A stretch of DNA of 64,000 nucleotides from Robertkochia solimangrovi (GTDB lineage Bacteria > Bacteroidota > Bacteroidia > Flavobacteriales > Flavobacteriaceae): positions 744,001 to 808,000 of the forward strand of contig NZ_QKWN01000001.1 of the NCBI RefSeq assembly GCF_007279655.1, given 5' to 3'. Shown here one piece after another: positions 1 to 64,000 of this stretch; positions within the stretch are counted from its first letter, which is position 1, and every line of letters starts with the position of its first letter. The translations under genes were made by a program, and so were the position numbers. The notes below the pieces were generated by a model that was not told the DNA's origin, ran no database searches, and saw only the letters and a program-made list of their open reading frames with translations.

Positions 1-391
1 CCTTCTCCTTATTTTCGATAACTGCTTGATGTACGAACATGCCATACATTCCTTTTCCGCCGAATTTTGGGAGTAAAGCAGGGTGAATATTGACGATTTT
101 ACCAGGAAAAGCCTTTACCATATCCTCCGGAACCTTCCATAAAAAGCCTGCCAGAACAATAAGGTCCGGAGACAGGTTTTGAAGGAGTGAAGTGACGATT
201 CCGGCCTCAAATGCCTTGCGGTTAAAACTCATGGCAGGCACCTTTAATCGATTGGCGCGATCGAGTACGGCGGCCTCCTTCTTGTTGGATAATAACAAGC
301 TGACAGTTACTGAATTATGATCTTTGAAGTAGTTGATTATATTCTCTGCGTTGGAACCTGAGCCGGATGCGAAAATGACAATTCTTTTCAT
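1..391 (-). CDS. purN: Phosphoribosylglycinamide formyltransferase, partial (C-terminus outside window)
   Basis: Transfers the formyl group of 10-formyl-THF to GAR in de novo purine synthesis, in the cytosol. The visible 130 residues begin MKRIVIFASGSGSN, the usual PurN start with a Ser/Gly-rich phosphate loop. They include SNKKEAAVLDRA and, near residues 100-108, NIHPALLPKF with the catalytic Asn101 and His103. The later catalytic Asp and the C-terminus lie beyond position 1. The gene is divergent from acpP, a purN/acpP arrangement that is common in Flavobacteriia. The start is the ATG at 391-389. Nothing suggests disruption; the truncation is only the window edge. Confidence 0.95.
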   Translation of the reverse strand, partial: MKRIVIFASGSGSNAENIINYFKDHNSVTVSLLLSNKKEAAVLDRANRLKVPAMSFNRKAFEAGIVTSLLQNLSPDLIVLAGFLWKVPEDMVKAFPGKIVNIHPALLPKFGGKGMYGMFVHQAVIENKEK

Positions 392-533
392 GAGAAAACA
401 CGACATTTATTGATCTGACAAAAAAAAGAATAAAAATTAACAATCAGAGGGTAAAATCTAAATAGTTGGTTTAAAATTGCTAACTTTAAAAGCACATTTT
501 ATCGTCAAAACGTTTTTTTAAAGCAAAGTTTTT

Positions 534-541
534 TATTTTTG
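534..541 (+). promoter_or_regulatory. Promoter -7 box for acpP
   Basis: TATTTTTG is an exact match to the Bacteroidota -7 element TAnnTTTG. It sits 29 bases before the acpP ATG and leaves a short AT-rich leader. No clear TTG is seen at the -33 distance, so only the -7 box supports the call. Confidence 0.6.
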
Positions 542-570
542 CCAACAATTAAATTTTAAAACAAAAAATT

Positions 571-804
571 ATGTCAGACATTGCATCAAGAGTAAAAGCG
601 ATTATCGTAGACAAATTAGGTGTAGATGAAAACGAAGTTGTGCCGGAAGCAAGCTTCACTAACGATTTAGGCGCAGACTCATTAGACACTGTAGAATTGA
701 TCATGGAGTTTGAAAAGGAATTTGATATCCAGATCCCTGATGATCAAGCCGAAAATATTGCTACTGTTGGTCAGGCGATCAAATACATAGAAGAAGCAAA
801 ATAA
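571..804 (+). CDS. acpP: Acyl carrier protein
   Basis: Carries growing acyl chains on a 4'-phosphopantetheine arm for type II fatty acid synthesis. The 77-residue acidic protein has the typical length. It carries the attachment motif [15 protein letters not shown], with the modified Ser at residue 37. It is followed by fabF, the usual partner. A long hairpin lies in the 101-base gap before fabF and may help keep AcpP in excess over FabF. The product is certain; any regulatory effect of the hairpin is inference. Confidence 0.99.
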
Positions 805-821
805 GATTTTCAATAAAGTTA

Positions 822-872
822 CTACCAAGGAATTTATTCATGCAATTTTGTGTGAATAAATTTTTTTGGTAG
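822..872 (+). promoter_or_regulatory. Long intercistronic hairpin between acpP and fabF
   Basis: The arms 822-840 and 853-872 are complementary over 17 Watson-Crick pairs: CTACCAA with TTGGTAG, and AATTTATTCA with TGAATAAATT. They are interrupted only by GG facing TTT, which could form G-U pairs. The loop is about 12 bases. Seven T residues lie inside the right arm, not after it, so it is not a textbook terminator. It could be an RNA stability element or a partial terminator that sets the acpP to fabF ratio. Confidence 0.6.
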
Positions 873-905
873 ATTATCTTCTTTAAGAATTCAAAATTTA
901 TTCAG

Positions 906-2156
906 ATGGAACTGAAGCGGGTTGTAGTTACAGGACTTGGTGCCTTAACGCCAATTGGTAATAACATAAAAGAATATTGGGAGAGTCTCAAGAACGGGGT
1001 TAGCGGTGCTGCACCGGTGACTCATTTTGATGCTTCAAAATTCAAAACTCAATTCGCTTGTGAGGTAAAGAATTTTAACCCTGCCGATTTTATCGACAGA
1101 AGAGAAGTTCGCAGAACCGATCGATTTGCTCAATATGCAATGGTTACAGCTGACGAAGCTCTTTTGGATTCCGGACTTGATCTGGAAGCGGTGAATAAAT
1201 ATCGTGTCGGAGTGATCTGGGGAGCCGGTATCGGAGGATTGGAGACCTTCCAGGAGGAAGTTACCAATTATGCTCTCGGTGACGGAACACCAAGATTCAA
1301 TCCGTTCTTTATTCCTAAAATGATCGCTGATATCGCGCCGGGATTAATTTCTATTAAATATGGATTTATGGGACCTAACTATACTACGGTCTCAGCCTGT
1401 GCCTCGTCTGCGAATTCAATCATTGATGCGCTTAATTCAATCAGACTCGGTCACACTGATGTAGTGATAACCGGTGGGTCTGAGGCAGCTGTTACAGCTG
1501 CAGGAATGGGTGGGTTCAATGCCATGCATGCCATGAGTACCAGAAACGACGATCCAAAAACTGCGTCCAGACCGTTCGATGCAAACAGGGATGGATTCGT
1601 TCTTGGAGAAGGTTCCGGAGCCCTTGTTCTGGAAGAATACGAACACGCAGTGGCCAGGGGTGCCAAAATCTACGCTGAAGTTGTAGGTGGCGGACTCTCG
1701 TCAGATGCGTATCATATGACAGCTCCTCACCCGGAAGGGATCGGAGTGGTGGCAGTTATGAAAAACTGCCTTGAAAATGCCGGAATTAAACCGGAAGATA
1801 TCGATGCGATCAATACGCACGGTACCTCGACTCCTCTTGGAGATGTTGCCGAACTGAAGGCTATCGGTAAGGTTTTCGGTGATCATGCTAAAAACATCAA
1901 TATCAACTCTACGAAATCGATGACCGGTCACTTACTCGGAGCTGCCGGGGCTGTAGAGGCTATCGCTTCCATCCTTGCGATGGAACACAGCCTGGTGCCA
2001 CCAACGATCAACCATGAGACAGTTGATGAGAACATTGATCCCGAATTGAACCTGACCCTCAATAAAGCTCAGGCACGCGATGTGAAATACGCGATGAGTA
2101 ATACCTTCGGATTTGGTGGTCACAATGCTTGTGTGATCTTTAAAAAACTAAATTAG
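906..2156 (+). CDS. fabF: Beta-ketoacyl-ACP synthase II
   Basis: Condenses malonyl-ACP with acyl-ACP in fatty acid elongation. The 416-residue length is standard. The full catalytic set is visible: Cys165 in VSACASS, His305 in NTHGTSTPLGD, Lys337 in NSTKSMTGH and His342. The C-terminal SNTFGFGGHNAC motif is also present. It follows acpP and is followed after 15 bases by rnc, the conserved flavobacterial order. Because both active-site His residues are kept, KAS I/II activity rather than a chain-length-factor role is expected. Confidence 0.98.
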   Translation: MELKRVVVTGLGALTPIGNNIKEYWESLKNGVSGAAPVTHFDASKFKTQFACEVKNFNPADFIDRREVRRTDRFAQYAMVTADEALLDSGLDLEAVNKYRVGVIWGAGIGGLETFQEEVTNYALGDGTPRFNPFFIPKMIADIAPGLISIKYGFMGPNYTTVSACASSANSIIDALNSIRLGHTDVVITGGSEAAVTAAGMGGFNAMHAMSTRNDDPKTASRPFDANRDGFVLGEGSGALVLEEYEHAVARGAKIYAEVVGGGLSSDAYHMTAPHPEGIGVVAVMKNCLENAGIKPEDIDAINTHGTSTPLGDVAELKAIGKVFGDHAKNININSTKSMTGHLLGAAGAVEAIASILAMEHSLVPPTINHETVDENIDPELNLTLNKAQARDVKYAMSNTFGFGGHNACVIFKKLN

Positions 2157-2171
2157 TCATAACCCATTTGA

Positions 2172-2912
2172 ATGAAGTTCATTCGCAAAATATTAAATTC
2201 CCGATCCGACCAGGACGGGGATTTTTTTTTAGAATTGACAAAAATTCTCGGGTTTAAGCCCAAAGACCTCGAATTTTATCGGAAAGCGTTTACCCACCGT
2301 TCCGTTAATAAAAAGGACGATGAAGGAAATCCGATCAACTATGAACGGCTGGAATTTCTTGGTGATTCCATGCTGAGTGCCATTATTTCCCATTACCTTT
2401 TCAATGAGGTCCCCTCCGGAGATGAAGGATATCTTACCAAAATGCGTTCCAAGGTGGTTTCCAGAGAACACCTCAATGAACTCGGTAAGGATCTCGGGCT
2501 AATCAATTTCGTCCGTAGCAAGATTCCTAAAGATAATTTCGGAGAGAATATTCACGGAAATGTATTTGAGGCCCTCGTCGGAGCGATATATCTGGACAGA
2601 GGTTATCATTTTTGTGAACGTTTTATCCAGAAAAGAGTGATCGATCCCTATGTCGATATCGAACAACTCGAAGGCAAGATCATCAGTTATAAAAGTCTCA
2701 TTATCGAGTACTGTCAGAAGGAGAAAAAGAAGTTCTTTTTCGATGTCTATGAAGATGATGGAAATGAAGATATTAAACATTTTGGAGTAAAACTCTATAT
2801 CAATAATAAGCTGATCGCCAAAGGGCGTGCTACGTCAAAAAAGAAGGCAGAAGAGATTGCGGCAAAACGCACGTATTATGCACTTCAAGCCAAAATTGAC
2901 GAGATAATTTGA
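2172..2912 (+). CDS. rnc: Ribonuclease III
   Basis: Endonuclease that cuts double-stranded RNA in rRNA processing and mRNA decay. The 246 residues carry the signature YERLEFLGDSML (about residues 57-68) and the second acidic site HGNVFEALVGAIYLDRGY (about 129-146). A C-terminal double-stranded RNA binding domain ends in KGRATSKKKAEEIAAKRTYYAL. The gene lies 15 bases after fabF and is probably co-transcribed with it. The ATG at 2172 gives a normal family N-terminus. Confidence 0.98.
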   Translation: MKFIRKILNSRSDQDGDFFLELTKILGFKPKDLEFYRKAFTHRSVNKKDDEGNPINYERLEFLGDSMLSAIISHYLFNEVPSGDEGYLTKMRSKVVSREHLNELGKDLGLINFVRSKIPKDNFGENIHGNVFEALVGAIYLDRGYHFCERFIQKRVIDPYVDIEQLEGKIISYKSLIIEYCQKEKKKFFFDVYEDDGNEDIKHFGVKLYINNKLIAKGRATSKKKAEEIAAKRTYYALQAKIDEII

Positions 2913-2963
2913 AGATACTATAACGTTTTCGTTAAAATTTTGATACTAAGGACGTTTCAAAAG

Positions 2964-2994
2964 TTGCTAAGTCGGTGTCAGAATTATATCTTTA
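2964..2994 (+). promoter_or_regulatory. Promoter for the IPExxxVDY-pyk pair
   Basis: TTG at 2964-2966 is followed after 20 bases by TATCTTTA at 2987-2994. This differs from TAnnTTTG only in the last base. It lies 21 bases before the start codon at 3016, in the gap after rnc. Confidence 0.5.
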
Positions 2995-3015
2995 CATTTC
3001 CTTGTAAAAGCACAT

Positions 3016-3501
3016 ATGGCTGTCTACAAACTATTGGATGATTTTTACGAACACGCTTTCTCCCTGATCGCCATTCACGGATCCCTGGAAGATTTCAGGT
3101 TAGCCTATTTCCTTAATGCTACCGCTGGTTTAAAGCTTCAACGGCTTAAAAATGACCTGCTTGTCAATGGGGATGAAAGGTATCCTGTGTTTGAATGGTA
3201 TGATGAGATGAAAGAAGTTCATTGGAACCTCGTAAAAAATCGATCTAGAATGCAATATGAGCAAACGATAAAACAAACTAGTATGTTCGAAGGCAAAAGC
3301 GCCTATAAAACCACCTGTCTGATTCCGGAATATCCCAAAGTGGATTTTTTCCTTAAAATCGATAATGAAGGTAAATACCCTTATACAGCGGTGCTTACCC
3401 AACGAATTAAGGATATACCGCAGGTGATAACCGCCTATGAAATAGAACCCAAACAATTAAAATCAAAAAACAACTTAATTTTCCTGACTGATGCCTATTA
3501 A
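3016..3501 (+). CDS. IPExxxVDY family protein, function unknown
   Basis: A 161-residue soluble protein of unknown function, conserved in Flavobacteriia. The family motif appears as IPEYPKVDFFLKI near residues 103-115, with Phe instead of the final Tyr. No signal peptide or membrane segment is seen. Its last 11 bases overlap the start of pyk (ATG inside GATGCCTATTAA), which suggests translational coupling. Position between rnc and pyk is the usual family context. A link to glycolytic control or RNA processing can be guessed from position only, and no catalytic residues are recognised. Confidence 0.85.
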   Translation: MAVYKLLDDFYEHAFSLIAIHGSLEDFRLAYFLNATAGLKLQRLKNDLLVNGDERYPVFEWYDEMKEVHWNLVKNRSRMQYEQTIKQTSMFEGKSAYKTTCLIPEYPKVDFFLKIDNEGKYPYTAVLTQRIKDIPQVITAYEIEPKQLKSKNNLIFLTDAY

Positions 3502-4918
3502 TAAGAAAACAAAAATTGTAGCAACACTTGGTCCCGCAACTAGCACTAAGGAAGTTATAAAACAAATGATAGAAGCGGGAGTGAATGTTTTCCGCATCAA
3601 TTTTTCTCATGCCGATTACGAAGATGTTAAAGAGCGCATCCAAATTATTCGCTCTTTAAACGACGAATACCACTATAACACCGCTATACTCGCCGACCTT
3701 CAGGGGCCTAAATTACGTGTAGGGGTTATGAAGGAAGACGTAGTGGTAAGTCCGGGTGATGAGATCACTTTTGAAACCGGAACCCCATTTGAAGGGAATG
3801 CTGAAAGAGTCTACATGAATTATAAGGAGTTTCCAAGGGATGTTAATCCTGGTGAACGTATCCTTCTCGATGATGGTAAGCTCATCTTTGAGGTTGTCGC
3901 TACCGATAAAAAAGCCAAAGTACAAGCTAAAGTTATTCAGGGTGGTCCGCTACGTTCCAAAAAAGGGGTGAACCTGCCAAATACAAATATTTCTCTTCCG
4001 GCCCTTACAAAGAAGGATATTAAAGATGCAATTTTTGCATGTGAACTGGAAGTTGACTGGATTGCTCTTTCATTTGTTCGTCATGGTTCCGACCTGATGG
4101 ATCTTCAGAAGCTGATCGCAGAACATTCTGATTATAAAATTCCGATTGTTGCCAAGATCGAGAAGCCTGAAGCCGTTGAGAATATCGATAAGATCGTTGC
4201 TTATTGTGACGGGCTTATGGTTGCGCGTGGTGACCTCGGTGTGGAGATTCCTGCACATGAAGTGCCATTGGTACAGAAGCAGTTGGTACTTAGAGCTAAA
4301 AAGGCCAGAATACCAGTAATCATCGCTACACAGATGATGGAGACTATGATCAGTAGCCTTACACCTACCAGAGCTGAGGTAAATGATGTTGCTAACTCGG
4401 TTATGGACGGTGCAGATGCTGTGATGTTATCCGGTGAAACCTCCGTAGGAGCTTATCCTGTACAGGTGATCGAAAAGATGTCGAGTATCCTTACCAGTGT
4501 GGAACATTCTCCGCTGATCAAAGTGCCTCAGGAACCACCACATATCAAAACCAAACGTTACATTACGAAATCTGTTTGTTATCATGCTGCCTCTATGGCA
4601 AATGAGATCAATGCAAAAGTTATTTCTACACTTACCAATAGTGGGTATACTGCATTCCAGATCTCTGCATGGAGACCGAAATCTTATATTCTTGTATTTA
4701 CTTCGAATAAGCGAATCCTTACCCAGCTTAGTATGCTTTGGGGAGTTAAGGCATTCTATTATGATAAGTTCGTAAGTACTGATCAAACCATAGAAGATGT
4801 AAACCAGATCGCTTGTGACAAAGGATTCCTTGAAAAAGGTGATATGATGATCAGTCTTGCAGCGATGCCGATCAAAGAAAAAGGTATGGTGAATACGCTT
4901 AGAGTTACCGAGATCTGA
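3491..4918 (+). CDS. pyk: Pyruvate kinase
   Basis: Final glycolytic step, PEP + ADP to pyruvate + ATP. The 475-residue length is typical. Motifs in order: KTKIVATLGPATST, VFRINFSHA, KIEKPEAVENID, the metal site MVARGDLGVEIP, and TRAEVNDVANSVMDGADAVM followed by LSGETSVGAYPV. The C-terminal allosteric domain is present. The gene overlaps the preceding gene by 11 bases and ends before a strong bidirectional terminator. Confidence 0.99.
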   Translation: MPINKKTKIVATLGPATSTKEVIKQMIEAGVNVFRINFSHADYEDVKERIQIIRSLNDEYHYNTAILADLQGPKLRVGVMKEDVVVSPGDEITFETGTPFEGNAERVYMNYKEFPRDVNPGERILLDDGKLIFEVVATDKKAKVQAKVIQGGPLRSKKGVNLPNTNISLPALTKKDIKDAIFACELEVDWIALSFVRHGSDLMDLQKLIAEHSDYKIPIVAKIEKPEAVENIDKIVAYCDGLMVARGDLGVEIPAHEVPLVQKQLVLRAKKARIPVIIATQMMETMISSLTPTRAEVNDVANSVMDGADAVMLSGETSVGAYPVQVIEKMSSILTSVEHSPLIKVPQEPPHIKTKRYITKSVCYHAASMANEINAKVISTLTNSGYTAFQISAWRPKSYILVFTSNKRILTQLSMLWGVKAFYYDKFVSTDQTIEDVNQIACDKGFLEKGDMMISLAAMPIKEKGMVNTLRVTEI

Positions 4919-4943
4919 TAAAGAATTAAAATATCATTATATA

Positions 4944-4975
4944 AAAAGAGGTTGTCAATTTTGACAACCTCTTTT
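4944..4975. terminator. Bidirectional terminator between pyk and DUF1080 gene
   Basis: A perfect 15-base inverted repeat (4944-4958 and 4961-4975) with a 2-base spacer. It has A-runs on the left arm and T-runs on the right arm, so it works as an intrinsic terminator in both directions for the convergent genes. Confidence 0.9.
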
Positions 4976-5003
4976 GTTTATAGCGTATTTAAAAAAGTGT
5001 TCA

Positions 5004-5834
5004 TTATAGTTTACGAACCCAGATATTTCTGAAGCTTACACCGCTATTATCATGATGATCCTGTAATTTTAACGGTCCGTCACCATGCTTTTCATCTTTT
5101 GGCCATCCGATGTATTCGGTGGTTCCATAAAGCACTGTATGGTCTTGTACAAGCACACCGTTCAGTAAAACCGTGATGGTGGCTGCTTTGGTCTTATTAC
5201 CGTCCTTATCCCACTGCGGAGCATGATAGATAATATCATATTTCTGCCATTCGCCGGAAGGGTTGGCAGCATTTACCAGGGGAGGGTATTGTTTGTATAA
5301 AGAACCTGCTTGCCCGTTCACATAGGTTGGATTGTCGTAATTATCCAACACTTGTAGTTCGTATTTTCCCTGGAGGAAAATGCCGCTGTTGCCACGATGT
5401 TGACCTTCTCCGCGAGGTGTTTCAGGGTTTTTCCATTCTATGTGTAATTGTATATCGCCGAAACGCTCTTTGGTCTCGATATCACCAGCTCCATCTTTAA
5501 CGGTCATACTTCCATCGGGATTGATGATCCATTTGGCTGCCTCTCCGTTGTCCACACTTTTCCATGCGTCCAGATTGGATCCGTCGAAAAGGATCTCTGC
5601 ATCGCTCGGAACATTGTTTTCTGCACTCACAGGCGTAACCTTAGCCGGTACGGGTTCATAATATTCAGTGTCTTCCGGAGTAGTTGGAGACGGACCGGAA
5701 TACTTTTCAGCCGTATAGGCGGAAACAACTCCCGGATTTGACTCTTTTTGCATGGTTACCGGAGCTTCCTCCTTGGTCTCATTACAGGAGATGATAAGGA
5801 AGCTGGAAACAAATAACAGATTTAAAGTTCTCAA
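5004..5834 (-). CDS. DUF1080 (3-keto-disaccharide hydrolase-like) lipoprotein, copy A
   Basis: A 276-residue secreted lipoprotein. The N-terminal signal ends in LIISCNET, a lipobox Cys at about residue 17. It is followed by a low-complexity linker to about residue 75 and then one DUF1080 (PF06439) concanavalin-like domain with ILFDGSNLDAWKS, GNSGIFLQGKYELQVLD and a C-terminal LQDHHDNSGVSFRNIWVR. Members of this family act on 3-keto-glycosides. It is the last gene of the minus-strand unit and lies 2 bases from a paralogue. Surface or periplasmic hydrolysis or elimination of 3-keto-glycosides is inferred from family and neighbours. Confidence 0.88.
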   Translation of the reverse strand: MRTLNLLFVSSFLIISCNETKEEAPVTMQKESNPGVVSAYTAEKYSGPSPTTPEDTEYYEPVPAKVTPVSAENNVPSDAEILFDGSNLDAWKSVDNGEAAKWIINPDGSMTVKDGAGDIETKERFGDIQLHIEWKNPETPRGEGQHRGNSGIFLQGKYELQVLDNYDNPTYVNGQAGSLYKQYPPLVNAANPSGEWQKYDIIYHAPQWDKDGNKTKAATITVLLNGVLVQDHTVLYGTTEYIGWPKDEKHGDGPLKLQDHHDNSGVSFRNIWVRKL

Positions 5835-5836
5835 GA

Positions 5837-6586
5837 TTAAAGGCGTTTGATTTTAATATTTTTGAAGGCAACTTCATTACCGTGGTCCTGCAGACAGATC
5901 TTTCCGGATTCACTTTTTCCGAAAGCTTCCCAAGCTTTGAATTTGGAATTTGCAACCATGTTGTCCCACTCCTCTCCATGAACCGGAAATTCAACAACAC
6001 GCTTTCCGTTGAGATCTACACTTCCTTTATTCTCATTATGATCGATGCGGATCACAAAGTGATTCCATTCCCCGGCTGGATTTACCGCATCGTCGAAAGC
6101 TGGAGCTACAAGGTCATAAAGTGCGCCGGCCTGATGAGTTTTCCCTGCTTTGGCATCGGGATGTCTTTCATTATCGAGAACCTGAATTTCAGGGCCACTC
6201 ATATACGGTTCTTCGTATTCCGGTAATTCCTGAACCGCCCACATAATTCCGCTGTTGCCTCCTTCAGAAATATTCCAGTCCAGAGTAAGTTCAAAATTGG
6301 TAAAAGTCTCGTCGGTAACGATATTGTGACCGGAACTTCCATCAGGCTTGAAGATCAGCACGCCGCCTTCGATCTTCCATTGCTCCGGCATAACATCATC
6401 AGCCTCACCGTAAGTGTGCCAGGCATCCGTATTGGTGCCATCAAAAAGTACTTCCCAGTTATCCTTGGTTTCAGTCATAGCGGGTGTTTCCTTTTCAGTC
6501 ATTGTAGCGGGTTCTTCTTTCGGTTTGTTTTCCTTGCAGGCAAATAAAAGAAGTAGCGCAACCGCGGTTATACTTTGTTTGATCAT
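5837..6586 (-). CDS. DUF1080 (3-keto-disaccharide hydrolase-like) lipoprotein, copy B
   Basis: A 249-residue lipoprotein: the signal MIKQSITAVALLLLFACKEN has its lipobox Cys at residue 17. The DUF1080 domain spans about residues 40-249, with VLFDGTNTDAWHTYG, GGNSGIMWAVQE, EIQVLDNERHPD and the closing LQDHGNEVAFKNIKIK. It is clearly paralogous to the gene just downstream but diverged in the loops, so the two may act on different anomers or at different steps. Two bases separate it from copy A, and four bases from the TIM-barrel gene upstream, which suggests one transcript. Confidence 0.88.
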   Translation of the reverse strand: MIKQSITAVALLLLFACKENKPKEEPATMTEKETPAMTETKDNWEVLFDGTNTDAWHTYGEADDVMPEQWKIEGGVLIFKPDGSSGHNIVTDETFTNFELTLDWNISEGGNSGIMWAVQELPEYEEPYMSGPEIQVLDNERHPDAKAGKTHQAGALYDLVAPAFDDAVNPAGEWNHFVIRIDHNENKGSVDLNGKRVVEFPVHGEEWDNMVANSKFKAWEAFGKSESGKICLQDHGNEVAFKNIKIKRL

Positions 6587-6590
6587 GGAT

Positions 6591-7643
6591 TTATAGATTT
6601 AAGATTCTTTTCAGTTTATTTTCATCGATCTCAGCACCGGCAAAATCATCAAATGCTTTTTCCGTTGCTTCTATGATATGTCTTTGAATAAAAGGAGCAC
6701 CTTCCCGTGCACCCTGTTCCGGACTTTTGATACAACATTCCCATTCCATCACGGCCCATACATCACAACCATACTGGGTCAATTTGGAGAAGATGCGCTT
6801 AAAGTCGATCTGGCCATCACCCAGAGAACGATACCTTCCAGCCCGGTCACCCCAGTTATTGTAGCCTCCGAATGCACCTTTTTTTCCGGTAGGGTTAAAT
6901 TCTGAATCCTTTACATGAAATGATTTTATGAATTCGTGGTAGTGATCGATGTATTCGATATAATCTAATTGTTGTAAAACAAAATGCGAAGGATCGTATA
7001 AGATGTTAACGCGCTTATGATTTCCGGTGGCCTCCAGAAATCTTTCGAAAGTGTCTCCGTCATGAATATCTTCTCCCGGATGTACTTCGTAGCATACATC
7101 AACGCCATAATTGTCATATTCGTTAAGGATAGGCATCCAGCGTTTTGCCAGTTCTTCAAATCCCATTTCCACCAATCCAGGTGGTCGTTGTGGCCATGGG
7201 TGGAAGGTATGCCATAACAAAGCTCCGGAAAAGGTCGCATGAACCTTGAGTCCTAGGTGATGACTTGCTTTGGCAGCCTTCTTTACGGTATCGACGGCCC
7301 AGGCAGTCCTTGCCTTTGGATTATTCTTAACAGCATCGGGAGCGAAATTATCGAACATGATATCATAAGCAGGATTTACCGCAACAAGTTGTCCCTGAAG
7401 GTGGGTAGAGAGTTCCGTGATCTCCAGTCCATAACTGTTGATCTTTCCTTTTAGTTCATCACAATAGGTCTTGCTTTCTGCTGCCTTGTCGAGGTCGATA
7501 AGAAAATCAACCCAGGTAGGAATCTGAATTCCCTTGTACCCAAGATCGGCGGCCCATTTACAAATGCCGTCAAGCGAATTGAAAGGAGCTTTGTCATCTA
7601 CGAACTGGGCGAGGAAAACGGCTGGTCCTTTGATTGTTTTCAT
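6591..7643 (-). CDS. Sugar phosphate isomerase/epimerase family (AP endonuclease 2 TIM barrel)
   Basis: A 350-residue cytosolic TIM-barrel protein of the xylose-isomerase-like/IolE-type superfamily. Candidate metal ligands appear on successive strands: Glu in VCYEVHPGED, Asp/His in ILYDPSHFVLQ, His in SFHVKDSEF and Glu in AVMEWECC. There is no signal peptide, unlike the other TIM barrel of this locus at 10155-11156. Together with the adjacent Gfo/Idh gene it probably isomerises or dehydrates the imported keto-sugar. The exact reaction cannot be read from the sequence. Confidence 0.85.
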   Translation of the reverse strand: MKTIKGPAVFLAQFVDDKAPFNSLDGICKWAADLGYKGIQIPTWVDFLIDLDKAAESKTYCDELKGKINSYGLEITELSTHLQGQLVAVNPAYDIMFDNFAPDAVKNNPKARTAWAVDTVKKAAKASHHLGLKVHATFSGALLWHTFHPWPQRPPGLVEMGFEELAKRWMPILNEYDNYGVDVCYEVHPGEDIHDGDTFERFLEATGNHKRVNILYDPSHFVLQQLDYIEYIDHYHEFIKSFHVKDSEFNPTGKKGAFGGYNNWGDRAGRYRSLGDGQIDFKRIFSKLTQYGCDVWAVMEWECCIKSPEQGAREGAPFIQRHIIEATEKAFDDFAGAEIDENKLKRILNL

Positions 7644-7670
7644 AAGTCTTTTTCTCTTTTTTTATTTCAT

Positions 7671-8813
7671 TCAGGACAAAGGAGTCCATGCAGTATTATT
7701 CTTGTCACTTTGTACAGCTGCGTACATGAATTTAACTCCACGCAGGCCGTCTTTTACAGTAGGATATTCTTTCTGCGGAGAGGGTTCTCCGTTCAGTTCT
7801 GCCATGAGGTTGATGGCGAAGTTTCTGTAAATCGTCGCGAAGGCTTCCAGATACCCTTCCGGATGTCCTGATGGCACCCTGTTGGTCTGAGCTTCCTCAT
7901 ACAGGTCGTTACCCCCCGGCGTAAATACCTTAAGAGGTTTGTCCAGCCAGCGCGTTAGTAATTTGTTTGGTTCTTCCTGACCCCATTCCAGGCTTCCTTT
8001 TTCTCCATAGACTCTGATCGCGAGATTGTTCTCTTCTCCGGTAGCGATCTGCGAGAACGACATGGTTCCTTTGGCGCCGTTGTCGAGTCGTACCAGGATA
8101 TTTCCGTCATCATCGAGGATACGTCCTTTTCCGAAACGACCCAGGTCTGCAGCAAGTTCAGCGATCTTGAGGCCGGTAATATATTCCAGTAGATTTTCCG
8201 CATGGGTTCCAATGTCGCCCAAAGCTCCTCCAATACCCGATTTCGATGGGTCTACACGCCAGGAAGCTTGTTTGTTATCGGTATTTTCCACATCGGTGGC
8301 CATCCAGCCTTGAAGATATTGAACCTGGACTTTACGTATCTTTCCCAGGTCTCCTTTTTGGATCATAGTCTTTGCCTGCTTCACCATCGGATAACCGGTG
8401 TAATTGTGAGTGAGGGCAAAATGAAGTCCGGTGTTTTCTACCAGGGAAACCAGTGTTTCAGATTCTTCTATTGTGAGGGTCATGGGTTTGTCACAAACCA
8501 CATGAAAGCCATTTTCCAATGCCAACTTTGCAGGCCCGAAATGCATGTGATTGGGCGTGACGATCGCTATAAAATCCATGCGTTCTCCTTTCGGAAGTTC
8601 CTTTTCCTTGAGGATCATTTCTTCAAAACTGGCATAGCAACGGTCTTCCGGAAGAAAAAGTGCTTTTCCTGACTTTTTCGATTTCTCCGGAGTACTGCTA
8701 AAAGCGCCGCATACCAGTTCGATCAGGCCATCCATCATGGAAGCCTTTCTGTGAACATCACCGATGAAAGAACCGATTCCTCCACCAACCATTCCCATTC
8801 TTATTTTTCTCAT
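7671..8813 (-). CDS. Gfo/Idh/MocA family NAD(P)-dependent oxidoreductase
   Basis: A 380-residue protein with an N-terminal Rossmann domain (GMVGGGIGSFIGDVHRKA, residues 8-25) and the family motif VVCDKPMTLTIEESETL, whose Lys is catalytic. A C-terminal substrate domain contains GGALGDIGTHAENLLEY, where the His is a usual proton relay. It abuts the transporter gene (8814) and lies 27 bases from the TIM-barrel gene. In a 3-keto-glycoside pathway such an enzyme would reduce the 3-keto-sugar to the parent hexose or oxidise a related position. That role is inference. Confidence 0.88.
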   Translation of the reverse strand: MRKIRMGMVGGGIGSFIGDVHRKASMMDGLIELVCGAFSSTPEKSKKSGKALFLPEDRCYASFEEMILKEKELPKGERMDFIAIVTPNHMHFGPAKLALENGFHVVCDKPMTLTIEESETLVSLVENTGLHFALTHNYTGYPMVKQAKTMIQKGDLGKIRKVQVQYLQGWMATDVENTDNKQASWRVDPSKSGIGGALGDIGTHAENLLEYITGLKIAELAADLGRFGKGRILDDDGNILVRLDNGAKGTMSFSQIATGEENNLAIRVYGEKGSLEWGQEEPNKLLTRWLDKPLKVFTPGGNDLYEEAQTNRVPSGHPEGYLEAFATIYRNFAINLMAELNGEPSPQKEYPTVKDGLRGVKFMYAAVQSDKNNTAWTPLS

Positions 8814-10046
8814 TTATTGTGCTTTGTATTCAACTTTTTCATTTCGGAATAAAATAGCAAATAATATCAGGACTACAAAAGCAAATCCGGCAGGATATAT
8901 CCAGATTTTTTCCCAGATGTGGGTGCCGTTTTCCAGCAGGAATGTATCCGTGATCTTACCGGCTACCCAAAAACCGATCAGCATCCCTACTCCATAAGTT
9001 GCAAGTGTAATCAATCCCTGTGCGGCACTCTTTACCTTAGGTCCTGCTTTGCTGTCAGTATAGATCTGTCCTGAAACAAAGAAGAAGTCGTAACAAATAC
9101 CGTGTAAAGCGATCCCGATGATAAGCATGAATGCCAGTTCTCCTGAATTTCCATAGGCGAATAGCAGGTAACGAAGCGTCCAGGCCAGCATACCTGCGAG
9201 TATAGTCTTTTTAAATCCGAATCTTTTAAAGAAAAAGGGAAGTAGTAACATGAAGAGTACTTCCGAGATTTGCCCGATGGTCATTTTTCCGGTTGGGTTT
9301 TCCACTCCGATCTCCGCAAGAAAAGGGTTTGCATTCTGATAGTAGAAAGCCAACGGTATGCATATAAGTATGGAGGCGACAAAGAAGAAAAGAAAGTTCT
9401 TGTTCTTCAGTAACCCAAGCGCTTCAAGTCCTAGTATATCAGACAGGCTCACTTTTTTACTTTTATCGACCTTCGGCGGTGTCTTAGGGAGCGTAAAGCT
9501 GAATATTCCTAGGAAAGCGGAAGCGATAGCTACCATAAGGAAGGTGTTCTTTAGCATTCCTTCAGCACGGCCTTCGGCAGAATCCCAAAAGAAGACATAA
9601 CTGATCAGGAGTCCTGCCACGATCCAACCGATGGTGCCGAATACCCGCACGAAGGAAAATTGTTTCGCCGGGTCGGTCATTTGGTTGAAGGAGATGGAAT
9701 TCACCAGTGCGAGGGTAGGCATATACAAGATCATATAGCTCAATACCAGCGGGTAAAAACTTCCGAAGTCGGTACTCTGATACATCATATACATCAATAT
9801 GGCACCGACAAGGTGGAGAATACCAAGTATTCTTTCAGCATTGAAATACCGGTCTGCGATGAGTCCGATAATAAAAGGAGCGATGATCGCTCCCCAGGAT
9901 TGTGTAGAGAATGCCATTGCGGTCTGTGCGCCTGTAGCATTCAGGTTATTACCGAGAAAGGTTCCCAGCGTTACGAACCAACCGCCCCAGATGAAGAATT
10001 CGAGAAACATCATCAGGGAAAGTTGAAATTGTATTTTACTTTTCAT
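8814..10046 (-). CDS. Major facilitator, nucleoside:H+ symporter (NHS) family-like
   Basis: A 410-residue inner-membrane transporter with about 12 hydrophobic segments. The start MKSKIQFQLSLMMFLEFFIWGGW and FVRVFGTIGWIVAGL resemble NupG/XapB-type permeases (PF03825). Family annotation would say nucleoside permease. Its position between a Gfo/Idh enzyme and sugar-modifying genes makes glycoside or keto-sugar uptake a fair alternative. The end touches the start of the Gfo/Idh gene with no gap. An inverted repeat lies in the 108-base gap upstream. Confidence 0.85.
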   Translation of the reverse strand: MKSKIQFQLSLMMFLEFFIWGGWFVTLGTFLGNNLNATGAQTAMAFSTQSWGAIIAPFIIGLIADRYFNAERILGILHLVGAILMYMMYQSTDFGSFYPLVLSYMILYMPTLALVNSISFNQMTDPAKQFSFVRVFGTIGWIVAGLLISYVFFWDSAEGRAEGMLKNTFLMVAIASAFLGIFSFTLPKTPPKVDKSKKVSLSDILGLEALGLLKNKNFLFFFVASILICIPLAFYYQNANPFLAEIGVENPTGKMTIGQISEVLFMLLLPFFFKRFGFKKTILAGMLAWTLRYLLFAYGNSGELAFMLIIGIALHGICYDFFFVSGQIYTDSKAGPKVKSAAQGLITLATYGVGMLIGFWVAGKITDTFLLENGTHIWEKIWIYPAGFAFVVLILFAILFRNEKVEYKAQ

Positions 10047-10081
10047 ATGGTTTTAGATAAGGTATTTAACGGGTCATAGGT

Positions 10082-10115
10082 AACCCCTGTGTTTTAAAGG
10101 TAATCAACAGGGGTT
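10082..10115. repeat. Inverted repeat between transporter and Tat TIM-barrel genes
   Basis: AACCCCTGT (10082-10090) and ACAGGGGTT (10107-10115) form a perfect 9-base inverted repeat with a 16-base spacer. No T-run follows on the minus strand, so it is a poor terminator. A regulator site or RNA stability hairpin inside the operon is possible. Confidence 0.5.
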
Positions 10116-10154
10116 TATGAATTTTCAGATATTTGACAGTCGAATAAATACGCG

Positions 10155-11156
10155 CTAGGCAAGTTCGCCAGCAACTTTCAGAAGCAGTGCCTTGGTTGCG
10201 AGAATACCTTCCTCTTCAGAGAGTCGGTCTCCTTCATACTCCACTCCTACATAGCCTGTATAACCTGCGTCCTTAACGATCTTCATCATTTTCAGATAAT
10301 CGATTTTGGTTTCATTTCCTTTAGCATTAAAATCATAGGATTTTGCACTTACGCCCTTTGCAAAGGGCATCAGTTCACCTACACCCTGGTACATGTCATA
10401 TTCTTCCACGCAATCACCACCCCAGTTTCCTTCTCCATCACGTTTTACACAGAAGTTTCCGAAATCGGGTAAAGTTCCGCAATTGTCCATTCCAACGGCG
10501 GTAAGTACTTCCGCAAGTAAGGCAGCATCTGAAGAAAGCCAGCCATGATTCTCTACGATTACGTTTACGTTTTGTTTAGCGGCATATTCTGAGAGTTCTG
10601 TAAGCGAAGCGATAGAATTCTCTTTCCAAACTTCAGGATCCTTTGAGCCGAAAAGGTTTACCCGCATCGAATGGCATCCTAGTCCAGCAGTTGCATCAAC
10701 CCATTTAAAATGATTCTCAACACCAGCTTTTCTAAGCGTCTGATCAGGGGTGGCCATCACACCTTCTTCTTCCGGTAGGTCGACCATCATGATCTGATTC
10801 TTCATCCCGTGGTCATCGCTGCGTTTTTTCAATTCCTTCACAAGTTGTTCCATTGGATTGGCAGCACCGGAATATTTTTCCAGTTCTTTTGCATATAACT
10901 GAGAAACATACTCGAGGCCTTCAAATCCCCATCCACTTGCTTTCGCTGCAAAATCCATAGGGCTCACGCTTCCGTCCCATATCATTCTGTGAATAGACCA
11001 CTGAGCCAGAGAGAGTTTAAAGAAAGGGTCTGCTGAAGCCATTGCTTCAGGCAGATCTGAGGGTTTTTCGGTTTTCTGTTTGCATGCGTATAAACCTAAT
11101 AATGAGACAGCTACACCTGCGCTACCGCTATTCATCAAAAATTTTCGTCTATTCAT
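10155..11156 (-). CDS. Exported TIM-barrel (xylose isomerase-like) protein with Tat signal
   Basis: A 333-residue protein. The N-terminus MNRRKFLMNSGSAGVAVSLL has the twin-arginine motif, followed by a hydrophobic stretch and LYACKQK, a likely lipobox. The mature part is an AP-endonuclease-2-like TIM barrel with candidate metal residues in VIVENHGWLSSDA, GTLPDFGNFC and VGVEYEGD. Folded export fits a metal enzyme acting in the periplasm alongside the GMC dehydrogenase encoded divergently. It is the first gene of the minus-strand unit. An epimerase or eliminase role on oxidised glycosides is inferred. Confidence 0.86.
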   Translation of the reverse strand: MNRRKFLMNSGSAGVAVSLLGLYACKQKTEKPSDLPEAMASADPFFKLSLAQWSIHRMIWDGSVSPMDFAAKASGWGFEGLEYVSQLYAKELEKYSGAANPMEQLVKELKKRSDDHGMKNQIMMVDLPEEEGVMATPDQTLRKAGVENHFKWVDATAGLGCHSMRVNLFGSKDPEVWKENSIASLTELSEYAAKQNVNVIVENHGWLSSDAALLAEVLTAVGMDNCGTLPDFGNFCVKRDGEGNWGGDCVEEYDMYQGVGELMPFAKGVSAKSYDFNAKGNETKIDYLKMMKIVKDAGYTGYVGVEYEGDRLSEEEGILATKALLLKVAGELA

Positions 11157-11260
11157 AAAAGTAGTTTGTTGGCAATTATTTTAACATATTATCAATTAAA
11201 CAGTAAGTTAATTTAATTCTTAACAATTAAAAGATTCATCTAATGTAAAAAATTAATTTC

Positions 11261-11268
11261 TATATTTG
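11261..11268 (+). promoter_or_regulatory. Promoter -7 box for the GMC operon
   Basis: TATATTTG is an exact TAnnTTTG match, 31 bases before the GMC start codon. The 143-base AT-rich divergent gap (11157-11299) must also hold the promoter for the minus-strand unit, but no clear minus-strand box was seen. Confidence 0.6.
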
Positions 11269-11299
11269 AAAGGCTACATTAAAACTAACAGTATTTTAA

Positions 11300-13015
11300 A
11301 TGAAGACTTTCTACTATAACCCCCCGCAGGAAGAGTACGATGCCATCGTAGTCGGAACCGGAATTTCCGGTGGTTGGGCAGCAAAAGAATTATGTGAAAA
11401 CGGATTGAAAACTCTGGTTCTTGAAAGAGGTCGGATGGTTGAGCATGTTAAAGATTATACCACTGCTCATCTCGATCCCTGGGATCTCCCCAATGCCGGT
11501 AATCCTACTAAGGAAACACGGGAACGCAAGTTCAAACAACACCGTACCGGTTATACCACCAATGAGGCAAATCAGCATTTTTTTGTCGATGATATAAAAC
11601 ACCCTTATAATGAAGACCGTCGTTTCGACTGGATGCGTGGTTACCACGTGGGTGGTCGTTCTATAATGTGGGGACGTCAAAGCTATCGGATGGGTGATGT
11701 CGATTATGAAGCAAATCTCAAGGATGGAATAGCCGTGGACTGGCCGGTTCGTTATGCAGAACTTAAGCCATGGTATGATAAAGTAGAGGAATATATAGGA
11801 GTAAGTGGTGTTAATGCCGGACTTCCACAATTGCCGGATGGAATTTTCCTTCCGCCTATGGAGTTGAATTGTGTGGAACAGCATTTACAAAAATCCATTT
11901 CTGAGAAATACAGTGACCGAATGCTGATGATCGGAAGAGCGGCACATATAACTCAGGGAACAAAGCCCGGACTGGGAAGAACGAATTGCCAATACCGGAA
12001 TCGTTGTATGAGAGGTTGTCCTTACGGAGCCTATTTCAGCAGTAATTCCTCCACGCTTCCGGCAGCCGATGCGACCGGAAATATGACGCTCAGACCTAAT
12101 TCAATTGTGCATGAAGTGATCTATGATGATGTTACGCAAAAAGCGACCGGAGTCAGAGTGATCGATGCACTTACCAAAGAAACCATCGAATTCAAGGCCA
12201 AGGTGATCTTCCTTTGCGCTTCTGCCATCGCTTCTGCATCGATTTTGATGCAATCTAGATCAGAGCGATTTCCTGATGGAATGGGGAATGATTCCGGAGA
12301 ATTGGGACACAATCTGATGGATCATCATTTCAGAGCCGGAGCAAGCGGAGATCATGATGGTTATAAAGACAGCTATTTTAAAGGACGTCGGGCCAATGGT
12401 ATCTATATTCCGAGGTTTAGAAATCTCGGTGGCGATACCGACCATAAAGATTTTATACGAGGATATGGTTACCAGGGTGGTGCCAGCCGAAGTAATTGGG
12501 CTGAGTCCGTTAGTGAGTTAGGATTTGGAAAGGAACTCAAAGAGGCGATTCTCGCTCCAGGTGACTGGAATATGGGAATGACCGCTTTTGGAGAAACACT
12601 TCCTGACCATAATAATAGAATGTATCTGGATTATGACAAGAAGGATGAGTGGGGTCTGCCTACGGTGACCTTCGATGCAGATTTCGGAGCCAATGAAATA
12701 GCCATGCGTGAAGATATGAAGGTGCAGGCAGCGGAAATGCTCGAGGCAGCCGGATTTAAAAATGTACGTACCTATGATGATATCGGAGGAATGGGACTGG
12801 GAATCCATGAAATGGGGACAGCCCGCATGGGTCGTGATCCGAAAACTTCCGTACTCAATAAGTACAATCAGCTTCATGCGGTTAAGAACGTTTATGTTAC
12901 AGACGGTGCTTTTATGACCTCGTCTGCCTGTCAGAATCCATCGCTTTCTTACATGGCATTCACGGCCAGAGCAGCGAATCACGCCGTAGAAGAACTCAAA
13001 AAAATGAACCTGTAA
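11300..13015 (+). CDS. GMC-family FAD dehydrogenase, large subunit (glucoside 3-dehydrogenase-like)
   Basis: A 571-residue flavoprotein. The FAD-binding site AIVVGTGISGGWAAKEL is at residues 15-31. MRGYHVGGRSIMWGRQS is a typical GMC flavin loop. Cys230, Cys236 and Cys240 (CQYRNRCMRGC) give the C-x5-C-x3-C spacing known for the 3Fe-4S cluster of FAD glucose dehydrogenases. The C-terminal GMC domain has IHEMGTARMG and SACQNPSLSYMAF. It has no signal peptide of its own. The next gene encodes the Tat-bearing small subunit, so co-export is expected. Likely oxidises C3 of glycosides and passes electrons to a carrier not encoded here. Confidence 0.92.
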   Translation: MKTFYYNPPQEEYDAIVVGTGISGGWAAKELCENGLKTLVLERGRMVEHVKDYTTAHLDPWDLPNAGNPTKETRERKFKQHRTGYTTNEANQHFFVDDIKHPYNEDRRFDWMRGYHVGGRSIMWGRQSYRMGDVDYEANLKDGIAVDWPVRYAELKPWYDKVEEYIGVSGVNAGLPQLPDGIFLPPMELNCVEQHLQKSISEKYSDRMLMIGRAAHITQGTKPGLGRTNCQYRNRCMRGCPYGAYFSSNSSTLPAADATGNMTLRPNSIVHEVIYDDVTQKATGVRVIDALTKETIEFKAKVIFLCASAIASASILMQSRSERFPDGMGNDSGELGHNLMDHHFRAGASGDHDGYKDSYFKGRRANGIYIPRFRNLGGDTDHKDFIRGYGYQGGASRSNWAESVSELGFGKELKEAILAPGDWNMGMTAFGETLPDHNNRMYLDYDKKDEWGLPTVTFDADFGANEIAMREDMKVQAAEMLEAAGFKNVRTYDDIGGMGLGIHEMGTARMGRDPKTSVLNKYNQLHAVKNVYVTDGAFMTSSACQNPSLSYMAFTARAANHAVEELKKMNL

Positions 13016-13027
13016 ATCTCCTAAGAA

Positions 13028-13669
13028 ATGGATAGAAGAAAAGCTTTAAGACATATCGGATATAGTGCCGGATTCATGGTGGCAACTCCAACAGTTTTGA
13101 GTATCCTGCAAAGTTGTACCACAGAACAGGCATCATGGATTCCAGCCAATCTTAGTGAAGATGAAGGGAAAATGCTTAAAAGGGTGGTGGATATCATCAT
13201 TCCTAAAACCGATTCACCTTCAGCTTCGGAAGTGAATGTTCCTGAATTTATGGATAAGTATATCGGGGATGCGATCAATGAGAATGATCAGATCATCGTT
13301 CGATGGAAAATAAAAGGTTTGACCGATCAATTAAAGGCTGCCTATAATGAAGATCCGTCAAAGATCACTGATGAAGAGTATACCGAATTCCTGACCAAAA
13401 ACCTGAAAGAAGCTTCGAAAGGGGCGTATGAGCTTTTTGGTAAATTTGATAGTTATACCGATGCGATCATGAAAGGGGAAGATATCGAATCTGAACCGCT
13501 GGTAGTGTCTTTTACTGCCCTTCATGATATCAGGGATATGGTGATCTTTGCCTATAAAAATAGTGAGATGGTGGGGGAACAGGTATTGGCCTATGATCCT
13601 GTGCCTGGAGCCTATATTGGATGTGATGACCTGCAAAAGCTTACCGGAGGTAAAGCCTGGTCCTTATAA
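13028..13669 (+). CDS. Gluconate 2-dehydrogenase subunit 3 family protein (Tat signal, GMC partner)
   Basis: A 213-residue small subunit (PF13618). The N-terminus MDRRKALRHIGYSAGFMVAT has a twin-arginine motif. A Cys at about residue 30 (LQSCTT) could be a lipobox. The mature protein contains the family pattern LKRVVDIIIPKTDSPSASE and VPEFMDKYIGD. It starts 12 bases after the GMC gene and ends before a terminator, making a two-gene operon. In known FAD dehydrogenases this subunit serves as chaperone and Tat escort of the catalytic subunit. Confidence 0.9.
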   Translation: MDRRKALRHIGYSAGFMVATPTVLSILQSCTTEQASWIPANLSEDEGKMLKRVVDIIIPKTDSPSASEVNVPEFMDKYIGDAINENDQIIVRWKIKGLTDQLKAAYNEDPSKITDEEYTEFLTKNLKEASKGAYELFGKFDSYTDAIMKGEDIESEPLVVSFTALHDIRDMVIFAYKNSEMVGEQVLAYDPVPGAYIGCDDLQKLTGGKAWSL

Positions 13670-13692
13670 TATTTTAAAATGTGATATGCTCG

Positions 13693-13720
13693 ATCAATCC
13701 TGCTTTTTAGCAGGATTGAT
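13693..13720 (+). terminator. Rho-independent terminator after GMC operon
   Basis: The 11-base arms ATCAATCCTGC (13693-13703) and GCAGGATTGAT (13710-13720) pair perfectly around a 6-base loop and are followed by GCTTTTT. Confidence 0.85.
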
Positions 13721-13757
13721 GCTTTTTGGAAATATCATGATCATAACTCCTGAAACA

Positions 13758-13789
13758 TTGAGCATTAATCATTAAAACACGTATTTTTG
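13758..13789 (+). promoter_or_regulatory. Promoter for leuS
   Basis: TTG at 13758-13760 and TATTTTTG at 13782-13789 are separated by 21 bases, matching both Bacteroidota promoter elements. The leader to the leuS ATG is about 80 bases. Confidence 0.65.
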
Positions 13790-13872
13790 CGCTTCACAGC
13801 TAAAGAGATCATTATTGGAAGCGAAGGGAAGGAACATCCTCCCGGTCGCTTTCGGTTTTAAAGCAGAAAACG

Positions 13873-16686
13873 ATGAAGTACAATTTCAATGAAATTGAAG
13901 CCAAATGGCAAAAATACTGGTCTGAAAATCAGACTTTCAAAGCAGAGAATAATTCAGATAAACCAAAGTTCTACGCACTGGATATGTTTCCTTATCCATC
14001 GGGAGCTGGATTACACGTAGGGCACCCCCTCGGATATATCGCATCCGATATCTATGCACGTTATAAGCGTCATAAAGGATTTAATGTCTTGCATCCAATG
14101 GGGTATGACAGTTTTGGACTCCCGGCGGAACAATACGCGATACAAACCGGTCAGCATCCGGCGGTTACTACTGAAACCAATATCAACCGATATCGGGAGC
14201 AGCTGGATAAGATCGGATTTTCATTTGACTGGAGCAGAGAGGTGAGAACCTCAAACCCTGATTTCTACAAATGGACACAATGGATCTTTATTCAGTTATT
14301 TAACTCCTGGTATGATAAGTCTGAAGAAAAAGCAAAAGATGTTACGGTACTGATCGAAGCCTTCCAAAAGAATGGAAATAATGGTATTGTGGCGGTATGC
14401 GATGAAGATACCCCTGCATTTACCGCAGCGGAATGGAATGGATTTACCACAGCGGAAAAAGAATCTATTCTCTTAAAATATCGATTGACATACCTGGCTG
14501 ACACCGAAGTAAACTGGTGTCCGGCACTCGGAACCGTACTTGCCAACGATGAGATTGTCAATGGAGTTTCTGAGCGTGGAGGATATCCTGTGGTGCGTAA
14601 AAAGATGACCCAATGGAGTATGCGAATCGCTGCTTATGCGGAGCGTTTGCTGCAAGGGCTTACACAAGTAGACTGGCCGGAGCCATTGAAGGATATTCAA
14701 CGTAACTGGATCGGGAAGAGCGTAGGTGCTCAGGTGCGATTCAAGCTTATGGATCATGATGCGGAGATTCCGGTATTTACGACGCGTCCTGATACTATTT
14801 TCGGAGTATCTTTTATGACCCTTGCTCCGGAACATGAACTGGTGGGTAAGATCACAACGGAAGCGCAAAAGGAAGCAGTTGCGGCTTATGTTGAAGCAAC
14901 TGCCAAGCGAAGTGAACGCGAAAGAATGGCGGATGTGAAAACCATCAGTGGGGTGTTTACCGGTGCCTTTGCAGAACACCCTTTTACAAAGGAACCGATT
15001 CCAGTATGGATCGGAGATTACGTGCTGGCCGGTTACGGTACAGGTGCGGTGATGGCAGTACCATGTGGTGATCAACGTGATTTTGATTTTGCCAAACATT
15101 TTGAATTGCCGATTCCTAATATTTTCAAGGATACCGATATTACCGAACAGGCATTCGCTGATAAGGAAAATACCGTGATCGATAATTCGGATTTTCTCAA
15201 TGGCCTCGATTATAAAAAAGCTACAGCTAAAGCGATCGCTGAACTCGAAAGTATCGGGCAGGGAGCAGGTAAGATCAATTACCGTCTTCGTGATGCAGTT
15301 TTTTCAAGGCAACGATATTGGGGTGAACCGTTTCCAGTATATTATGTGAACGGTATGCCAAAGATGATCGAAAAAGAGCATCTTCCGATCATTCTTCCTG
15401 AAGTGGAAAAATATTTGCCGACCGAGACCGGAGAACCACCGCTGGGTAATGCCAGGGTTTGGGCCTGGGATACGAATGAGAATAAGGTAGTGTCGAATGA
15501 AATGATCGATAACGAAACCGTATTTCCTTTAGAGCTCAATACAATGCCTGGTTGGGCTGGAAGCTCCTGGTACTTTAATCGTTATATGGATGCCGGAAAT
15601 GATTCGGAATTCGTAGCGCAGCGTGCATTGGAATACTGGAAGGATGTAGATCTTTATATAGGAGGTAGTGAGCATGCTACCGGACATTTGCTTTACAGCC
15701 GATTCTGGCAAAAGTTCCTCTTCGATAAAGGATTGGTGCCTGTTGAGGAATTTGCTAAAAAGCTGATCAACCAGGGAATGATTCTGGGTACGAGCGCTTT
15801 CGTGTATCGATTGGAGAATACCAACACCTTTGTCTCTAAAGGATTGATCGAAGGTAGGTCTGTTCAGCCAATCCATGCGGATGTCTCAATGGTCAATGCT
15901 TCCGATGAACTGGATGTGGAAGCTTTCAGAAACTGGCGTCCCGAATATTCCGATGCAGAATTTCAGCTGGAAGGCGGGAAATATATCGTGGGCCGGGAAG
16001 TAGAGAAGATGTCGAAGTCGAAATATAATGTGGTAAGTCCTGACGACATCTGTAAAGAATATGGTGCGGATACCCTGAGAATGTATGAGATGTTTCTGGG
16101 TCCGCTCGAACAGGCTAAACCATGGAACACTGCCGGGATCACCGGCGTGTATTCTTTCCTGAAGAAATTATGGAAATTATATCATAATGGAGATGATTTT
16201 GAGGTGTCTGATGCAAAACCATCTTCGGAGAGTCTGAAGTCATTACATAAGACCATTAGAAAGGTTGAAGAGGATATCGATAATTTCTCTTTTAATACCT
16301 CAGTATCTACGTTTATGATTTGTGTTAATGAACTCACTGCTCAGAAATGTAATTCCAGAGCGATTCTCGAGCCATTGGCCGTACTGATATCTCCTTATGC
16401 TCCGCATATCGCTGAAGAGTTATGGCAGTTGTTAGGGCATAATGAGTCGATAGCCACAGCGCCTTTCCCGGTATTTGAAGCCAAATATCTTGTGGAAAGT
16501 ACAAAGACCTATCCGATCTCCTTTAACGGTAAAATGAGGTTTACACTCGATCTTCCTGCAGATATGGGTAAGGAAGAAATTGAAAAGATCGTATTGGAGC
16601 ACGAAAAAACACAGGCTCAGCTCGAAGGCAGAGCGCCTAAGAAGGTGATCGTGGTTCCAGGAAAGATCGTGAATGTTGTTGGATAA
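13873..16686 (+). CDS. leuS: Leucyl-tRNA synthetase
   Basis: Class I aminoacyl-tRNA synthetase charging tRNA-Leu. It has 937 residues, longer than the E. coli enzyme (about 860). The extra length includes an insert near residues 150-200 in the zinc-domain region. The HIGH-type motif is HVGHPLGY near residue 48. The editing (CP1) domain has [13 protein letters not shown] and [21 protein letters not shown]. The KMSKS motif is in EKMSKSKYN, near residue 714. The gene is followed after 3 bases by a SemiSWEET gene, so the two may be translationally coupled. Confidence 0.98.
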
Positions 16687-16689
16687 TAT

Positions 16690-16962
16690 ATGTTAGAATC
16701 TGCGGAAATATTAGGACTGATCGCTGCTGCATGTACGACATCCTCTTTCGTTCCCCAGGTTTATAAAACATGGAAAACCCGGAATGTAGCCGGAATTTCC
16801 CTGATTATGTATTTCGTTCTTTTTATAGGAGTTGTTCTTTGGTTGCTGTATGGGATCGTCATAAATAGTTTATCGGTAATCCTGGCAAATTCCATAACCG
16901 GACTACTGGTACTGATCATTCTTATCTTAAGGATCAGATATGGTCTCCAACACAGAAAATGA
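16690..16962 (+). CDS. SemiSWEET-type PQ-loop sugar transporter
   Basis: A 90-residue membrane protein with three hydrophobic segments (about residues 4-22, 37-58 and 62-82). The first carries the PQ motif in SFVPQVYKTWKTRN. This is the single triple-helix bundle of SemiSWEET proteins, which dimerise to move sugars. It starts 3 bases after the leuS stop and ends before a terminator at 16998-17023. The substrate cannot be read. Confidence 0.88.
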   Translation: MLESAEILGLIAAACTTSSFVPQVYKTWKTRNVAGISLIMYFVLFIGVVLWLLYGIVINSLSVILANSITGLLVLIILILRIRYGLQHRK

Positions 16963-16997
16963 ATATTGAAGTTAGAAGGTATCTTTTTATAAATCGT

Positions 16998-17023
16998 AAA
17001 ACCCTGCACTTGTGCAGGGTTTT
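16998..17023 (+). terminator. Rho-independent terminator after leuS-SemiSWEET
   Basis: AAAACCCTGCAC (16998-17009) and GTGCAGGGTTTT (17012-17023) form a perfect 12-base stem with a 2-base spacer, followed by GTTTTTA. Confidence 0.88.
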
Positions 17024-17123
17024 GTTTTTATGGTGATTAATCGATAAGTTTTAATTTTTATGCGGATTAATTTTTTTACATGGAACAAAAAGCTAATTTT
17101 TGGAAAAACAAAATCTTCTGATC

Positions 17124-18224
17124 ATGATAATCGGTATTCCAAAGGAAATTAAGAACAATGAGAACCGCGTCGGGATGATTCCCGCCGGAGTTTATGAACT
17201 TGCTAAACGAGGGCATCGGGTACTTGTCCAGAGTGGCGCTGGAATAGGAAGCGGGTTTTCTGATCAGGATTATGAGGATGTAGGTGCTGAGATCATAGGT
17301 TCTCTCGCCGGAGTCTATGAAAAAAGTGAGATGATCGTAAAAGTTAAGGAGCCGATTCAGGCTGAGTACCCCTTGGTCAGAAAAGATCAGGTTCTGTTTA
17401 CGTATTTTCATTTTGCTTCCAGTGAAAAGCTGACACGTGCTATGATGGGTAGCAAATCGGTTTGTATCGCTTATGAGACTGTGGAAGATACAGACGGGAG
17501 CCTTCCCTTGCTGACTCCTATGTCTGAGGTAGCTGGAAGAATGGCGGTACAGCAGGGAGCTAAGTATCTGGAAAAGCCGATTAAAGGAAGAGGGGTATTA
17601 CTGGGTGGAGTTCCCGGAGTACCACCTGGAAAGGTTTTGGTACTTGGGGCCGGAACCGTTGGTATTCAGGCTGCTAAAATGGCAGCGGGTCTTGGGGCTC
17701 ATGTAACAATTCTTGATATCAATATGAAAAGGCTGCGATATGTGAATGATATTATGCCAAGCCATGTCGTTACCGAGTTTTCAAGTGAATATAATATACG
17801 AAAGCATATACAGAACCACGATCTTATCGTAGGAGGTGTATTGATTCCAGGTGCAAAAGCGCCGAGCCTGATCACCCGCGATATGCTGAAGCTTATGCGT
17901 CCGGGTACGGTTATCGTAGATGTTGCCGTCGATCAGGGAGGTTGTGTGGAAACTACCAGAGCAACCACGCATGAAGACCCTACCTATATTATTGATGATG
18001 TCGTACATTATTGTGTAGCGAATATGCCGGGAGCTGTACCGTATACCTCTACTGTCGCTCTTACCAACGTAACGCTGCCCTATGTGTTGAAGCTTGCTGA
18101 TTTGGGATGGGAAAAGGCATGTGCAGCGGATAAAAGTCTGGCAAAAGGATTGAATATCATAAAAGGAGAGATCGTATATCAGGGGATTACCGAAGCCTTC
18201 GGCTGGGAGACCCAATTATCCTGA
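17124..18224 (+). CDS. ald: Alanine dehydrogenase
   Basis: NAD-dependent interconversion of L-alanine and pyruvate plus ammonia. The start is placed at ATG 17124, because MIIGIPKEIKNNENRVGM is the conserved N-terminus. A TTG at 17100 would add eight unrelated residues. This gives 366 residues, close to the family norm. Motifs: KVKEPIQAEY (substrate Lys), TYFHFAS (catalytic His) and the Rossmann loop VLGAGTVGIQAAKMAAGLGA. A TAATTTTTG stretch at 17094-17102 resembles a -7 box with one extra base. A terminator follows. Confidence 0.95.
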   Translation: MIIGIPKEIKNNENRVGMIPAGVYELAKRGHRVLVQSGAGIGSGFSDQDYEDVGAEIIGSLAGVYEKSEMIVKVKEPIQAEYPLVRKDQVLFTYFHFASSEKLTRAMMGSKSVCIAYETVEDTDGSLPLLTPMSEVAGRMAVQQGAKYLEKPIKGRGVLLGGVPGVPPGKVLVLGAGTVGIQAAKMAAGLGAHVTILDINMKRLRYVNDIMPSHVVTEFSSEYNIRKHIQNHDLIVGGVLIPGAKAPSLITRDMLKLMRPGTVIVDVAVDQGGCVETTRATTHEDPTYIIDDVVHYCVANMPGAVPYTSTVALTNVTLPYVLKLADLGWEKACAADKSLAKGLNIIKGEIVYQGITEAFGWETQLS

Positions 18225-18258
18225 TATCTTAAAAAATAGGACTAAAAGTCATGTTGTT

Positions 18259-18286
18259 AAAACCTCGCTAAAATTGGCGGGGTTTT
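18259..18286 (+). terminator. Rho-independent terminator after ald
   Basis: AAAACCTCGC (18259-18268) pairs with GCGGGGTTTT (18277-18286), including one T-G pair, and is followed by T and GTCTTTT. Confidence 0.75.
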
Positions 18287-18327
18287 TGTCTTTTATATCG
18301 TAATTTTAAGTTTTAAAGGACAGAAAG

Positions 18328-19014
18328 ATGGGATATTATATTTTAATAGGTTTAATCGGGCTCGTGAGTATGCTAGTGAGCTCAAAGTTAAAAAGTAAGT
18401 TTAAACATTATTCAAAGGTTCATTTACAAAACGGAATGAGCGGCGCGGAGATCGCAAGGAAAATGCTCCAGGATAATGGAATCTTTGATGTGGAGGTAAT
18501 TTCAACTCCCGGTATGCTTACCGATCACTATAATCCACAAAAAAAGACGGTCAATCTGAGTGAAGGAGTCTATAATCAGCGTAATGCAGCAGCAGCTGCG
18601 GTTGCGGCTCATGAATGCGGCCATGCAGTACAACATGCAAAAGGTTATGAATGGTTGCAACTCCGTTCTAAATTAGTACCCGTTGTCAGTGTCGCTTCTG
18701 GGATGTCGGTTTGGGTAATTTTTGGAGGAATCGTATTGGCAGCTTCCACCCAATTCGGATTTACGATCGCCGTGATCGGACTCGCGATGTATGCATTGGG
18801 GACCTTGTTCAGCTTTATTACGTTGCCTGTTGAATACGATGCCAGTAAAAGAGCTTTAGCATGGCTTCAGAGTAAACATATGGTCACACAGCAGGAATTC
18901 AGTGGCGCTGAGGATGCCCTTAAATGGGCCGCCAGAACGTATGTGGTAGCTGCGGTAGGATCTTTGGCGACCTTGCTGTATTTTGCCTTGCAAATCTTCG
19001 GAGGAAGAGACTGA
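18328..19014 (+). CDS. Membrane zinc metallopeptidase (Zn_peptidase_2 family)
   Basis: A 228-residue membrane protein (PF04298, YugP-like). It begins with a membrane segment (residues 2-18). The metal site HECGH is at residues 95-99 in AAHECGHAVQHAKGYEW. Two or three hydrophobic segments follow (about 115-160 and 205-224), with the distal acidic ligand probably in PVEYDASKRALAWL. The family role is unclear; membrane protein quality control is often suggested. It is a single gene between ald and a convergent regulator. Confidence 0.88.
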   Translation: MGYYILIGLIGLVSMLVSSKLKSKFKHYSKVHLQNGMSGAEIARKMLQDNGIFDVEVISTPGMLTDHYNPQKKTVNLSEGVYNQRNAAAAAVAAHECGHAVQHAKGYEWLQLRSKLVPVVSVASGMSVWVIFGGIVLAASTQFGFTIAVIGLAMYALGTLFSFITLPVEYDASKRALAWLQSKHMVTQQEFSGAEDALKWAARTYVVAAVGSLATLLYFALQIFGGRD

Positions 19015-19021
19015 TCATAAT

Positions 19022-19117
19022 AAGTGGCTTAAGTGGCATTAATGAGACAAGTGGCACTAATGTCCTTGAATATCACCATTGTCACCATTGTCACCGATAT
19101 CGCCAGTTTCCAGTGGC
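19022..19117. repeat. Cluster of short intergenic repeats in a convergent gap
   Basis: The 105-base gap holds four copies of AGTGGC (19022-19028, 19031-19037 and 19049-19055 as AAGTGGC, 19111-19117 as CAGTGGC) and a tandem 9-base repeat CACCATTGT (from 19074). The unit CACCATTGTCAC resembles CACTATTGTCAC at 56395-56406, also in a convergent gap. No function is known. Confidence 0.45.
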
Positions 19118-19119
19118 AC

Positions 19120-19590
19120 CTAAATAGAGATCTGTCGGTCCAGTTGTTGGTTAAGGGATATGAAGGTTTCTGTTCTTGAAACTCCTTCGATAGTTTGAAT
19201 CTTATGATTCAGCAATGTCATAAGATGTTCGTTGTCCCGACAAAGAAGTTTGATCAGGATCGACCAGTTTCCAGTGGTGTAATGACATTCCAGTACTTCC
19301 GGTATTTCTTTCAGTTGTTTTACGGCTTCCGGGTTTCGCATGGCTTTATCAAGGTAAATTCCTATGAAGGCCATCGTGGTGTATCCGAGAATTCTAGGGT
19401 TTATAATGAACTTCGAACCGGTAATAAGTCCGGATGCTTCGAGCTTTCTTAGTCGCTGATGTATGGCAGCTCCCGAAATACCAAGTTTTCGCGCGATCTC
19501 CAGGATCGGTTTTCGTGCATCTTCCATAAGACTTCGGAGAATCTCCTTATCTATTCCGTCAATTTCAACAGTTTTATCCGTAATTTTCAT
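19120..19590 (-). CDS. Lrp/AsnC family transcriptional regulator
   Basis: A 156-residue regulator. Its N-terminal winged helix-turn-helix is DARKPILEIARKLGISGAAIHQRLRKLEASG (about residues 19-49, shown by its key segments ILEIARKLGIS and IHQRLRKL). The C-terminal RAM ligand domain includes MAFIGIYLDKAMRNPEAV and EGVSRTETFISLNQ. It sits between a zinc peptidase and the saccharopine reductase gene, and ald is 0.9 kb away. Control of alanine/lysine metabolism is plausible but only from position. Confidence 0.93.
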   Translation of the reverse strand: MKITDKTVEIDGIDKEILRSLMEDARKPILEIARKLGISGAAIHQRLRKLEASGLITGSKFIINPRILGYTTMAFIGIYLDKAMRNPEAVKQLKEIPEVLECHYTTGNWSILIKLLCRDNEHLMTLLNHKIQTIEGVSRTETFISLNQQLDRQISI

Positions 19591-19667
19591 TATAATTTGC
19601 AGCTAAAAATTATTATGTGCTTTCAAATTTAAACATTTATTCCGTGAATGAGTAGTAATCGGTAACA

Positions 19668-21038
19668 TTAGCCGATAACATTTTCGGGATTGTAACCCAT
19701 ATAAGGGATCTCGCGTTCTGTGAATTCTACACCATAGGGTATGAGTTCCTTTAGTATCGGGGCATAGATATCTTTTTCGATGGGTATACGTACCCCTTTG
19801 CTTTGAATCTCTCCTTTCAGAATATTGGAGGCTGCTATAGCGACCGGTAAACCAACAGTTTTCGCCATTGCTGTAAATTTTCGGTCTTCTCCTGTGACTA
19901 CCATATGGGCATCGATCTGCTTTCGTTTGCCTTCTGATTCATAACCGAATTTATGATACATAACGATCATATCTTTGTCGTCTTCACTTAGCGTCCAGTG
20001 CTCTTCCAGAATTTTTTGAAGGGCCATTGCCGGTGTTGCATTGGTGATTTCAATGAATTTTTTCGGATTGAAGAGGTCGAGTTCCACGAGTTTATCCCAT
20101 AGTATATCATCCTGATCGATCTTCATGTAATGGCGAAGTTTTAATTCCACGCTATCGCTCGGGGAATAGGGTAGGAAAGTGTTAATGAAGTCCCGGTAGC
20201 TCATCTGTTCCGAATTTTCCAAAATAAAGCTGTCATCGGTCAATCCTAGTTGTACGAAGATGTTCCATGCTTTAGAGAAACCTACTCTTCTCATAGTTCC
20301 TCTGTAAAGTGTGAGTACATCGCTGAGTCCGTATGCATTTCGGTATTTCAAAGAATCGCGATTGGCATACACTTCGAATCTTCCGTAACCGGGGACATCG
20401 ATAAATTCGGTGCGACGGAATAATTTATGATAGGGTATGTATTTATATTTACCTTCCTGAATAAATTTAGCGGCTCCTCCCTGACCGGCTATAACGACAT
20501 TTCTGGGGTTCCAGGTGAATTTATAATTCCATAGATTGTTATCGCTCTCCGGGGCCACCAGCCCACCTGTAAATGATTCAAAAAGGATCATATTCCCTCC
20601 TTCTTTTCGAATTCTGTCGATGACATCCATGGCACTCATATGATCGATTCCCGGGTCAAGTCCGACCTCATTGAGAAACAGAAGTCCTTTCTCCTGTACT
20701 TCTCTATCGAGTTTTTCCATTTCCTTACTCACATAAGAAGCAGTGACCAGATTCTTTCCGAATGAAAGGCAGTCAGTCGCAATATTCATATGCAGATGTG
20801 CGGGTAGCATGGAGATGATGAGATCGTGTTTTTTTATGATGTTCTTCCGTTCTTCTTCCCTGAAAATATCTAATTTTACAAAGGTGATTTCCTGAGGATC
20901 CCTGAGTTCATTTTGAATACGATCGGGATTAAGATCGGCAATAGTAAGTGCTATATTTAACGATCTTCTGTGATCCAGAAGATATTTGATGAGGTATGCG
21001 GTCGATTTGCCGGCGCCAAAAAGCAGAATTCTGTTCAT
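19668..21038 (-). CDS. Saccharopine dehydrogenase/reductase family protein
   Basis: Members interconvert saccharopine with lysine or 2-aminoadipate semialdehyde. The start is set at ATG 21038, since MNRILLFGAGKSTAYLIKYL is a canonical Rossmann N-terminus. The longer frame from 21095 adds 19 hydrophobic residues that overlap the divergent promoter region. This gives 456 residues. SMLPAHLHMNIATDCL and NEVGLDPGIDHMSAMDVID are typical of the family. An Lrp-type regulator lies 77 bases downstream. With the glutaryl-CoA-dehydrogenase-like gene at 55178 it hints at lysine catabolism. Confidence 0.9.
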   Translation of the reverse strand: MNRILLFGAGKSTAYLIKYLLDHRRSLNIALTIADLNPDRIQNELRDPQEITFVKLDIFREEERKNIIKKHDLIISMLPAHLHMNIATDCLSFGKNLVTASYVSKEMEKLDREVQEKGLLFLNEVGLDPGIDHMSAMDVIDRIRKEGGNMILFESFTGGLVAPESDNNLWNYKFTWNPRNVVIAGQGGAAKFIQEGKYKYIPYHKLFRRTEFIDVPGYGRFEVYANRDSLKYRNAYGLSDVLTLYRGTMRRVGFSKAWNIFVQLGLTDDSFILENSEQMSYRDFINTFLPYSPSDSVELKLRHYMKIDQDDILWDKLVELDLFNPKKFIEITNATPAMALQKILEEHWTLSEDDKDMIVMYHKFGYESEGKRKQIDAHMVVTGEDRKFTAMAKTVGLPVAIAASNILKGEIQSKGVRIPIEKDIYAPILKELIPYGVEFTEREIPYMGYNPENVIG

Positions 21039-21106
21039 AAAGGTTAGGAATATCTCACTAATGTATAAAAATGTTATAAAATTACATACAAACACCTCAT
21101 AAAGTT

Positions 21107-21490
21107 ATGAATAAAACAATTTTGACCGTTGCAGCTATACTCGGACTTACCGCGGTGATACTTGGAGCTTTTGGTGCTCATGCGTTAAAAAGACTGGTGG
21201 ATGCGGAAGCGGTAAAAACCTTTGAAACAGGAGTAAAATACCAGATGTATCATGCTTTGTTATTATTGTTTGTGGGTAGTACACAGATTATTTCCAATTC
21301 ATCCAGAAATCTGATTTTCTACCTGGTTCTGGCAGGAGTATTGTTATTTTCGGGAAGTATCTATTTATTAGCTACCAATGCTCAGACTTCCTTCGACTTC
21401 CGCAAGATTGGTTTCATCACTCCAATCGGGGGAACTTTACTGATCGCAGGATGGGGAGTTCTGGTCTATAATTTCCTGCGGCTGAAGTAG
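21107..21490 (+). CDS. DUF423 small membrane protein
   Basis: A 127-residue protein with four predicted membrane segments (about residues 4-24, 42-60, 66-88 and 98-122) and the family signature LGAFGAHALKRL near residues 20-31, followed by ETGVKYQMYHALLLL. Function is unknown (PF04241, YgdD-like). It is divergent from the saccharopine reductase gene with only 68 bases between starts. Confidence 0.9.
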   Translation: MNKTILTVAAILGLTAVILGAFGAHALKRLVDAEAVKTFETGVKYQMYHALLLLFVGSTQIISNSSRNLIFYLVLAGVLLFSGSIYLLATNAQTSFDFRKIGFITPIGGTLLIAGWGVLVYNFLRLK

Positions 21491-21581
21491 GTCGTTATTT
21501 TACTGAAATTCAGAAGGATGCCGGGATAATTACATTTGTGCCCGGCTGGCAAGGTATGGAATAAAAACTTCTCCTCAAACG

Positions 21582-21611
21582 TTGTAGTAGACTAAATTTT
21601 AGATACATTTG
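21582..21611 (+). promoter_or_regulatory. Promoter for pckA
   Basis: TTG (21582-21584), 19 bases, then TACATTTG (21604-21611), a full match to the Bacteroidota promoter. Transcription would start near 21618, which rules out the TTG (21609) and ATG (21615) starts and supports ATG 21642. Confidence 0.75.
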
Positions 21612-21641
21612 TCCATGCTAACTTCTGTAAATAAGAAAATT

Positions 21642-23249
21642 ATGGTGGAAAAAACCTTGTTTACGAAAACGATTTCGTTAAAATCGTACGGAATTCTCAG
21701 TGATAAGGTAAATTATCAGTTGGATCCTGAAGAACTTCAGGAAATTTGTGTAAAAAAGGGAATGGGAAAAACAGCATCTTCGGGTGCGTTAGCGATCAAT
21801 ACCGGAGAATTTACCGGTCGATCTCCTAAAGACCGATTCATTGTTAAAGATGATATCACAAGAGATAAGGTTTGGTGGGGTGACATCAATATACCTTTTG
21901 CTCCATCCGATTTTGACAGATTATATAATGATGTAACGGCCTATCTTTCGGATAAGGAGGTCTATGCACGTGATGCTTTTGCTTGTGCCGATCCTGAATA
22001 TCGTATGAATATCCGGGTGATCAATGAATTTCCCTGGAGCAATCTCTTTGCTTACAATATGTTCTTAAGGCCTGACACCGACGATCTTCTTGATTTCGAC
22101 CCGGAATGGATCGTGGTGAATGCTCCCGGTTTCTATGCCGATCCTGCTGTTCATAATACAAGGCAACATAATTTTGCCATTCTGAATTTCAGTAGAAAGA
22201 TCGCTTTGATCGGAGGTACAGGATATACCGGTGAGATTAAGAAGGGAATATTCTCTGCTTTGAACTTTATTCTTCCGGTCTTTAAGAATACACTTCCGAT
22301 GCATTGTAGTGCGAATGTTGGTGAAGCTGGCGATACTGCGATCTTTTTCGGCCTGTCCGGTACCGGTAAGACGACATTATCTGCGGATCCTGACCGCAGG
22401 TTGATCGGAGATGATGAGCACGGGTGGACCTCGAGAAATACGGTTTTTAATTTCGAAGGAGGTTGTTATGCCAAAGTGATCAATCTTTCTGAAGAGAATG
22501 AACCCGATATCTATAATGCAATTCGTCAGGGAGCATTACTGGAAAATGTTATCATGGATGACAATGGCGTTGTAGACTATAGTGATACGTCGATTACTCA
22601 GAATACACGTGTGAGTTATCCGATCGATCATATCAGGAATATTCAGAGACCTTCGATAGGGGCTAACCCTAAGAACATATTCTTTCTGACTGCAGATGCT
22701 TTTGGGGTATTACCTCCAATTTCAAAGCTGACCCCAGGTCAGGCAGCTTACCATTTTATTTCCGGATATACAGCAAAAGTTGCCGGAACAGAGGCTGGTG
22801 TCAATGAGCCCGTTCCTTCTTTTTCTGCTTGTTTCGGAGCGCCCTTCATGCCCTTGCATCCCGTAGCTTATGCTGAAATGTTAAGCGAGAAGATGAAAGA
22901 GGCAGGGGTTAGTGTATGGCTGATCAATACCGGTTGGACCGGAGGTCCTTACGGGGTTGGTTCCCGTATGAAATTAAAATATACCAGAGCAATGATCAAT
23001 GCAGCTCTGGAAGGAAAATTAGGAGAAATCAATTATGAAAACTACCATATTCACTCGGTGTTCGGATTGGCTCAACCAAGATCCTGTCCTGGAGTTCCTG
23101 CGGATATCCTGAGTTCCAGAAAGACCTGGAACAACGATACGGGGTATTACGAAAAGGCTCATCAGCTCGCTGATGCCTTTAAAAAGAACTTCACAAAGTT
23201 CGAGTCTGGCGCCAGTGAAGAGACCAAAGCCGGCGGGCCCTTGGTCTGA
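21642..23249 (+). CDS. pckA: Phosphoenolpyruvate carboxykinase (ATP)
   Basis: Converts oxaloacetate and ATP to PEP, CO2 and ADP in gluconeogenesis. The start ATG 21642 (MVEKTLFTKTISLKSYGI) gives 535 residues, the family length, and lies downstream of a clear promoter. Motifs: GEFTGRSPKDRF (oxaloacetate Arg), MHCSANVGEAGDTAIFFG, the kinase P-loop GLSGTGKTTLSADP, and LIGDDEHGW (metal). A terminator follows at 23300. It occurs in the same window as pyk, the opposing glycolytic step. Confidence 0.97.
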   Translation: MVEKTLFTKTISLKSYGILSDKVNYQLDPEELQEICVKKGMGKTASSGALAINTGEFTGRSPKDRFIVKDDITRDKVWWGDINIPFAPSDFDRLYNDVTAYLSDKEVYARDAFACADPEYRMNIRVINEFPWSNLFAYNMFLRPDTDDLLDFDPEWIVVNAPGFYADPAVHNTRQHNFAILNFSRKIALIGGTGYTGEIKKGIFSALNFILPVFKNTLPMHCSANVGEAGDTAIFFGLSGTGKTTLSADPDRRLIGDDEHGWTSRNTVFNFEGGCYAKVINLSEENEPDIYNAIRQGALLENVIMDDNGVVDYSDTSITQNTRVSYPIDHIRNIQRPSIGANPKNIFFLTADAFGVLPPISKLTPGQAAYHFISGYTAKVAGTEAGVNEPVPSFSACFGAPFMPLHPVAYAEMLSEKMKEAGVSVWLINTGWTGGPYGVGSRMKLKYTRAMINAALEGKLGEINYENYHIHSVFGLAQPRSCPGVPADILSSRKTWNNDTGYYEKAHQLADAFKKNFTKFESGASEETKAGGPLV

Positions 23250-23299
23250 CACCGTTACAGGGTTAGAAATGATCCTAAGCTTGCCAAATAGTTAGTTAA

Positions 23300-23332
23300 A
23301 AAAACCTCTGATCGTTATGGTCAGAGGTTTTT
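23300..23332. terminator. Terminator between convergent pckA and hemD
   Basis: AAAAACCTCTGA (23300-23311) and TCAGAGGTTTTT (23321-23332) form a 12-base stem with a 9-base loop. A-runs and T-runs on both sides allow function in both directions. Confidence 0.85.
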
Positions 23333-23353
23333 AAATTTTGTTTTCTCGTTAGC

Positions 23354-24100
23354 TTATTTTTTGTTGACTTTGGCGATGTACTTCTCAAGCGCCATAGTCA
23401 TGGAAGGCGTATCCGGTGTCGGTGCCTCAATGTCAATTCTCAATCCTGCTTCGTTTGCAGCCTTTTGTGTTGTGTTTCCAAATACCGCAATACGGGTATT
23501 GTTCTGTTTGAAGTCCGGGAAGTTCTTCATCAGGGATTCGATACCTGAAGGACTGAAGAATACAAGAATGTCATAATACACGTCCCTTAAGTCTGAAAGA
23601 TCACTGATCACTGTCTTGTAAAGAATTGCTCTTTTCCAGTCTACCTTCAACTCATCCAAAGTTTCCGGTACGATCGGCTTCAGTACATCCGAAGATGGTA
23701 ACATGAATTTTTCGTCCTTGTACTTCTTGATGATCGGAGCGAGTTCCTGAAAAGTTCTTTTCCCGACATAGATCTTTCGTTTTCTGTAAACCACATACTT
23801 TTGAAGATAGTAAGCCACTGCTTCCGACTGACAGAAATACTTCATGCTGTCCGGAACTGTAAATCTCATCTCTTTCGCGATACGAAAGAAGTGATCTACT
23901 GAGTTTCGGCTGGTCAGAATGATCGCTGTGAATTGCGACAGGTCAATTTTCTGTTGACGTACATCCTTGGCATTAACCCCTTCGACATGGATGAATGGTC
24001 TGAAATCTACTTTGATCTTTTGTTTTTCGACTAGCCTTAAATAGGGTGAGTTCTCTACTTTAGGCTCGGGCTGGGAAACTAATATTGTTTTAACTTTCAT
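23354..24100 (-). CDS. hemD: Uroporphyrinogen-III synthase
   Basis: Cyclises hydroxymethylbilane to uroporphyrinogen III in tetrapyrrole synthesis. The 248-residue protein has the two-domain HemD pattern. KVKTILVSQPEP opens the first domain and IDLSQFTAIILTSRNSVDHFF marks the hinge side. YDILVFFSPSGIESLMKNFP and RIAVFGNTTQKAANEAGL lie in the second domain. The family has few invariant residues. The adjacent DUF4271 membrane gene is its common partner in Flavobacteriia, here 14 bases upstream. Confidence 0.92.
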   Translation of the reverse strand: MKVKTILVSQPEPKVENSPYLRLVEKQKIKVDFRPFIHVEGVNAKDVRQQKIDLSQFTAIILTSRNSVDHFFRIAKEMRFTVPDSMKYFCQSEAVAYYLQKYVVYRKRKIYVGKRTFQELAPIIKKYKDEKFMLPSSDVLKPIVPETLDELKVDWKRAILYKTVISDLSDLRDVYYDILVFFSPSGIESLMKNFPDFKQNNTRIAVFGNTTQKAANEAGLRIDIEAPTPDTPSMTMALEKYIAKVNKK

Positions 24101-24114
24101 AGGTTATTTTTAGT

Positions 24115-24771
24115 TTAAGCCTTATCTGTGAAAAATAGTCTGATCACTATTAAATAAGGGGCTATTTCTAGCGCGCAAAGATACAAAATAAAATAAAACA
24201 AATATTTGGATATCAATTTTTGATGATTTCGAAGTGTGAGTATCAGGGAGATAAGATTTAGAAAAATAAACAGCCCTAAAATCGTATAGATTAAAATATT
24301 TTTAAAATAATCAGTGTAAATAAAGAATGCTATAAAAGGAATGAGTATCAAAGCGCTTAAATTATGATAGGTAAGCTTGTTGAATTGAAAATCCTCTGCA
24401 AATTCAGGAATGTCAAAGATCGCTGCGATGATTTTTTCCAAATAATATTTAAATACGATAAATAGTGCCAGAAAGGCGATGATAACTAGAATATTCTGCG
24501 ATAATGCAATATCGAAGTATTTGATACATAGCTGAATTGCAAGTCCGTAACTGATCATTTGTGTGGCGAACAACAACAGGTTGAATCTGCTTTGTGTCTG
24601 ATTGCCTTCTTTCTTGTAAATCTTGAAATAGCGATTGTTTACAAAAAGGATCATAAAGGAGTTAAACCGGTGTTCGTCAATAAGTTTGGCCGCAGTGATA
24701 AAAATGAGTCCCAACATCATAAGCAGGGTTTCGTAAGTGTGGAGCTCGGTATTTCTGACTATCTCATTCAA
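24115..24771 (-). CDS. DUF4271 membrane protein
   Basis: A 218-residue integral membrane protein with about six hydrophobic segments. Its start lies at the end of the upstream glycosyltransferase gene (8-base overlap, 24764-24771) and its end is 14 bases from hemD, so all three are probably co-transcribed. The family is restricted to Bacteroidota and of unknown function. No catalytic motif is visible. Confidence 0.85.
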   Translation of the reverse strand: MNEIVRNTELHTYETLLMMLGLIFITAAKLIDEHRFNSFMILFVNNRYFKIYKKEGNQTQSRFNLLLFATQMISYGLAIQLCIKYFDIALSQNILVIIAFLALFIVFKYYLEKIIAAIFDIPEFAEDFQFNKLTYHNLSALILIPFIAFFIYTDYFKNILIYTILGLFIFLNLISLILTLRNHQKLISKYLFYFILYLCALEIAPYLIVIRLFFTDKA

Positions 24772-26437
24772 ACGTGTTCACCTTTACAAGGTTGCCCTCA
24801 AAGCCGGAATTGAAATTGTAATGTACTAATCCCGGTCTGAAATAATTCACCTCGGGAGAAAAGTTTGACGCTTTTGTGCGTATTTTTATTACAATACTAT
24901 CAGTCCGGGGTATGAATTCTCTTTCAACCTTATTTTTCAGAGCAAATGTATCCATAATTTTTCTGTTGCTGTCAAAGGTCACCCCCTGAATTTTTAATTT
25001 TTTCAGGGGAATATCTTCAGGATAGGGATTGAATATGCTTACACTGAAATTTTCAGGGATACCCTCAGTAAAATCATTTTCATCAACTTTTATTTTCAGG
25101 TCACCATAATACTGGAAATCATCCGTGATCCATCCTTTCCAGGTGGCGTTTTTAAACGGACGATGATAGGTGATATCATAGTGCTGAAGATCGGTCTCTG
25201 TCATGATCACTACCCTGTGATGTCGTAAACTATCGGCAGCATGGTTAAAATCGAACTGATTCTGACGGAAGCCTACATCGTTCATTGAAAAAACCTTGTT
25301 TCTGCTATAGAATGCATACATTGCTGCATCGCGATAGGAATTATGAAATACCACAGGAAGTTCCCCGGCCTGTTCACTCAAATTCTTAACCCAGGCTTTA
25401 TTTCCATGTGATTCATACGGGATAGGAGATAAAGTTGGAATAAAAAGAGCCAGTCTCGCATAGCATAAGATGACAACTGCGGCGATATTGAGCTTGAAAA
25501 GCCATTTCCTGAATTTTTCATCGTAGGTTAGAAAGATAAATCCAAAATAGAGCAATGAAGGAATGATTAGTGATAACCACTGCGCCTGGGTCTTTCTATT
25601 GAAGCTTGAAAGCAGGAAAAAGATCAGAAATCCATAACCGATCCATTTCAGCGCTCTTTCCAGTGGTGTTCTCATTCGTCCTTTTATAAAGGCATAATAT
25701 AGCAAAGGGAAAGCCAGTCCGGCAACGGCCAATGCATTCAACAGATAGTTGAGTGTAAAACTGATACGATAATGACTGTTGGCTCTGTCGATGAGATGGT
25801 ATTTTACGGAAACGAAGTCATTATTTATAAGCCACATAAGATGTGGGGTGCAAAGTGCCAAAGCGATCCCGCAGGCCAGCCAGAATCTGTAATGTTTAAG
25901 AATTCGCAGGTTGGCAAAGATCGTCAGCGTTATAAAAAGTACTCCATGATATTTACTGTACAGTATGCCGGTCATACTTATGGCTAGTAAGAGCATTGCT
26001 ATAAGATTCGGAGACATGGTGAATTTTCGGTACGCGTACAGGTACAATATTGCAAAGAATAATAGGCCGGTATCCGGAAGCATCAGAAAACCATAAGCAC
26101 TGAATAGTCCGATACTACTCACCAAAATAATGAAGTGAGCCAGATAGCGATGTTTTTTCGGATGATCGATCAAATGCCATAACAGCAGAATCGAAGCGCT
26201 ATGCATAAAGGGGGCAAAGAATCTGACGCCGAGTTCTGAATCAAATAATTGCACACCTAAATGGATCATTGCAGGGATGAATGGCGGGTGGTCAAAGAAG
26301 CCCCAGTCTATTTCCGTCGAAAGGTACCAGTAATAAGCTTCGTCGAAAATAAGCTCCGTTATGCCTGACTGAATAAGGTTGATAAGCGTAAGTATGGTCA
26401 GGAAAATATAAAGCAGTCTGTTTGACTTTTTATCCAA
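24764..26437 (-). CDS. Membrane glycosyltransferase, family 39-like (ArnT/PMT fold)
   Basis: A 557-residue polytopic membrane protein. The first loop has the GT-C signature ITELIFDEAYYWYLS followed by WGFFDHPPFIPAMI, with the Asp/Glu pair that binds a lipid-linked sugar donor. About eleven membrane segments fill residues 8-360. A soluble C-terminal domain of about 190 residues follows. It would transfer a sugar from a polyprenyl-phosphate donor on the outer face of the inner membrane. The divergent neighbour encodes a polyprenyl-phosphate mannose synthase, a fitting donor-maker. Confidence 0.88.
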   Translation of the reverse strand: MDKKSNRLLYIFLTILTLINLIQSGITELIFDEAYYWYLSTEIDWGFFDHPPFIPAMIHLGVQLFDSELGVRFFAPFMHSASILLLWHLIDHPKKHRYLAHFIILVSSIGLFSAYGFLMLPDTGLLFFAILYLYAYRKFTMSPNLIAMLLLAISMTGILYSKYHGVLFITLTIFANLRILKHYRFWLACGIALALCTPHLMWLINNDFVSVKYHLIDRANSHYRISFTLNYLLNALAVAGLAFPLLYYAFIKGRMRTPLERALKWIGYGFLIFFLLSSFNRKTQAQWLSLIIPSLLYFGFIFLTYDEKFRKWLFKLNIAAVVILCYARLALFIPTLSPIPYESHGNKAWVKNLSEQAGELPVVFHNSYRDAAMYAFYSRNKVFSMNDVGFRQNQFDFNHAADSLRHHRVVIMTETDLQHYDITYHRPFKNATWKGWITDDFQYYGDLKIKVDENDFTEGIPENFSVSIFNPYPEDIPLKKLKIQGVTFDSNRKIMDTFALKNKVEREFIPRTDSIVIKIRTKASNFSPEVNYFRPGLVHYNFNSGFEGNLVKVNTFE

Positions 26438-26542
26438 GTGAGCTCCTTAAGTTTATCGTAAATTTAATCTTTTTAGAAGGGACATAAAACTTAAAAATCA
26501 CTTAAAAAAACCTGAGGTAGCCACATTACGTATTAATAATAT

Positions 26543-26550
26543 TATTTTTG
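26543..26550 (+). promoter_or_regulatory. Promoter -7 box for the glycosyltransferase-dihydroorotase operon
   Basis: TATTTTTG, an exact TAnnTTTG match, lies 19 bases before the ATG at 26570. No TTG is seen at the -33 distance. Confidence 0.55.
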
Positions 26551-26569
26551 TTTACAATTAATCAATGGA

Positions 26570-27343
26570 ATGCGATCAGATAGTATAGTCATTATACCGA
26601 CCTATAATGAGATCGAAAATGTAGAAGTGATCATCAAGGCGGTATTTCGCCTGGGAAAATCATTTCATATTCTCATCGTGGATGACAGTTCACCTGACGG
26701 AACCGCCGATAAGGTTCGGGAATTACAGGAAATCTTTCCTGAGGAACTGCACCTGCTGGTGCGCGCTGAAAAGGAGGGTTTGGGACGTGCCTATATCGAC
26801 GGTTTCAAATGGTCCCTGCAGCGTGATTATGGATATATCTTTGAGATGGATGCAGATTTTTCTCATAATCCTAAAGATCTTACCAGACTATATTCTGCAT
26901 GTAAATTAAGAGGAGCCGATATGGCTATCGGATCTCGCTATATCAATGGGGTTAACGTAGTAAACTGGCCATTGAATCGGGTCCTGATGTCTTATGGAGC
27001 TTCTTTCTATGTGAAGATGATCACAGGAATGCGTATTCACGATCCAACCGCAGGTTTTGTTTGCTATAAACGCGAGGTGATTGAAACCATCGACCTGGAT
27101 GCCATACAATTTGTTGGATATGCTTTCCAGATCGAGATGAAGTTTAAGGCATACCTGGAGAAATTTAAATTGGTCGAAGTTCCGATCATATTTAAGGATC
27201 GTGTTCGAGGTAAATCCAAGATGAGTAGCAAGATTATCCATGAGGCGGTTATCGGGGTAATATCCATGAAATTAAAAAGCTTATTCAGGAAAAAAAAGAT
27301 AAGAAATGAACAGAACGCTTATAAAGAACGCTACAATAGTTAA
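26570..27343 (+). CDS. Polyprenol monophosphomannose synthase (GT2)
   Basis: A 257-residue GT2 enzyme of the dolichol-phosphate mannose synthase type. It has the nucleotide site SIVIIPTYNEIENVEVII and VDDSSPDGTADK near residues 3-45, and the DxD motif in EMDADFSHNPKDL near residue 95. SRYINGV and DPTAGFVCYKREV follow. No C-terminal membrane anchor is visible, so it is probably a soluble or peripheral form. The end overlaps the dihydroorotase start by 38 bases. Its likely product would feed the GT39-like enzyme encoded divergently. Confidence 0.93.
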   Translation: MRSDSIVIIPTYNEIENVEVIIKAVFRLGKSFHILIVDDSSPDGTADKVRELQEIFPEELHLLVRAEKEGLGRAYIDGFKWSLQRDYGYIFEMDADFSHNPKDLTRLYSACKLRGADMAIGSRYINGVNVVNWPLNRVLMSYGASFYVKMITGMRIHDPTAGFVCYKREVIETIDLDAIQFVGYAFQIEMKFKAYLEKFKLVEVPIIFKDRVRGKSKMSSKIIHEAVIGVISMKLKSLFRKKKIRNEQNAYKERYNS

Positions 27344-28643
27344 TGAATCTGAAAAATTTGAAGGAGATGTCCTTATTCAGGATGAGATTATTCTTGAAAT
27401 AGGTGCTTCCATCAATCCTGAAAAAGCAAATCTGGTGATCGATGCAGGAGGAAAGATCTTAATGCCGGGTGTGATCGATGATCAGGTGCATTTTCGTGAG
27501 CCGGGGCTCACCCATAAAGGAAATATTGAAAGTGAAAGTCGCGCTGCCATAGCCGGAGGAGTTACTACGTTCATAGAGCAACCGAATACGAATCCGCAGA
27601 CCGTAACGATCGACCGACTTGAAGAAAAGATGATGATCGCTGCCAATTCTTCTTATGCGAACTATTCTTTTATGTTTGGTGGAACCAATGATAATCTGGA
27701 AGAATTAAAGAAACTGGACCGAAATGCCTGTGCAGGTGTAAAGTTGTTTCTTGGGTCATCGACCGGAAATATGCTGGTTGATAATGAGGCAGTTTTAGAA
27801 AAGATATTTTCAAATACCGATATGGTGATCTCTACGCATTGTGAAGATGAGGGGACGATCCGCACAAATCTGGAGCAATTCAAAGCAAAGTACGGCGAAG
27901 ATATACCGATTAGCGCACATCCGCTGATTCGAAGTGAGGCAGCTTGTTACCTGTCCTCTTCCAAGGCTATAAAGCTGGCGGAAAAAACAGGTGCCCGACT
28001 ACATGTCTTCCATGTTTCAACTGCTTTGGAGACCAAACTCTTCCGAAACGATATTCCGCTGGAGAAAAAGAAAATCACCGCAGAAGTCTGTACACACCAT
28101 TTATGGTTCTCCGATAAGGATTATGAAGAAAAAGGAACCCTTATCAAATGGAATCCAGCTGTGAAGACCGAAGCTGATCGTGAAGGGCTATGGGAAGCTT
28201 TGCTGGATGATCGTATCGATATTCTGGCAACCGATCACGCTCCACATACACTCGAAGAAAAACAAAATAAGTATCTGCAGGCACCTTCTGGAGGGCCGCT
28301 TGTTCAACATACTTTGCCTGCACTTCTCGAGAAGCATAAGGAAGGAAAGATCTCACTGGAAAAGCTTGTTCAGAAAATGTGTCATAACCCGGCGATTCTT
28401 TTCAATATACATAAGCGAGGCTATATCAGGGAAGGGTACTTCGCTGATCTTGTATTGGTCGATCTGAATGATCCTTGGACGGTAAGTGGTGAGAATATCC
28501 TTTATAAATGTGGCTGGAGTCCGTTCGAAGGCACTACCTTTTCGTCAGCGATCAGCCATACCTTTGTGAACGGACATCTCGCTTACTCAAAAGGGAAGGT
28601 AGATCCGGGAAGAAATGTAAAAAGACTTACCTTTGACCGCTAA
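27306..28643 (+). CDS. pyrC: Dihydroorotase (Bacteroidota type)
   Basis: Third step of pyrimidine synthesis, carbamoyl aspartate to dihydroorotate. The 445-residue amidohydrolase has IDDQVHFREPGLTHKGN near residues 57-73. The first metal His of the usual HxH motif is replaced by Gln60, while His62 and Arg64 remain. THCEDEG, HVFHVST and ATDHAPHT supply the later ligands and the catalytic Asp. As recalled, related Bacteroidota dihydroorotases share the Gln. It overlaps the preceding gene by 38 bases and precedes a DUF4296 gene. Confidence 0.92.
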   Translation: MNRTLIKNATIVNESEKFEGDVLIQDEIILEIGASINPEKANLVIDAGGKILMPGVIDDQVHFREPGLTHKGNIESESRAAIAGGVTTFIEQPNTNPQTVTIDRLEEKMMIAANSSYANYSFMFGGTNDNLEELKKLDRNACAGVKLFLGSSTGNMLVDNEAVLEKIFSNTDMVISTHCEDEGTIRTNLEQFKAKYGEDIPISAHPLIRSEAACYLSSSKAIKLAEKTGARLHVFHVSTALETKLFRNDIPLEKKKITAEVCTHHLWFSDKDYEEKGTLIKWNPAVKTEADREGLWEALLDDRIDILATDHAPHTLEEKQNKYLQAPSGGPLVQHTLPALLEKHKEGKISLEKLVQKMCHNPAILFNIHKRGYIREGYFADLVLVDLNDPWTVSGENILYKCGWSPFEGTTFSSAISHTFVNGHLAYSKGKVDPGRNVKRLTFDR

Positions 28644-28656
28644 ATTATAAACAGTG

Positions 28657-29070
28657 ATGAATTTCAGATTTACAGGTTTTATAATGGTCGTTTTGTTCAT
28701 CTTCTCCTGTTCGAGACCGATACTGGAGAAACCGGCCAATCTCATTCCGGAAGATAGGATGGTGGATATCTATTACGATGTGTCTATTCTTAAAGCTGCT
28801 AAAAGCACAGGATTGAAGATACTGGAAGAGCATAATATCGAACCCGATAAATACATCTATCAGAAATATGATATCGATAGCCTGCAACTTGCTGAAAGTA
28901 CTGTTTACTACGTCTCCAAGCCTGCGATTTGTGAGCAGATATATGCCAGAGTAGAAGAACGCCTGTTGGCAATGAAGCAAATAGCTGAGGATTCACTCAA
29001 GCAGGCCAATACGCGTAAAGAGGATAGTCATCCTGTGCCCCCGAAAAGAGACGAGGAGACAAAACAATAA
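28657..29070 (+). CDS. DUF4296 lipoprotein
   Basis: A 137-residue protein with a lipoprotein signal: a hydrophobic stretch then IFSCSRP, Cys at about residue 18. ATG 28657 is used; a GTG lies one codon earlier. LIPEDRMVDIYYDVSILKAAK and YIYQKYDIDSLQLAESTVYY are typical of the family. The C-terminus is charged and low-complexity. It follows pyrC by 13 bases, the usual flavobacterial neighbour. Function is unknown. Confidence 0.88.
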   Translation: MNFRFTGFIMVVLFIFSCSRPILEKPANLIPEDRMVDIYYDVSILKAAKSTGLKILEEHNIEPDKYIYQKYDIDSLQLAESTVYYVSKPAICEQIYARVEERLLAMKQIAEDSLKQANTRKEDSHPVPPKRDEETKQ

Positions 29071-29105
29071 TGGTTTCAGACTGTTCTTTTAAAAGCTGGT
29101 ACTGA

Positions 29106-30104
29106 TCAGTCTGTATGGAATTCAGCTACTCTATTAATGGTGTCATCCAGTTTGGTGTATTCGAAGGGCAGGGCTGTTGTAACCAGCCTGCCTGAATAGA
29201 TAGAATTGTTTTTAGCGGATCTTACCATGTGTCTGGTGAGCATTCTTTCACTATTTGAAAATCTGGATCTAAGCCAGTCCAATCGACGAAGGATGTGTAG
29301 CATAAATGGTGTGAGTTGGTTTGCAGGCACCCTTTTGCCGAGTGAGTCAGCGATGCTTTTAAGTACCGAATAATAACTGCGGTTTTCACTTACAAGGATA
29401 AATCTTTTATTGGACAGATTTGATTTCATACCGGCGATCATCACTTTCGCAATATCCCTTGCATCTACCCATCCGGTTCCACCCGGTGGATAAAAATTAA
29501 GGCCTGATTTGATGCGATCAAAGAATCGGTTACTACTGTTGATTCCGGTAGCTTCGCCCAGCACAATTCCCGGATTGAAAATCAGTACCTGTAATCCTTC
29601 CTGAGACCCACGCCAAACTTCCATCTCTGCACCGTATTTGGTGATGGCATATACATTGTGGTCTTCTTCGGGATTCCAGTGCGATTCTTCGTTGATCTCT
29701 GTTTCACCTAAAGCCTTATCGAGGGTTGCTACTGAGCTTACATAGCAAAGCTTCCTTACGGATGAGTGGATCGCACAATTGATCACATTGGCAGTACCGT
29801 CGATATTGGTTCGCCTGAGTTCATGATAACGGGATGGGTCGAAACTCACCAAGGCAGCACAATGGTATACTTCCATTACATTTATAAATGCCTTTTGTAA
29901 AGAGGGGATGTCGTTGAGGTTCGCTTGTATCCATTCAATCTTGGCCGAAAGTCTTTTATCGACGCCCATTTGTGAGAAAAGCGAAAGCGTTTCCTCCAAT
30001 TTTTCTTCTGAACGGTAAGTGGCGCGAATAGCATCTTCTTTTTCAAGAAGTTGAACAAGGAGCTGAGCGCCCACCAAACCAGTTCCTCCGGTAACTAGAA
30101 TCAT
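29106..30104 (-). CDS. NAD-dependent epimerase/dehydratase (extended SDR)
   Basis: A 332-residue extended short-chain dehydrogenase. The cofactor loop is [13 protein letters not shown] at residues 4-16. The active-site pair is YAITKYGAE (Tyr-x3-Lys), preceded by CYVSSVATL with the catalytic Ser. It resembles dihydroflavonol-4-reductase-like proteins often found next to DUF4296 and pyrC in Flavobacteriia. The substrate is unknown. It is convergent with the DUF4296 gene (35 bases) and divergent from tyrS. Confidence 0.88.
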
Positions 30105-30197
30105 GAGACCAAATTACAAATTTTTGAAATACAGCAGTTCCGAATCCTTTCATTGAATCTAAGCATCCGATACCCTGAAAATTACGATCGATTCTTT

Positions 30198-30205
30198 TAT
30201 CTTTG
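30198..30205 (+). promoter_or_regulatory. Promoter -7 box for tyrS
   Basis: TATCTTTG is an exact TAnnTTTG match 22 bases before ATG 30228. It lies inside the longer open frame starting at 30153, so that longer frame cannot be the real start if this promoter is used. Confidence 0.65.
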
Positions 30206-30227
30206 CCCAGATTTTAAAATTCAGATT

Positions 30228-31544
30228 ATGCCAGTAAATTTAGTTGAAGAACTGCGATGGAGGGGTATGGTACACGATATCATGCCAGGTACGGAAGAAC
30301 AATTGGAAAAGGAAATGACCAGCTGCTATATCGGTTTCGATCCTACTTCCGACTCACTGCATATCGGTAGTCTTGTGCCGATCATACTTCTGGTTCATCT
30401 CTATCGATCCGGACATAAACCGGTTGCACTCGTAGGAGGCGCAACAGGAATGATCGGAGATCCTTCAGGTAAATCTGATGAACGAAACCTACTTGATGAA
30501 GCGACGCTTGCCAAGAACGTTGCCGGGATCAAAGGAGTGCTTTCACGATTTCTGGATTTTAACTCTACCGCGGTGAATGCACCGGTGCTGGTGAATAATT
30601 ATGACTGGATGAAGGATTTCAGTTTTATCGATTTTGCCAGAGATATCGGAAAGCGTATCACCGTGAATTACATGATGTCAAAGGATTCTGTGAAGAAGCG
30701 TTTGAGTGCCGACTCCGGAGTGGGTATGTCCTTTACGGAGTTCACCTACCAGTTGATTCAGGGGTATGATTTTTACCACCTGTACAAAACACTGGGGTGT
30801 AAACTTCAGATGGGGGGAAGTGATCAGTGGGGTAATATCACCACAGGTACGGAACTCATCCGACGTATGTATGCCGGTGACGGAAATGAAGAAGTAGCGA
30901 AAGCTTTCGCGATGACCTGTCCGCTTATCACCAAGGCCGATGGCTCTAAATTCGGTAAATCGGAAGGAGGAAATGTATGGTTGGATGCTGACAAGACATC
31001 TCCGTATAAATTCTACCAGTTCTGGTTGAATACCTCGGATGAGGACGCTGAAAAATACATCAAGATATTCACTTTCCTGGACAAGGAGACCATCGATACT
31101 CTTATTGAAGAACATAAGGAAGCACCCCATCTAAGATTGCTTCAAAAGCGTCTTGCTGCTGAGGTAACTACTTTTGTGCATTCGGAAGAAGAATTAGAGA
31201 GTGCGCTGAAAGCCTCCGAAATTCTTTTTGGTAACTCTAGTGCTGATGACCTTAGAGCCTTGAACGAAAAAACCTTTATGGATGTTTTCGAAGGAGTTCC
31301 GCAAGCTGAGATCAGCCGGAATATCATCGATGAAGGCCTGGACCTTATCGGTGCACTTTCGGCACAAACCAATTTCCTTAAATCTAACGGGGAAGCGAGA
31401 AGGGCCTTGAAAGAAAATTCCATTTCTTTAAATAAGGATAAGGTAGGAGAAGACTATGTGATCACTGCCAAAGATCTGATCAATGATAAGTTCATTCTTT
31501 TGCAACGCGGTAAAAAGAACTATTTCGTACTGAAGGTAAACTGA
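30228..31544 (+). CDS. tyrS: Tyrosyl-tRNA synthetase
   Basis: Class I synthetase charging tRNA-Tyr. The start ATG 30228 ([20 protein letters not shown]) gives 438 residues and fits the conserved N-terminus. The frame could extend 25 codons further but would cross the promoter. Motifs: [20 protein letters not shown] (HIGH region), [27 protein letters not shown] and [13 protein letters not shown] (KMSKS-like). An S4-like C-terminal domain ends the protein. The stop codon touches that of the convergent MutS-like gene with no gap. Confidence 0.97.
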
Positions 31545-33311
31545 TCAAACGATACCCATTTTTCTGAGCAGGAAGGAGGCATTCATATTGGTGCAGATAC
31601 CTGGTCGTAAACGGTAGTCGAAAAACAATTCGTCTTCTTTGATGACTGCATCGAAGAAGTAATTGTTGACCTGTTCATATTCGTCGGCGATTTCACACAG
31701 GCTGAGGTCGTGCGTGGCAATGATTCCTGTGGAACCTGACCTTGTGAGTTTCTCTACAAATTTACGGGACCCTATAGCTTTATCCTTGCTGTTCGTTCCT
31801 TTCAGGATTTCATCCAGGATGATAAAGTATTCATGGTCTTCCATGTTGGAGACGATATGTTTCAGACGTTTTAATTCGGCATAGAAATACGAAGCATCTT
31901 CGTTTAAAGAATCAGCTGTTCTCATACTTGTGATCAGCTTAATAGGCTTGTAAACGCTTTTTTCGGCACATACGGGTAGTCCGTTATTCGCCATGACGAT
32001 AAAAAGTGAAACAGTTCTCAGGAACGTACTTTTGCCTGCCATGTTCGCCCCGGTGATCACCATAAATTCTCCAGTATGGATCGTAAGATCATTTTTTACA
32101 AGTTTTGATGTCGCTATCAGAGGATGACCGAGTCCAACAGCCTGGATTGTCTCTGTTTCAGTGATTTCGGGAAAATGATGTTCAGGATGGTTAAAAGTGT
32201 AATTGCCAAAGCTGGCATAGGCATCAAAGAAAGCGATGGTGTCGAACCAATCTTTTATATGAATACGGTTGCTTTCGATCCATCTTTCAAGTCGGTAGGC
32301 ATTAAAAAGGTCGAGTTGAAGTAGTGAATTGCCCAATATGGCCACGATCAGGTTGTTTCGCTGGTCGAGTGCATCGACTCGTTTAGAAAGAGTGTTCAGC
32401 GAATTATATGCAGAAGTTTGATCGTTTTTCAATTGGTGCTGCAGCTCCTGAAGGAGTGGAGTGGAGAATGATCGGTTTTCGATCATTTGAATGAGTTTGC
32501 TGTATTGTTGTAAGGTGCTTTGGGCCTTTGATGCAAATTGACTAAGCTTGTTAACCCGCTTTACAAATAAACCTGCAAGTAGTAGACCGCCTATGAACCA
32601 ATAGGTAAAGTAATTTACAGAAAGTATATCAAGTATAACAGCGGTGATGATCCCGAACGAAAATATGCTGAAAATAACGGGGATCCATTTTGTAAAAGAA
32701 GCCAGGCTAATCGTATGGTTCAGGATCCAGTCTCCGACCATTTCGGCACTTACTTCGGTTTCAAGAAGTGCAGCATGTGCCTGAAATTCCTGTCGCCATT
32801 CCGGTATTTCGGCAAGTTCGTGAATGGCTTGTTGTTTTCTTTTGATATTTTCAGTGTCATTCCCTTTCAGAAGGGCGGCCAGGTAGTTTTTCCCTTCTGA
32901 GGTCGCTGTGCGATTCAGGTATTGAAAGAACGAACCACGACCGAACAGATCGATGTCATGACTAAAGTCGTGCATGGGGTCTGAGAATTCTGCGCCCGTT
33001 GGAAGTACATCGAATTTGCCAATTAATACTTCCGTTTCCGTAGCATTAATATGAATCAGTTTTTTGTAGAAGTTTTTCGAATAGGATATATCTGAGTATT
33101 TACGGATCATAAACAGAAAGATCGCAAATGTAATCAGAACCACTGGAAGGACGATTCGGGTATTACCCCAATTATAATAGATTAAAAAGCAACCGGCTAA
33201 AAATACAAACAGCCGGAACAAACTAAGATTTCTTAATTTCTTCCGGACTGCAGTATATTGTTCATTCAGCAGATCCAGCCGATTGGCATAGAATTCTTCA
33301 GGTCTGGACAT
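31545..33311 (-). CDS. Membrane-anchored MutS-like ATPase
   Basis: A 588-residue protein with a C-terminal MutS-type ABC ATPase: Walker A GANMAGKSTFLR (residues 421-432) and Walker B YFIILDEILKGTNS, plus ATHDLSL. The N-terminal half lacks the mismatch-recognition domain. Instead it has two pairs of membrane segments (about 31-48 and 52-70, then 208-228 and 233-250) with a helical region before the ATPase. Such proteins are widespread in Bacteroidota and are not mismatch repair enzymes in any proven sense. rpsU lies 53 bases upstream on the same strand. Confidence 0.9.
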   Translation of the reverse strand: MSRPEEFYANRLDLLNEQYTAVRKKLRNLSLFRLFVFLAGCFLIYYNWGNTRIVLPVVLITFAIFLFMIRKYSDISYSKNFYKKLIHINATETEVLIGKFDVLPTGAEFSDPMHDFSHDIDLFGRGSFFQYLNRTATSEGKNYLAALLKGNDTENIKRKQQAIHELAEIPEWRQEFQAHAALLETEVSAEMVGDWILNHTISLASFTKWIPVIFSIFSFGIITAVILDILSVNYFTYWFIGGLLLAGLFVKRVNKLSQFASKAQSTLQQYSKLIQMIENRSFSTPLLQELQHQLKNDQTSAYNSLNTLSKRVDALDQRNNLIVAILGNSLLQLDLFNAYRLERWIESNRIHIKDWFDTIAFFDAYASFGNYTFNHPEHHFPEITETETIQAVGLGHPLIATSKLVKNDLTIHTGEFMVITGANMAGKSTFLRTVSLFIVMANNGLPVCAEKSVYKPIKLITSMRTADSLNEDASYFYAELKRLKHIVSNMEDHEYFIILDEILKGTNSKDKAIGSRKFVEKLTRSGSTGIIATHDLSLCEIADEYEQVNNYFFDAVIKEDELFFDYRLRPGICTNMNASFLLRKMGIV

Positions 33312-33364
33312 AACATTCTCGTTAGTCCGTAAATCTAAAGAATTTCTCGCTTATGAAGACCGAA

Positions 33365-33559
33365 TTAATCTTCGAGATTTCGAAGGTATTCCTGTTTGTA
33401 TTCAGCTTTTTGCTTTATTACTCTTCTGGCTGCAGAAGGTTTTGTGTATTGTTTACGGTTTCTGAGTTCCTGAAGCACTTTCGTTTTTTTGTATTTTCTT
33501 TTGAAACGTTTAAGGGCTCTTTCAATACTCTCACCTTCTTTGACTACTGTTTTTAACAT
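33365..33559 (-). CDS. rpsU: Ribosomal protein bS21
   Basis: A 64-residue, strongly basic small-subunit protein. It has the S21 pattern VKEGESIERALKRFKRKYKK followed by LQELRNRKQYTKPSAARR. Length and charge are typical of Bacteroidota S21, which contacts the anti-Shine-Dalgarno region. A 204-base open frame on the other strand over the same bases is a shadow. Confidence 0.96.
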   Translation of the reverse strand: MLKTVVKEGESIERALKRFKRKYKKTKVLQELRNRKQYTKPSAARRVIKQKAEYKQEYLRNLED

Positions 33560-33694
33560 AAAATTGTTTTAAAGTTATTTTCTACATTATAAAAAAATAA
33601 TCGTAAAACACTGTTAAAAAAGTCAAAATCTTCCCGACACAACCTTTTAAGTGGTTGTAAATGAGTTAAATGAACTTAAAATTGCTTTCAGGCT

Positions 33695-34528
33695 TTATTG
33701 GGAATTAGCCATGCTTACTTTGGTGAGTTCAGGAACCTGTGTATAGATGTAATCACGATGTTTTCCGGTAAAATATTTACCCATGGCTTCTCCCATTTTT
33801 TTGCGTTCTGCTTCATCCGGATATTTGGCTTCAAACATTTTGTCGAGGTCTTCTCCAAAGTTGTCCAGATCATCCATTGAGTCGAATAGATACGCTTCAA
33901 CAAATTCTCTGCTGTCTGCACCCCATCGGTGACGGTGAGGATAAAAGGCTTTAATTTTACCGGCTTCTTTGATAGCATCGGTAAAGGAAGTATACATATC
34001 CATAAACTCTTTTTCAGATCCTTCTTCAGGATAGGCCATTTCGTGTATCTGTACATACAGAATCTGCGGATCTGTTGGTTTTTGTGGTAGCATCTTTGCT
34101 CCGGGTAACATGGAGTAAATCTCGTCACTATGATCGACACTGTAATATTTAGCGAGTTTTTCAAAGAATGCTTTTCTCTGGGTCTCGTCTGGCCAGGCAG
34201 CTTTGATGAGTTCAGAATTTCTGGCATCTGCTTTTTCGATATCTTCCCAGGTTCTGTACACATTTACAAAGACGATCTCTGTATTGTCGGGAGTGTATCT
34301 GTGCGTATATACGGCACCTCCCATGATCAATTCATTCTTATCAATGACATTTTCCTGAAATTGTTTCTCCATACTGAGCCATTCATCGCGGTCGAAATCT
34401 TTCAGATCCATATTCCAGTGTCGGGTGGTCACGGTAATAAAGGGTTCGTTTTCCTGAGCAGTTGTTTCGGTAGTTAGAAAAGAGGTGAAAATAAGGAGCA
34501 GGGCAGCTAATTTGATCGTGATTTTCAT
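33695..34528 (-). CDS. Secreted protein with two tandem repeats of one domain, function unknown
   Basis: A 277-residue protein with a cleavable signal peptide (MKITIKLAALLLIFTSFLTT, then AQEN). The mature part looks like two copies of a domain of about 115 residues. The first ends KYYSVDHSDEIYSMLPG and the second KYFTGKHRDYIYTQVPE, an obvious internal match. Strand/helix spacing suggests dimeric alpha/beta-barrel (ABM-like) domains, but no catalytic residues are recognised. It is a single gene, downstream of the hydroxyproline operon and separated from it by a terminator. Confidence 0.8.
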   Translation of the reverse strand: MKITIKLAALLLIFTSFLTTETTAQENEPFITVTTRHWNMDLKDFDRDEWLSMEKQFQENVIDKNELIMGGAVYTHRYTPDNTEIVFVNVYRTWEDIEKADARNSELIKAAWPDETQRKAFFEKLAKYYSVDHSDEIYSMLPGAKMLPQKPTDPQILYVQIHEMAYPEEGSEKEFMDMYTSFTDAIKEAGKIKAFYPHRHRWGADSREFVEAYLFDSMDDLDNFGEDLDKMFEAKYPDEAERKKMGEAMGKYFTGKHRDYIYTQVPELTKVSMANSQ

Positions 34529-34618
34529 AATCCGGGTTTTTAGTTAGTATTTATTGAATGTAAAGTTGTTCTTAACTAAAAAATCTGGAGCTCGTTACGT
34601 TAGGGGAAAGAAAATCTG

Positions 34619-34645
34619 GGTAGTGACCCGGGGAAAGTCACTACC
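34619..34645 (-). terminator. Terminator of the hydroxyproline operon
   Basis: GGTAGTGAC (34619-34627) and GTCACTACC (34637-34645) form a 9-base stem with a 9-base loop. On the minus strand it is followed by CAGATTTTCTTT. It lies 44 bases after the stop codon of the last operon gene. Confidence 0.65.
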
Positions 34646-34688
34646 TAAGATACAAATTAAATAACTAATTGAAAAACAATTATTTACA

Positions 34689-35942
34689 TTAGCTGAATTT
34701 TCGGTCAGGATCGAAGGCATCGATGGCCATGGAAGTTTTGGTTCCGTCGATCACCTCGGTGATAAGTTTACCTGTTGCCGGTCCGAGACTCCATCCCATC
34801 ATAGCATGCCCAGTACCGATCACACAGTTCTTTAACGCAGCGGTTCGGCCTATGAAAGGCAGCCCGTCGGGTGATACCGGTCTGAGTCCGCATTGCGCCT
34901 TTTCCAGTTCACTTTCCTGGAATTCCATTTTTGTGTAGAATGATTTCGCTGCATCGGCAATGGCATTCACTCTTTCTTTTCGTATGACATGGTTCAAACC
35001 AGAGAATTCCATAGTTCCAGCGAATCTGGTATACCCGTCCATCGGGGTGATTGCGATCTTGGCTTCATGAAGGATTGCCGGGATTGTGATTCCGGTTGGG
35101 CGTTTTACATCGATACGATATCCTTTTCCGGGTTGTACCTTTAAATTAACACCGAGCTTTTTAAGTAAAAGTGGCGACCAGGAGCCGGAAGCGATTACAA
35201 ATTCGTCAGCCTCGATCTTTCCGGAGGAAGTCGTAATACTCTTAATGATCCCGTTGGTATAGTCGATATCAGTTACCTCAGTATTCTTAAGGATCTCAAC
35301 ACCACTGGCTTTGAGATAGTCATATAATTTTGCCATGATCTGCATCGGTGTTGAATGTCCGTCACAACGGTAATAGGCAGCACCCATTGCATCGATAGCG
35401 GCGTCTGGCTGCAATGCCTGAAGCTCACTTTGGGAAAGAACGACAACATCAAGCCCTTCCTTTTTAGCAATCTCGGCTACTTCGATCTCACTTTCTGCAC
35501 CTTTTTCTGTTTTATAGGCCATAAGCAATCCACTTCTTTCATAGTGGAATTTACCCAAATCCTCTGATCGTTGTAATTCTTCGAAAAGATCCCGACTCAG
35601 AATGTTGAAATCTTTGAGTACCGGAGTAGCTTTTTTAACTTTGGCCTCCGTGGAAGAGCGATGGAAACTCCAGGCCCATTTAAAGAATTCTGTATCCCAT
35701 TGTGGTTTCATGTAGAACGGACTGGATGAATTGAACATCCATTTGATCCCTTTCGAGATCATTCCCGGAGCTGCAAGCGGGATAAAATGGCTAGGAGTTA
35801 CATAACCTGCATTCACATACGAGGCACCACTGTCGAAGTTGCTTTTATCAACAACGGTTACTTGATGTCCCGATTTATGTAAATAATATGCGGAGGAAAG
35901 ACCGATGATTCCTCCACCAATGATAACGACTTTCTTTTTCAT
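34689..35942 (-). CDS. FAD-dependent D-hydroxyproline/D-amino acid dehydrogenase (DadA-like)
   Basis: A 417-residue DAO-fold flavoprotein. The N-terminal FAD site is VVIIGGGIIGLSSAYYLHKS, and the C-terminal GLRPVSPDGLPFIG with GTGHAMMGWSLGPATG is typical of DadA relatives. In this operon it would oxidise cis-4-hydroxy-D-proline to 1-pyrroline-4-hydroxy-2-carboxylate, passing electrons to the respiratory chain. The epimerase gene ends 6 bases upstream. It is the last gene before a terminator. A general D-amino acid role is the alternative. Confidence 0.9.
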   Translation of the reverse strand: MKKKVVIIGGGIIGLSSAYYLHKSGHQVTVVDKSNFDSGASYVNAGYVTPSHFIPLAAPGMISKGIKWMFNSSSPFYMKPQWDTEFFKWAWSFHRSSTEAKVKKATPVLKDFNILSRDLFEELQRSEDLGKFHYERSGLLMAYKTEKGAESEIEVAEIAKKEGLDVVVLSQSELQALQPDAAIDAMGAAYYRCDGHSTPMQIMAKLYDYLKASGVEILKNTEVTDIDYTNGIIKSITTSSGKIEADEFVIASGSWSPLLLKKLGVNLKVQPGKGYRIDVKRPTGITIPAILHEAKIAITPMDGYTRFAGTMEFSGLNHVIRKERVNAIADAAKSFYTKMEFQESELEKAQCGLRPVSPDGLPFIGRTAALKNCVIGTGHAMMGWSLGPATGKLITEVIDGTKTSMAIDAFDPDRKFS

Positions 35943-35948
35943 ATGACC

Positions 35949-36956
35949 TTAAATTACCTGGAAGCCTTCCGCATAGGGGTCTTCCTGATCAATAATAATT
36001 TGATTGTATCCGGTGATCCTCGCCCATCCCTGAATTCCCGGGATGATAGCGGGTTTATCCATAACATTTGTTTCCTTTTCGATCGTTCCGATGAATTTAC
36101 TTCCGATATAACTTTCATGTATAAATTCATCACCTGGTTTTAGGAGTCCCTTAGCATACCATTGCGCCATTCTGGCTGAGGTTCCTGTGCCGCATGGTGA
36201 CCGATCAATGGCTTTATCGCCATAAAATACGGCATTTCTTGCGGTGGATTCAGGGTCTATGGTCTCTCCTGTCCATAAAATATGAGATACATTTCTAATG
36301 GTGTCGTTCATAGGATGAATGAACTGACCCGGGTATACTTCATTGATCTTGTTTCTCAATTCCTGACTGAATTGTATCAGTTGTGCCGCGGAATACGCCT
36401 GTACCCCTTCGAAGTTTTCCTGCGGATCTACAATCGCATAAAAATTTCCTCCATAAGCAACATCAAAGGTCAATTCACCGAGGAATGAACTTTCTATCTT
36501 CATTTCCGAAGCTGCAAGATAGGAAGGAACATTGGTTATTTTTACCCAAGCCACCCGTTCTTTTTCCATACCGTACTCAGCGATGACCAAACCTGCCGGT
36601 ACTTCGAGTCTCACAACTCCCGGTGTTTTTGGATCGATCAGACCTTCTTCAATGGCAACGGTGATGGTGCCTATGGTTCCATGTCCACACATCGGTAGAC
36701 ATCCGCTTGTTTCTATAAAAAGGATACCACAATCATTTTCGGGATCTGTTGGTGGATATAGCATGCTTCCACTCATCATATCGTGGCCGCGTGGTTCATA
36801 CATCAGCCCTTTTCTTATCCAGTCATATTCTTTCATGAAATGCTGGCGTTTTTCACTCATGTTCGCTCCGGTTAGATTCGGAGCTCCTCCTGATACTACC
36901 CTTACCGGATTCCCGCAGGTATGGGCGTCAATACAAAAAAATGATTTTTTTTTCAT
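35949..36956 (-). CDS. 4-hydroxyproline 2-epimerase (proline racemase family)
   Basis: A 335-residue member of the proline racemase family. Both catalytic Cys are present: Cys90 in LPMCGHGTIG and Cys255 in DRSPCGTGTSARMA. This excludes the trans-3-hydroxyproline dehydratase subgroup, which has Thr at the second site. It would convert trans-4-hydroxy-L-proline to cis-4-hydroxy-D-proline. Neighbouring genes supply the three later steps, which strongly favours hydroxyproline over proline as substrate. Confidence 0.92.
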   Translation of the reverse strand: MKKKSFFCIDAHTCGNPVRVVSGGAPNLTGANMSEKRQHFMKEYDWIRKGLMYEPRGHDMMSGSMLYPPTDPENDCGILFIETSGCLPMCGHGTIGTITVAIEEGLIDPKTPGVVRLEVPAGLVIAEYGMEKERVAWVKITNVPSYLAASEMKIESSFLGELTFDVAYGGNFYAIVDPQENFEGVQAYSAAQLIQFSQELRNKINEVYPGQFIHPMNDTIRNVSHILWTGETIDPESTARNAVFYGDKAIDRSPCGTGTSARMAQWYAKGLLKPGDEFIHESYIGSKFIGTIEKETNVMDKPAIIPGIQGWARITGYNQIIIDQEDPYAEGFQVI

Positions 36957-36963
36957 TCACAAA

Positions 36964-38706
36964 CTAAGTGGTTGAACGCTCATCGAGCGTTTTTGCGATA
37001 TATTCGTTAACGCGTCTTTCCAGTATCGGCAGGGTTACGGTCCCCTGTTCCAGAATAATTTCGTGAAATTCTCTGATATTGAAATCCTGACCAAGTGCTT
37101 TCTCGGCCTTTCTTCTTAATTCTCTTATTTTAAGTTCTCCGATCTTATAAGATATCGCCTGTCCCGGCCAACCTATATATCGGTCTGTTTCCGTGTTCAC
37201 CTCATGGATGGAAAGTGCGGTATTGGAAGCGAGATATGTTACGGCTTCCTGACGCGTCCAACCCATTGCGTGAATTCCGGTATCCACTACCAGACGGCAT
37301 GCACGCCACATCTCATAGGTGAGCTGTCCGAACTTTTCGTAGGGTGTTTCATAAATTCCCATTTCGTCAGCCAGATATTCGGTATATAATGCCCAGCCTT
37401 CTCCATAGGCGGAAAGATAATATTGTTTTCTGAATTCCGGAATACTGTCACCTAATTCCTGATTTAGGGAACCCTGAATATGATGTCCCGGAACGGCCTC
37501 ATGAGCGGTTAGGGCAGGTAGGATATACAAGGGTCTGCTATCGAGTTTATAGGTATTGACCAAATAATATCCCGGTTCAGTATTACTGGATGACCCAGAA
37601 TATCGCCCTCCGGTATATTTCGGAGCTAACGCATCAGGAACTTTGATCACTCCATAAGGTTTTCTCGGCAAGGTCTTGAAGAACTTCGGGAGCTGAGCGT
37701 CGATCTTCTTTGCAATATTACGCGCTTCCTTGAGCAGGTTGTCACCGGTTGTTGCATAGAACTGTTTATCCGTTCTCAGAAATTGAAGAAATTCTTCGAA
37801 GGTTCCTTTAAACCCTATCTCATCGATGATCATGTCCATTTCTTTGCGAATGCGTGCCACTTCTTTCAATCCTAAATTATGGATATCTTCAGCGGTATAT
37901 TCATCAGTCGTGGTATAAAAATTTATCCGGTTCTGATAGAATTCTTTTCCTCCGGGGGTAGAGGAAACACCGATTTCTTCCCGGGCATTTGGATAATATT
38001 CTTCCTCAAAGAATTTTTTAATCCTTTTAAAGGAAGGTATCACACTTTTCGTGATCGCCTCTTCTGCAGCATTAAGAATGGAATCCTTCTGATCTTCGGT
38101 CAGATTCGACGGTAGGTCCTTAAAGGGTCCGAAGAAAAAGTTTGATTCAGCGTCTCCTGTGATATGAAGATCGTAGGAGTTCTCGTAACCTTTGAAGATC
38201 GCCTTCGGTTGTGCGATACCTTCTTTTATTCCAAGGCGCAGCATATCGATCTGCTGTTCGGTAAAATGTGGAATATCATTCAAAACATCCAGATAATGTC
38301 TCGCATCCTGATAGCTGAGCAATGCATGAACCTGATAATTCAGGTCGAGATGGAATCCCTGATCAGCCTGAATGGTATTGTGATGCATTTTGAAATTATA
38401 GGCATCGATCCGATCCTGAAGCTTAAATTTCAGCAACTCCAACGATATCTGTTCGGTTTCGCTTAGTTGTTCAGCATCTATGGTCTTTAAGACCGTGATC
38501 TGTTTCTGGGCAAAATCGGATTCTTTCTTTCTCAACGAATCTTCAAATCTTCCCAGTGGGTGTTCACTTCGATCGTAGGAACGAAATTCATCAACGGTCT
38601 GAATGACCTCATTCAGACGTTCGGAATTACTTTTAAAAGTAGTATTTCCGCAGGAAGAAAGGAACATACCCAGTGAAAGAACGGTATAGCCCAGCAAGCG
38701 TTTCAT
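36964..38706 (-). CDS. DUF885 lipoprotein (peptidase-like)
   Basis: A 580-residue secreted lipoprotein. The ATG at 38706 is chosen, because MKRLLGYTVLSLGMFLSSCG is a clean lipoprotein signal with Cys at about residue 19. An upstream ATG adds seven residues. The DUF885 domain carries HEAVPGHHIQGSLNQELG, a metallopeptidase-like HExxxGHH pattern, and LSAYGEGWALYTEYLADEMG. It lies inside the hydroxyproline operon, 7 bases before the epimerase gene. It may release hydroxyproline from peptides (collagen-type or plant-type) in the periplasm; this role is inferred. Confidence 0.88.
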   Translation of the reverse strand: MKRLLGYTVLSLGMFLSSCGNTTFKSNSERLNEVIQTVDEFRSYDRSEHPLGRFEDSLRKKESDFAQKQITVLKTIDAEQLSETEQISLELLKFKLQDRIDAYNFKMHHNTIQADQGFHLDLNYQVHALLSYQDARHYLDVLNDIPHFTEQQIDMLRLGIKEGIAQPKAIFKGYENSYDLHITGDAESNFFFGPFKDLPSNLTEDQKDSILNAAEEAITKSVIPSFKRIKKFFEEEYYPNAREEIGVSSTPGGKEFYQNRINFYTTTDEYTAEDIHNLGLKEVARIRKEMDMIIDEIGFKGTFEEFLQFLRTDKQFYATTGDNLLKEARNIAKKIDAQLPKFFKTLPRKPYGVIKVPDALAPKYTGGRYSGSSSNTEPGYYLVNTYKLDSRPLYILPALTAHEAVPGHHIQGSLNQELGDSIPEFRKQYYLSAYGEGWALYTEYLADEMGIYETPYEKFGQLTYEMWRACRLVVDTGIHAMGWTRQEAVTYLASNTALSIHEVNTETDRYIGWPGQAISYKIGELKIRELRRKAEKALGQDFNIREFHEIILEQGTVTLPILERRVNEYIAKTLDERSTT

Positions 38707-38740
38707 AGGTTGGTGTTTTGATGGCATTCCGGATATAAAT

Positions 38741-40300
38741 TTAATTCATCTTTCGCTGAATTTGCAACGGATTTTCATCTTTTAATGCGTCGGGTAAAGC
38801 TTCTTGTGGCCAGTTCTGAAAAGAAACAGGTCGCACCCATCTTTTGATGGCTGACAGCCCGACAGACGTAAATCTACTATCGGTAGTTGCCGGAAATGGC
38901 CCACCATGATTCATCGACTCACAAACCTCAACTCCGGTAGGGAGACTGTTGAAGTTCAAGCGGCCAACCTTCGATTCGAGAGCTTTAACCTGAGGAGCGA
39001 ACGTGTTGAGTTCTGCCGGATTACCCAGTACTGAACCGGTAAGTTGCCCCTCAAGAGCTTCGATCACGGTTTTCATCTCGGCTGCATTTTCACAGGCAAC
39101 CAGTAATGAAAAAGGTCCGAATACTTCAGTTTGCAAGGAATGGTCGCTAAGAAAATCTGAAGCGTTTATAGTATAGAGTCCTACTTCACCAAAATTCGCT
39201 TTCGTTTCTGAGGAACTAGCTGCAAGCAGCTTTACATGTTCGTGTCCGGCTATTGTCGATTTACCATCTTTAAATGAATTCCAGATCGCCGGATGCAACA
39301 TGCATTGCGATTGCTGCGCTGATATAGCTTCAGTTAATGCAGCGGAAAAATCATCCCAACCTTCACCTTTGATCCCGATCAGTAGTCCTGGGTTCGTGCA
39401 GAACTGTCCTGCGCCGAGATTTACGGATCCTGCTATTTGACCTGCCCAGTTCTCCGGAGTAGGATCTCCGATTACTGAAGGCAGCAATAAAACCGGATTT
39501 ATACTTCCCATTTCTGCAAATACAGGAATCGGTTCTTCGCGATTAGCTGCTAGTTTATAGAGTGCCATACCCCCACGGAAACTTCCGGTGAACCCTACGG
39601 CTTTAATGCCCGGATGCATTACCAGCGCTTCTCCGACGGTATGGTCTTTACTGTTAAGATTTGAAAAGACACCATCAGGCATTCCGGTAGCTTTGGCTGC
39701 GGAAGCGATGGCTCCTGATACAAGACCTGCAGTAGCGGCATGCATCGGGTGGCTTTTAACCACTACCGGGCATCCGGCTGCGAGGGCACTTGCAGTATCG
39801 CCACCTGCGGTTGAGAAAGCAAATGGGAAATTACTTGCTCCGAAAACCGCTACGGGTCCCATAGGAACCAGCATCTTTCTCAGATCCGGTTTTGGCATAG
39901 GTTTTCGATCCGGGTTTCCTTTGTCGATAATCGCTTCAACCCACGATCCTTCGCGTTGTTGTGCGGCAAATGCCTTGAGTTGTCCTATGGTTCGTCCGCG
40001 TTCTCCTTCCGCTCTTCCACGGGGTAATCCGGATTCTGCCATATAGGTTTCGATGAGTTCCTCACCGATAGCTTCGATCGCTTCTGCAATGGCTTCCAGG
40101 AATTTGGCTTTTTCTTCGCCTGTCCTGGTACTAAAATCAGCAAAGGCTGTGATCGCTTTGGATACAGCCTCGTCTACTTCTGTGGTAGTTGCTTCGATAA
40201 TTTCCCATTCATTTTCGCGGTCTGCAACGGGATTGTAGGTTTTAAATACTTTCCCTTCTTGCGCACTCTTCTTAAATCCAATCTGGTTAACTATCTGCAT
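38741..40300 (-). CDS. 2,5-dioxovalerate (alpha-ketoglutaric semialdehyde) dehydrogenase
   Basis: A 519-residue aldehyde dehydrogenase. Catalytic Cys301 is in GAGQFCTNPGLL and Glu263 in VFAEMGSINPVLL. The cofactor loop is AVGFTGSFRGG. The start and the FPFAFSTAGGDTASALAAG segment match the subgroup oxidising 2-oxoglutarate semialdehyde. It produces 2-oxoglutarate as the last step of hydroxyproline breakdown. The gene lies 6 bases after the DHDPS-like gene, which makes its substrate. Confidence 0.93.
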   Translation of the reverse strand: MQIVNQIGFKKSAQEGKVFKTYNPVADRENEWEIIEATTTEVDEAVSKAITAFADFSTRTGEEKAKFLEAIAEAIEAIGEELIETYMAESGLPRGRAEGERGRTIGQLKAFAAQQREGSWVEAIIDKGNPDRKPMPKPDLRKMLVPMGPVAVFGASNFPFAFSTAGGDTASALAAGCPVVVKSHPMHAATAGLVSGAIASAAKATGMPDGVFSNLNSKDHTVGEALVMHPGIKAVGFTGSFRGGMALYKLAANREEPIPVFAEMGSINPVLLLPSVIGDPTPENWAGQIAGSVNLGAGQFCTNPGLLIGIKGEGWDDFSAALTEAISAQQSQCMLHPAIWNSFKDGKSTIAGHEHVKLLAASSSETKANFGEVGLYTINASDFLSDHSLQTEVFGPFSLLVACENAAEMKTVIEALEGQLTGSVLGNPAELNTFAPQVKALESKVGRLNFNSLPTGVEVCESMNHGGPFPATTDSRFTSVGLSAIKRWVRPVSFQNWPQEALPDALKDENPLQIQRKMN

Positions 40301-40306
40301 ATTATT

Positions 40307-41230
40307 TTATTTTGCAATTAAATTCTGATATTCCGGTAATTCCGGCCGGATTGCCATGGCATCTGAAATTACTTTTTCAACTTTTGCCAATTCTTCTCCT
40401 TCCAGTAATAATCTGGGTGCTCTAACATATTTAGTACCGATACCTGTGGCTACTTCAGCAAGTTTGATATTTTGTACGAGTTGCGGACTGATATCCAGTT
40501 CGAGCAGTGGTAGGAACCAGCGATAGATACTGATCGCTTCTTCTAATCTACCCGCTTTAGCAAGTTCATAGATCGCAACGGTTTCACGCGGATACGCACA
40601 AACAAGTCCTGCAACCCAACCTTCAGCACCGAGTAACATGCTTTCCAGGGCAAGGGTGTCTACTCCACAAAGAGTTTTTAATCTGTCACCGAAACGATTT
40701 TTAATTCTCGTTACATTTGAAATGTCCCGGGTTGATTCCTTTACAGCCTGAATGTTGTCTTCTTTCAAAAGTTCTTCGAACATGTCAAGAGTTACTTCGA
40801 TCTTATAATCAACAGGGTTGTTATAGATCATAATAGGCAGTGATACGCTTTGAGCGATCGTCTTAAAATAAGCGACGGTCTCTCTGTCGGTTGCTTTGTA
40901 GCGCATCGGCGGTAGAAGCATGAGCCCGTTAGCACCGGCTTTTTCAATTTTTTGAGCTATTCTAACCGCTTCAGAGGTACTTTGTTCCGCAATGTTTACG
41001 ATGACAGGTACATTTCCTTTGGTTTGATTCAGCGCATTTTCAATAAGCTGGAATTTTTCATCTTCAGTAAGTGTACTGGCTTCTCCAAGTGTTCCTCCCA
41101 GAATTATTCCGTGTACTCCAGCCTCCAGCTGAGCTTGTATATTTTTATTGAACATCTCCAAATCCAAACGGTCATCGGAGGTAAATTTGGTGGTTACAGC
41201 TGGCATAACGCCCTTCCAATCGATATTCAT
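40307..41230 (-). CDS. DHDPS/NAL family lyase, likely 1-pyrroline-4-hydroxy-2-carboxylate deaminase
   Basis: A 307-residue TIM-barrel lyase. The Schiff-base Lys164 is in IQAVKESTRDISN and the catalytic Tyr136 in PIMIYNNPV. GGTLGEASTLTEDEK is the substrate loop. In the hydroxyproline operon it should deaminate and dehydrate 1-pyrroline-4-hydroxy-2-carboxylate to 2-oxoglutarate semialdehyde. A lysine-synthesis DapA role is unlikely given the neighbours. It is the first gene of the operon, 22 bases from an exact -7 box. Confidence 0.9.
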   Translation of the reverse strand: MNIDWKGVMPAVTTKFTSDDRLDLEMFNKNIQAQLEAGVHGIILGGTLGEASTLTEDEKFQLIENALNQTKGNVPVIVNIAEQSTSEAVRIAQKIEKAGANGLMLLPPMRYKATDRETVAYFKTIAQSVSLPIMIYNNPVDYKIEVTLDMFEELLKEDNIQAVKESTRDISNVTRIKNRFGDRLKTLCGVDTLALESMLLGAEGWVAGLVCAYPRETVAIYELAKAGRLEEAISIYRWFLPLLELDISPQLVQNIKLAEVATGIGTKYVRAPRLLLEGEELAKVEKVISDAMAIRPELPEYQNLIAK

Positions 41231-41252
41231 ATGCGAACTTTTTAATTTATTA

Positions 41253-41260
41253 CAAATGTA
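41253..41260 (-). promoter_or_regulatory. Promoter -7 box of the hydroxyproline operon
   Basis: On the minus strand the bases read TACATTTG, an exact TAnnTTTG match, 22 bases before the ATG at 41230. A TTTTTG lies 25 bases further upstream, somewhat far for a -33 box, which suits an activator-dependent promoter. Confidence 0.6.
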
Positions 41261-41305
41261 TTTCTACTTTGCAGAGGATGATTAACAAAAATTATCTTAT
41301 TTCAA

Positions 41306-41323
41306 TACTATGTTACCATAGTA
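41306..41323. promoter_or_regulatory. Palindromic operator candidate upstream of the hydroxyproline operon
   Basis: TACTATGTTACCATAGTA is a perfect 7-base inverted repeat around TTAC. Its near edge is 45 bases upstream of the -7 box, a position suited to an activator or looping repressor. No regulator gene is adjacent, so the protein is unknown. Confidence 0.5.
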
Positions 41324-41740
41324 AAACGAAGATGTGCAATATCTTAAATAATATCTGCAAATAGAACGGTTTTTATAACAAATATTAGCCTTGATGAAGT
41401 TGAATGTCGATTTGATAAATGAACAGTATTAATATCTGTTTAGAGGGGGTAGTAGCATGTAATTTAGCAAACGTGTAAATATCAGCGGTGTAAGAAGATT
41501 GATAGCGTCGGGGTTCGTTGAAGGCGGATTTGGTTAATTTTTTACTATTGTTGCCGGGTTAAAACTTTTCGCCTGCTGAGCACTAAATAGTGATTATACC
41601 ACTCTCGTAACCGCGATGCCTGCGGCGGTGGTTATCCTGGTACTGGCACGCTATGACGCTTAATGACCCATGGTGAAAGTGTTCGTTCCAGGCTCAGGAT
41701 TTTTGGAGCAAAGCAGGCTCATTTGCAGCTGACGCTTTGT
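41324..41740. other. Non-coding gap with a GC-richer segment
   Basis: No supported gene occurs here. The left part (to about 41520) is AT-rich. The part from about 41550 to 41735 is richer in G and C, and holds short inverted repeats: CACTA/TAGTG at 41581, ACCGC and GCGGT near 41610-41629, and CAAAGC/GCTTTG at 41709-41739. The last could weakly terminate the MmcQ/YjbR-DUF4230 transcripts. Only very short frames with no start or family resemblance cross it. A decayed gene or structured RNA is possible. Confidence 0.4.
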
Positions 41741-42100
41741 TTATTCGATTTGTTGGCGAAGTCTTTTCGGGAGTTTCTGAACAACGAGTCGGTAGGATTG
41801 ATCGATGAGGTCGAAGATTAGGTGGTCTGGTACATCCTTTCCTATTTCAACGGTATTCCAATGAGTTTTGTTCATATGGTAACCCGGATAGATTCCCTGA
41901 TATTCGTCGCGTAATTCATCATTACGATCCGGATTGCATTTTAAATTTACGGAAGGCTCACCGGCTTCCCATTTATCAAGTGGAGTGAGGGCAAACATTT
42001 TACCCTTAACCTTGAAAACCAAAGTGTCTTCGTCAAATGGAAATTCTTCTGTGACACCTTTTTTTCCAATGCAGTAACTCCTGATATCATCAATATTCAT
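41741..42100 (-). CDS. MmcQ/YjbR family DNA-binding-like protein
   Basis: A 119-residue protein of the MmcQ/YjbR (CyaY-like fold) family. The start is placed at ATG 42100 (MNIDDIRSYCIGKKGVTEEF), which matches the family N-terminus. The longer frame to 42214 would overlap the DUF4230 gene. Conserved parts: FPFDEDTLVFKVKGKMFAL, VNLKCNPD and the HMNKTHWNTVE loop before the last helix. Biochemical function is not established. Confidence 0.9.
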   Translation of the reverse strand: MNIDDIRSYCIGKKGVTEEFPFDEDTLVFKVKGKMFALTPLDKWEAGEPSVNLKCNPDRNDELRDEYQGIYPGYHMNKTHWNTVEIGKDVPDHLIFDLIDQSYRLVVQKLPKRLRQQIE

Positions 42101-42147
42101 GTTGGCGGTAGTATTAATGATTATAATATAGTATGCTACAAAGTCTG

Positions 42148-42774
42148 TTATTTGTCTTTTAACAGGGGCTTTTCTGCGGTTTCGATCTTCAAAGCAGAAT
42201 AATCCAGTTTCCAACCAATTGCCTGCACCATATTCTCGATCATCAGGATAGCGTCCAACGCTTCTTTTTTGGCGTTGTCCATCAGCCCGCTTTCGGGAAT
42301 TTTTGTAAGGATATGTTCCTTGGCTTCCTGATGCAATGCGGAAAGGTCGTCGGTTTTGAACCAGTTAAATAGACCTTCTTTGATGTCGTAATATTTGACA
42401 TCGGGTTCAATACTGATCACTTCCGGCTGAGGGAAAGTCGACATTATTATCTTTTTACGATCACTGTCGGCTCTTATCTCCATCTTTTTTAGATCGAATC
42501 CGATGTGAACCTTGGCATTGATCACGATCAGTGCTTTTTTCTTGCTGCTGATCAGACGTAAAAAGCGTTCCTTGACATTTTCGTATTGGTATATTTCGGC
42601 AAATTCACCTTCAACAGTAACTAATTTACAAACATTTCTGACTTTTTCCAACAATATAACGGACTGGTGTTCAGTGGAGTCCTTTTTCCTTTTCTTCAAA
42701 AGTATCCCAAAAAGCCAGTACATTCCTAAAGCTCCGAGAAGTAGACCGATAACAATTTCTAAGATGTCATTCAT
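42148..42774 (-). CDS. DUF4230 membrane-anchored protein
   Basis: A 208-residue protein with one N-terminal membrane segment (about residues 6-26, then basic KKRKKD) and a DUF4230 domain. The domain includes EGEFAEIYQYENVKERF, KKALIVINAKVHIGFDLKKM and IIMSTFPQPEVISIEPDVKYYD. Function is unknown. The domain should face outward or the periplasm by the positive-inside rule, but this is not certain. It precedes the MmcQ/YjbR gene by 47 bases. Confidence 0.87.
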   Translation of the reverse strand: MNDILEIVIGLLLGALGMYWLFGILLKKRKKDSTEHQSVILLEKVRNVCKLVTVEGEFAEIYQYENVKERFLRLISSKKKALIVINAKVHIGFDLKKMEIRADSDRKKIIMSTFPQPEVISIEPDVKYYDIKEGLFNWFKTDDLSALHQEAKEHILTKIPESGLMDNAKKEALDAILMIENMVQAIGWKLDYSALKIETAEKPLLKDK

Positions 42775-42950
42775 AATAAATCAATTCCGGCAATGCATGT
42801 TATGTCATAAATTACAGAAGTCGGTACATCATGGCTAAAATGCCGGAGCCTCCGTTACTCAAATATAAGATATAATTGTTTTAATAAGATGATTTTGAAG
42901 GTGAAGTCGTATTTAATAAGTTGATAAATAAGATGTTAAAAATATTTGTT

Positions 42951-44093
42951 TTAGTTGATGAAGAAAAGCGAAGAGGCGATCCCGTCTGCCAAAAACCTGC
43001 CTTTGGAGGTGGTTCTTAATACTGATCTACCTTCGATTTCCTGAAGTTCAAGTAAGCCGTTTTCCAGCTGTGAACTCGATTCTTTTTTGAGGTATTCCAG
43101 GTATTCAACACCATAATCTTTTTTGATCCGTTCAAGGTCTACTCCCCAGATCGTACGTAAACCGGTCATTATATATTCGTTATAACGGTCAATAACGGTG
43201 AGTACTTCACTTTCTGAGGGCAACTCGTCATTCAATAATTTTTTGATATAAACAGGATTACTGGCGATATTCCAACTTCTGCGCGTTCCGTCATAACTGT
43301 GAGCAGAAGGTCCGAAACCACCATATTTTTTCCCAAGCCAGTATCCTGTATTCGCCTTGCTGAAGAATCCGGGTTTGCCAAAATTGGAGAGTTCGTAATG
43401 AATATAGCCGGCGGTATTCAGCTTGTCAGTAAGGATCCTGAACTGACGTTCGGCCTGTTCTTCATCAACGGGGGAAACAGCACCTCTTTCTATGAATTTT
43501 TCCAGGGCGGTTTTGGGTTCAACAGTTAGTGCATAGCTCGAAATATGCGGCACCCCATACCCCAGTGCCAATTCTATGTTTCTGATCCAGTCCAGATCAG
43601 ACAGGCCGGGAGTTCCGTAGATCAGATCGATGGTTACATTCTCAAAATGCTTAGTGGCGAGCTCAATAGCGTATTGAGCCTCTCCGGCATCATGGGAACG
43701 ATTCATCAATTTGAGATCCCGGTCAAAGAATGATTGAATACCCATACTTAAACGGTTAACTCCGGCATTTTTAAGATCCAGATATTTTTGTTCGGTTTTG
43801 AGGTCGTCCGGATTTGCTTCGAGGGTGATCTCAGGTTCTTTTGAAACATGATAGAAGCTGTGCACCTGTTCTAAGATTTGGTTCAGCTCTCCGGTGTCCA
43901 GAATACTAGGAGTTCCTCCTCCGAAATAAATGGTTTCCACCTTTTCAGTACGCCAATCTTTACTGCGAAGTTCCAATTCTTTTAAGAGTGCGGTGATAAA
44001 AGGTTGCTTTTTCGAAAGGGATGTCGAAAAGTGAAAATCACAATAATGACAAGCCTGCCTGCAAAAAGGAATATGGATATAAATACCAGCCAT
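42951..44093 (-). CDS. hemW: Radical SAM heme chaperone HemW
   Basis: A 380-residue radical SAM protein. The 4Fe-4S motif is Cys11, Cys15, Cys18 in FCRQACHYCDFHF. YFGGGTPSILDTGEL and EITLEANPDDL follow as in HemW/HemN relatives. It inserts heme into respiratory proteins and is not a coproporphyrinogen oxidase. The pdeM gene ends 15 bases upstream on the same strand. The start at 44093 gives the usual GIYIHIPFC opening. Confidence 0.95.
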   Translation of the reverse strand: MAGIYIHIPFCRQACHYCDFHFSTSLSKKQPFITALLKELELRSKDWRTEKVETIYFGGGTPSILDTGELNQILEQVHSFYHVSKEPEITLEANPDDLKTEQKYLDLKNAGVNRLSMGIQSFFDRDLKLMNRSHDAGEAQYAIELATKHFENVTIDLIYGTPGLSDLDWIRNIELALGYGVPHISSYALTVEPKTALEKFIERGAVSPVDEEQAERQFRILTDKLNTAGYIHYELSNFGKPGFFSKANTGYWLGKKYGGFGPSAHSYDGTRRSWNIASNPVYIKKLLNDELPSESEVLTVIDRYNEYIMTGLRTIWGVDLERIKKDYGVEYLEYLKKESSSQLENGLLELQEIEGRSVLRTTSKGRFLADGIASSLFFIN

Positions 44094-44108
44094 GATGCAA
44101 AGGTATCA

Positions 44109-44744
44109 CTAACTAACGAGAATCACCTCGTCGGGGGTAATTGCAAACACCTGATCATTCTTCCCGGGCTTTATGGTAAAATTGCCGGTGAATTCACCGA
44201 AAGATGGTAATATTAATCGCCTCGTTTCCTGGAAAAAACAGGCGAGTTTAAGAGTCTGACGTGCCGGTCCCTTTAGACGGATGCCCGGGTGAATATGACC
44301 GCAGATATTAAATTTTTCTTTATGTTCTTCAGGATGATGTGTTAAATAAAAGTTCCGGATACTTAAACTTTCTAATACTTTCATTTTCATCAATTCAAAA
44401 TGTTCTGCCGGGAGGATGTCGTGATTCCCTTTTATTAATATCAGCTTTCTGTTACAGGTTTCGGCCCATTTTTTAAAGGCCTCCCATTCATGATTGAACT
44501 CGCTGTGAAACAGATCTCCTAGAAAACAGATGGTAGCGGCCTTAAAGGTTTGGCACAGACCTTCCAGTCGATTAAGCGAAGTTTGATTTATTTTGTCTGG
44601 AACTGCCATACCATTCTTTCTGAAATGTGCAGCTTTTCCCAAATGTACATCTGCGATCAGTAGCATATTTTCCTCTTCCCAGAAGACACCTCCTGATGTA
44701 TGAAATTGAAAATGTTCACCTTGTATGCTATGTGCTTTGGTCAT
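44109..44744 (-). CDS. pdeM: Ligase-associated DNA damage response endonuclease PdeM
   Basis: A 211-residue metallophosphoesterase. Metal motifs in order are ADVHLGKAAHF, FLGDLFHSEFNHEW, IKGNHDIL, LTHHPEEH and CGHIHPGIRLKG. Members work with an Lhr-like helicase, an ATP-dependent ligase and an exonuclease-like protein in a bacterial repair set. Here the helicase gene is 2.4 kb upstream with an oxidoreductase gene in between. The ligase and exonuclease genes are not in the window. Confidence 0.92.
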   Translation of the reverse strand: MTKAHSIQGEHFQFHTSGGVFWEEENMLLIADVHLGKAAHFRKNGMAVPDKINQTSLNRLEGLCQTFKAATICFLGDLFHSEFNHEWEAFKKWAETCNRKLILIKGNHDILPAEHFELMKMKVLESLSIRNFYLTHHPEEHKEKFNICGHIHPGIRLKGPARQTLKLACFFQETRRLILPSFGEFTGNFTIKPGKNDQVFAITPDEVILVS

Positions 44745-44747
44745 AGG

Positions 44748-47057
44748 TCAGGGCATTGCTTTTAGCACTCTCACCCGAATCGATTTGCTGATCGGAGTGT
44801 TGCTTTTATCTGCAAAATGATTGTAGGGTACGAGAATGTTGGTTTCCGGAAAGTAGGATGCAAGGTTCCCCTTCGGGATGGAATAGGGCACTACCAGAAA
44901 TCCCAATGCTGTTCGGGTTTCTCCGTCATAGGTGCTGGTGAGATCGACTTTTTCTCCAGTTGTCAGTTTATGCTCCTTCATATCCTCCGGGTTCATGAAG
45001 ACTACCCTTCTTTCCTGATGAATACCCCGGTAGCGGTCGTTGAGGCCGTAAATGGTCGTGTTGAACTGGTCATGTGAACGAATGGTCATCATCAGAAATT
45101 CATCTTGCTCAAGATCATGTACAGGGAGTTCACAATTGGTGAATCGTGCTTTTCCATCCGGTAGTTTTGAAAAATCAAGCTCTCTGACATTATTTGGCAG
45201 GTAATATCCTCCTTTTTCACTTTTCGTACTTACATCGCGAAAACCGTCTATAACATCACCTAACTTTTGTCTTAGCAGGTTGTAGTCCTTGCCCAGGAGA
45301 TTCCATTCGATCTTATTCGCATACTTATTTCCAAAGACTGAATTTGCAATACCAGCAATGATCTCCGGTTCGCTGTGCAGGTCATCGGAGGCAGGTGGAA
45401 GAAGACCTTTGGTCCTGTGAACTTTACCCATGCTGTTTTCAACGGTGAGAAAACGCTGTTCGCCATCCTTAAAATCTTTTTCTGATCTTCCGAGAGTTGG
45501 CAGTATGAGAGCGGTTTCGCCTGGAACCAGGTGTGACCGATTGAGTTTGGTGCTGATATGAACAGTGAGCTTACAGTTTTGAAGGGCTTCCGCCGTATAG
45601 GTGGTATCTGAAGCGGCAGAGACAAAATTCCCTCCAAGTGCTATGAATACCTTCGCCTTTTTCCGGTGCATCGCTTCTATGGCATGAACAACATCGTACC
45701 CCTCCTTTTCCGGAGGATCGAACCCAAAAACGGATTTTAAAGAGGCATTGAATTTAGGGATCACATAGTGCATGATGCCTACGGAACGATCTCCCTGTAC
45801 ATTGCTATGTCCTCTGACAGGGCAGGTTCCTGCACCGGGCTTACCCAGGCTGCCTTTCATCAGTAAAAGATTTACACATTCCTTGATGTTCTCGACACCG
45901 TTTTTATGTTGGGTGAGACCCATGGCCCAGCATATGATGATGCGTTCCTTTTTTGCGAGTAATTCTGTTGCCTCATCGACTAAAGACGCTGCAACGCCAC
46001 AATTTTCCAAAAGGTCGGCTTCTTCATACCTTTCAAGATCGGAAACCATAGCCTCAAATCCAGTGGTATAAGTTTCAATAAATTTTTGGTCGATAACCTC
46101 AGGGTTAACTTTTGCCTTTTTTAGCAACTTTTTAATTATAAGTTTCAAAAGCGGTACGTCCTGATTGATCTTAACAGGAAGGTGAATGTCCGTAAGCTTA
46201 ACCCCGGAAAAGAGCATGCCGTTTACTTCCTGTGGATTTTTAAATCGTACCAGTCCGGCTTCCTCCAGAGGGTTGATACTTATGATGTGTCCGCCATTTC
46301 TTTTGCACTTTTCAAGGGCAGATAGCATTCTGGGATGATTTGTACCTGGATTTTGACCGATGACCATGATCACATCGGCTTTGTCAAAATCTTCAAGTTT
46401 AACCGATCCCTTTCCAATACCTAAAGTCTCGCTGAGTGCCACTCCGCTGGATTCATGACACATATTGGAGCAGTCTGGTAAATTATTGGTACCGAAGGCT
46501 CTCGCGAACAATCCATACAAAAATGCTGCTTCATTGCTAGATCTTCCGGAGGTATAGAAAACTGCTTCGTCCGGATCATCGAGTTCATTGAGGGTGTTTC
46601 CGATGGTTTCGAATGCTTCTTTCCAGGAAAGAGGAGTATAGTGATCGCTGTCTGGATGCAGAATAAAAGGTTGCGTGATCCTGCCGCTTTTTCCAATATG
46701 AAAATCGGACCAGCGGGAGAGTTCTTCCACACTATGTTTGCGAAAGAAATCGGCGTCTACCCTTTTGGTGGTGGCTTCCTCTGCAAGCGCCTTAGCGCCA
46801 TTTTCACAGTATTCCCCAAGCTTAGACCGATGCTCAGGATCAGGCCATGCACAACCGGGGCAGTCGAAACCGTCTTTCTGGTTCATATGAGCCAGGGTTC
46901 CTAACGCCCGGAATATGCCCATTTCTTTCATGCCGTGTTCCATGGCTACGGTCACAGCTTTGAATCCTGCCGCATAATCTGAGGGCTCGGTGATCTTAAT
47001 TCCGGTGAAATCCAGGTTGCCGGTAAGCGATATGTCTCTTTTTTTACGCGTTTTCAT
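44748..47057 (-). CDS. FdhF/YdeP family molybdopterin oxidoreductase
   Basis: A 769-residue member of the formate-dehydrogenase/DMSO-reductase superfamily, YdeP branch. FDCPGCAWPDPEHRSKLGEYC gives a Cys-poor N-terminus compared with true FdhF. SSNEAAFLYGLFARAFGTNNLPDC, VIGQNPGTNHPRM and PVRGHSNVQGDRSVG line the cofactor site. The C-terminal MopB domain has TIRSHDQFNTTIYG. There is no signal peptide, so it is cytosolic. The substrate is unknown. It ends 3 bases before pdeM, an odd place for a metabolic enzyme. Confidence 0.92.
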   Translation of the reverse strand: MKTRKKRDISLTGNLDFTGIKITEPSDYAAGFKAVTVAMEHGMKEMGIFRALGTLAHMNQKDGFDCPGCAWPDPEHRSKLGEYCENGAKALAEEATTKRVDADFFRKHSVEELSRWSDFHIGKSGRITQPFILHPDSDHYTPLSWKEAFETIGNTLNELDDPDEAVFYTSGRSSNEAAFLYGLFARAFGTNNLPDCSNMCHESSGVALSETLGIGKGSVKLEDFDKADVIMVIGQNPGTNHPRMLSALEKCKRNGGHIISINPLEEAGLVRFKNPQEVNGMLFSGVKLTDIHLPVKINQDVPLLKLIIKKLLKKAKVNPEVIDQKFIETYTTGFEAMVSDLERYEEADLLENCGVAASLVDEATELLAKKERIIICWAMGLTQHKNGVENIKECVNLLLMKGSLGKPGAGTCPVRGHSNVQGDRSVGIMHYVIPKFNASLKSVFGFDPPEKEGYDVVHAIEAMHRKKAKVFIALGGNFVSAASDTTYTAEALQNCKLTVHISTKLNRSHLVPGETALILPTLGRSEKDFKDGEQRFLTVENSMGKVHRTKGLLPPASDDLHSEPEIIAGIANSVFGNKYANKIEWNLLGKDYNLLRQKLGDVIDGFRDVSTKSEKGGYYLPNNVRELDFSKLPDGKARFTNCELPVHDLEQDEFLMMTIRSHDQFNTTIYGLNDRYRGIHQERRVVFMNPEDMKEHKLTTGEKVDLTSTYDGETRTALGFLVVPYSIPKGNLASYFPETNILVPYNHFADKSNTPISKSIRVRVLKAMP

Positions 47058-47171
47058 GAAGCGAATTTTGGCGGTTCATTGTGATGACCGATGGGTTCAT
47101 CAGCGGGTAACACATCCATAGAGAGTAATTACTGAATCAGGATGATTTAGACAAAATTAGTGGAAATTAAC

Positions 47172-49625
47172 CTACTTGCCGAATTGAATCTGCATTTTAC
47201 GAATTCTGTCTGCCAGTTTTTCGGAGGATAATTTTTCGCGTAAGCGATCTGTGATTACCGGGAAGGAGAAGGGCGTGGGTTTTGAGCAGTGCTTCCAAAC
47301 CAGTTTTTGTCCGGAGATTCTTTCCAGAGCTTTTTGTAGTCTTCCTTCCTCCAGGGAGTATTCAAAAGTTTCGCGGTATGCCTGTAGGTAAAGGAGGTTG
47401 TTGTCTTCATAGTCTCTGAAAACATCAAAGAGTAATTGAGTACTGCTTTGCAGATGCTTGCTTTTCAATTGTTTTTCGGGAAACCCCTGGAATACGAGTC
47501 CGGCAATGACGGCAATATCACGGAACTTTCTTCTGGACATTTCAGTGGCATTGAGGCTCGATTCCAAATCGCTGTGCACATATTGGTTGGAGAAAAGTTC
47601 ATTATCGATAATCTCCTGTACATCGACTTCCTGATCGGATAGTAATTCAAATCCGTAATCATTGAAAGCAATGGAAAAGCTGATGGGTTTCAGCAGGCTT
47701 ATCCTGTAGGCAAGAAGACTTGCCATAGCCTCGTGAACAAAACGACCTTCGAACGGGTAGCAGAGCAGGTGATAGCCTTCTCTGGTTTGAAAGGTTTCGA
47801 TCAGAAATTCTTCGTCTCCCGGAATTATGGATTCTTTCTGTTGTTGCTCAAAAACAGGTTTAAGTGCTTTGAGTTCCTGGGTATCTTCCTCATTTTTGGC
47901 GACCAGATATAATTCTCTCCTGAGGAGTTCGCTCATTTGAGAAGAAAAGCTCATCCTGCCTCCGAGCCAGCTCGGTATCTTACTGCTTTTAGCAGTTGAG
48001 CGTTTTACAAGAACCTCCATATCCTTGATCTTATAAAGTTCCAGATTCCTGCCGGCGAAGGTGAACACATCTCCAGGTTTCAACCGGGAGATAAACCATT
48101 CTTCGATCATGCCTATATGTCCCCCTTTCATATAACGAACTTTAAGCATTGCGTCACTGACAATGGTTCCGATCGATAATCGGTGGCGCATGGCGATCTT
48201 TCTGCTGGTGACCCGATAGCGACCTTCTTCATCGATAATAACTTTATGGTATTCGTCATAACTGCGCAAAGACTGACTTCCCAGCGTGATAAAGTTTAAT
48301 ATCCATTGCCATTCATCATCGGTAAGATCTCTGTAGCAATAGGTATGGCGTATCTCAGCGAGCACTACTTCAGGCTTGAAACCATCGGAAACAGCAAGTG
48401 TGATGAGGTATTGTATCAATACATCATAGCAAAGTAGGTAGGGTATTCTTTTCTCCGTTTTGCCACTGTTAACCGCTTTTTTAAGGGCAGAAGCCTCCAC
48501 TAGCTCCATGGCATGAGTGGGCAGGAAATAGATAATGCTTTCTTCTCCCGGACGGTGTTTACTACGTCCGGCTCTTTGCACGAATCTGGCAACGCCTTTA
48601 GGGCCGCCGATTTGAATAATCGTTTCCACAGGTGCGAAATCAACACCGAGGTCCAGGCTTGAGGTACAGATAACGGCCTTTAACCTTTCTGAGCGAATCG
48701 CTTCTTCGACCCATATCCGGGATGCCTTGTCAATACTTCCGTGGTGCATTGCGATTTCTCCTGCCAGATCCGGACAAGCAGAAAGAATTGACTGATACCA
48801 GATTTCGCATTGCGAGCGGGTATTGGTAAATACCAAAGTGGTCTTACTGTTCTGAATTACCGGAATGATTTGTTCTAAAAGGTGCAGTCCCAGGTGACCT
48901 CTCCATGGAAATCTTTCCATTGTTTCCGGTAATAGTGAATGGACATGTATTTGTTTTTTTAGTGCGGCACGGATCAATATGGAATTATTGAATTCTGCAG
49001 TTCCGGGTCCGAGTAATACTTCTCTGGCCTGTTTCAGATTACCGATGGTGGCTGAGATTCCCCAGATGCAAACCTCGTCACCGAGTTTTCTGATTCGGGA
49101 AAGCGCCAGTTCGGTTTGAACCCCTCTTTTAGAACCGAGAAGTTCATGCCATTCATCAACAACCACTGCATTGCAGTCTTTGAAGGTGTTTTTGTATCCT
49201 TTGGAAGATAGCAGTAAATGAAGGCTCTCAGGGGTTGTGATCAGTAGGTCAGGCATTTTTCTTTTTTGTGCGGCTCTTTCTTTCTGGCTACTGTCACCTG
49301 TTCTGATCCCTACCGTAAGGCCGGTACCAAACTCTGAATTGAATCGATCTACCGCCTGTAGTATTTCATGAGAAAGTGCCCGAAGCGGAGTGATCCAAAT
49401 GGCTTTAAGTCCTCCTGCAGGTTTTTTGTTTCCAGTTTTAAGTAAGTTCATCAACGCTATCCCGATCCATAGCGCATAGGTCTTTCCACTTCCGGTGGGA
49501 GCGTTTAACAGACCATTCTTTCCGGAAAGAACTGCATGCCAGCATTCTGTTTGAAAGGAGTGAGGTTTCCAATTTTGTGAGCTGAACCATTCTTCGGCCT
49601 TTTCCAGCAGTGATTCCCGGGTCAT
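47172..49625 (-). CDS. Ligase-associated DNA damage response DEXH-box helicase (Lhr-core)
   Basis: An 817-residue SF2 helicase of the Lhr-core family. Walker A is NAPTGSGKTYALW (about residues 41-53) and the DExH motif is VVVDEWHELLGSKRG. SATIGNLKQ is motif III and RFVQRAGRSKHRPGE motif VI. A winged-helix/Lhr core region and a C-terminal domain complete it. It is a 3' to 5' translocating helicase type linked to DNA repair with PdeM. The gene starts after a terminator and leads a unit continuing into the oxidoreductase, pdeM and perhaps hemW. Confidence 0.93.
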   Translation of the reverse strand: MTRESLLEKAEEWFSSQNWKPHSFQTECWHAVLSGKNGLLNAPTGSGKTYALWIGIALMNLLKTGNKKPAGGLKAIWITPLRALSHEILQAVDRFNSEFGTGLTVGIRTGDSSQKERAAQKRKMPDLLITTPESLHLLLSSKGYKNTFKDCNAVVVDEWHELLGSKRGVQTELALSRIRKLGDEVCIWGISATIGNLKQAREVLLGPGTAEFNNSILIRAALKKQIHVHSLLPETMERFPWRGHLGLHLLEQIIPVIQNSKTTLVFTNTRSQCEIWYQSILSACPDLAGEIAMHHGSIDKASRIWVEEAIRSERLKAVICTSSLDLGVDFAPVETIIQIGGPKGVARFVQRAGRSKHRPGEESIIYFLPTHAMELVEASALKKAVNSGKTEKRIPYLLCYDVLIQYLITLAVSDGFKPEVVLAEIRHTYCYRDLTDDEWQWILNFITLGSQSLRSYDEYHKVIIDEEGRYRVTSRKIAMRHRLSIGTIVSDAMLKVRYMKGGHIGMIEEWFISRLKPGDVFTFAGRNLELYKIKDMEVLVKRSTAKSSKIPSWLGGRMSFSSQMSELLRRELYLVAKNEEDTQELKALKPVFEQQQKESIIPGDEEFLIETFQTREGYHLLCYPFEGRFVHEAMASLLAYRISLLKPISFSIAFNDYGFELLSDQEVDVQEIIDNELFSNQYVHSDLESSLNATEMSRRKFRDIAVIAGLVFQGFPEKQLKSKHLQSSTQLLFDVFRDYEDNNLLYLQAYRETFEYSLEEGRLQKALERISGQKLVWKHCSKPTPFSFPVITDRLREKLSSEKLADRIRKMQIQFGK

Positions 49626-49718
49626 GGAAAGTGTTTGAATTTTAGATCTGAAATTAATTAATTTTTATGACCTGAACAGTAGGGTTCTGAATTTAAAAAT
49701 TGTGTAGGAGCGATAAAA

Positions 49719-49742
49719 AAAAGCCGTCGTACGACGGCTTTT
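49719..49742 (-). terminator. Terminator after the DUF2383 gene
   Basis: A 24-base perfect palindrome with arms AAAAGCCGTCGT and ACGACGGCTTTT. On the minus strand it is followed by further T residues, ending the transcript from 50204. Confidence 0.88.
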
Positions 49743-49751
49743 GAATTCGGA

Positions 49752-50204
49752 TCAGGATACGCTTTCTTCGTATACCATGGCACGATTTATCGCTTTTTGA
49801 ATAGCGTTTCGGTGCTGGGTAAGAAGCGCGATAGTGGTTGGGGGGAGTGTCGCCTGATCTTTTAGGAAATTATCATATTCTTCCATACTTTCTTTTTCAT
49901 ATTTCAGGCATTCTTTCAGAACGGCTTCTTCCTTGTTTCCGGAAAGGAGGGTTTTGATATTGGTCCAAAACCGCTGGGTATCTCCTTTTAATGTTCCGCT
50001 TTCTTCCGGGATCTCACCGTAACTCAGGATTTCTCTTCTTAAGTCTCGCGCAAAATCACTCCGGCGATCGGCGGTTTGTTTAAAGAACATTTTTATCTCA
50101 GTATTATCTACCTTGTTCATTGCCTGCAAGTATCCTTTTTCACTATCATAAGTTTTTTCCAGTAGTGTATTCAGACGTTCCGACATTTTTTCAGTAAACT
50201 TCAT
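49752..50204 (-). CDS. DUF2383/PA2169-family four-helix-bundle protein
   Basis: A 150-residue, almost wholly helical protein. SERLNTLLEKTYDSEKGYLQA and MFFKQTADRRSDFARDLRREI in the first half are mirrored by LKECLKYEKESMEEYDNFL in the second half, a ferritin-like bundle. Members are often stress-induced, and no metal site is certain. It has its own promoter and terminator, so it is a single-gene unit. No signal peptide. Confidence 0.87.
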   Translation of the reverse strand: MKFTEKMSERLNTLLEKTYDSEKGYLQAMNKVDNTEIKMFFKQTADRRSDFARDLRREILSYGEIPEESGTLKGDTQRFWTNIKTLLSGNKEEAVLKECLKYEKESMEEYDNFLKDQATLPPTTIALLTQHRNAIQKAINRAMVYEESVS

Positions 50205-50256
50205 AATTAAGGTGTTTAACGGTTATTCGATCATCGTCTTTCGATAATTCTATGTT

Positions 50257-50286
50257 CAAACTAAGGTTATGCTAGGGGAATTTCAA
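50257..50286 (-). promoter_or_regulatory. Promoter for the DUF2383 gene
   Basis: On the minus strand TTG (50286-50284), a 19-base spacer, then TTAGTTTG (50264-50257), one base off TAnnTTTG. The rest of the 311-base gap 50205-50515 holds no gene; its right end contains the rpsP promoter. Confidence 0.5.
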
Positions 50287-50457
50287 GAATAAGCGACTCT
50301 TTATCATGAATTTAACCTCAATTGTTAAGGCCTGTTAAACCTTCATAATAATATAAGCACCTGCCTTTAAAGCGGTGAAATCCAGTGTAGAGGTTGAAAT
50401 TGCTTCTGTTTCAGTAAAATAAAAATAGAGTTGGTATGTTAAAATCGGAAAATAACT

Positions 50458-50465
50458 TATATTTG
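50458..50465 (+). promoter_or_regulatory. Promoter -7 box for rpsP
   Basis: TATATTTG, an exact match to TAnnTTTG, lies 50 bases before the rpsP ATG. A TTG at 50431 is 24 bases upstream, slightly farther than usual. Confidence 0.6.
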
Positions 50466-50515
50466 CACCCTCAAAATTAATAATAGGGGTCGAGAACCCC
50501 GCTAATTAATGTATT

Positions 50516-51067
50516 ATGCCAGTAAAAATCAGATTACAAAGACACGGTAAGAAAGGAAAACCTTTCTACTGGGTTGTTGCTGCGGATGCCCGCGCAAAAA
50601 GAGATGGTAAATTCCTTGAAAAGATTGGAACTTACAATCCAAACACTAACCCTGCACAGATCGATCTAGATGTAGACAGTGCTGTACAGTGGTTGAAAAA
50701 TGGTGCACAACCAACAGATACTGCAAGAAGAATCCTTTCTTATAAAGGTGTTCTCTTAAAGCATCATTTACTTGGTGGTGTTGCTAAAGGTGCGTTAACC
50801 GAAGAAGAAGCTCTGAAGAAATTCGATGCCTGGGTTGAAGAAAAAACCGGAAAGGTAGATGCTAAGAAAGAGGGTCTTGCTAAAGCAGATGCTGACGCTA
50901 AGGCAAAAGCTCTTGAGGCTGAGAAGGAAATCAACGAGAAACGTAAAGCTGCTGCTCAGGAAGCTGATGCTGAAGAGGCTGCAGAGGAAACTGTTGCTGA
51001 AACTGAAGAGGCAACTGCTGAAGCTCCTGCAGAGGAAGCAGAAGACAATAAAGAGGCTGAAGCTTAA
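50516..51067 (+). CDS. rpsP: Ribosomal protein bS16 with Ala/Glu-rich tail
   Basis: Small-subunit protein. The first 80 residues are standard S16: MPVKIRLQRHGKKGKPFYWV, FLEKIGTYNPNTNP and KNGAQPTDTARRILSYKGV. It is 183 residues long, about twice the E. coli protein, with a low-complexity tail of Ala, Glu and Lys from about residue 115. Such tails are usual in Bacteroidota. rimM follows after 8 bases, the normal pairing. Confidence 0.97.
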   Translation: MPVKIRLQRHGKKGKPFYWVVAADARAKRDGKFLEKIGTYNPNTNPAQIDLDVDSAVQWLKNGAQPTDTARRILSYKGVLLKHHLLGGVAKGALTEEEALKKFDAWVEEKTGKVDAKKEGLAKADADAKAKALEAEKEINEKRKAAAQEADAEEAAEETVAETEEATAEAPAEEAEDNKEAEA

Positions 51068-51075
51068 TTTTTTTT

Positions 51076-51606
51076 ATGAGAAAAGAAGATTGCTTCTATC
51101 TCGGTAAAATTGTAAAGAAATACAGCTTTAAGGGTGAGGTGCTGGTTAAACTGGATACTGATGAACCCGAACTCTACGAAAATCTGGAATCAGTGTTTAT
51201 TGCCTTGGGCAATAACCTGGTTCCTTTTTTTATAGATACCTCTTCGCTGCATAAATCTTCTTTACTAAGGCTTAAACTCGAGGATGTAGATTCCGAGGCT
51301 GATGCCGACGCCTTATTACAATCAGAACTTTATCTGCCGCTTGAAATGCTTCCTGAGCTCAAAGGTGATCAATTCTATTATCATGAAGTGATCGGGTTTG
51401 AAATGGAAGATGTCAATTATGGTAAAGTAGGTATTATTAAAGGGATCAATGATGCTGCTTCTCAGCCTTTGTTCGAAGTCGAAAGTGAAGGAAAAGAAAT
51501 TCTGATTCCACTCAATGATGAACTTATCATCAAGGTCGATCGAAAAGCAAAGAAGATTTTAGTAGAGACTCCTGAAGGACTTATAGATCTGTATCTGGGA
51601 TCCTGA
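51076..51606 (+). CDS. rimM: 16S rRNA processing protein RimM
   Basis: Assembly factor for the 30S head that binds uS19. The 176 residues show the N-terminal RimM domain (CFYLGKIVKKYSFKGEVLVK, residues 4-23) and the C-terminal PRC-barrel-like domain with FYYHEVIGFEMEDVNYGKVG and ILIPLNDELIIKVDRKAKKI. It follows rpsP by 8 bases and precedes the tRNA methyltransferase gene by 20 bases. Confidence 0.97.
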   Translation: MRKEDCFYLGKIVKKYSFKGEVLVKLDTDEPELYENLESVFIALGNNLVPFFIDTSSLHKSSLLRLKLEDVDSEADADALLQSELYLPLEMLPELKGDQFYYHEVIGFEMEDVNYGKVGIIKGINDAASQPLFEVESEGKEILIPLNDELIIKVDRKAKKILVETPEGLIDLYLGS

Positions 51607-51626
51607 TAATTTGAAAAACTCTGAGA

Positions 51627-52343
51627 ATGGGTTTAAAACCTTTCCAATTTAAACAATTTACGATCAAACAGGATCGCTGTGCTATGAAAGTCGGTACCGA
51701 TGGGGTGCTGCTGGGCGCATGGGCTGATCTCTCGTTTGAGCCTCTGAGTATTTTGGATATTGGAGCAGGAACGGGTCTGGTCTCACTAATGATGGCTCAG
51801 CGTTGTGGTGCGGAGCTGATCGACGCTCTTGAGATCGATCCTAATGCCTATGAGCAGTGCGTAGAGAATTTTGAGGCTTCTGACTGGGGTGACAGACTTT
51901 TCTGTTACCATGCCGGATTCGATGAATTTGTGATGGAGATGGATGAGCCTTATGATCTGATAATTTCAAACCCACCATTCTATGCCGAGAATGTAAGTGC
52001 TTCCGATAAGGTACGAGATCTTGCCCGGGCTAATGCCTCACTACCCTTTCCTTTATTGATAGGAGGTGCTGCCCGATTGCTTACCGAAGCAGGTAGATTG
52101 AATATCATCATTCCTTTTAAGGAGGAAGAAAACATTACAGGACTTGCTTCTCAATGCGGACTCTTCCCTTCCCGTATTTGTCGCGTAAAGGGAAATCCCG
52201 AGGCTCCGGTTAAAAGAAGTCTGATGGAATTTTCTTTTGTGGATAAAACACCGGTGTATACGTCTTTGATTATCGAAGAAGAACGCCATGAATTTACCGA
52301 AGACTATATCTCTCTAACAAAGGATTTCTACCTAAAGATGTGA
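51627..52343 (+). CDS. trmN6: tRNA1(Val) (adenine(37)-N6)-methyltransferase
   Basis: A 238-residue SAM-dependent methyltransferase. The SAM loop is LDIGAGTGLVSLMMAQR (about residues 44-60). The catalytic motif for base N6 methylation is DLIISNPPFYAEN. The opening FQFKQFTIKQDRCAMKVGTD with GVLLGAWA is typical of the YfiC family. It is downstream of rimM and probably in the same transcript. Confidence 0.93.
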   Translation: MGLKPFQFKQFTIKQDRCAMKVGTDGVLLGAWADLSFEPLSILDIGAGTGLVSLMMAQRCGAELIDALEIDPNAYEQCVENFEASDWGDRLFCYHAGFDEFVMEMDEPYDLIISNPPFYAENVSASDKVRDLARANASLPFPLLIGGAARLLTEAGRLNIIIPFKEEENITGLASQCGLFPSRICRVKGNPEAPVKRSLMEFSFVDKTPVYTSLIIEEERHEFTEDYISLTKDFYLKM

Positions 52344-52650
52344 TGGGGTTACTCCTGAATCACTAATAGTTGATACCCGTTTTTAACTGCAACATGGTCG
52401 GTACTTCTACATTGCCGATATGCTCTGGCTATGCCGGAGGAAAAAAATTCTTTAAATAAGTTATAGGATGCATTGGGGTTTCAGGTGTTCTGAGCATCTT
52501 ATAGTCCCTGTATTTAATGAGGTTTCGAGGGTAAATCTTATTTAGTTTCATTATTAATTTTCAATATCTTTTTCCTTTTATTTTAATATATCTTTAAAAA
52601 TCCTATTTTTATTTGCGTATAAATCAAAAATCAACCTGATAACTTAAAGT
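52344..52650. other. Non-coding gap with two imperfect hairpins
   Basis: No gene is supported. The gap holds CTCTGGC/GCCGGAG (52423-52429 and 52433-52439) and TATAGGATGC/GCATCTTATA (52462-52471 and 52494-52503), each with one G-U pair. The right third is strongly AT-rich and must hold the promoter of the second GMC gene, but no exact TAnnTTTG box was found. Confidence 0.4.
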
Positions 52651-54393
52651 ATGTCCTTTCAGATAAAAAAGACCTCAAAAGTTTACGATGTATGTATCGT
52701 GGGCTCCGGAGCCGGAGGAGGAATGGCTGCTAAGGTATTGGCTGAAGCAGGCTTCAGCATTGCCTTAATGGAAGCCGGACCCAACTTTGATCCGGCGAAT
52801 CCAGAACAACAAACTCAATTTAAATGGCCCTATGAATCACCTCGAAGAGGTGCCGGCACCACCCGTGCATTCGGTGATTTCGATATGGCATATGGAGGCT
52901 GGGATATCGATGGAGAACCTTATACTACCAAAGATGGTACTAAGTTCGACTGGTTTCGTTCCCGTATGCTGGGAGGGAGAACCAATCACTGGGGCAGAAT
53001 TTCTCTTCGATTTGGTCCGCTGGATTTCAAAAGAAAGGATCATGATGGTAAAGGAGATAACTGGCCAATAGGTTATGAGGATGTCAAACCCTATTATGAC
53101 AAAGTAGATAAGCTGATAGGAGTGTTCGGAACCAAGGAGAATTTGCCGAACGAACCCAACGGATTTTTTCTGCCACCTCCAAAACCCCGTCTCCATGAGA
53201 TGTATCTTAAAAAGCATGGAGAGAAGATGGGGTTGCCAGTGATTCCGGCAAGGTTATCCATTCTTACAAAGCGTATCGATAATCGTCGCGGTGCTTGTTT
53301 TTATTGTAGCCAGTGTTCGCGTTCCTGTAGTATCTATGGAGATTTTTCTTCCTCCTCGGTTTTGGTTAAACCGGCATTGGAGTATGAGAATATCGATCTT
53401 TATGTTAATGCGATGGTTCGTGAAGTACTAACCGATGAGAGTGGTAAAGCTTCCGGAGTGGCATTCGTTAATAAGGCCGATATGAAAGATTATGAGATCA
53501 AGGCTAAGGTTGTGATACTCGCTGCCAGTGCCTGTGGTTCTGCAAGAATTCTGCTGAACTCAAAATCTTCCAAATATCCTAACGGACTTGCGAATTCGAG
53601 TGGTGTAGTGGGGCGTTATCTGCATGATTCCACCGGATCTTCAAGAATGGCGCTTATACCTTCACTCATGGATCGTAAGCGATATAATGAAGATGGAGTT
53701 GGTGGAATGCACCTGTATGTACCATGGTGGCAAAATGATACTAAGAATCTCGGGTTTTCCCGTGGATATCATATAGAGTTCTGGGGAGGTATGGGAATGC
53801 CATCCTATGGAACCGGAATGGGTATGGAGCATCTGAATGGTCTTGTACCGGGAGCTGATGGTCAAATGAAAAGAGCCGGAGGGTTTGGTGCCGGACTTAA
53901 AAATGATGTACGTCGTTTTTATGGGGCAACCGTTGGTATGTCCGGAAGAGGAGAGAGTATTCCACAATTCAATAACTATTGTGAGATCGATCCGAACGTG
54001 GTAGATAAATTCGGTATTCCAGTCTTGCGTTTCCATTACAAATGGACAGATGATGAGGTTAAACAAGCTAAGCATATGCAGGATACCTTTGAAGAGTTGC
54101 TGACCAATATGGGCGGTATTTTTCTGGGGGATAAGCCCGGTGCGGATACTGATTACGGACTCGAAGCACCTGGTAGGATTATACATGAAGTGGGTACTAC
54201 CCGTATGGGAGATGATCCGAAGACTTCAGTAGTAAACAGGTTTAACCAGGCCCATGATGTTCCAAACCTTTTTGTGGTGGATGGGGGGCCTTTTGTGTCA
54301 CAGGCAGACAAAAATCCGACCTGGACCATTCTGGCTTTAGCCTGGAGAGCTTCCGATTACCTTATCGATGAAATGAAAAAAATGAATATTTAA
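52651..54393 (+). CDS. GMC-family FAD dehydrogenase, large subunit (second copy)
   Basis: A 580-residue flavoprotein paralogous to the one at 11300. The FAD loop is CIVGSGAGGGMAAKVL (residues 15-30). MLGGRTNHWGRISLRFG is the flavin loop. Cys216, Cys222 and Cys226 keep the C-x5-C-x3-C iron-sulfur spacing, with an extra Cys219 between. The C-terminal domain has IIHEVGTTRMGDDPKTS and QADKNPTWTILALAW. It lacks a signal peptide and is followed 10 bases later by a Tat-type small subunit. Substrate unknown; sugar or glycoside oxidation is likely. Confidence 0.9.
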   Translation: MSFQIKKTSKVYDVCIVGSGAGGGMAAKVLAEAGFSIALMEAGPNFDPANPEQQTQFKWPYESPRRGAGTTRAFGDFDMAYGGWDIDGEPYTTKDGTKFDWFRSRMLGGRTNHWGRISLRFGPLDFKRKDHDGKGDNWPIGYEDVKPYYDKVDKLIGVFGTKENLPNEPNGFFLPPPKPRLHEMYLKKHGEKMGLPVIPARLSILTKRIDNRRGACFYCSQCSRSCSIYGDFSSSSVLVKPALEYENIDLYVNAMVREVLTDESGKASGVAFVNKADMKDYEIKAKVVILAASACGSARILLNSKSSKYPNGLANSSGVVGRYLHDSTGSSRMALIPSLMDRKRYNEDGVGGMHLYVPWWQNDTKNLGFSRGYHIEFWGGMGMPSYGTGMGMEHLNGLVPGADGQMKRAGGFGAGLKNDVRRFYGATVGMSGRGESIPQFNNYCEIDPNVVDKFGIPVLRFHYKWTDDEVKQAKHMQDTFEELLTNMGGIFLGDKPGADTDYGLEAPGRIIHEVGTTRMGDDPKTSVVNRFNQAHDVPNLFVVDGGPFVSQADKNPTWTILALAWRASDYLIDEMKKMNI

Positions 54394-54403
54394 AGATCTG
54401 ATC

Positions 54404-55123
54404 ATGGACAGAAGAAAAAGTTTAAAAGCAATGTTCGCCGGTACGGTAACGTCCGGATTTATGTTTACATCCTGCCTGACCGATACTGAGAAATCGGCTG
54501 AGACTACAACTCCTGTTGCCGGTGATTCTGAAGAAGCTTCCGGTTATGGAAGAACTCCGGAAGAAGCTGCTCGTGATAAGGATCTGATGAGTACCACCTT
54601 CTTTAATGAGCATGAAATGATTACGCTGGCTATCGTTGCCGATATTATTATTCCGGCAGATGAAACTTCAGGGTCGGCTACCGATGCTAAAGTGCCTGAA
54701 TTCATTGAGTTCATCGTAAAAGATATGCCGCACTATCAAACTCCCGTTCGCGGAGGACTCCGATGGCTTGACTATGAAAGCAAGAAGCGTTTTTCAACAG
54801 AGTTCAAAGAAGCCAGTGAAGAACAAAGACTGGAGATCATCGAGGATATTGCCTACCCGGAAGAGGTGAAACCTGAACTTGAACAGGGTGCACGATCCTT
54901 TGCAACGATCCGAAATCTGGTATGTACCGGTTTCTTTACCAGTGAGATTGGTATTAAGGATATCGGATATATGGGGAATGTTCCCAATGTCTGGGATGGT
55001 GTGCCGGATGATGTATTAAAAGCGCATGGAGTAGCCTATGATGAAAGGATCCTTAGTGAAAGTATAAAACCTGAAGAGCGAAATGAAGTGGCTAACTGGG
55101 ATAATTATAATCCGGAAGGTTAA
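54404..55123 (+). CDS. Gluconate 2-dehydrogenase subunit 3 family protein (second copy, Tat signal)
   Basis: A 239-residue small subunit. The N-terminus MDRRKSLKAMFAGTVTSGF has a twin arginine, followed by MFTSCLTD, a possible lipobox Cys near residue 24. A low-complexity linker leads to the PF13618 region with LAIVADIIIPADETSGSATD and VPEFIEFIVKD. It pairs with the GMC gene 10 bases upstream. It is longer and more acidic than the first-locus copy (213 residues). Confidence 0.88.
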   Translation: MDRRKSLKAMFAGTVTSGFMFTSCLTDTEKSAETTTPVAGDSEEASGYGRTPEEAARDKDLMSTTFFNEHEMITLAIVADIIIPADETSGSATDAKVPEFIEFIVKDMPHYQTPVRGGLRWLDYESKKRFSTEFKEASEEQRLEIIEDIAYPEEVKPELEQGARSFATIRNLVCTGFFTSEIGIKDIGYMGNVPNVWDGVPDDVLKAHGVAYDERILSESIKPEERNEVANWDNYNPEG

Positions 55124-55177
55124 CCGGTATGAAAGTTTGGAGCCCCTTATGGCCTTTAACGGTCAATTTTATGACAT

Positions 55178-56356
55178 ATGAAAAAAGATAATTTTGAATC
55201 CCCTGATTATTATAATATCGATGATCTGCTTACTGAAGAGCAGTTGCTGGTAAGGGATGCAACAAGACAATGGGTAAAACGTGACCTGAGTCCGATCATC
55301 GAAGACTATGCCCAAAAGGCAGAATTTCCAAGACAGTTATTGAACGGACTCGCTGAGATCGGGGCTTTTGGACCTTATATTCCAGAGGATTATGGCGGCG
55401 CAGGTCTCGATCAGATAAGCTACGGACTCATCATGCAGGAGATCGAGCGTGGTGATAGTGGCATTCGATCCACCGCTTCCGTACAATCTTCTCTGGTGAT
55501 GTATCCGATCTTTGCGTATGGTAGTGAAGAACAAAAACGAAAGTTTCTGCCAAAACTTGCCAGCGGAGAGTTGATCGGATGTTTCGGACTTACCGAACCT
55601 GATCATGGATCGAACCCGGGCGGAATGGATACAAAGTTCTCTGATGAAGGAGACCACTATCTTCTCAATGGAGCCAAACTTTGGATCTCAAATGCACCTT
55701 TTGCTGATATCGCAGTGGTTTGGGCTAAGAACGAGGAAGGTAGAATTCACGGACTTATCGTGGAGCGAGGGATGGAAGGATTTTCGACTCCGGAAACCCA
55801 TAATAAATGGTCGCTCAGGGCTTCAGCTACGGGTGAATTGATCTTTGCGGATGTTAAAGTGCCGAAAGGTAATCTTTTACCTGGAAAAAGTGGACTCGGA
55901 GCTCCTTTAGGATGTCTTGATTCTGCACGATACGGTATTGCCTGGGGTGTGATCGGGGCTGCGATGGATTGCTATCATACGGCTTTGAAGTATGCCGGAG
56001 AACGTATGCAATTCGGTAAACCGATCGCCTCGTTTCAATTGCAACAGAAAAAATTGGCTGAAATGGTTACTGAGATCACAAAAGCCCAATTACTTGCTTT
56101 CCGTCTCGGACAATTGCGAAATGAAGGTAAGGCTACTTCTGCCCAGATTTCAATGGCTAAGCGCAATAACGTCGATATGGCGTTGAAAATCGCACGCGAA
56201 GCACGTCAGGTGTTAGGCGCAATGGGAATTACAGGAGAGTACAGTATTATGCGTCATATGATGAATCTGGAAAGTGTAATCACCTACGAAGGAACACATG
56301 ATATTCACCTGCTGATTACCGGAGCAGATATCACAGGAATACAGGCCTTTAAATAA
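55178..56356 (+). CDS. gcdH: Acyl-CoA dehydrogenase, glutaryl-CoA dehydrogenase type
   Basis: A 392-residue flavoenzyme. Many segments match glutaryl-CoA dehydrogenases: QSSLVMYPIFAYGSEEQKRKF, GCFGLTEPDHGSNPGGMDT, SLRASATGELIFADVKVP, LDSARYGIAWGVIGA, and the C-terminal NLESVITYEGTHDIHLLI with the catalytic Glu. It would oxidise and decarboxylate glutaryl-CoA to crotonyl-CoA in lysine/tryptophan breakdown. The saccharopine reductase gene at 19668 may act in the same pathway. No electron-transfer flavoprotein genes are nearby. Confidence 0.88.
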   Translation: MKKDNFESPDYYNIDDLLTEEQLLVRDATRQWVKRDLSPIIEDYAQKAEFPRQLLNGLAEIGAFGPYIPEDYGGAGLDQISYGLIMQEIERGDSGIRSTASVQSSLVMYPIFAYGSEEQKRKFLPKLASGELIGCFGLTEPDHGSNPGGMDTKFSDEGDHYLLNGAKLWISNAPFADIAVVWAKNEEGRIHGLIVERGMEGFSTPETHNKWSLRASATGELIFADVKVPKGNLLPGKSGLGAPLGCLDSARYGIAWGVIGAAMDCYHTALKYAGERMQFGKPIASFQLQQKKLAEMVTEITKAQLLAFRLGQLRNEGKATSAQISMAKRNNVDMALKIAREARQVLGAMGITGEYSIMRHMMNLESVITYEGTHDIHLLITGADITGIQAFK

Positions 56357-56362
56357 TGATGT

Positions 56363-56408
56363 TAGTGATAATAGTGTTCATGGTTATATATGTACACTAT
56401 TGTCACTA
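56363..56408. terminator. Hairpin in the convergent gap after gcdH
   Basis: Arms 56363-56377 and 56394-56408 pair over 15 positions with a single T-G pair around a 16-base loop. No T-run follows, so it is a hairpin end-signal or repeat element rather than a classical terminator. The right arm contains CACTATTGTCAC, similar to a repeat at 19074. Confidence 0.5.
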
Positions 56409-56418
56409 CTATAAACTA

Positions 56419-56766
56419 TTAGTGGTCACTCCAGATCGCTAATTCGTTTCCCGAAGGATCGTGGAAATGAAACCTGCGTCCTCCCGGGAAGGAGAATATT
56501 TCTTTGGCGATGGTTCCGCCACTTTCTTTAACTTTTTCGAGCATACCTTCAAGATCGTCATGGTATAGTACAACCAGTGCACCATGGGTAATGATCTCAT
56601 CCGTTCTCATGAATCCACCTTCGATCCCACTGTTCGCAAATGCGGTATAATCTGGACCGTAATCGGTAAAAGACCAGTCAAATGCTTTCGTATAAAAAGC
56701 TTTTATTTTTATTAAGTCTCTTGCTTTGAACTCAATGTAGTTTATGTGTGAATTTACAGCTGGCAT
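56419..56766 (-). CDS. VOC family (glyoxalase-like) protein
   Basis: A 115-residue protein with the paired beta-alpha-beta-beta-beta units of the vicinal oxygen chelate fold. HINYIEFKARDLIKIKAFYT opens the first half and GALVVLYHDDLEGMLEKVKE the second. The ending RFHFHDPSGNELAIWSDH holds a metal-type His/Glu set. Substrate unknown. It precedes no clear partner; the secreted protein gene lies 11 bases upstream on the same strand. Confidence 0.9.
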   Translation of the reverse strand: MPAVNSHINYIEFKARDLIKIKAFYTKAFDWSFTDYGPDYTAFANSGIEGGFMRTDEIITHGALVVLYHDDLEGMLEKVKESGGTIAKEIFSFPGGRRFHFHDPSGNELAIWSDH

Positions 56767-56777
56767 GTTTGCTTAAT

Positions 56778-57242
56778 TTATTCGATTATAATTTTATTAC
56801 GTACCCCGATATAGGTGCGTTTATCAAAATTGAAATCCACATATTGTGCGCCTCCGGCTTCACCCCGAACCTCGATGGATGATCTTCCGATTTCCATGTC
56901 ATTCTTGTTATAGGCCTTAGCAATAAGTTCTCCTTTAAAATCCTTATCGAAGATCAGATAAAGGGTTAGCAAATTATTTTCACCGCCATCGGTTCTGTTT
57001 TCTATGGAAAATGCTCCGGTTTGCAAACCTTCAGACTTAAGAACTTCCGATAGTTCGATCTTGCATTCAAGGGTTTTATTCACTCCTTTAGTCACCCCTT
57101 CAAAGAATTCCGTTGCAGTCTGTCCGACCACTTCACCCCCTTTATTGATAGACTCTTTGGTGTCTTTTGAAAATTGATCACAAGAGACATTTAAACCAAG
57201 AAAGATAAGACTTGTACCTATTATGGAAAATATCGATTTCAT
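56778..57242 (-). CDS. Hypothetical lipoprotein
   Basis: A 154-residue protein of unknown function. The signal segment is hydrophobic and ends in LNVSCDQFS, a likely lipobox Cys near residue 21. The mature part is beta-rich: LLTLYLIFDKDFKGELIAKA and EARGAQY-type strands near the end, closing with RTYIGVRNKIIIE. No family is recognised with confidence. It is 11 bases upstream of the VOC gene and may be co-transcribed. Confidence 0.7.
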   Translation of the reverse strand: MKSIFSIIGTSLIFLGLNVSCDQFSKDTKESINKGGEVVGQTATEFFEGVTKGVNKTLECKIELSEVLKSEGLQTGAFSIENRTDGGENNLLTLYLIFDKDFKGELIAKAYNKNDMEIGRSSIEVRGEAGGAQYVDFNFDKRTYIGVRNKIIIE

Positions 57243-57376
57243 TATTAATGAAAATTAGTCAGGATATTAAAAGTACAAAAATTGAACGTATGAATGATGA
57301 ATTAAAGGGTATTTGACAGGGGGCGATCCGTGAACTAACCTATACATTTTATCCTCTATCTCTGCCTTACTCTGTT

Positions 57377-57847
57377 TTAGGATTTCGTGCCGGAATTTTC
57401 AATACTATTCATTTCGATCCAGTAACCGTCAGGATCCTGAAAATACACCTGTCGGGCGCCGTCGGCCCTGATCTGAATCTTTCCTTTAGTTCCTGGCCAG
57501 TCGGAGTATTCGATATTAAATGATTTTAACTTTTGAAGAAATGCATCAAAATCTGAAGTTGATAAGGCAAAATGTACCGCTCTGTTGGTGATCACTTTTC
57601 CTTTTAGTGTTGAGATGAGGTGGAGCTCTTTTTCTTCACCAAAAGAGAACCATCGTATGCCTTCCACTTCTGTTCTGTTGGTGATCTCTTTCAGGTTTAG
57701 AATCTTCTTATAGAAGTTTGCAGCCTGGTTCACATCAGTAACCGATAATGCGATATGATTCAGGTTGGTCGTGTAATCAGCGGTGTTTTGTGCCTTGGAG
57801 CTACCCAGAATAAAGAGAAAAAGTATAATGGATATTATTTTCGCCAT
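57377..57847 (-). CDS. Exported VOC family (glyoxalase-like) protein
   Basis: A 156-residue protein with a cleavable signal (MAKIISIILFLFILGSSKAQ). It is followed by a VOC domain: LNHIALSVTDVNQAANFYKK, ELHLISTLKGK, AVHFALSTSDFDAFLQKL and VYFQDPDGYWIEMNS with the metal Glu. Export makes it unlike the cytosolic VOC gene at 56419. Substrate unknown. A second open frame on the other strand over its start (57755-58069) is not supported. Confidence 0.88.
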   Translation of the reverse strand: MAKIISIILFLFILGSSKAQNTADYTTNLNHIALSVTDVNQAANFYKKILNLKEITNRTEVEGIRWFSFGEEKELHLISTLKGKVITNRAVHFALSTSDFDAFLQKLKSFNIEYSDWPGTKGKIQIRADGARQVYFQDPDGYWIEMNSIENSGTKS

Positions 57848-58056
57848 TTTAATTCGATTTTAATTGAAAAAGGAAATTGTACAGCGAAAATGACCGCTTT
57901 ACCTTTATGGTTAAAGATAAGGAAAGCGATCGAAATACAGATCAGTTTTAATAAGGGGATCTTAGGAAACAAGGGTTTAGGGGGGGGAACCTTAAAATCC
58001 ATGCAATCCCCTTTCAGGAAAATTTATCAATCAATCATCATAGCGCAGGTAATCTC

Positions 58057-58938
58057 TCATGCAATTTGAAGCGATAACATGCTTATTGAGCCACCTACAG
58101 TTGTATCGTTGAACAACTCAGCCTCTTCATTTTTTCCTTGTAATGCTAATGCATATAGCAATGGTAAATAATGTTCTGGTGTTGGAATTGAAAGCTGAAG
58201 GCTTCTTCCCAGGTTCGAATAATCGATCAGGGATTTATGATCGCCGTTCAGGATAAGACTTCTGATCTTATCATTCGCTTCCATTGCCCAGTCCCATCCG
58301 AAGGGTTCATTCAGTTGTTGCCAGGCAACTTTTCTTAGATTATGAACCACATTGCCACTTCCGATGATCAGGACGCCTTTGTTGCGTAATCCTGCCAGTT
58401 GTTGTGCCAATTCATAATGGTATTTAACCGGTTTTGTATAATCCAGACTTAGCTGAACTACAGGGATATCCGCATTAGGATACATATGTTTTATAACACT
58501 CCAAGCTCCATGATCAAGCCCCCAATGGTCATCTGCTTCCACAGGGGCTTTTGTGATCAATTTAATAGTCTCAGCAGCTAATTGAGGGCTGCCTGGAGCA
58601 GGATATTCCACATCAAACAAGGCTTGGGGGAAACCTCCAAAGTCGTGGATTGTTCTCGGGTGATTCATGGCTGTAACCTTTGTCCCTCTGGTTTCCCAGT
58701 GTGCCGAGATACATAATATCGCTTTTGGTTTCCTTAACTCCTTCCCTCGTTTTCTGAATTGAGAAACGAATTCGTTTTCCTCTATGGCATTCATCGGACT
58801 TCCATGTCCCAGAAAGAGGACCGGCATCTTGTCCGTTTCAGGTAGGTCCTGTTGAAATTTGTAGAGCGAGTTTAGGTTCATCGTGTTTCCGGCAAAGGGT
58901 AATAAGCTGATCGTAGCTATGAATTCTTTTCTGTTCAC
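58057..58938 (-). CDS. ygiD: 4,5-DOPA dioxygenase extradiol-like (YgiD/LigB family)
   Basis: A 293-residue LigB-type dioxygenase. Metal His residues appear in LFLGHGSPMNAIEEN, ISAHWETRGTKVTAMNHPRT and DHWGLDHGAWSVIKHMYPN. IGSGNVVHNLRKVAW is also typical. The N-terminus has an extra 30 residues with a short hydrophobic stretch (IATISLLPFAG), so it may be exported. YgiD in E. coli is zinc-dependent and opens catechol rings. It is followed upstream by a YceI gene, 20 bases away. Confidence 0.9.
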   Translation of the reverse strand: MNRKEFIATISLLPFAGNTMNLNSLYKFQQDLPETDKMPVLFLGHGSPMNAIEENEFVSQFRKRGKELRKPKAILCISAHWETRGTKVTAMNHPRTIHDFGGFPQALFDVEYPAPGSPQLAAETIKLITKAPVEADDHWGLDHGAWSVIKHMYPNADIPVVQLSLDYTKPVKYHYELAQQLAGLRNKGVLIIGSGNVVHNLRKVAWQQLNEPFGWDWAMEANDKIRSLILNGDHKSLIDYSNLGRSLQLSIPTPEHYLPLLYALALQGKNEEAELFNDTTVGGSISMLSLQIA

Positions 58939-58958
58939 GTAATAATGTTGCCTTTTAA

Positions 58959-59489
58959 TCAGGCTTTAACAAACTGTACCTCTGCAGCCAGTTTAACTTC
59001 ATCACTTACCAGGACACCTCCGGTTTCAAGAGCGGCATTCCAGTTCAATCCGTAATCTTTACGGTTGAGTTTTCCAGATAATGAAAAACCAGCTTTTTCA
59101 TTGCCATATGGATCTTTCATATATCCTCCGAATTCGACATCAAGAGTTATTGGTTTCGTAATTCCTTTAATAGTAAGATCTCCGGTAAGTTTATACTCCT
59201 CATCATCGATCTTCTTGATTCCGGTGCTTACGAAAGACAGTTCCGGATATTTTTCCACCTCAAAGAAATCTGCACTTTTTAAATGGGTATCTCGATCATT
59301 GTTATTCGTATAAACCGATGCGGCATCGATTTTGGCTGATATCGTTGCGGATTCAAAATTTTCGCCGTCTATTTGAGCACTAAAACTTGTGAACTCTCCT
59401 TTTACGTTAGAGATCATCAGGTGTTTTACTTTGAATGTTACTTCACTGTGTGTAGGATCTGAATTCCAGATCGCAGCTGTTGCTGACAT
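58959..59489 (-). CDS. YceI-family lipid-binding-type protein
   Basis: A 176-residue lipocalin-like beta-barrel protein (PF04264). AAIWNSDPTHSEVTFKVKHL opens it and LTGDLTIKGITKPITLDVEF is the family core. FSLSGKLNRKDYGLNWN closes it. There is no signal peptide, unlike many family members, so it is probably cytosolic. YceI proteins bind polyisoprenoid chains. It lies 20 bases before the YgiD-like gene and 139 bases after the AraC regulator gene. Confidence 0.92.
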   Translation of the reverse strand: MSATAAIWNSDPTHSEVTFKVKHLMISNVKGEFTSFSAQIDGENFESATISAKIDAASVYTNNNDRDTHLKSADFFEVEKYPELSFVSTGIKKIDDEEYKLTGDLTIKGITKPITLDVEFGGYMKDPYGNEKAGFSLSGKLNRKDYGLNWNAALETGGVLVSDEVKLAAEVQFVKA

Positions 59490-59628
59490 ATGATTTGATT
59501 TTTTATGTTATAAAATAATCATGGCCTGCAGGTTTGGGGCAACCTGGTTTTTAAGAACTATTGTTGGTACAAATGTCTGACAATTAAATAGTTGTTGGGT
59601 AATACGATCAGGAAGAAGCGTTGTACTT

Positions 59629-60456
59629 TTAGGAAATGAGCTTTTTCATTTCCCTTCTGAATTCGGTAGGGGTTTGTCCGGTTCTACGCTTGAAGACCTT
59701 GGAAAAATAGGCTTTTTCATTATACCCGAGTTCATATCCGATCTCAGCAACCGTTCTGGAAGTTCCGATCAGTAAATTTTTGGCTTCCGTCAGTTTACGG
59801 TTCTCGATAATTTCGGAAACGCTTTGGTGGATCACCTCCTGACAGATTCGATTCAGATTTCGTTCGGTCATGAATAGTTTTTCAGCATAGAAGGAAACCT
59901 TTTCCGCTCTTTTATAATTATCTTCAAGGATTAGTAAAAAATTTGCATAGGTTTCCATATTGGCACTTAACTGCTTTTCATCATTATCAGACATTGATGA
60001 TTCACCATAAAGCATGGTGATGAGTGTGGTAAGCAATTGCTTTAGAATAGCCAGATCAGGGCGCTCCTGTCTGTATTCATCAAACATCATATCACACAAT
60101 GTCGAATAACGGGTAAAGCAGCGTTTACTTGCCAACGAGATATTTGCACGATTATGGAAAAAGGCATATAGCCGAAATAAGGACTCAGATATGAATTCGC
60201 TTCTGAATCTAATGACCCAGAAATTACAAATTCCATTATGGGTTTGCGGATGCAACCGATGGATTTTTCCCTGAGTTACAAAACTGACAAATGGGGCATA
60301 GATGGTAGCATCTCCAAAATCTATAAAATGGCTTACTTTTCCTTCAACACCGACAATCAATTCTTCAAAATCATGTTCGTGTGGAATGATTTCCTTTCCC
60401 TCCAATGCTTTTGCATCTTCAGTAGTGAACTTGAATATTTTGAAAAGTTGCTGCAC
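59629..60456 (-). CDS. AraC-family transcriptional regulator
   Basis: A 275-residue regulator. An N-terminal cupin-like sensing domain (EIIPHEHDFEELIVGVEGKV, residues 21-40) is followed by a C-terminal double helix-turn-helix. Motifs are RTVAEIGYELGYNEKAYFSK and FKRRTGQTPTEFRREM. The gene lies upstream of the YceI/YgiD pair on the same strand. Two inverted repeats occur just upstream (60492-60515 and 60547-60575), possible autoregulation sites. A plus-strand frame at 60238-60462 is a shadow. Confidence 0.93.
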   Translation of the reverse strand: MQQLFKIFKFTTEDAKALEGKEIIPHEHDFEELIVGVEGKVSHFIDFGDATIYAPFVSFVTQGKIHRLHPQTHNGICNFWVIRFRSEFISESLFRLYAFFHNRANISLASKRCFTRYSTLCDMMFDEYRQERPDLAILKQLLTTLITMLYGESSMSDNDEKQLSANMETYANFLLILEDNYKRAEKVSFYAEKLFMTERNLNRICQEVIHQSVSEIIENRKLTEAKNLLIGTSRTVAEIGYELGYNEKAYFSKVFKRRTGQTPTEFRREMKKLIS

Positions 60457-60491
60457 GATTGATCGTATTTAATCCTCCTGGGGTAGATATA

Positions 60492-60575
60492 TAGCATTCG
60501 TTTAAAAGAATGCTAAAAAGTTCGAAGATTATATACTTCAAATTTAATGAATTATTCTTCAATTTAATAATTCAT
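60492..60575. repeat. Two inverted repeats upstream of the AraC regulator
   Basis: TAGCATTC/GAATGCTA (60492-60499 and 60508-60515; 8 bases, 8-base spacer) and ATGAATTATT/AATAATTCAT (60547-60556 and 60566-60575; 10 bases, 9-base spacer). They lie 36-119 bases before the regulator start codon. They could be operators; the second could also fold as an AT-rich end signal for the upstream gene. Confidence 0.45.
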
Positions 60576-60594
60576 GATTTAGGTAAAGGACAGG

Positions 60595-61236
60595 TTAACG
60601 CTTGTTATAGCGCATGATTAGTTTATCTTCACTTTTGATCAGTTCAAACGGTTCACCCGTTACCGCATCGATCTCAAGGATCTCCACCATAGCCCGGTCC
60701 TTACCGAAAATATCGGTCTTATTGGAAAGCCTGTTTTCGATAGTATAGATATACTTGTATTTTTCTTTATCAAATGTAAGCCTGGGTTCTGACCTTCCGA
60801 ATTCAGTCTTTTTGAGAATGGAATCTCCTATCGCTTCCGCTTCAGCTACTGAAATGAATTCATCGGATTCATTTTTCCAGACATATTCCGGGATAAAATC
60901 AAGATCGATGGACTCCAGTAATTCAAGATCGGCGTTCAGTTTTACCCAAAGACTTGAATCTCCGAATTCAGGGTAGCTGAAGTTCCATTGTATCCAGATC
61001 TCAGAGAAGTTCTTTTTTAATTTTTTATCCGGTTCGAAGGGTGTGAGTGGTTGGTTTCGATCAAAAACATAATAGGAACTGTTCGGAATTGCAAAATCAA
61101 AGAATCTAATCAAATCTGGCCCGACATATTCATAGAGATAACCTTTCGAGATCTCGATCGCATCGTCAGACATAAGTTTTTGAGCTTGCATAAGGGAACT
61201 GCTCAGGACAAGTAGTAAAAGTATTTTTATTCTCAT
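60595..61236 (-). CDS. Hypothetical secreted protein
   Basis: A 213-residue protein with a cleavable signal peptide (MRIKILLLLVLSSSLMQAQ). The mature part is beta-rich and acidic, with ESDEFISVAEAEAIGDSIL and TFDKEKYKYIYTIENRLS followed by VEILEIDAVTGEPFELI. The last segment recalls PepSY-type repeats, but this is weak. No catalytic residues are recognised. It is upstream of the AraC regulator gene on the same strand, 138 bases away. Confidence 0.75.
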   Translation of the reverse strand: MRIKILLLLVLSSSLMQAQKLMSDDAIEISKGYLYEYVGPDLIRFFDFAIPNSSYYVFDRNQPLTPFEPDKKLKKNFSEIWIQWNFSYPEFGDSSLWVKLNADLELLESIDLDFIPEYVWKNESDEFISVAEAEAIGDSILKKTEFGRSEPRLTFDKEKYKYIYTIENRLSNKTDIFGKDRAMVEILEIDAVTGEPFELIKSEDKLIMRYNKR

Positions 61237-61491
61237 TTTCTTTTAACGAATATTACGTAGGTCGTCCTGGTAATTTCAATCAAAAGAATTGGGAGCAGTT
61301 TCAGGGTTTGTTCGTTTTTACCCTAAGCTGTGAAGATAATAAAGTGAGTTGAATTTTCCTTCTAAAATTCTGTAATTGTATGTATTAACCGTCAAAATGG
61401 CCAAATCGGTCAGAAAATGCCTTCATTTTCTATTTTTCATTTTCTGATCTTTACTTGAATATACCCATGAACCTGGCGCATGGTTGCAGCC

Positions 61492-62046
61492 TTATTCATT
61501 GAGTTTCTTTACCACCTTTGCAGGATTACCAACGGCAAGGGTGTCGGCTGGTATATCTTTGGTGACCACGGAACCTGCCCCTATTACGGCTCGGTCTCCT
61601 ATGGTTACTCCGGGGCAAATAGTAGCATGCCCACCTATCCAACATTCCTCTCCAATGGTTACGGGTTTACAATCTTCCCATATCCTTCGTTCTTCTATAC
61701 CCAGCGGATGTCTGGCAGTATAGATATGGACTCCGGGTGCTATCAGTGTTTTTCTACCGATGGTGACTTTAGCTCCGTCCAAAATCACTGCGCCAAAGTT
61801 GATAAAAACCCCTTCACCGGCATAGATATGGTCTCCATAATCACAATAGAAGGGAGGTTCCAAATGAAGGTCTTTCGCAGCATTGGGACAGAGTTCGTTT
61901 ATGGTGGCCTGAAATTTATCGGTATAGTATTCCGTAACGTTTAATTTGTGCAGGATATGCTTTACCCGGGTACGAATGGCGATCATTTCTGCGGAATGGG
62001 CATCATAGGGTTCACCGGCAAACATTTTTTCCTTTTCTGATTTCAT
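61492..62046 (-). CDS. Sugar O-acetyltransferase (maltose/galactoside acetyltransferase type)
   Basis: A 184-residue left-handed beta-helix acetyltransferase. The N-terminus KEKMFAGEPYDAHSAEMIAI matches the Maa domain. Hexapeptide repeats run through VFINFGAVILDGAKVTIG, with the catalytic His in YTARHPLGIEERRIW. The C-terminus has WIGGHATICPGVTIGDRAVIG. It transfers acetyl from acetyl-CoA to a sugar hydroxyl. The natural substrate is unknown. Confidence 0.93.
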   Translation of the reverse strand: MKSEKEKMFAGEPYDAHSAEMIAIRTRVKHILHKLNVTEYYTDKFQATINELCPNAAKDLHLEPPFYCDYGDHIYAGEGVFINFGAVILDGAKVTIGRKTLIAPGVHIYTARHPLGIEERRIWEDCKPVTIGEECWIGGHATICPGVTIGDRAVIGAGSVVTKDIPADTLAVGNPAKVVKKLNE

Positions 62047-62131
62047 AGGAATTGATTTTTTATAGAATCCTAAATTTATGAATTCCCTGGCGGACTGGCC
62101 ATTTAATGGTGTCAGATTTTCTTCAGGTGAT

Positions 62132-62713
62132 CTATTTGTCGTTTATTCCCTTTCCTATCAGAATGTCAGGAATATATTTTTCAATTCTGGAAACTCGTGT
62201 CTTTTCTTGTTTTGCCTGTGAAAAGTACAATAAATAGGCTCGCTGACGGCCGGGAGTAAGTGCATAGAAAGCAGTTTTAAGTCCGGAATTTTTATCAAAA
62301 GCACGGGTCAGTTCTTCCGGCACCTCATATTCCGAGGTCTTTTTCATCCTGACGTTTAAACCGGCTTTTTCAACTTCTACAGCTTCAAATATATAGGCTT
62401 TGACCACCGGTTTTAAAGTTTCAATCTCACTGATATCGGTAAATCGTATTTGCCGGGCTGCCTGAACATTTTTGGTTTGCTGAATTAAAATACCTTCCGT
62501 ATCCTTCAGCAGGACGCCTTTATGAAAAAGCAAAGCACAGTATTCTTTGAATTGATGTATCAGCACTACATTACTATCCCGAAAAGTGTAACAGGGATGC
62601 ATCCATTTGTATTCTTCGGTGAGTCCGCATTCGAGAATAATGGCTCTTAGCATACGCATTTCATTCTGCCAGGTACGGGCATTTTCCAGAAACTGATCTA
62701 CTTTTGGGTTCAT
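62132..62713 (-). CDS. YdeI/OmpD-associated family protein (DUF1801-like)
   Basis: A 193-residue protein. An N-terminal DUF1801-type domain has EEYKWMHPCYTFRDSNVVLI and KEYCALLFHKGVLLKD. A C-terminal bacteriocin-protection YdeI/OmpD-associated segment has FYALTPGRQRAYLLYFSQAKQ, then the basic KTRVSRIEKYIP. Members are linked to peptide-stress tolerance in enterobacteria; here the role is unknown. It is 99 bases from the EutBC gene upstream. Confidence 0.9.
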   Translation of the reverse strand: MNPKVDQFLENARTWQNEMRMLRAIILECGLTEEYKWMHPCYTFRDSNVVLIHQFKEYCALLFHKGVLLKDTEGILIQQTKNVQAARQIRFTDISEIETLKPVVKAYIFEAVEVEKAGLNVRMKKTSEYEVPEELTRAFDKNSGLKTAFYALTPGRQRAYLLYFSQAKQEKTRVSRIEKYIPDILIGKGINDK

Positions 62714-62812
62714 ACCACAACTTTGATTTTCATAGGTAAAAGATAGGGTAATTTATGGAATCTTAGGTTTAGTAATATTTATTGATTTCGCATGGATGCA
62801 CGGCAGCCGAAT

Positions 62813-64000
62813 CTAAACATTTTGACTAATGAATAGTTTTTCGAGTTCTCTGATGGTAGCCATTGCAGCATTTTCAGGGATCAGTGCAGTATCTGAAATA
62901 CCCGAGACCACTCTGGATATATTGTGATCAACGGTTCCTTTTTTACTCCATTCACCCGCCGTTGCGACACTTAGATAGGCTGAAAAATTATGATGTCCTG
63001 AACCGGGTCTTTCCCCTATGATGTGCACGATACCATAAGAGGCATCTTTCTCTGAATCGTTGCCAAATAACAATTCGCCACAAGCATAACCGGCTCTTAC
63101 ACGACCATTGGTTATGAAGATGTGGTCTTCACTGATCGTAAAGCCTTTTTCCTTGAGCTCTTTCCGCAATATGTTAAGGTATGGAAGGAGGTGGCCATTG
63201 TCCATCAGCGCCCTGGCATTAAGTCCGTCTGATATGATGATCTGAATATCCGGAAATATCGTATTCCAGTTCGACTTTATGGAATGTACCTGTTTTATGG
63301 CTTGCTCTGTAAGTGCTTCACCGGACTCAGGGTGGTAAACATAATCTTTCCGGTCTTTGGAAGCCGTGGAGATCACGGCAACGGCTGGTATTTGTTTGAC
63401 GAATTCAGGATCGGTTTCAGTCCATAGACTGATCTTCGCATCGTCATACAGACGATGTATTTGTTCATTGAGAGATGGCTCCGGGTCCCAGTGATTGCTT
63501 CCATATCCCTGAGATATCGGTACACCACGACCTTCTATTCTGGCGATGAAATTCTTTCCTTCTTCATAGATTTCCGACAGGGGTCTTTGGTCACCGGTTT
63601 TCAATCGATATTTATAGTATACCCATATAGGATCACCAAAATGCGCTGTAGGATTACCCTGGGCATCTATTACTTCAAGTTTTTTAAAGAATTCCCACAT
63701 AGCATCATTGACCTTATATCCGAACTGATGACGGATCCTGACATGGTCGCTGAAGGCCGTGGTGAGATAGCTTAGCATAGGGTCGTTCTTGGTGGGTAAG
63801 GCCATAAGATATGCCGGATTAGCTGGCATGATCTCGGTGATACACCAATCCAGGTCTTCCAGATTTATATCCATATGCAAGGTAGAGCAAATATCAAGCC
63901 CGATAGTGAGTCCGTGGAGTTTACCCATTGCGATATCTTCCAGACAGCAACGCACCAATTGTTCTTTTGATTTGAATACTTCAGGACCAATGAATCCTGC
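62813..64000 (-). CDS. eutB-eutC: Ethanolamine ammonia-lyase EutB-EutC fusion, partial (N-terminus outside window)
   Basis: The frame is open to position 64000, so the N-terminal part of EutB lies outside. The first visible residues, AGFIGPEVFKSKEQLVRCC, continue into EDIAMGKLHGLTIGLDICST and AYLMALPTKNDPMLSYLTT, the EutB C-terminal barrel. A linker region (GRGVPISQGYGSNHWDPEPS) leads to EutC: IQIIISDGLNARALMDNGH, ITNGRVRAGYACGELL and HIIGERPGSGHHNFSAYLS. EutBC splits ethanolamine to acetaldehyde and ammonia using adenosylcobalamin. The subunits are normally separate proteins. No microcompartment genes are seen in the window. Confidence 0.9.
   Translation of the reverse strand, partial: AGFIGPEVFKSKEQLVRCCLEDIAMGKLHGLTIGLDICSTLHMDINLEDLDWCITEIMPANPAYLMALPTKNDPMLSYLTTAFSDHVRIRHQFGYKVNDAMWEFFKKLEVIDAQGNPTAHFGDPIWVYYKYRLKTGDQRPLSEIYEEGKNFIARIEGRGVPISQGYGSNHWDPEPSLNEQIHRLYDDAKISLWTETDPEFVKQIPAVAVISTASKDRKDYVYHPESGEALTEQAIKQVHSIKSNWNTIFPDIQIIISDGLNARALMDNGHLLPYLNILRKELKEKGFTISEDHIFITNGRVRAGYACGELLFGNDSEKDASYGIVHIIGERPGSGHHNFSAYLSVATAGEWSKKGTVDHNISRVVSGISDTALIPENAAMATIRELEKLFISQNV

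Follow-up and report, generated by a model that had tools for sequence, protein, structure and literature searches.

Non-hydrolytic breakdown of glycosides by oxidation, elimination, hydration and reduction is a known pathway type, and its 3-keto-glycoside version in A. tumefaciens is reportedly the subject of a 2024 study in Angew. Chem. (e202410681). A Nature study of the same year (631:199) is said to deal with the BT2156-BT2160 locus of B. thetaiotaomicron, which we take to be the full extent of the disaccharide/glucosinolate locus of that bacterium, while LacB of Caulobacter is presumably the cytochrome c component of the three-component LacABC. The DUF1080 family (PF06439) bears the label '3-keto-disaccharide hydrolase'. 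As described in the accessible part of PMC10628242, the A. tumefaciens system comprises elimination by AtOGE, a putative hydratase (AtHYD) and the Gfo enzyme Oxo, with the first step carried out using an oxidoreductase and its Tat partner from Rhizobium GIN611. For lactose use in Caulobacter, the available text of PMC9007349 describes LacABC, DUF1080, a transporter, epimerases and a reductase, with fitness data implicating the transporter, whose family that text leaves unstated. The B. thetaiotaomicron proteins BT2158 and BT2157 feature in the accessible portions of PMC11300592 and PMC9007349, respectively.

Here, we describe a locus in a 64,000-nucleotide stretch of Robertkochia solimangrovi DNA (the window) that is a further example of this pathway type and that, with a probability of roughly 0.7, represents a split-compartment form of it. 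The A. tumefaciens pathway is alike in combining a hydratase and a Gfo/Idh oxidoreductase, with the window hydratase (HYD) probably belonging to the same enzyme family by its match to the solved structure 8ro4; however, there AtOGE performs the cleavage, whereas the window probably uses periplasmic DUF1080 proteins and a Tat TIM-barrel lipoprotein. The window also encodes a YegT-type NHS carrier, in place of which an ABC sugar transporter is found in a Rhizobium relative. By its published description, the LacABC cluster of Caulobacter crescentus shares a C3 dehydrogenase, DUF1080, a transporter, two sugar epimerases and a sugar reductase; the window cluster differs from it in that one TIM barrel is assigned as a hydratase, the carrier family is identified and there is no cytochrome c subunit. 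Indeed, neither the open reading frames nor Pfam reveal a cytochrome c among the products of this cluster, which consequently does not have the three-component make-up of LacABC. BT2156-BT2160 is alike in its DUF1080 lyase and 3-keto chemistry but oxidizes by the Gfo/Idh-type BT2158/BT2159, in contrast to the GMC flavoenzyme of the window.

Organization and conservation of the locus

The preliminary description had proposed eight genes between 5004 and 13669, and their open frames lie at exactly the coordinates it implied, with matching families by the ORF list and Pfam. Its remark that glycoside hydrolases and SusC/SusD pairs are absent also holds within 5004-13669: Pfam places all eight genes in other families, and neither ORFs nor Pfam point to the SusC/SusD pair of a polysaccharide utilization locus in the cluster. 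SusC/SusD queries returned 0/61 among the family loci described below, a count of limited weight because the SusC query is insensitive, as it also missed the annotated SusC of locus L207.

Across 149 flavobacterial genomes, one per genus, the hydratase gene was recovered in 71, making the module a widespread flavobacterial trait, one that annotation hides behind labels like 'sugar phosphate isomerase/epimerase' or 'nucleoside permease'. The loci were selected for holding the hydratase; dropping the 10 of 71 with short flanks left 61 full-flank loci, all from genomes other than that of the window. The Gfo/Idh gene (GFO) is present in 60 of these, the Tat TIM barrel (TatTIM) in 56, the GMC gene in 55, its small subunit (SSU) in 54, the NHS permease in 47, DUF1080b in 42 and DUF1080a in 33, and 20 hold the complete eight-gene set. 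Thus, the families do co-occur in these loci, where a failure to do so had been named as a finding that would count against the preliminary description. By profile search, at least one DUF1080 gene occurs in 54/61 loci and none was found in the other 7, neither subtype being universal. The pyk and leuS flanks of the window are not kept at the relatives' loci. In a sample from the wider class and in plasmid loci, gene order varies, yet most of the set remains together; the nine plasmid records, hand-picked out of 160 and 311 that matched, serve as examples, not as a sample. The hydratase's 80 closest relatives (L013-L092) stand outside the linkage counts and were used only for the outer-flank comparison and, for 23 of the 80, the TatTIM alignment. 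A BT2158-like gene is a neighbor in 10/61 family loci, the single one scanned (L164) scoring 497 bits against the BT_2158 model, whose cut-off is 750; such genes also occur elsewhere in the window's own genome.

The GMC enzyme and its small subunit

The GMC flavoenzyme large subunit (11300-13015, plus strand; Pfam and relatives) is a probable glycoside 3-dehydrogenase, its C3 specificity being inferred from its relatives, of which the best solved one is the fructose dehydrogenase large subunit (131 bits). The C-x5-C-x3-C motif previously noticed in it is real: its FeS cysteines C230, C236 and C240, as well as H503 and N546, are each kept in at least 97% of 86 aligned rows. It is followed by a Gluconate_2-dh3-type small subunit with a Tat-like signal (13028-13669, plus strand; PF13618, 87 bits), in which R3, R4 and C30 are each conserved in no fewer than 97% of 63 rows. 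Here, as for the other proteins of the locus, Tat and lipoprotein signals were identified by visual inspection. With no cytochrome c encoded in the cluster, the GMC enzyme must hand its electrons to a carrier encoded elsewhere. Among the family loci, cytochrome c was detected in 0/61 by tblastn and in 6/61 by profile search, and tblastn found a cytochrome in 9/19 class and plasmid loci, one of which (L096) comes from genome G065, itself a family member. A cytochrome c gene does form part of the cluster in many relatives beyond the family and in a few within it.

The DUF1080 and Tat TIM-barrel proteins

Two adjacent minus-strand genes encode DUF1080 lipoproteins, both scoring well above the PF06439 cut-off. 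The first, DUF1080a (5004-5834; PF06439, 144 bits), a candidate 3-keto-glycoside lyase/hydrolase, has a TTG start and an LIISC lipobox read from the sequence; its best solved relative is 4qhz (265 bits), and the histidine of its QDH motif, H260, is conserved in at least 97% of 41 rows. The second, DUF1080b (5837-6586; PF06439, 160.6 bits), a candidate 3-keto-glycoside lyase, is related to 4jqt, 3osd and 8rr2 ('3-keto-disaccharide hydrolase') with the QDHG motif aligned, and its histidine H235 is conserved in at least 97% of the 55 rows that remain after exclusion of those below 40% identity.

TatTIM (10155-11156, minus strand; PF01261, 78.7 bits) is a Tat lipoprotein and a probable periplasmic beta-eliminase or epimerase. 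It matches 4ovx with 260 bits, and the next structural matches of its AlphaFold model (pLDDT 89) are CGD/DgpB-C/DfgA-B and tagatose 3-epimerases. A 3-keto-C/O-glycoside beta-eliminase (CGE/OGE) would fit the presence of CGD/DgpB-C among the best structural matches, the epimerases scoring about equally. While E202-N203-H204, D231 and E306 are invariant in 24 rows, S270 stands, by eye, where related TIM barrels seem to have a metal-binding histidine, implying that the chemistry of TatTIM may differ.

The cytosolic enzymes

The cytosolic TIM barrel (HYD; 6591-7643, minus strand; PF01261, 124.7 bits) matches the solved 2-hydroxy-3-keto-glucal hydratase 8ro4, which we take to be the A. tumefaciens enzyme, over residues 1-350 of 350 with 552 bits. 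This sequence match gives good support to its assignment as a 2-hydroxy-3-keto-glucal hydratase and rules out the isomerizing role envisaged for it earlier. Its E186, H188, D217, H220, H243 and E300 are kept in at least 97% of 91 rows. The likely route following from the 8ro4 match is C3 oxidation, beta-elimination, hydration and reduction; that is, with a hydratase in the cytosol, the cleavage is most likely a beta-elimination.

The adjoining Gfo/Idh oxidoreductase (7671-8813, minus strand; Pfam), cytosolic and a probable 3-keto-glucose reductase, matches 3v5n with 390 bits but stays below threshold for each of the eight NCBIfam models it matched. Membership in the BT2158 and BT2159 families is excluded by scores far below the respective cut-offs (39.2 bits against 750 and 21.8 bits against 650).

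The NHS permease

The remaining gene encodes an NHS permease of the YegT type (8814-10046, minus strand; PF03825, 392 bits), the probable importer of the cleaved keto-sugar. The permease is present in 60 of the 149 flavobacterial genomes, 55 of which also have the hydratase, and in 54 of those 55 the two genes lie at most 9.2 kb apart on one strand. A linked NHS gene was also found in 9 of the 12 hydratase genomes of the class sample, among which is that of the window. Hence, what the preliminary description regarded as an unusual combination is the usual arrangement. The changing gene orders make a better argument for linkage than the Fisher p of 2.7e-20 for the two genes, which ignores shared ancestry and is descriptive only. 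The carrier slot of the 61 family loci is filled by NHS only in 43, MFS only in 13, both in 4 and neither in 1; in the MFS-only loci an unrelated MFS carrier occupies the NHS position, with PF07690 in the four scanned.

The window permease scores 324 bits against YegT (8zoj) versus 215 against NupG (7dl9) and falls in the same clade as YegT, divided from NupG/XapB by one edge with support 1.0. It has the pocket W-A-Y-Q-H-Y: instead of the NupG nucleobase contacts F143, Q225, N228, Y318 and F322 it carries W, A, Y, H and Y, respectively. In common with E. coli NupG/XapB it retains, besides the Pfam family, the nucleobase contact Q261, the ribose contacts R136, T140 and E264 and the proton site D323, differing at the five other nucleobase-contact sites. 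Among the 90 NHS genes read, the YegT-type pocket was present in 61/61 distinct hydratase-linked genes, in all of which the nucleobase contacts of NupG/XapB are absent from the five sites compared. None of the 23 NupG-type genes has a GMC, DUF1080 or hydratase gene nearby; one of them does have a Gfo/Idh gene in its vicinity, and six lie beside thymidylate synthase. E. coli YegT, of the same clade and with the same pocket residues, differs in its gene context: it is encoded in yegTUV, where its neighbors are an ADP-ribosylglycohydrolase and a sugar kinase gene, as they are for the Pantoea YegT. The accessible portions of PMC11979927 and PMC11241209 report no substrate for the E. coli protein.

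We put at about even the chances that the YegT-type half of the family (W143, H318, Y322 in NupG numbering) constitutes importers of sugar-derived compounds rather than a nucleoside carrier group, the cargo in Bacteroidota being 2-hydroxy-3-keto-glucal or a 3-keto-sugar from oxidative cleavage. If so, the orphan YegT would gain a substrate class, 66 of the 90 PF03825 genes read would bear the wrong name and searches of marine bacteria for nucleoside uptake that rely on the label would be led astray. It would also offer a candidate carrier family, together with a residue signature, for one step of the pathway, the transfer by which the reactive keto-glucal leaves the periplasm and reaches the cytosolic hydratase. 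A literature search, thin on subscription journals and hence a weak negative, found no paper tying NHS permeases to this pathway; as far as it shows, the naming of carrier family, residue signature and cargo is new.

Proposed pathway and its alternatives

Briefly, we advance the following mechanism. The Tat-exported GMC/SSU pair would, judging by its relatives, oxidize the sugar C3 of a small glycoside in the periplasm. The DUF1080 lipoproteins and TatTIM would then act by beta-elimination on the resulting 3-keto-glycoside, yielding the aglycone or second sugar and 2-hydroxy-3-keto-glucal. Linkage, slot exchange and pocket suggest that the YegT-type permease would carry the latter or 3-keto-glucose across the inner membrane; in the cytosol, HYD would convert 2-hydroxy-3-keto-glucal to 3-keto-glucose, and the Gfo/Idh enzyme probably reduces this to glucose. 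The cargo might already be 3-keto-glucose, since a B. thetaiotaomicron lyase is also able to hydrate, according to a passage on its H275N variant in the accessible text of PMC13273386. The HYD-8ro4 match and the conserved gene set support the earlier proposal that 3-keto-glycosides are broken down oxidatively, the oxidation and cleavage taking place in the periplasm and the last steps in the cytosol.

The same enzymes might operate with the permease importing the intact glycoside or 3-keto-glycoside, the periplasmic lyases serving mainly other substrates. The setting of YegT in E. coli and Pantoea, next to genes for an ADP-ribosylglycohydrolase and for a sugar kinase, is one that such a carrier might have, and a Providencia plasmid (L215) has the order NHS-Gfo-HYD-Gfo with no GMC or DUF1080 gene annotated nearby. 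Together with a Rhizobium plasmid on which HYD and Gfo are accompanied by an ABC transporter, this arrangement indicates that parts of the pathway can serve other inputs. However, lipoprotein-like signals, read by eye, are borne by both DUF1080 proteins and TatTIM and by neither HYD nor GFO, so that cleavage should precede import; we regard intact import as unlikely. A pathway like LacABC of C. crescentus, specifically for lactose, other beta-galactosides or other disaccharides, would account for gene classes that are the same as those of the Caulobacter lac cluster, going by the available text of PMC9007349, and our search control located PF03825 in Caulobacter vibrioides. Against this stand the missing cytochrome c of the window cluster and its detection by profile in so few family loci, and we consider it distinctly unlikely.

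The possibility of a nucleoside-like substrate, raised in the preliminary description, would make the locus a degrader of nucleosides or nucleoside-like N-glycosides and the permease a true nucleoside carrier, in keeping with its family name, its Pfam label and its conserved R136, T140, E264, Q261 and D323. The pocket residues of all 61 hydratase-linked permeases oppose it, and on these we reject a nucleoside substrate. Moreover, YegT of E. coli, which shares this pocket, had no significant nucleoside binding by ITC in the accessible part of PMC11979927, and transport of uridine, cytidine, xanthosine or gemcitabine was not detected for it in that of PMC11241209, while NupG-type genes of the same phylum are located elsewhere, 6/23 beside thymidylate synthase. 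We consider this reading highly improbable. We give practically no credence to chance neighborhood, i.e., sugar-related genes lying together without joint function: the block recurs family-wide in tens of genera with changing outer flanks, which argues for more than chance. The split-compartment pathway remains our preferred reading.

Intergenic region and signals

The single divergent promoter region of the preliminary description stands in so far as a 143-bp intergenic region, read from the sequence, separates the divergent TatTIM and GMC genes (11157-11299, no strand assigned). The shared promoter lacks such support: the Bacteroidota -7 box is TANNTTTG, and TATATTTG occurs once in this region (11261-11268), but the frequency of that pattern across the window does not exceed chance (50 against 52.5 expected). 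A shared promoter as an established fact was therefore dropped. As a 108-bp gap precedes the TatTIM gene, a separate transcript is possible. A terminator-like hairpin lies 3' of the small subunit gene (13693-13720, plus strand), being a consensus match only, of a kind found 8 times versus 8.9 expected by chance. No RNA family was matched in the cluster, the sole match being an S16 leader at 50476. The window also holds a second GMC gene at 52651, which was compared as a paralogue.

The locus and its predicted chemistry

The eight genes named in the preliminary description are open frames of the families it assigned, placed where it put them (ORF listing and Pfam): on the minus strand, two DUF1080 (PF06439) lipoproteins, DUF1080a (5004-5834) and DUF1080b (5837-6586), a cytosolic TIM barrel (HYD, 6591-7643), a Gfo/Idh protein (GFO, 7671-8813), a PF03825 permease (NHS, 8814-10046) and a Tat lipoprotein TIM barrel (TatTIM, 10155-11156); on the plus strand, a GMC flavoenzyme (11300-13015) and its Gluconate_2-dh3 small subunit (SSU, 13028-13669). 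By coordinates, 0 to 27 bases separate the five consecutive genes from the permease through DUF1080a, 108 bases the permease and TatTIM genes, and 143 bases the TatTIM and divergent GMC genes. The outer neighbours, named from their own sequences, encode pyruvate kinase and leucyl-tRNA synthetase.

HYD aligns end-to-end with 8ro4, deposited as a 2-hydroxy-3-keto-glucal hydratase (552 bits; runner-up 148 bits), a match that, at the sequence level, pins down the chemistry better than the other cluster genes do. The predicted chemistry is elimination of a 3-keto-glycoside to 2-hydroxy-3-keto-glucal, followed by hydration. Among the solved DUF1080 proteins with which DUF1080b aligns is one named a 3-keto-disaccharide hydrolase, and the alignment takes in the histidine of the QDHG motif; by C-terminal counting this may be H275 of BT2157, and PMC13273386 describes an H275N variant of a B. 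thetaiotaomicron lyase as hydration-deficient. DUF1080a represents a second DUF1080 subfamily (4qhz, 265 bits). A solved protein of unknown function, 4ovx, is related to TatTIM and is also the best structural match of the TatTIM AlphaFold model (pLDDT 89), followed by C-glycoside deglycosidases; since D-tagatose 3-epimerases match the model at similar E-values, TatTIM could be either an eliminase or an epimerase. GFO (nearest match 3v5n, 390 bits) reaches the cut-off of none of the eight curated models that it matches, so its prediction as a reductase comes from the published order of steps. The GMC protein, whose best solved relative is fructose dehydrogenase, conserves the iron-sulphur cysteines and the His/Asn pair.

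The locus belongs to an already known kind of pathway, as the four-step route has been published (PMC10628242 and PMC13273386). To this the present analysis contributes an assigned hydratase, a module seen across the family and an argument that its carrier is a non-nucleoside permease of YegT type. The route is reportedly also the subject of 2024 papers in Nature and Angewandte. PMC9007349 describes a Caulobacter lac cluster with LacABC, DUF1080, a transporter, two sugar "epimerases" and a sugar reductase. A hydratase or eliminase is a plausible identity for those "epimerases", and an NHS carrier for that transporter; PF03825 was found in Caulobacter vibrioides in our search controls.

A conserved module

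We sampled the Flavobacteriaceae with a single genome for each genus, 149 in all and the window's among them; HYD is present in 71 (E at most 1e-60). The other 70 of these contribute 71 HYD loci, one genome having two, and we took the surroundings of every locus; full flanks, meaning no less than 8.5 kb upstream and 3 kb downstream, are available for 61. The co-occurrence proposed for checking in the preliminary description recurs in these 61: GFO in 60, TatTIM in 56, GMC in 55, SSU in 54, NHS in 47, DUF1080b in 42, DUF1080a in 33 and all eight genes in 20. Profiles built here gave identical counts for GMC, SSU, TatTIM and GFO, and a DUF1080 gene of some kind in 54, with neither subtype universal. 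Pyruvate kinase is absent from all 61, and leuS yields one stray 31% match. The gene set moves as a unit. Both cluster flanks are common to the window and the Robertkochia loci L014 and L019; the closest named HYD relatives are from Galbibacter (93%) and Robertkochia (92%).

In 11 loci from the wider class and 8 plasmid loci, including those of Hymenobacter, Xanthomonas sacchari, Halomonas (an unannotated record with some frames in pieces), Pseudoalteromonas, Croceicoccus and Novosphingobium, gene order varies and most of the set is kept together. Reduced sets occur at L093 (GFO, HYD, DUF1080b) and L097 (HYD and an MFS gene), and in Rhizobium and Providencia.

Among loci L013-L092 and L104-L174, two GFO subtypes (~70% and ~41% identical to that of the window) interchange at one place, a few loci hold both, and many have an additional antisense GMC gene between GFO and HYD. 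An AraC-type gene, a candidate regulator of the module, was detected by similarity in 12 of the 61 loci (e.g., L164:11992-13044, which on scanning has a cupin domain) and was not seen in the window's cluster.

The carrier and its predicted cargo

The combination with an NHS permease had been thought unusual, a view the wider sample does not support. PF03825 occurs in 60 of the 149 genomes (E at most 1e-40); 55 have both it and HYD, 16 the hydratase only, 5 NHS only and 73 neither. Of the 55, 54 have the pair on the same strand within 9.2 kb; such linkage counts reflect shared ancestry and do not represent independent events. In the class sample, NHS lies within 3 kb of HYD in 9/12 hydratase genomes (the window's included). 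At 13 of the 61 family loci another carrier occupies its place just upstream of GFO: the four scanned are all PF07690 (MFS_1), not PF03825, and two representatives gave no significant BLAST match to the window's permease. Overall, 43 loci have NHS only, 13 MFS only, 4 both and 1 neither; the exchange indicates that a carrier for the pathway's compound is needed in this slot.

The preliminary description also raised a nucleoside-like substrate. According to PMC11241209, NupG contacts the nucleobase through Q225, N228, Q261, Y318, F322 and F143, with R136, T140, E264 and D323 serving ribose and proton; PMC11979927 has four of these residues differing in YegT. We read the pocket (NupG numbering) in each of the 90 distinct NHS genes from both samples (E at most 1e-40; L096 and L172, one gene, counted singly), 61 hydratase-linked and 29 unlinked. 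W143, H318 and Y322 occur in every one of the 61 linked genes, as in E. coli YegT, and none of the 61 has the NupG/XapB set FQNYF, which speaks against nucleosides. The unlinked genes carry FQNYF in 23 cases, the YegT set WAYHY in five and an odd WNHHF in one (L205). In a tree of 98 NHS sequences, one edge (support 1.0, length 0.85) parts 72 YegT-type from 25 NupG-type sequences, with L205 on the YegT side. The five unlinked WAYHY genes adjoin genes of oxidative-pathway type: L206 is a module with its hydratase on a separate contig, L195 neighbours GMC, Gluconate_2-dh3, BT2158-like and TIM-barrel genes, L184 and L185 DUF1080 and Gfo/Idh, and L197, a weak case, Gfo/Idh only. By profiles, mostly over ~7 kb per side and less at contig ends, the 23 NupG-type genes have no DUF1080, GMC, small-subunit, hydratase or TatTIM gene nearby; one (L192) has a Gfo/Idh gene ~4 kb away, and six (L178, L180, L181, L182, L191, L198) adjoin thymidylate synthase. 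A bifunctional-nuclease-domain gene lies near 15 of the 23.

For E. coli YegT itself, nucleoside binding is reported as not significant by ITC (PMC11979927) and transport of uridine, cytidine, xanthosine and gemcitabine as not detected (PMC11241209). The pocket residues would agree with a carrier of the pathway's compound, pointing the same way as the slot. However, YegT of E. coli and Pantoea adjoins an ADP-ribosylglycohydrolase and a sugar kinase rather than a hydratase; therefore, the pocket type by itself does not prove the oxidative pathway described here. Further, a Providencia plasmid encodes NHS, HYD and two Gfo genes with neither GMC nor DUF1080 annotated, so the carrier there may import something not yet oxidised.

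Cytochromes and further oxidative genes

A cytochrome c resembling that of Hymenobacter was detected with tblastn in 9 of the 19 class and plasmid loci (among them L096, from the same-family genome G065) and in none of the 61 family loci, against 6 of the 61 by profile; the Xanthomonas sacchari locus has an annotated one. The window's cluster lacks a cytochrome c, and its genome (4.4 Mb, 23 contigs) gives seven matches elsewhere.

That genome may encode a second, Gfo-based oxidative route. On a different contig lies a BT2157/58/59-like trio, a double DUF1080 protein and two Tat-like Gfo/Idh proteins (L217, C22:77523-81452). A lone BT2158-like gene (L216:7715-9130, contig C11; 470 bits, below the family cut-off) lies ~10.9 kb before the cluster. 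The window itself holds a second GMC and Tat Gluconate_2-dh3 pair (52651-55123, plus strand; GMC 35% identical to the first), with neither hydratase nor permease alongside, followed by an acyl-CoA dehydrogenase-like frame (55178-56356) called from sequence only. An S16-Flavobacteria ribosomal leader (RF03138, 50 bits) is located at 50476-50510 on the plus strand.
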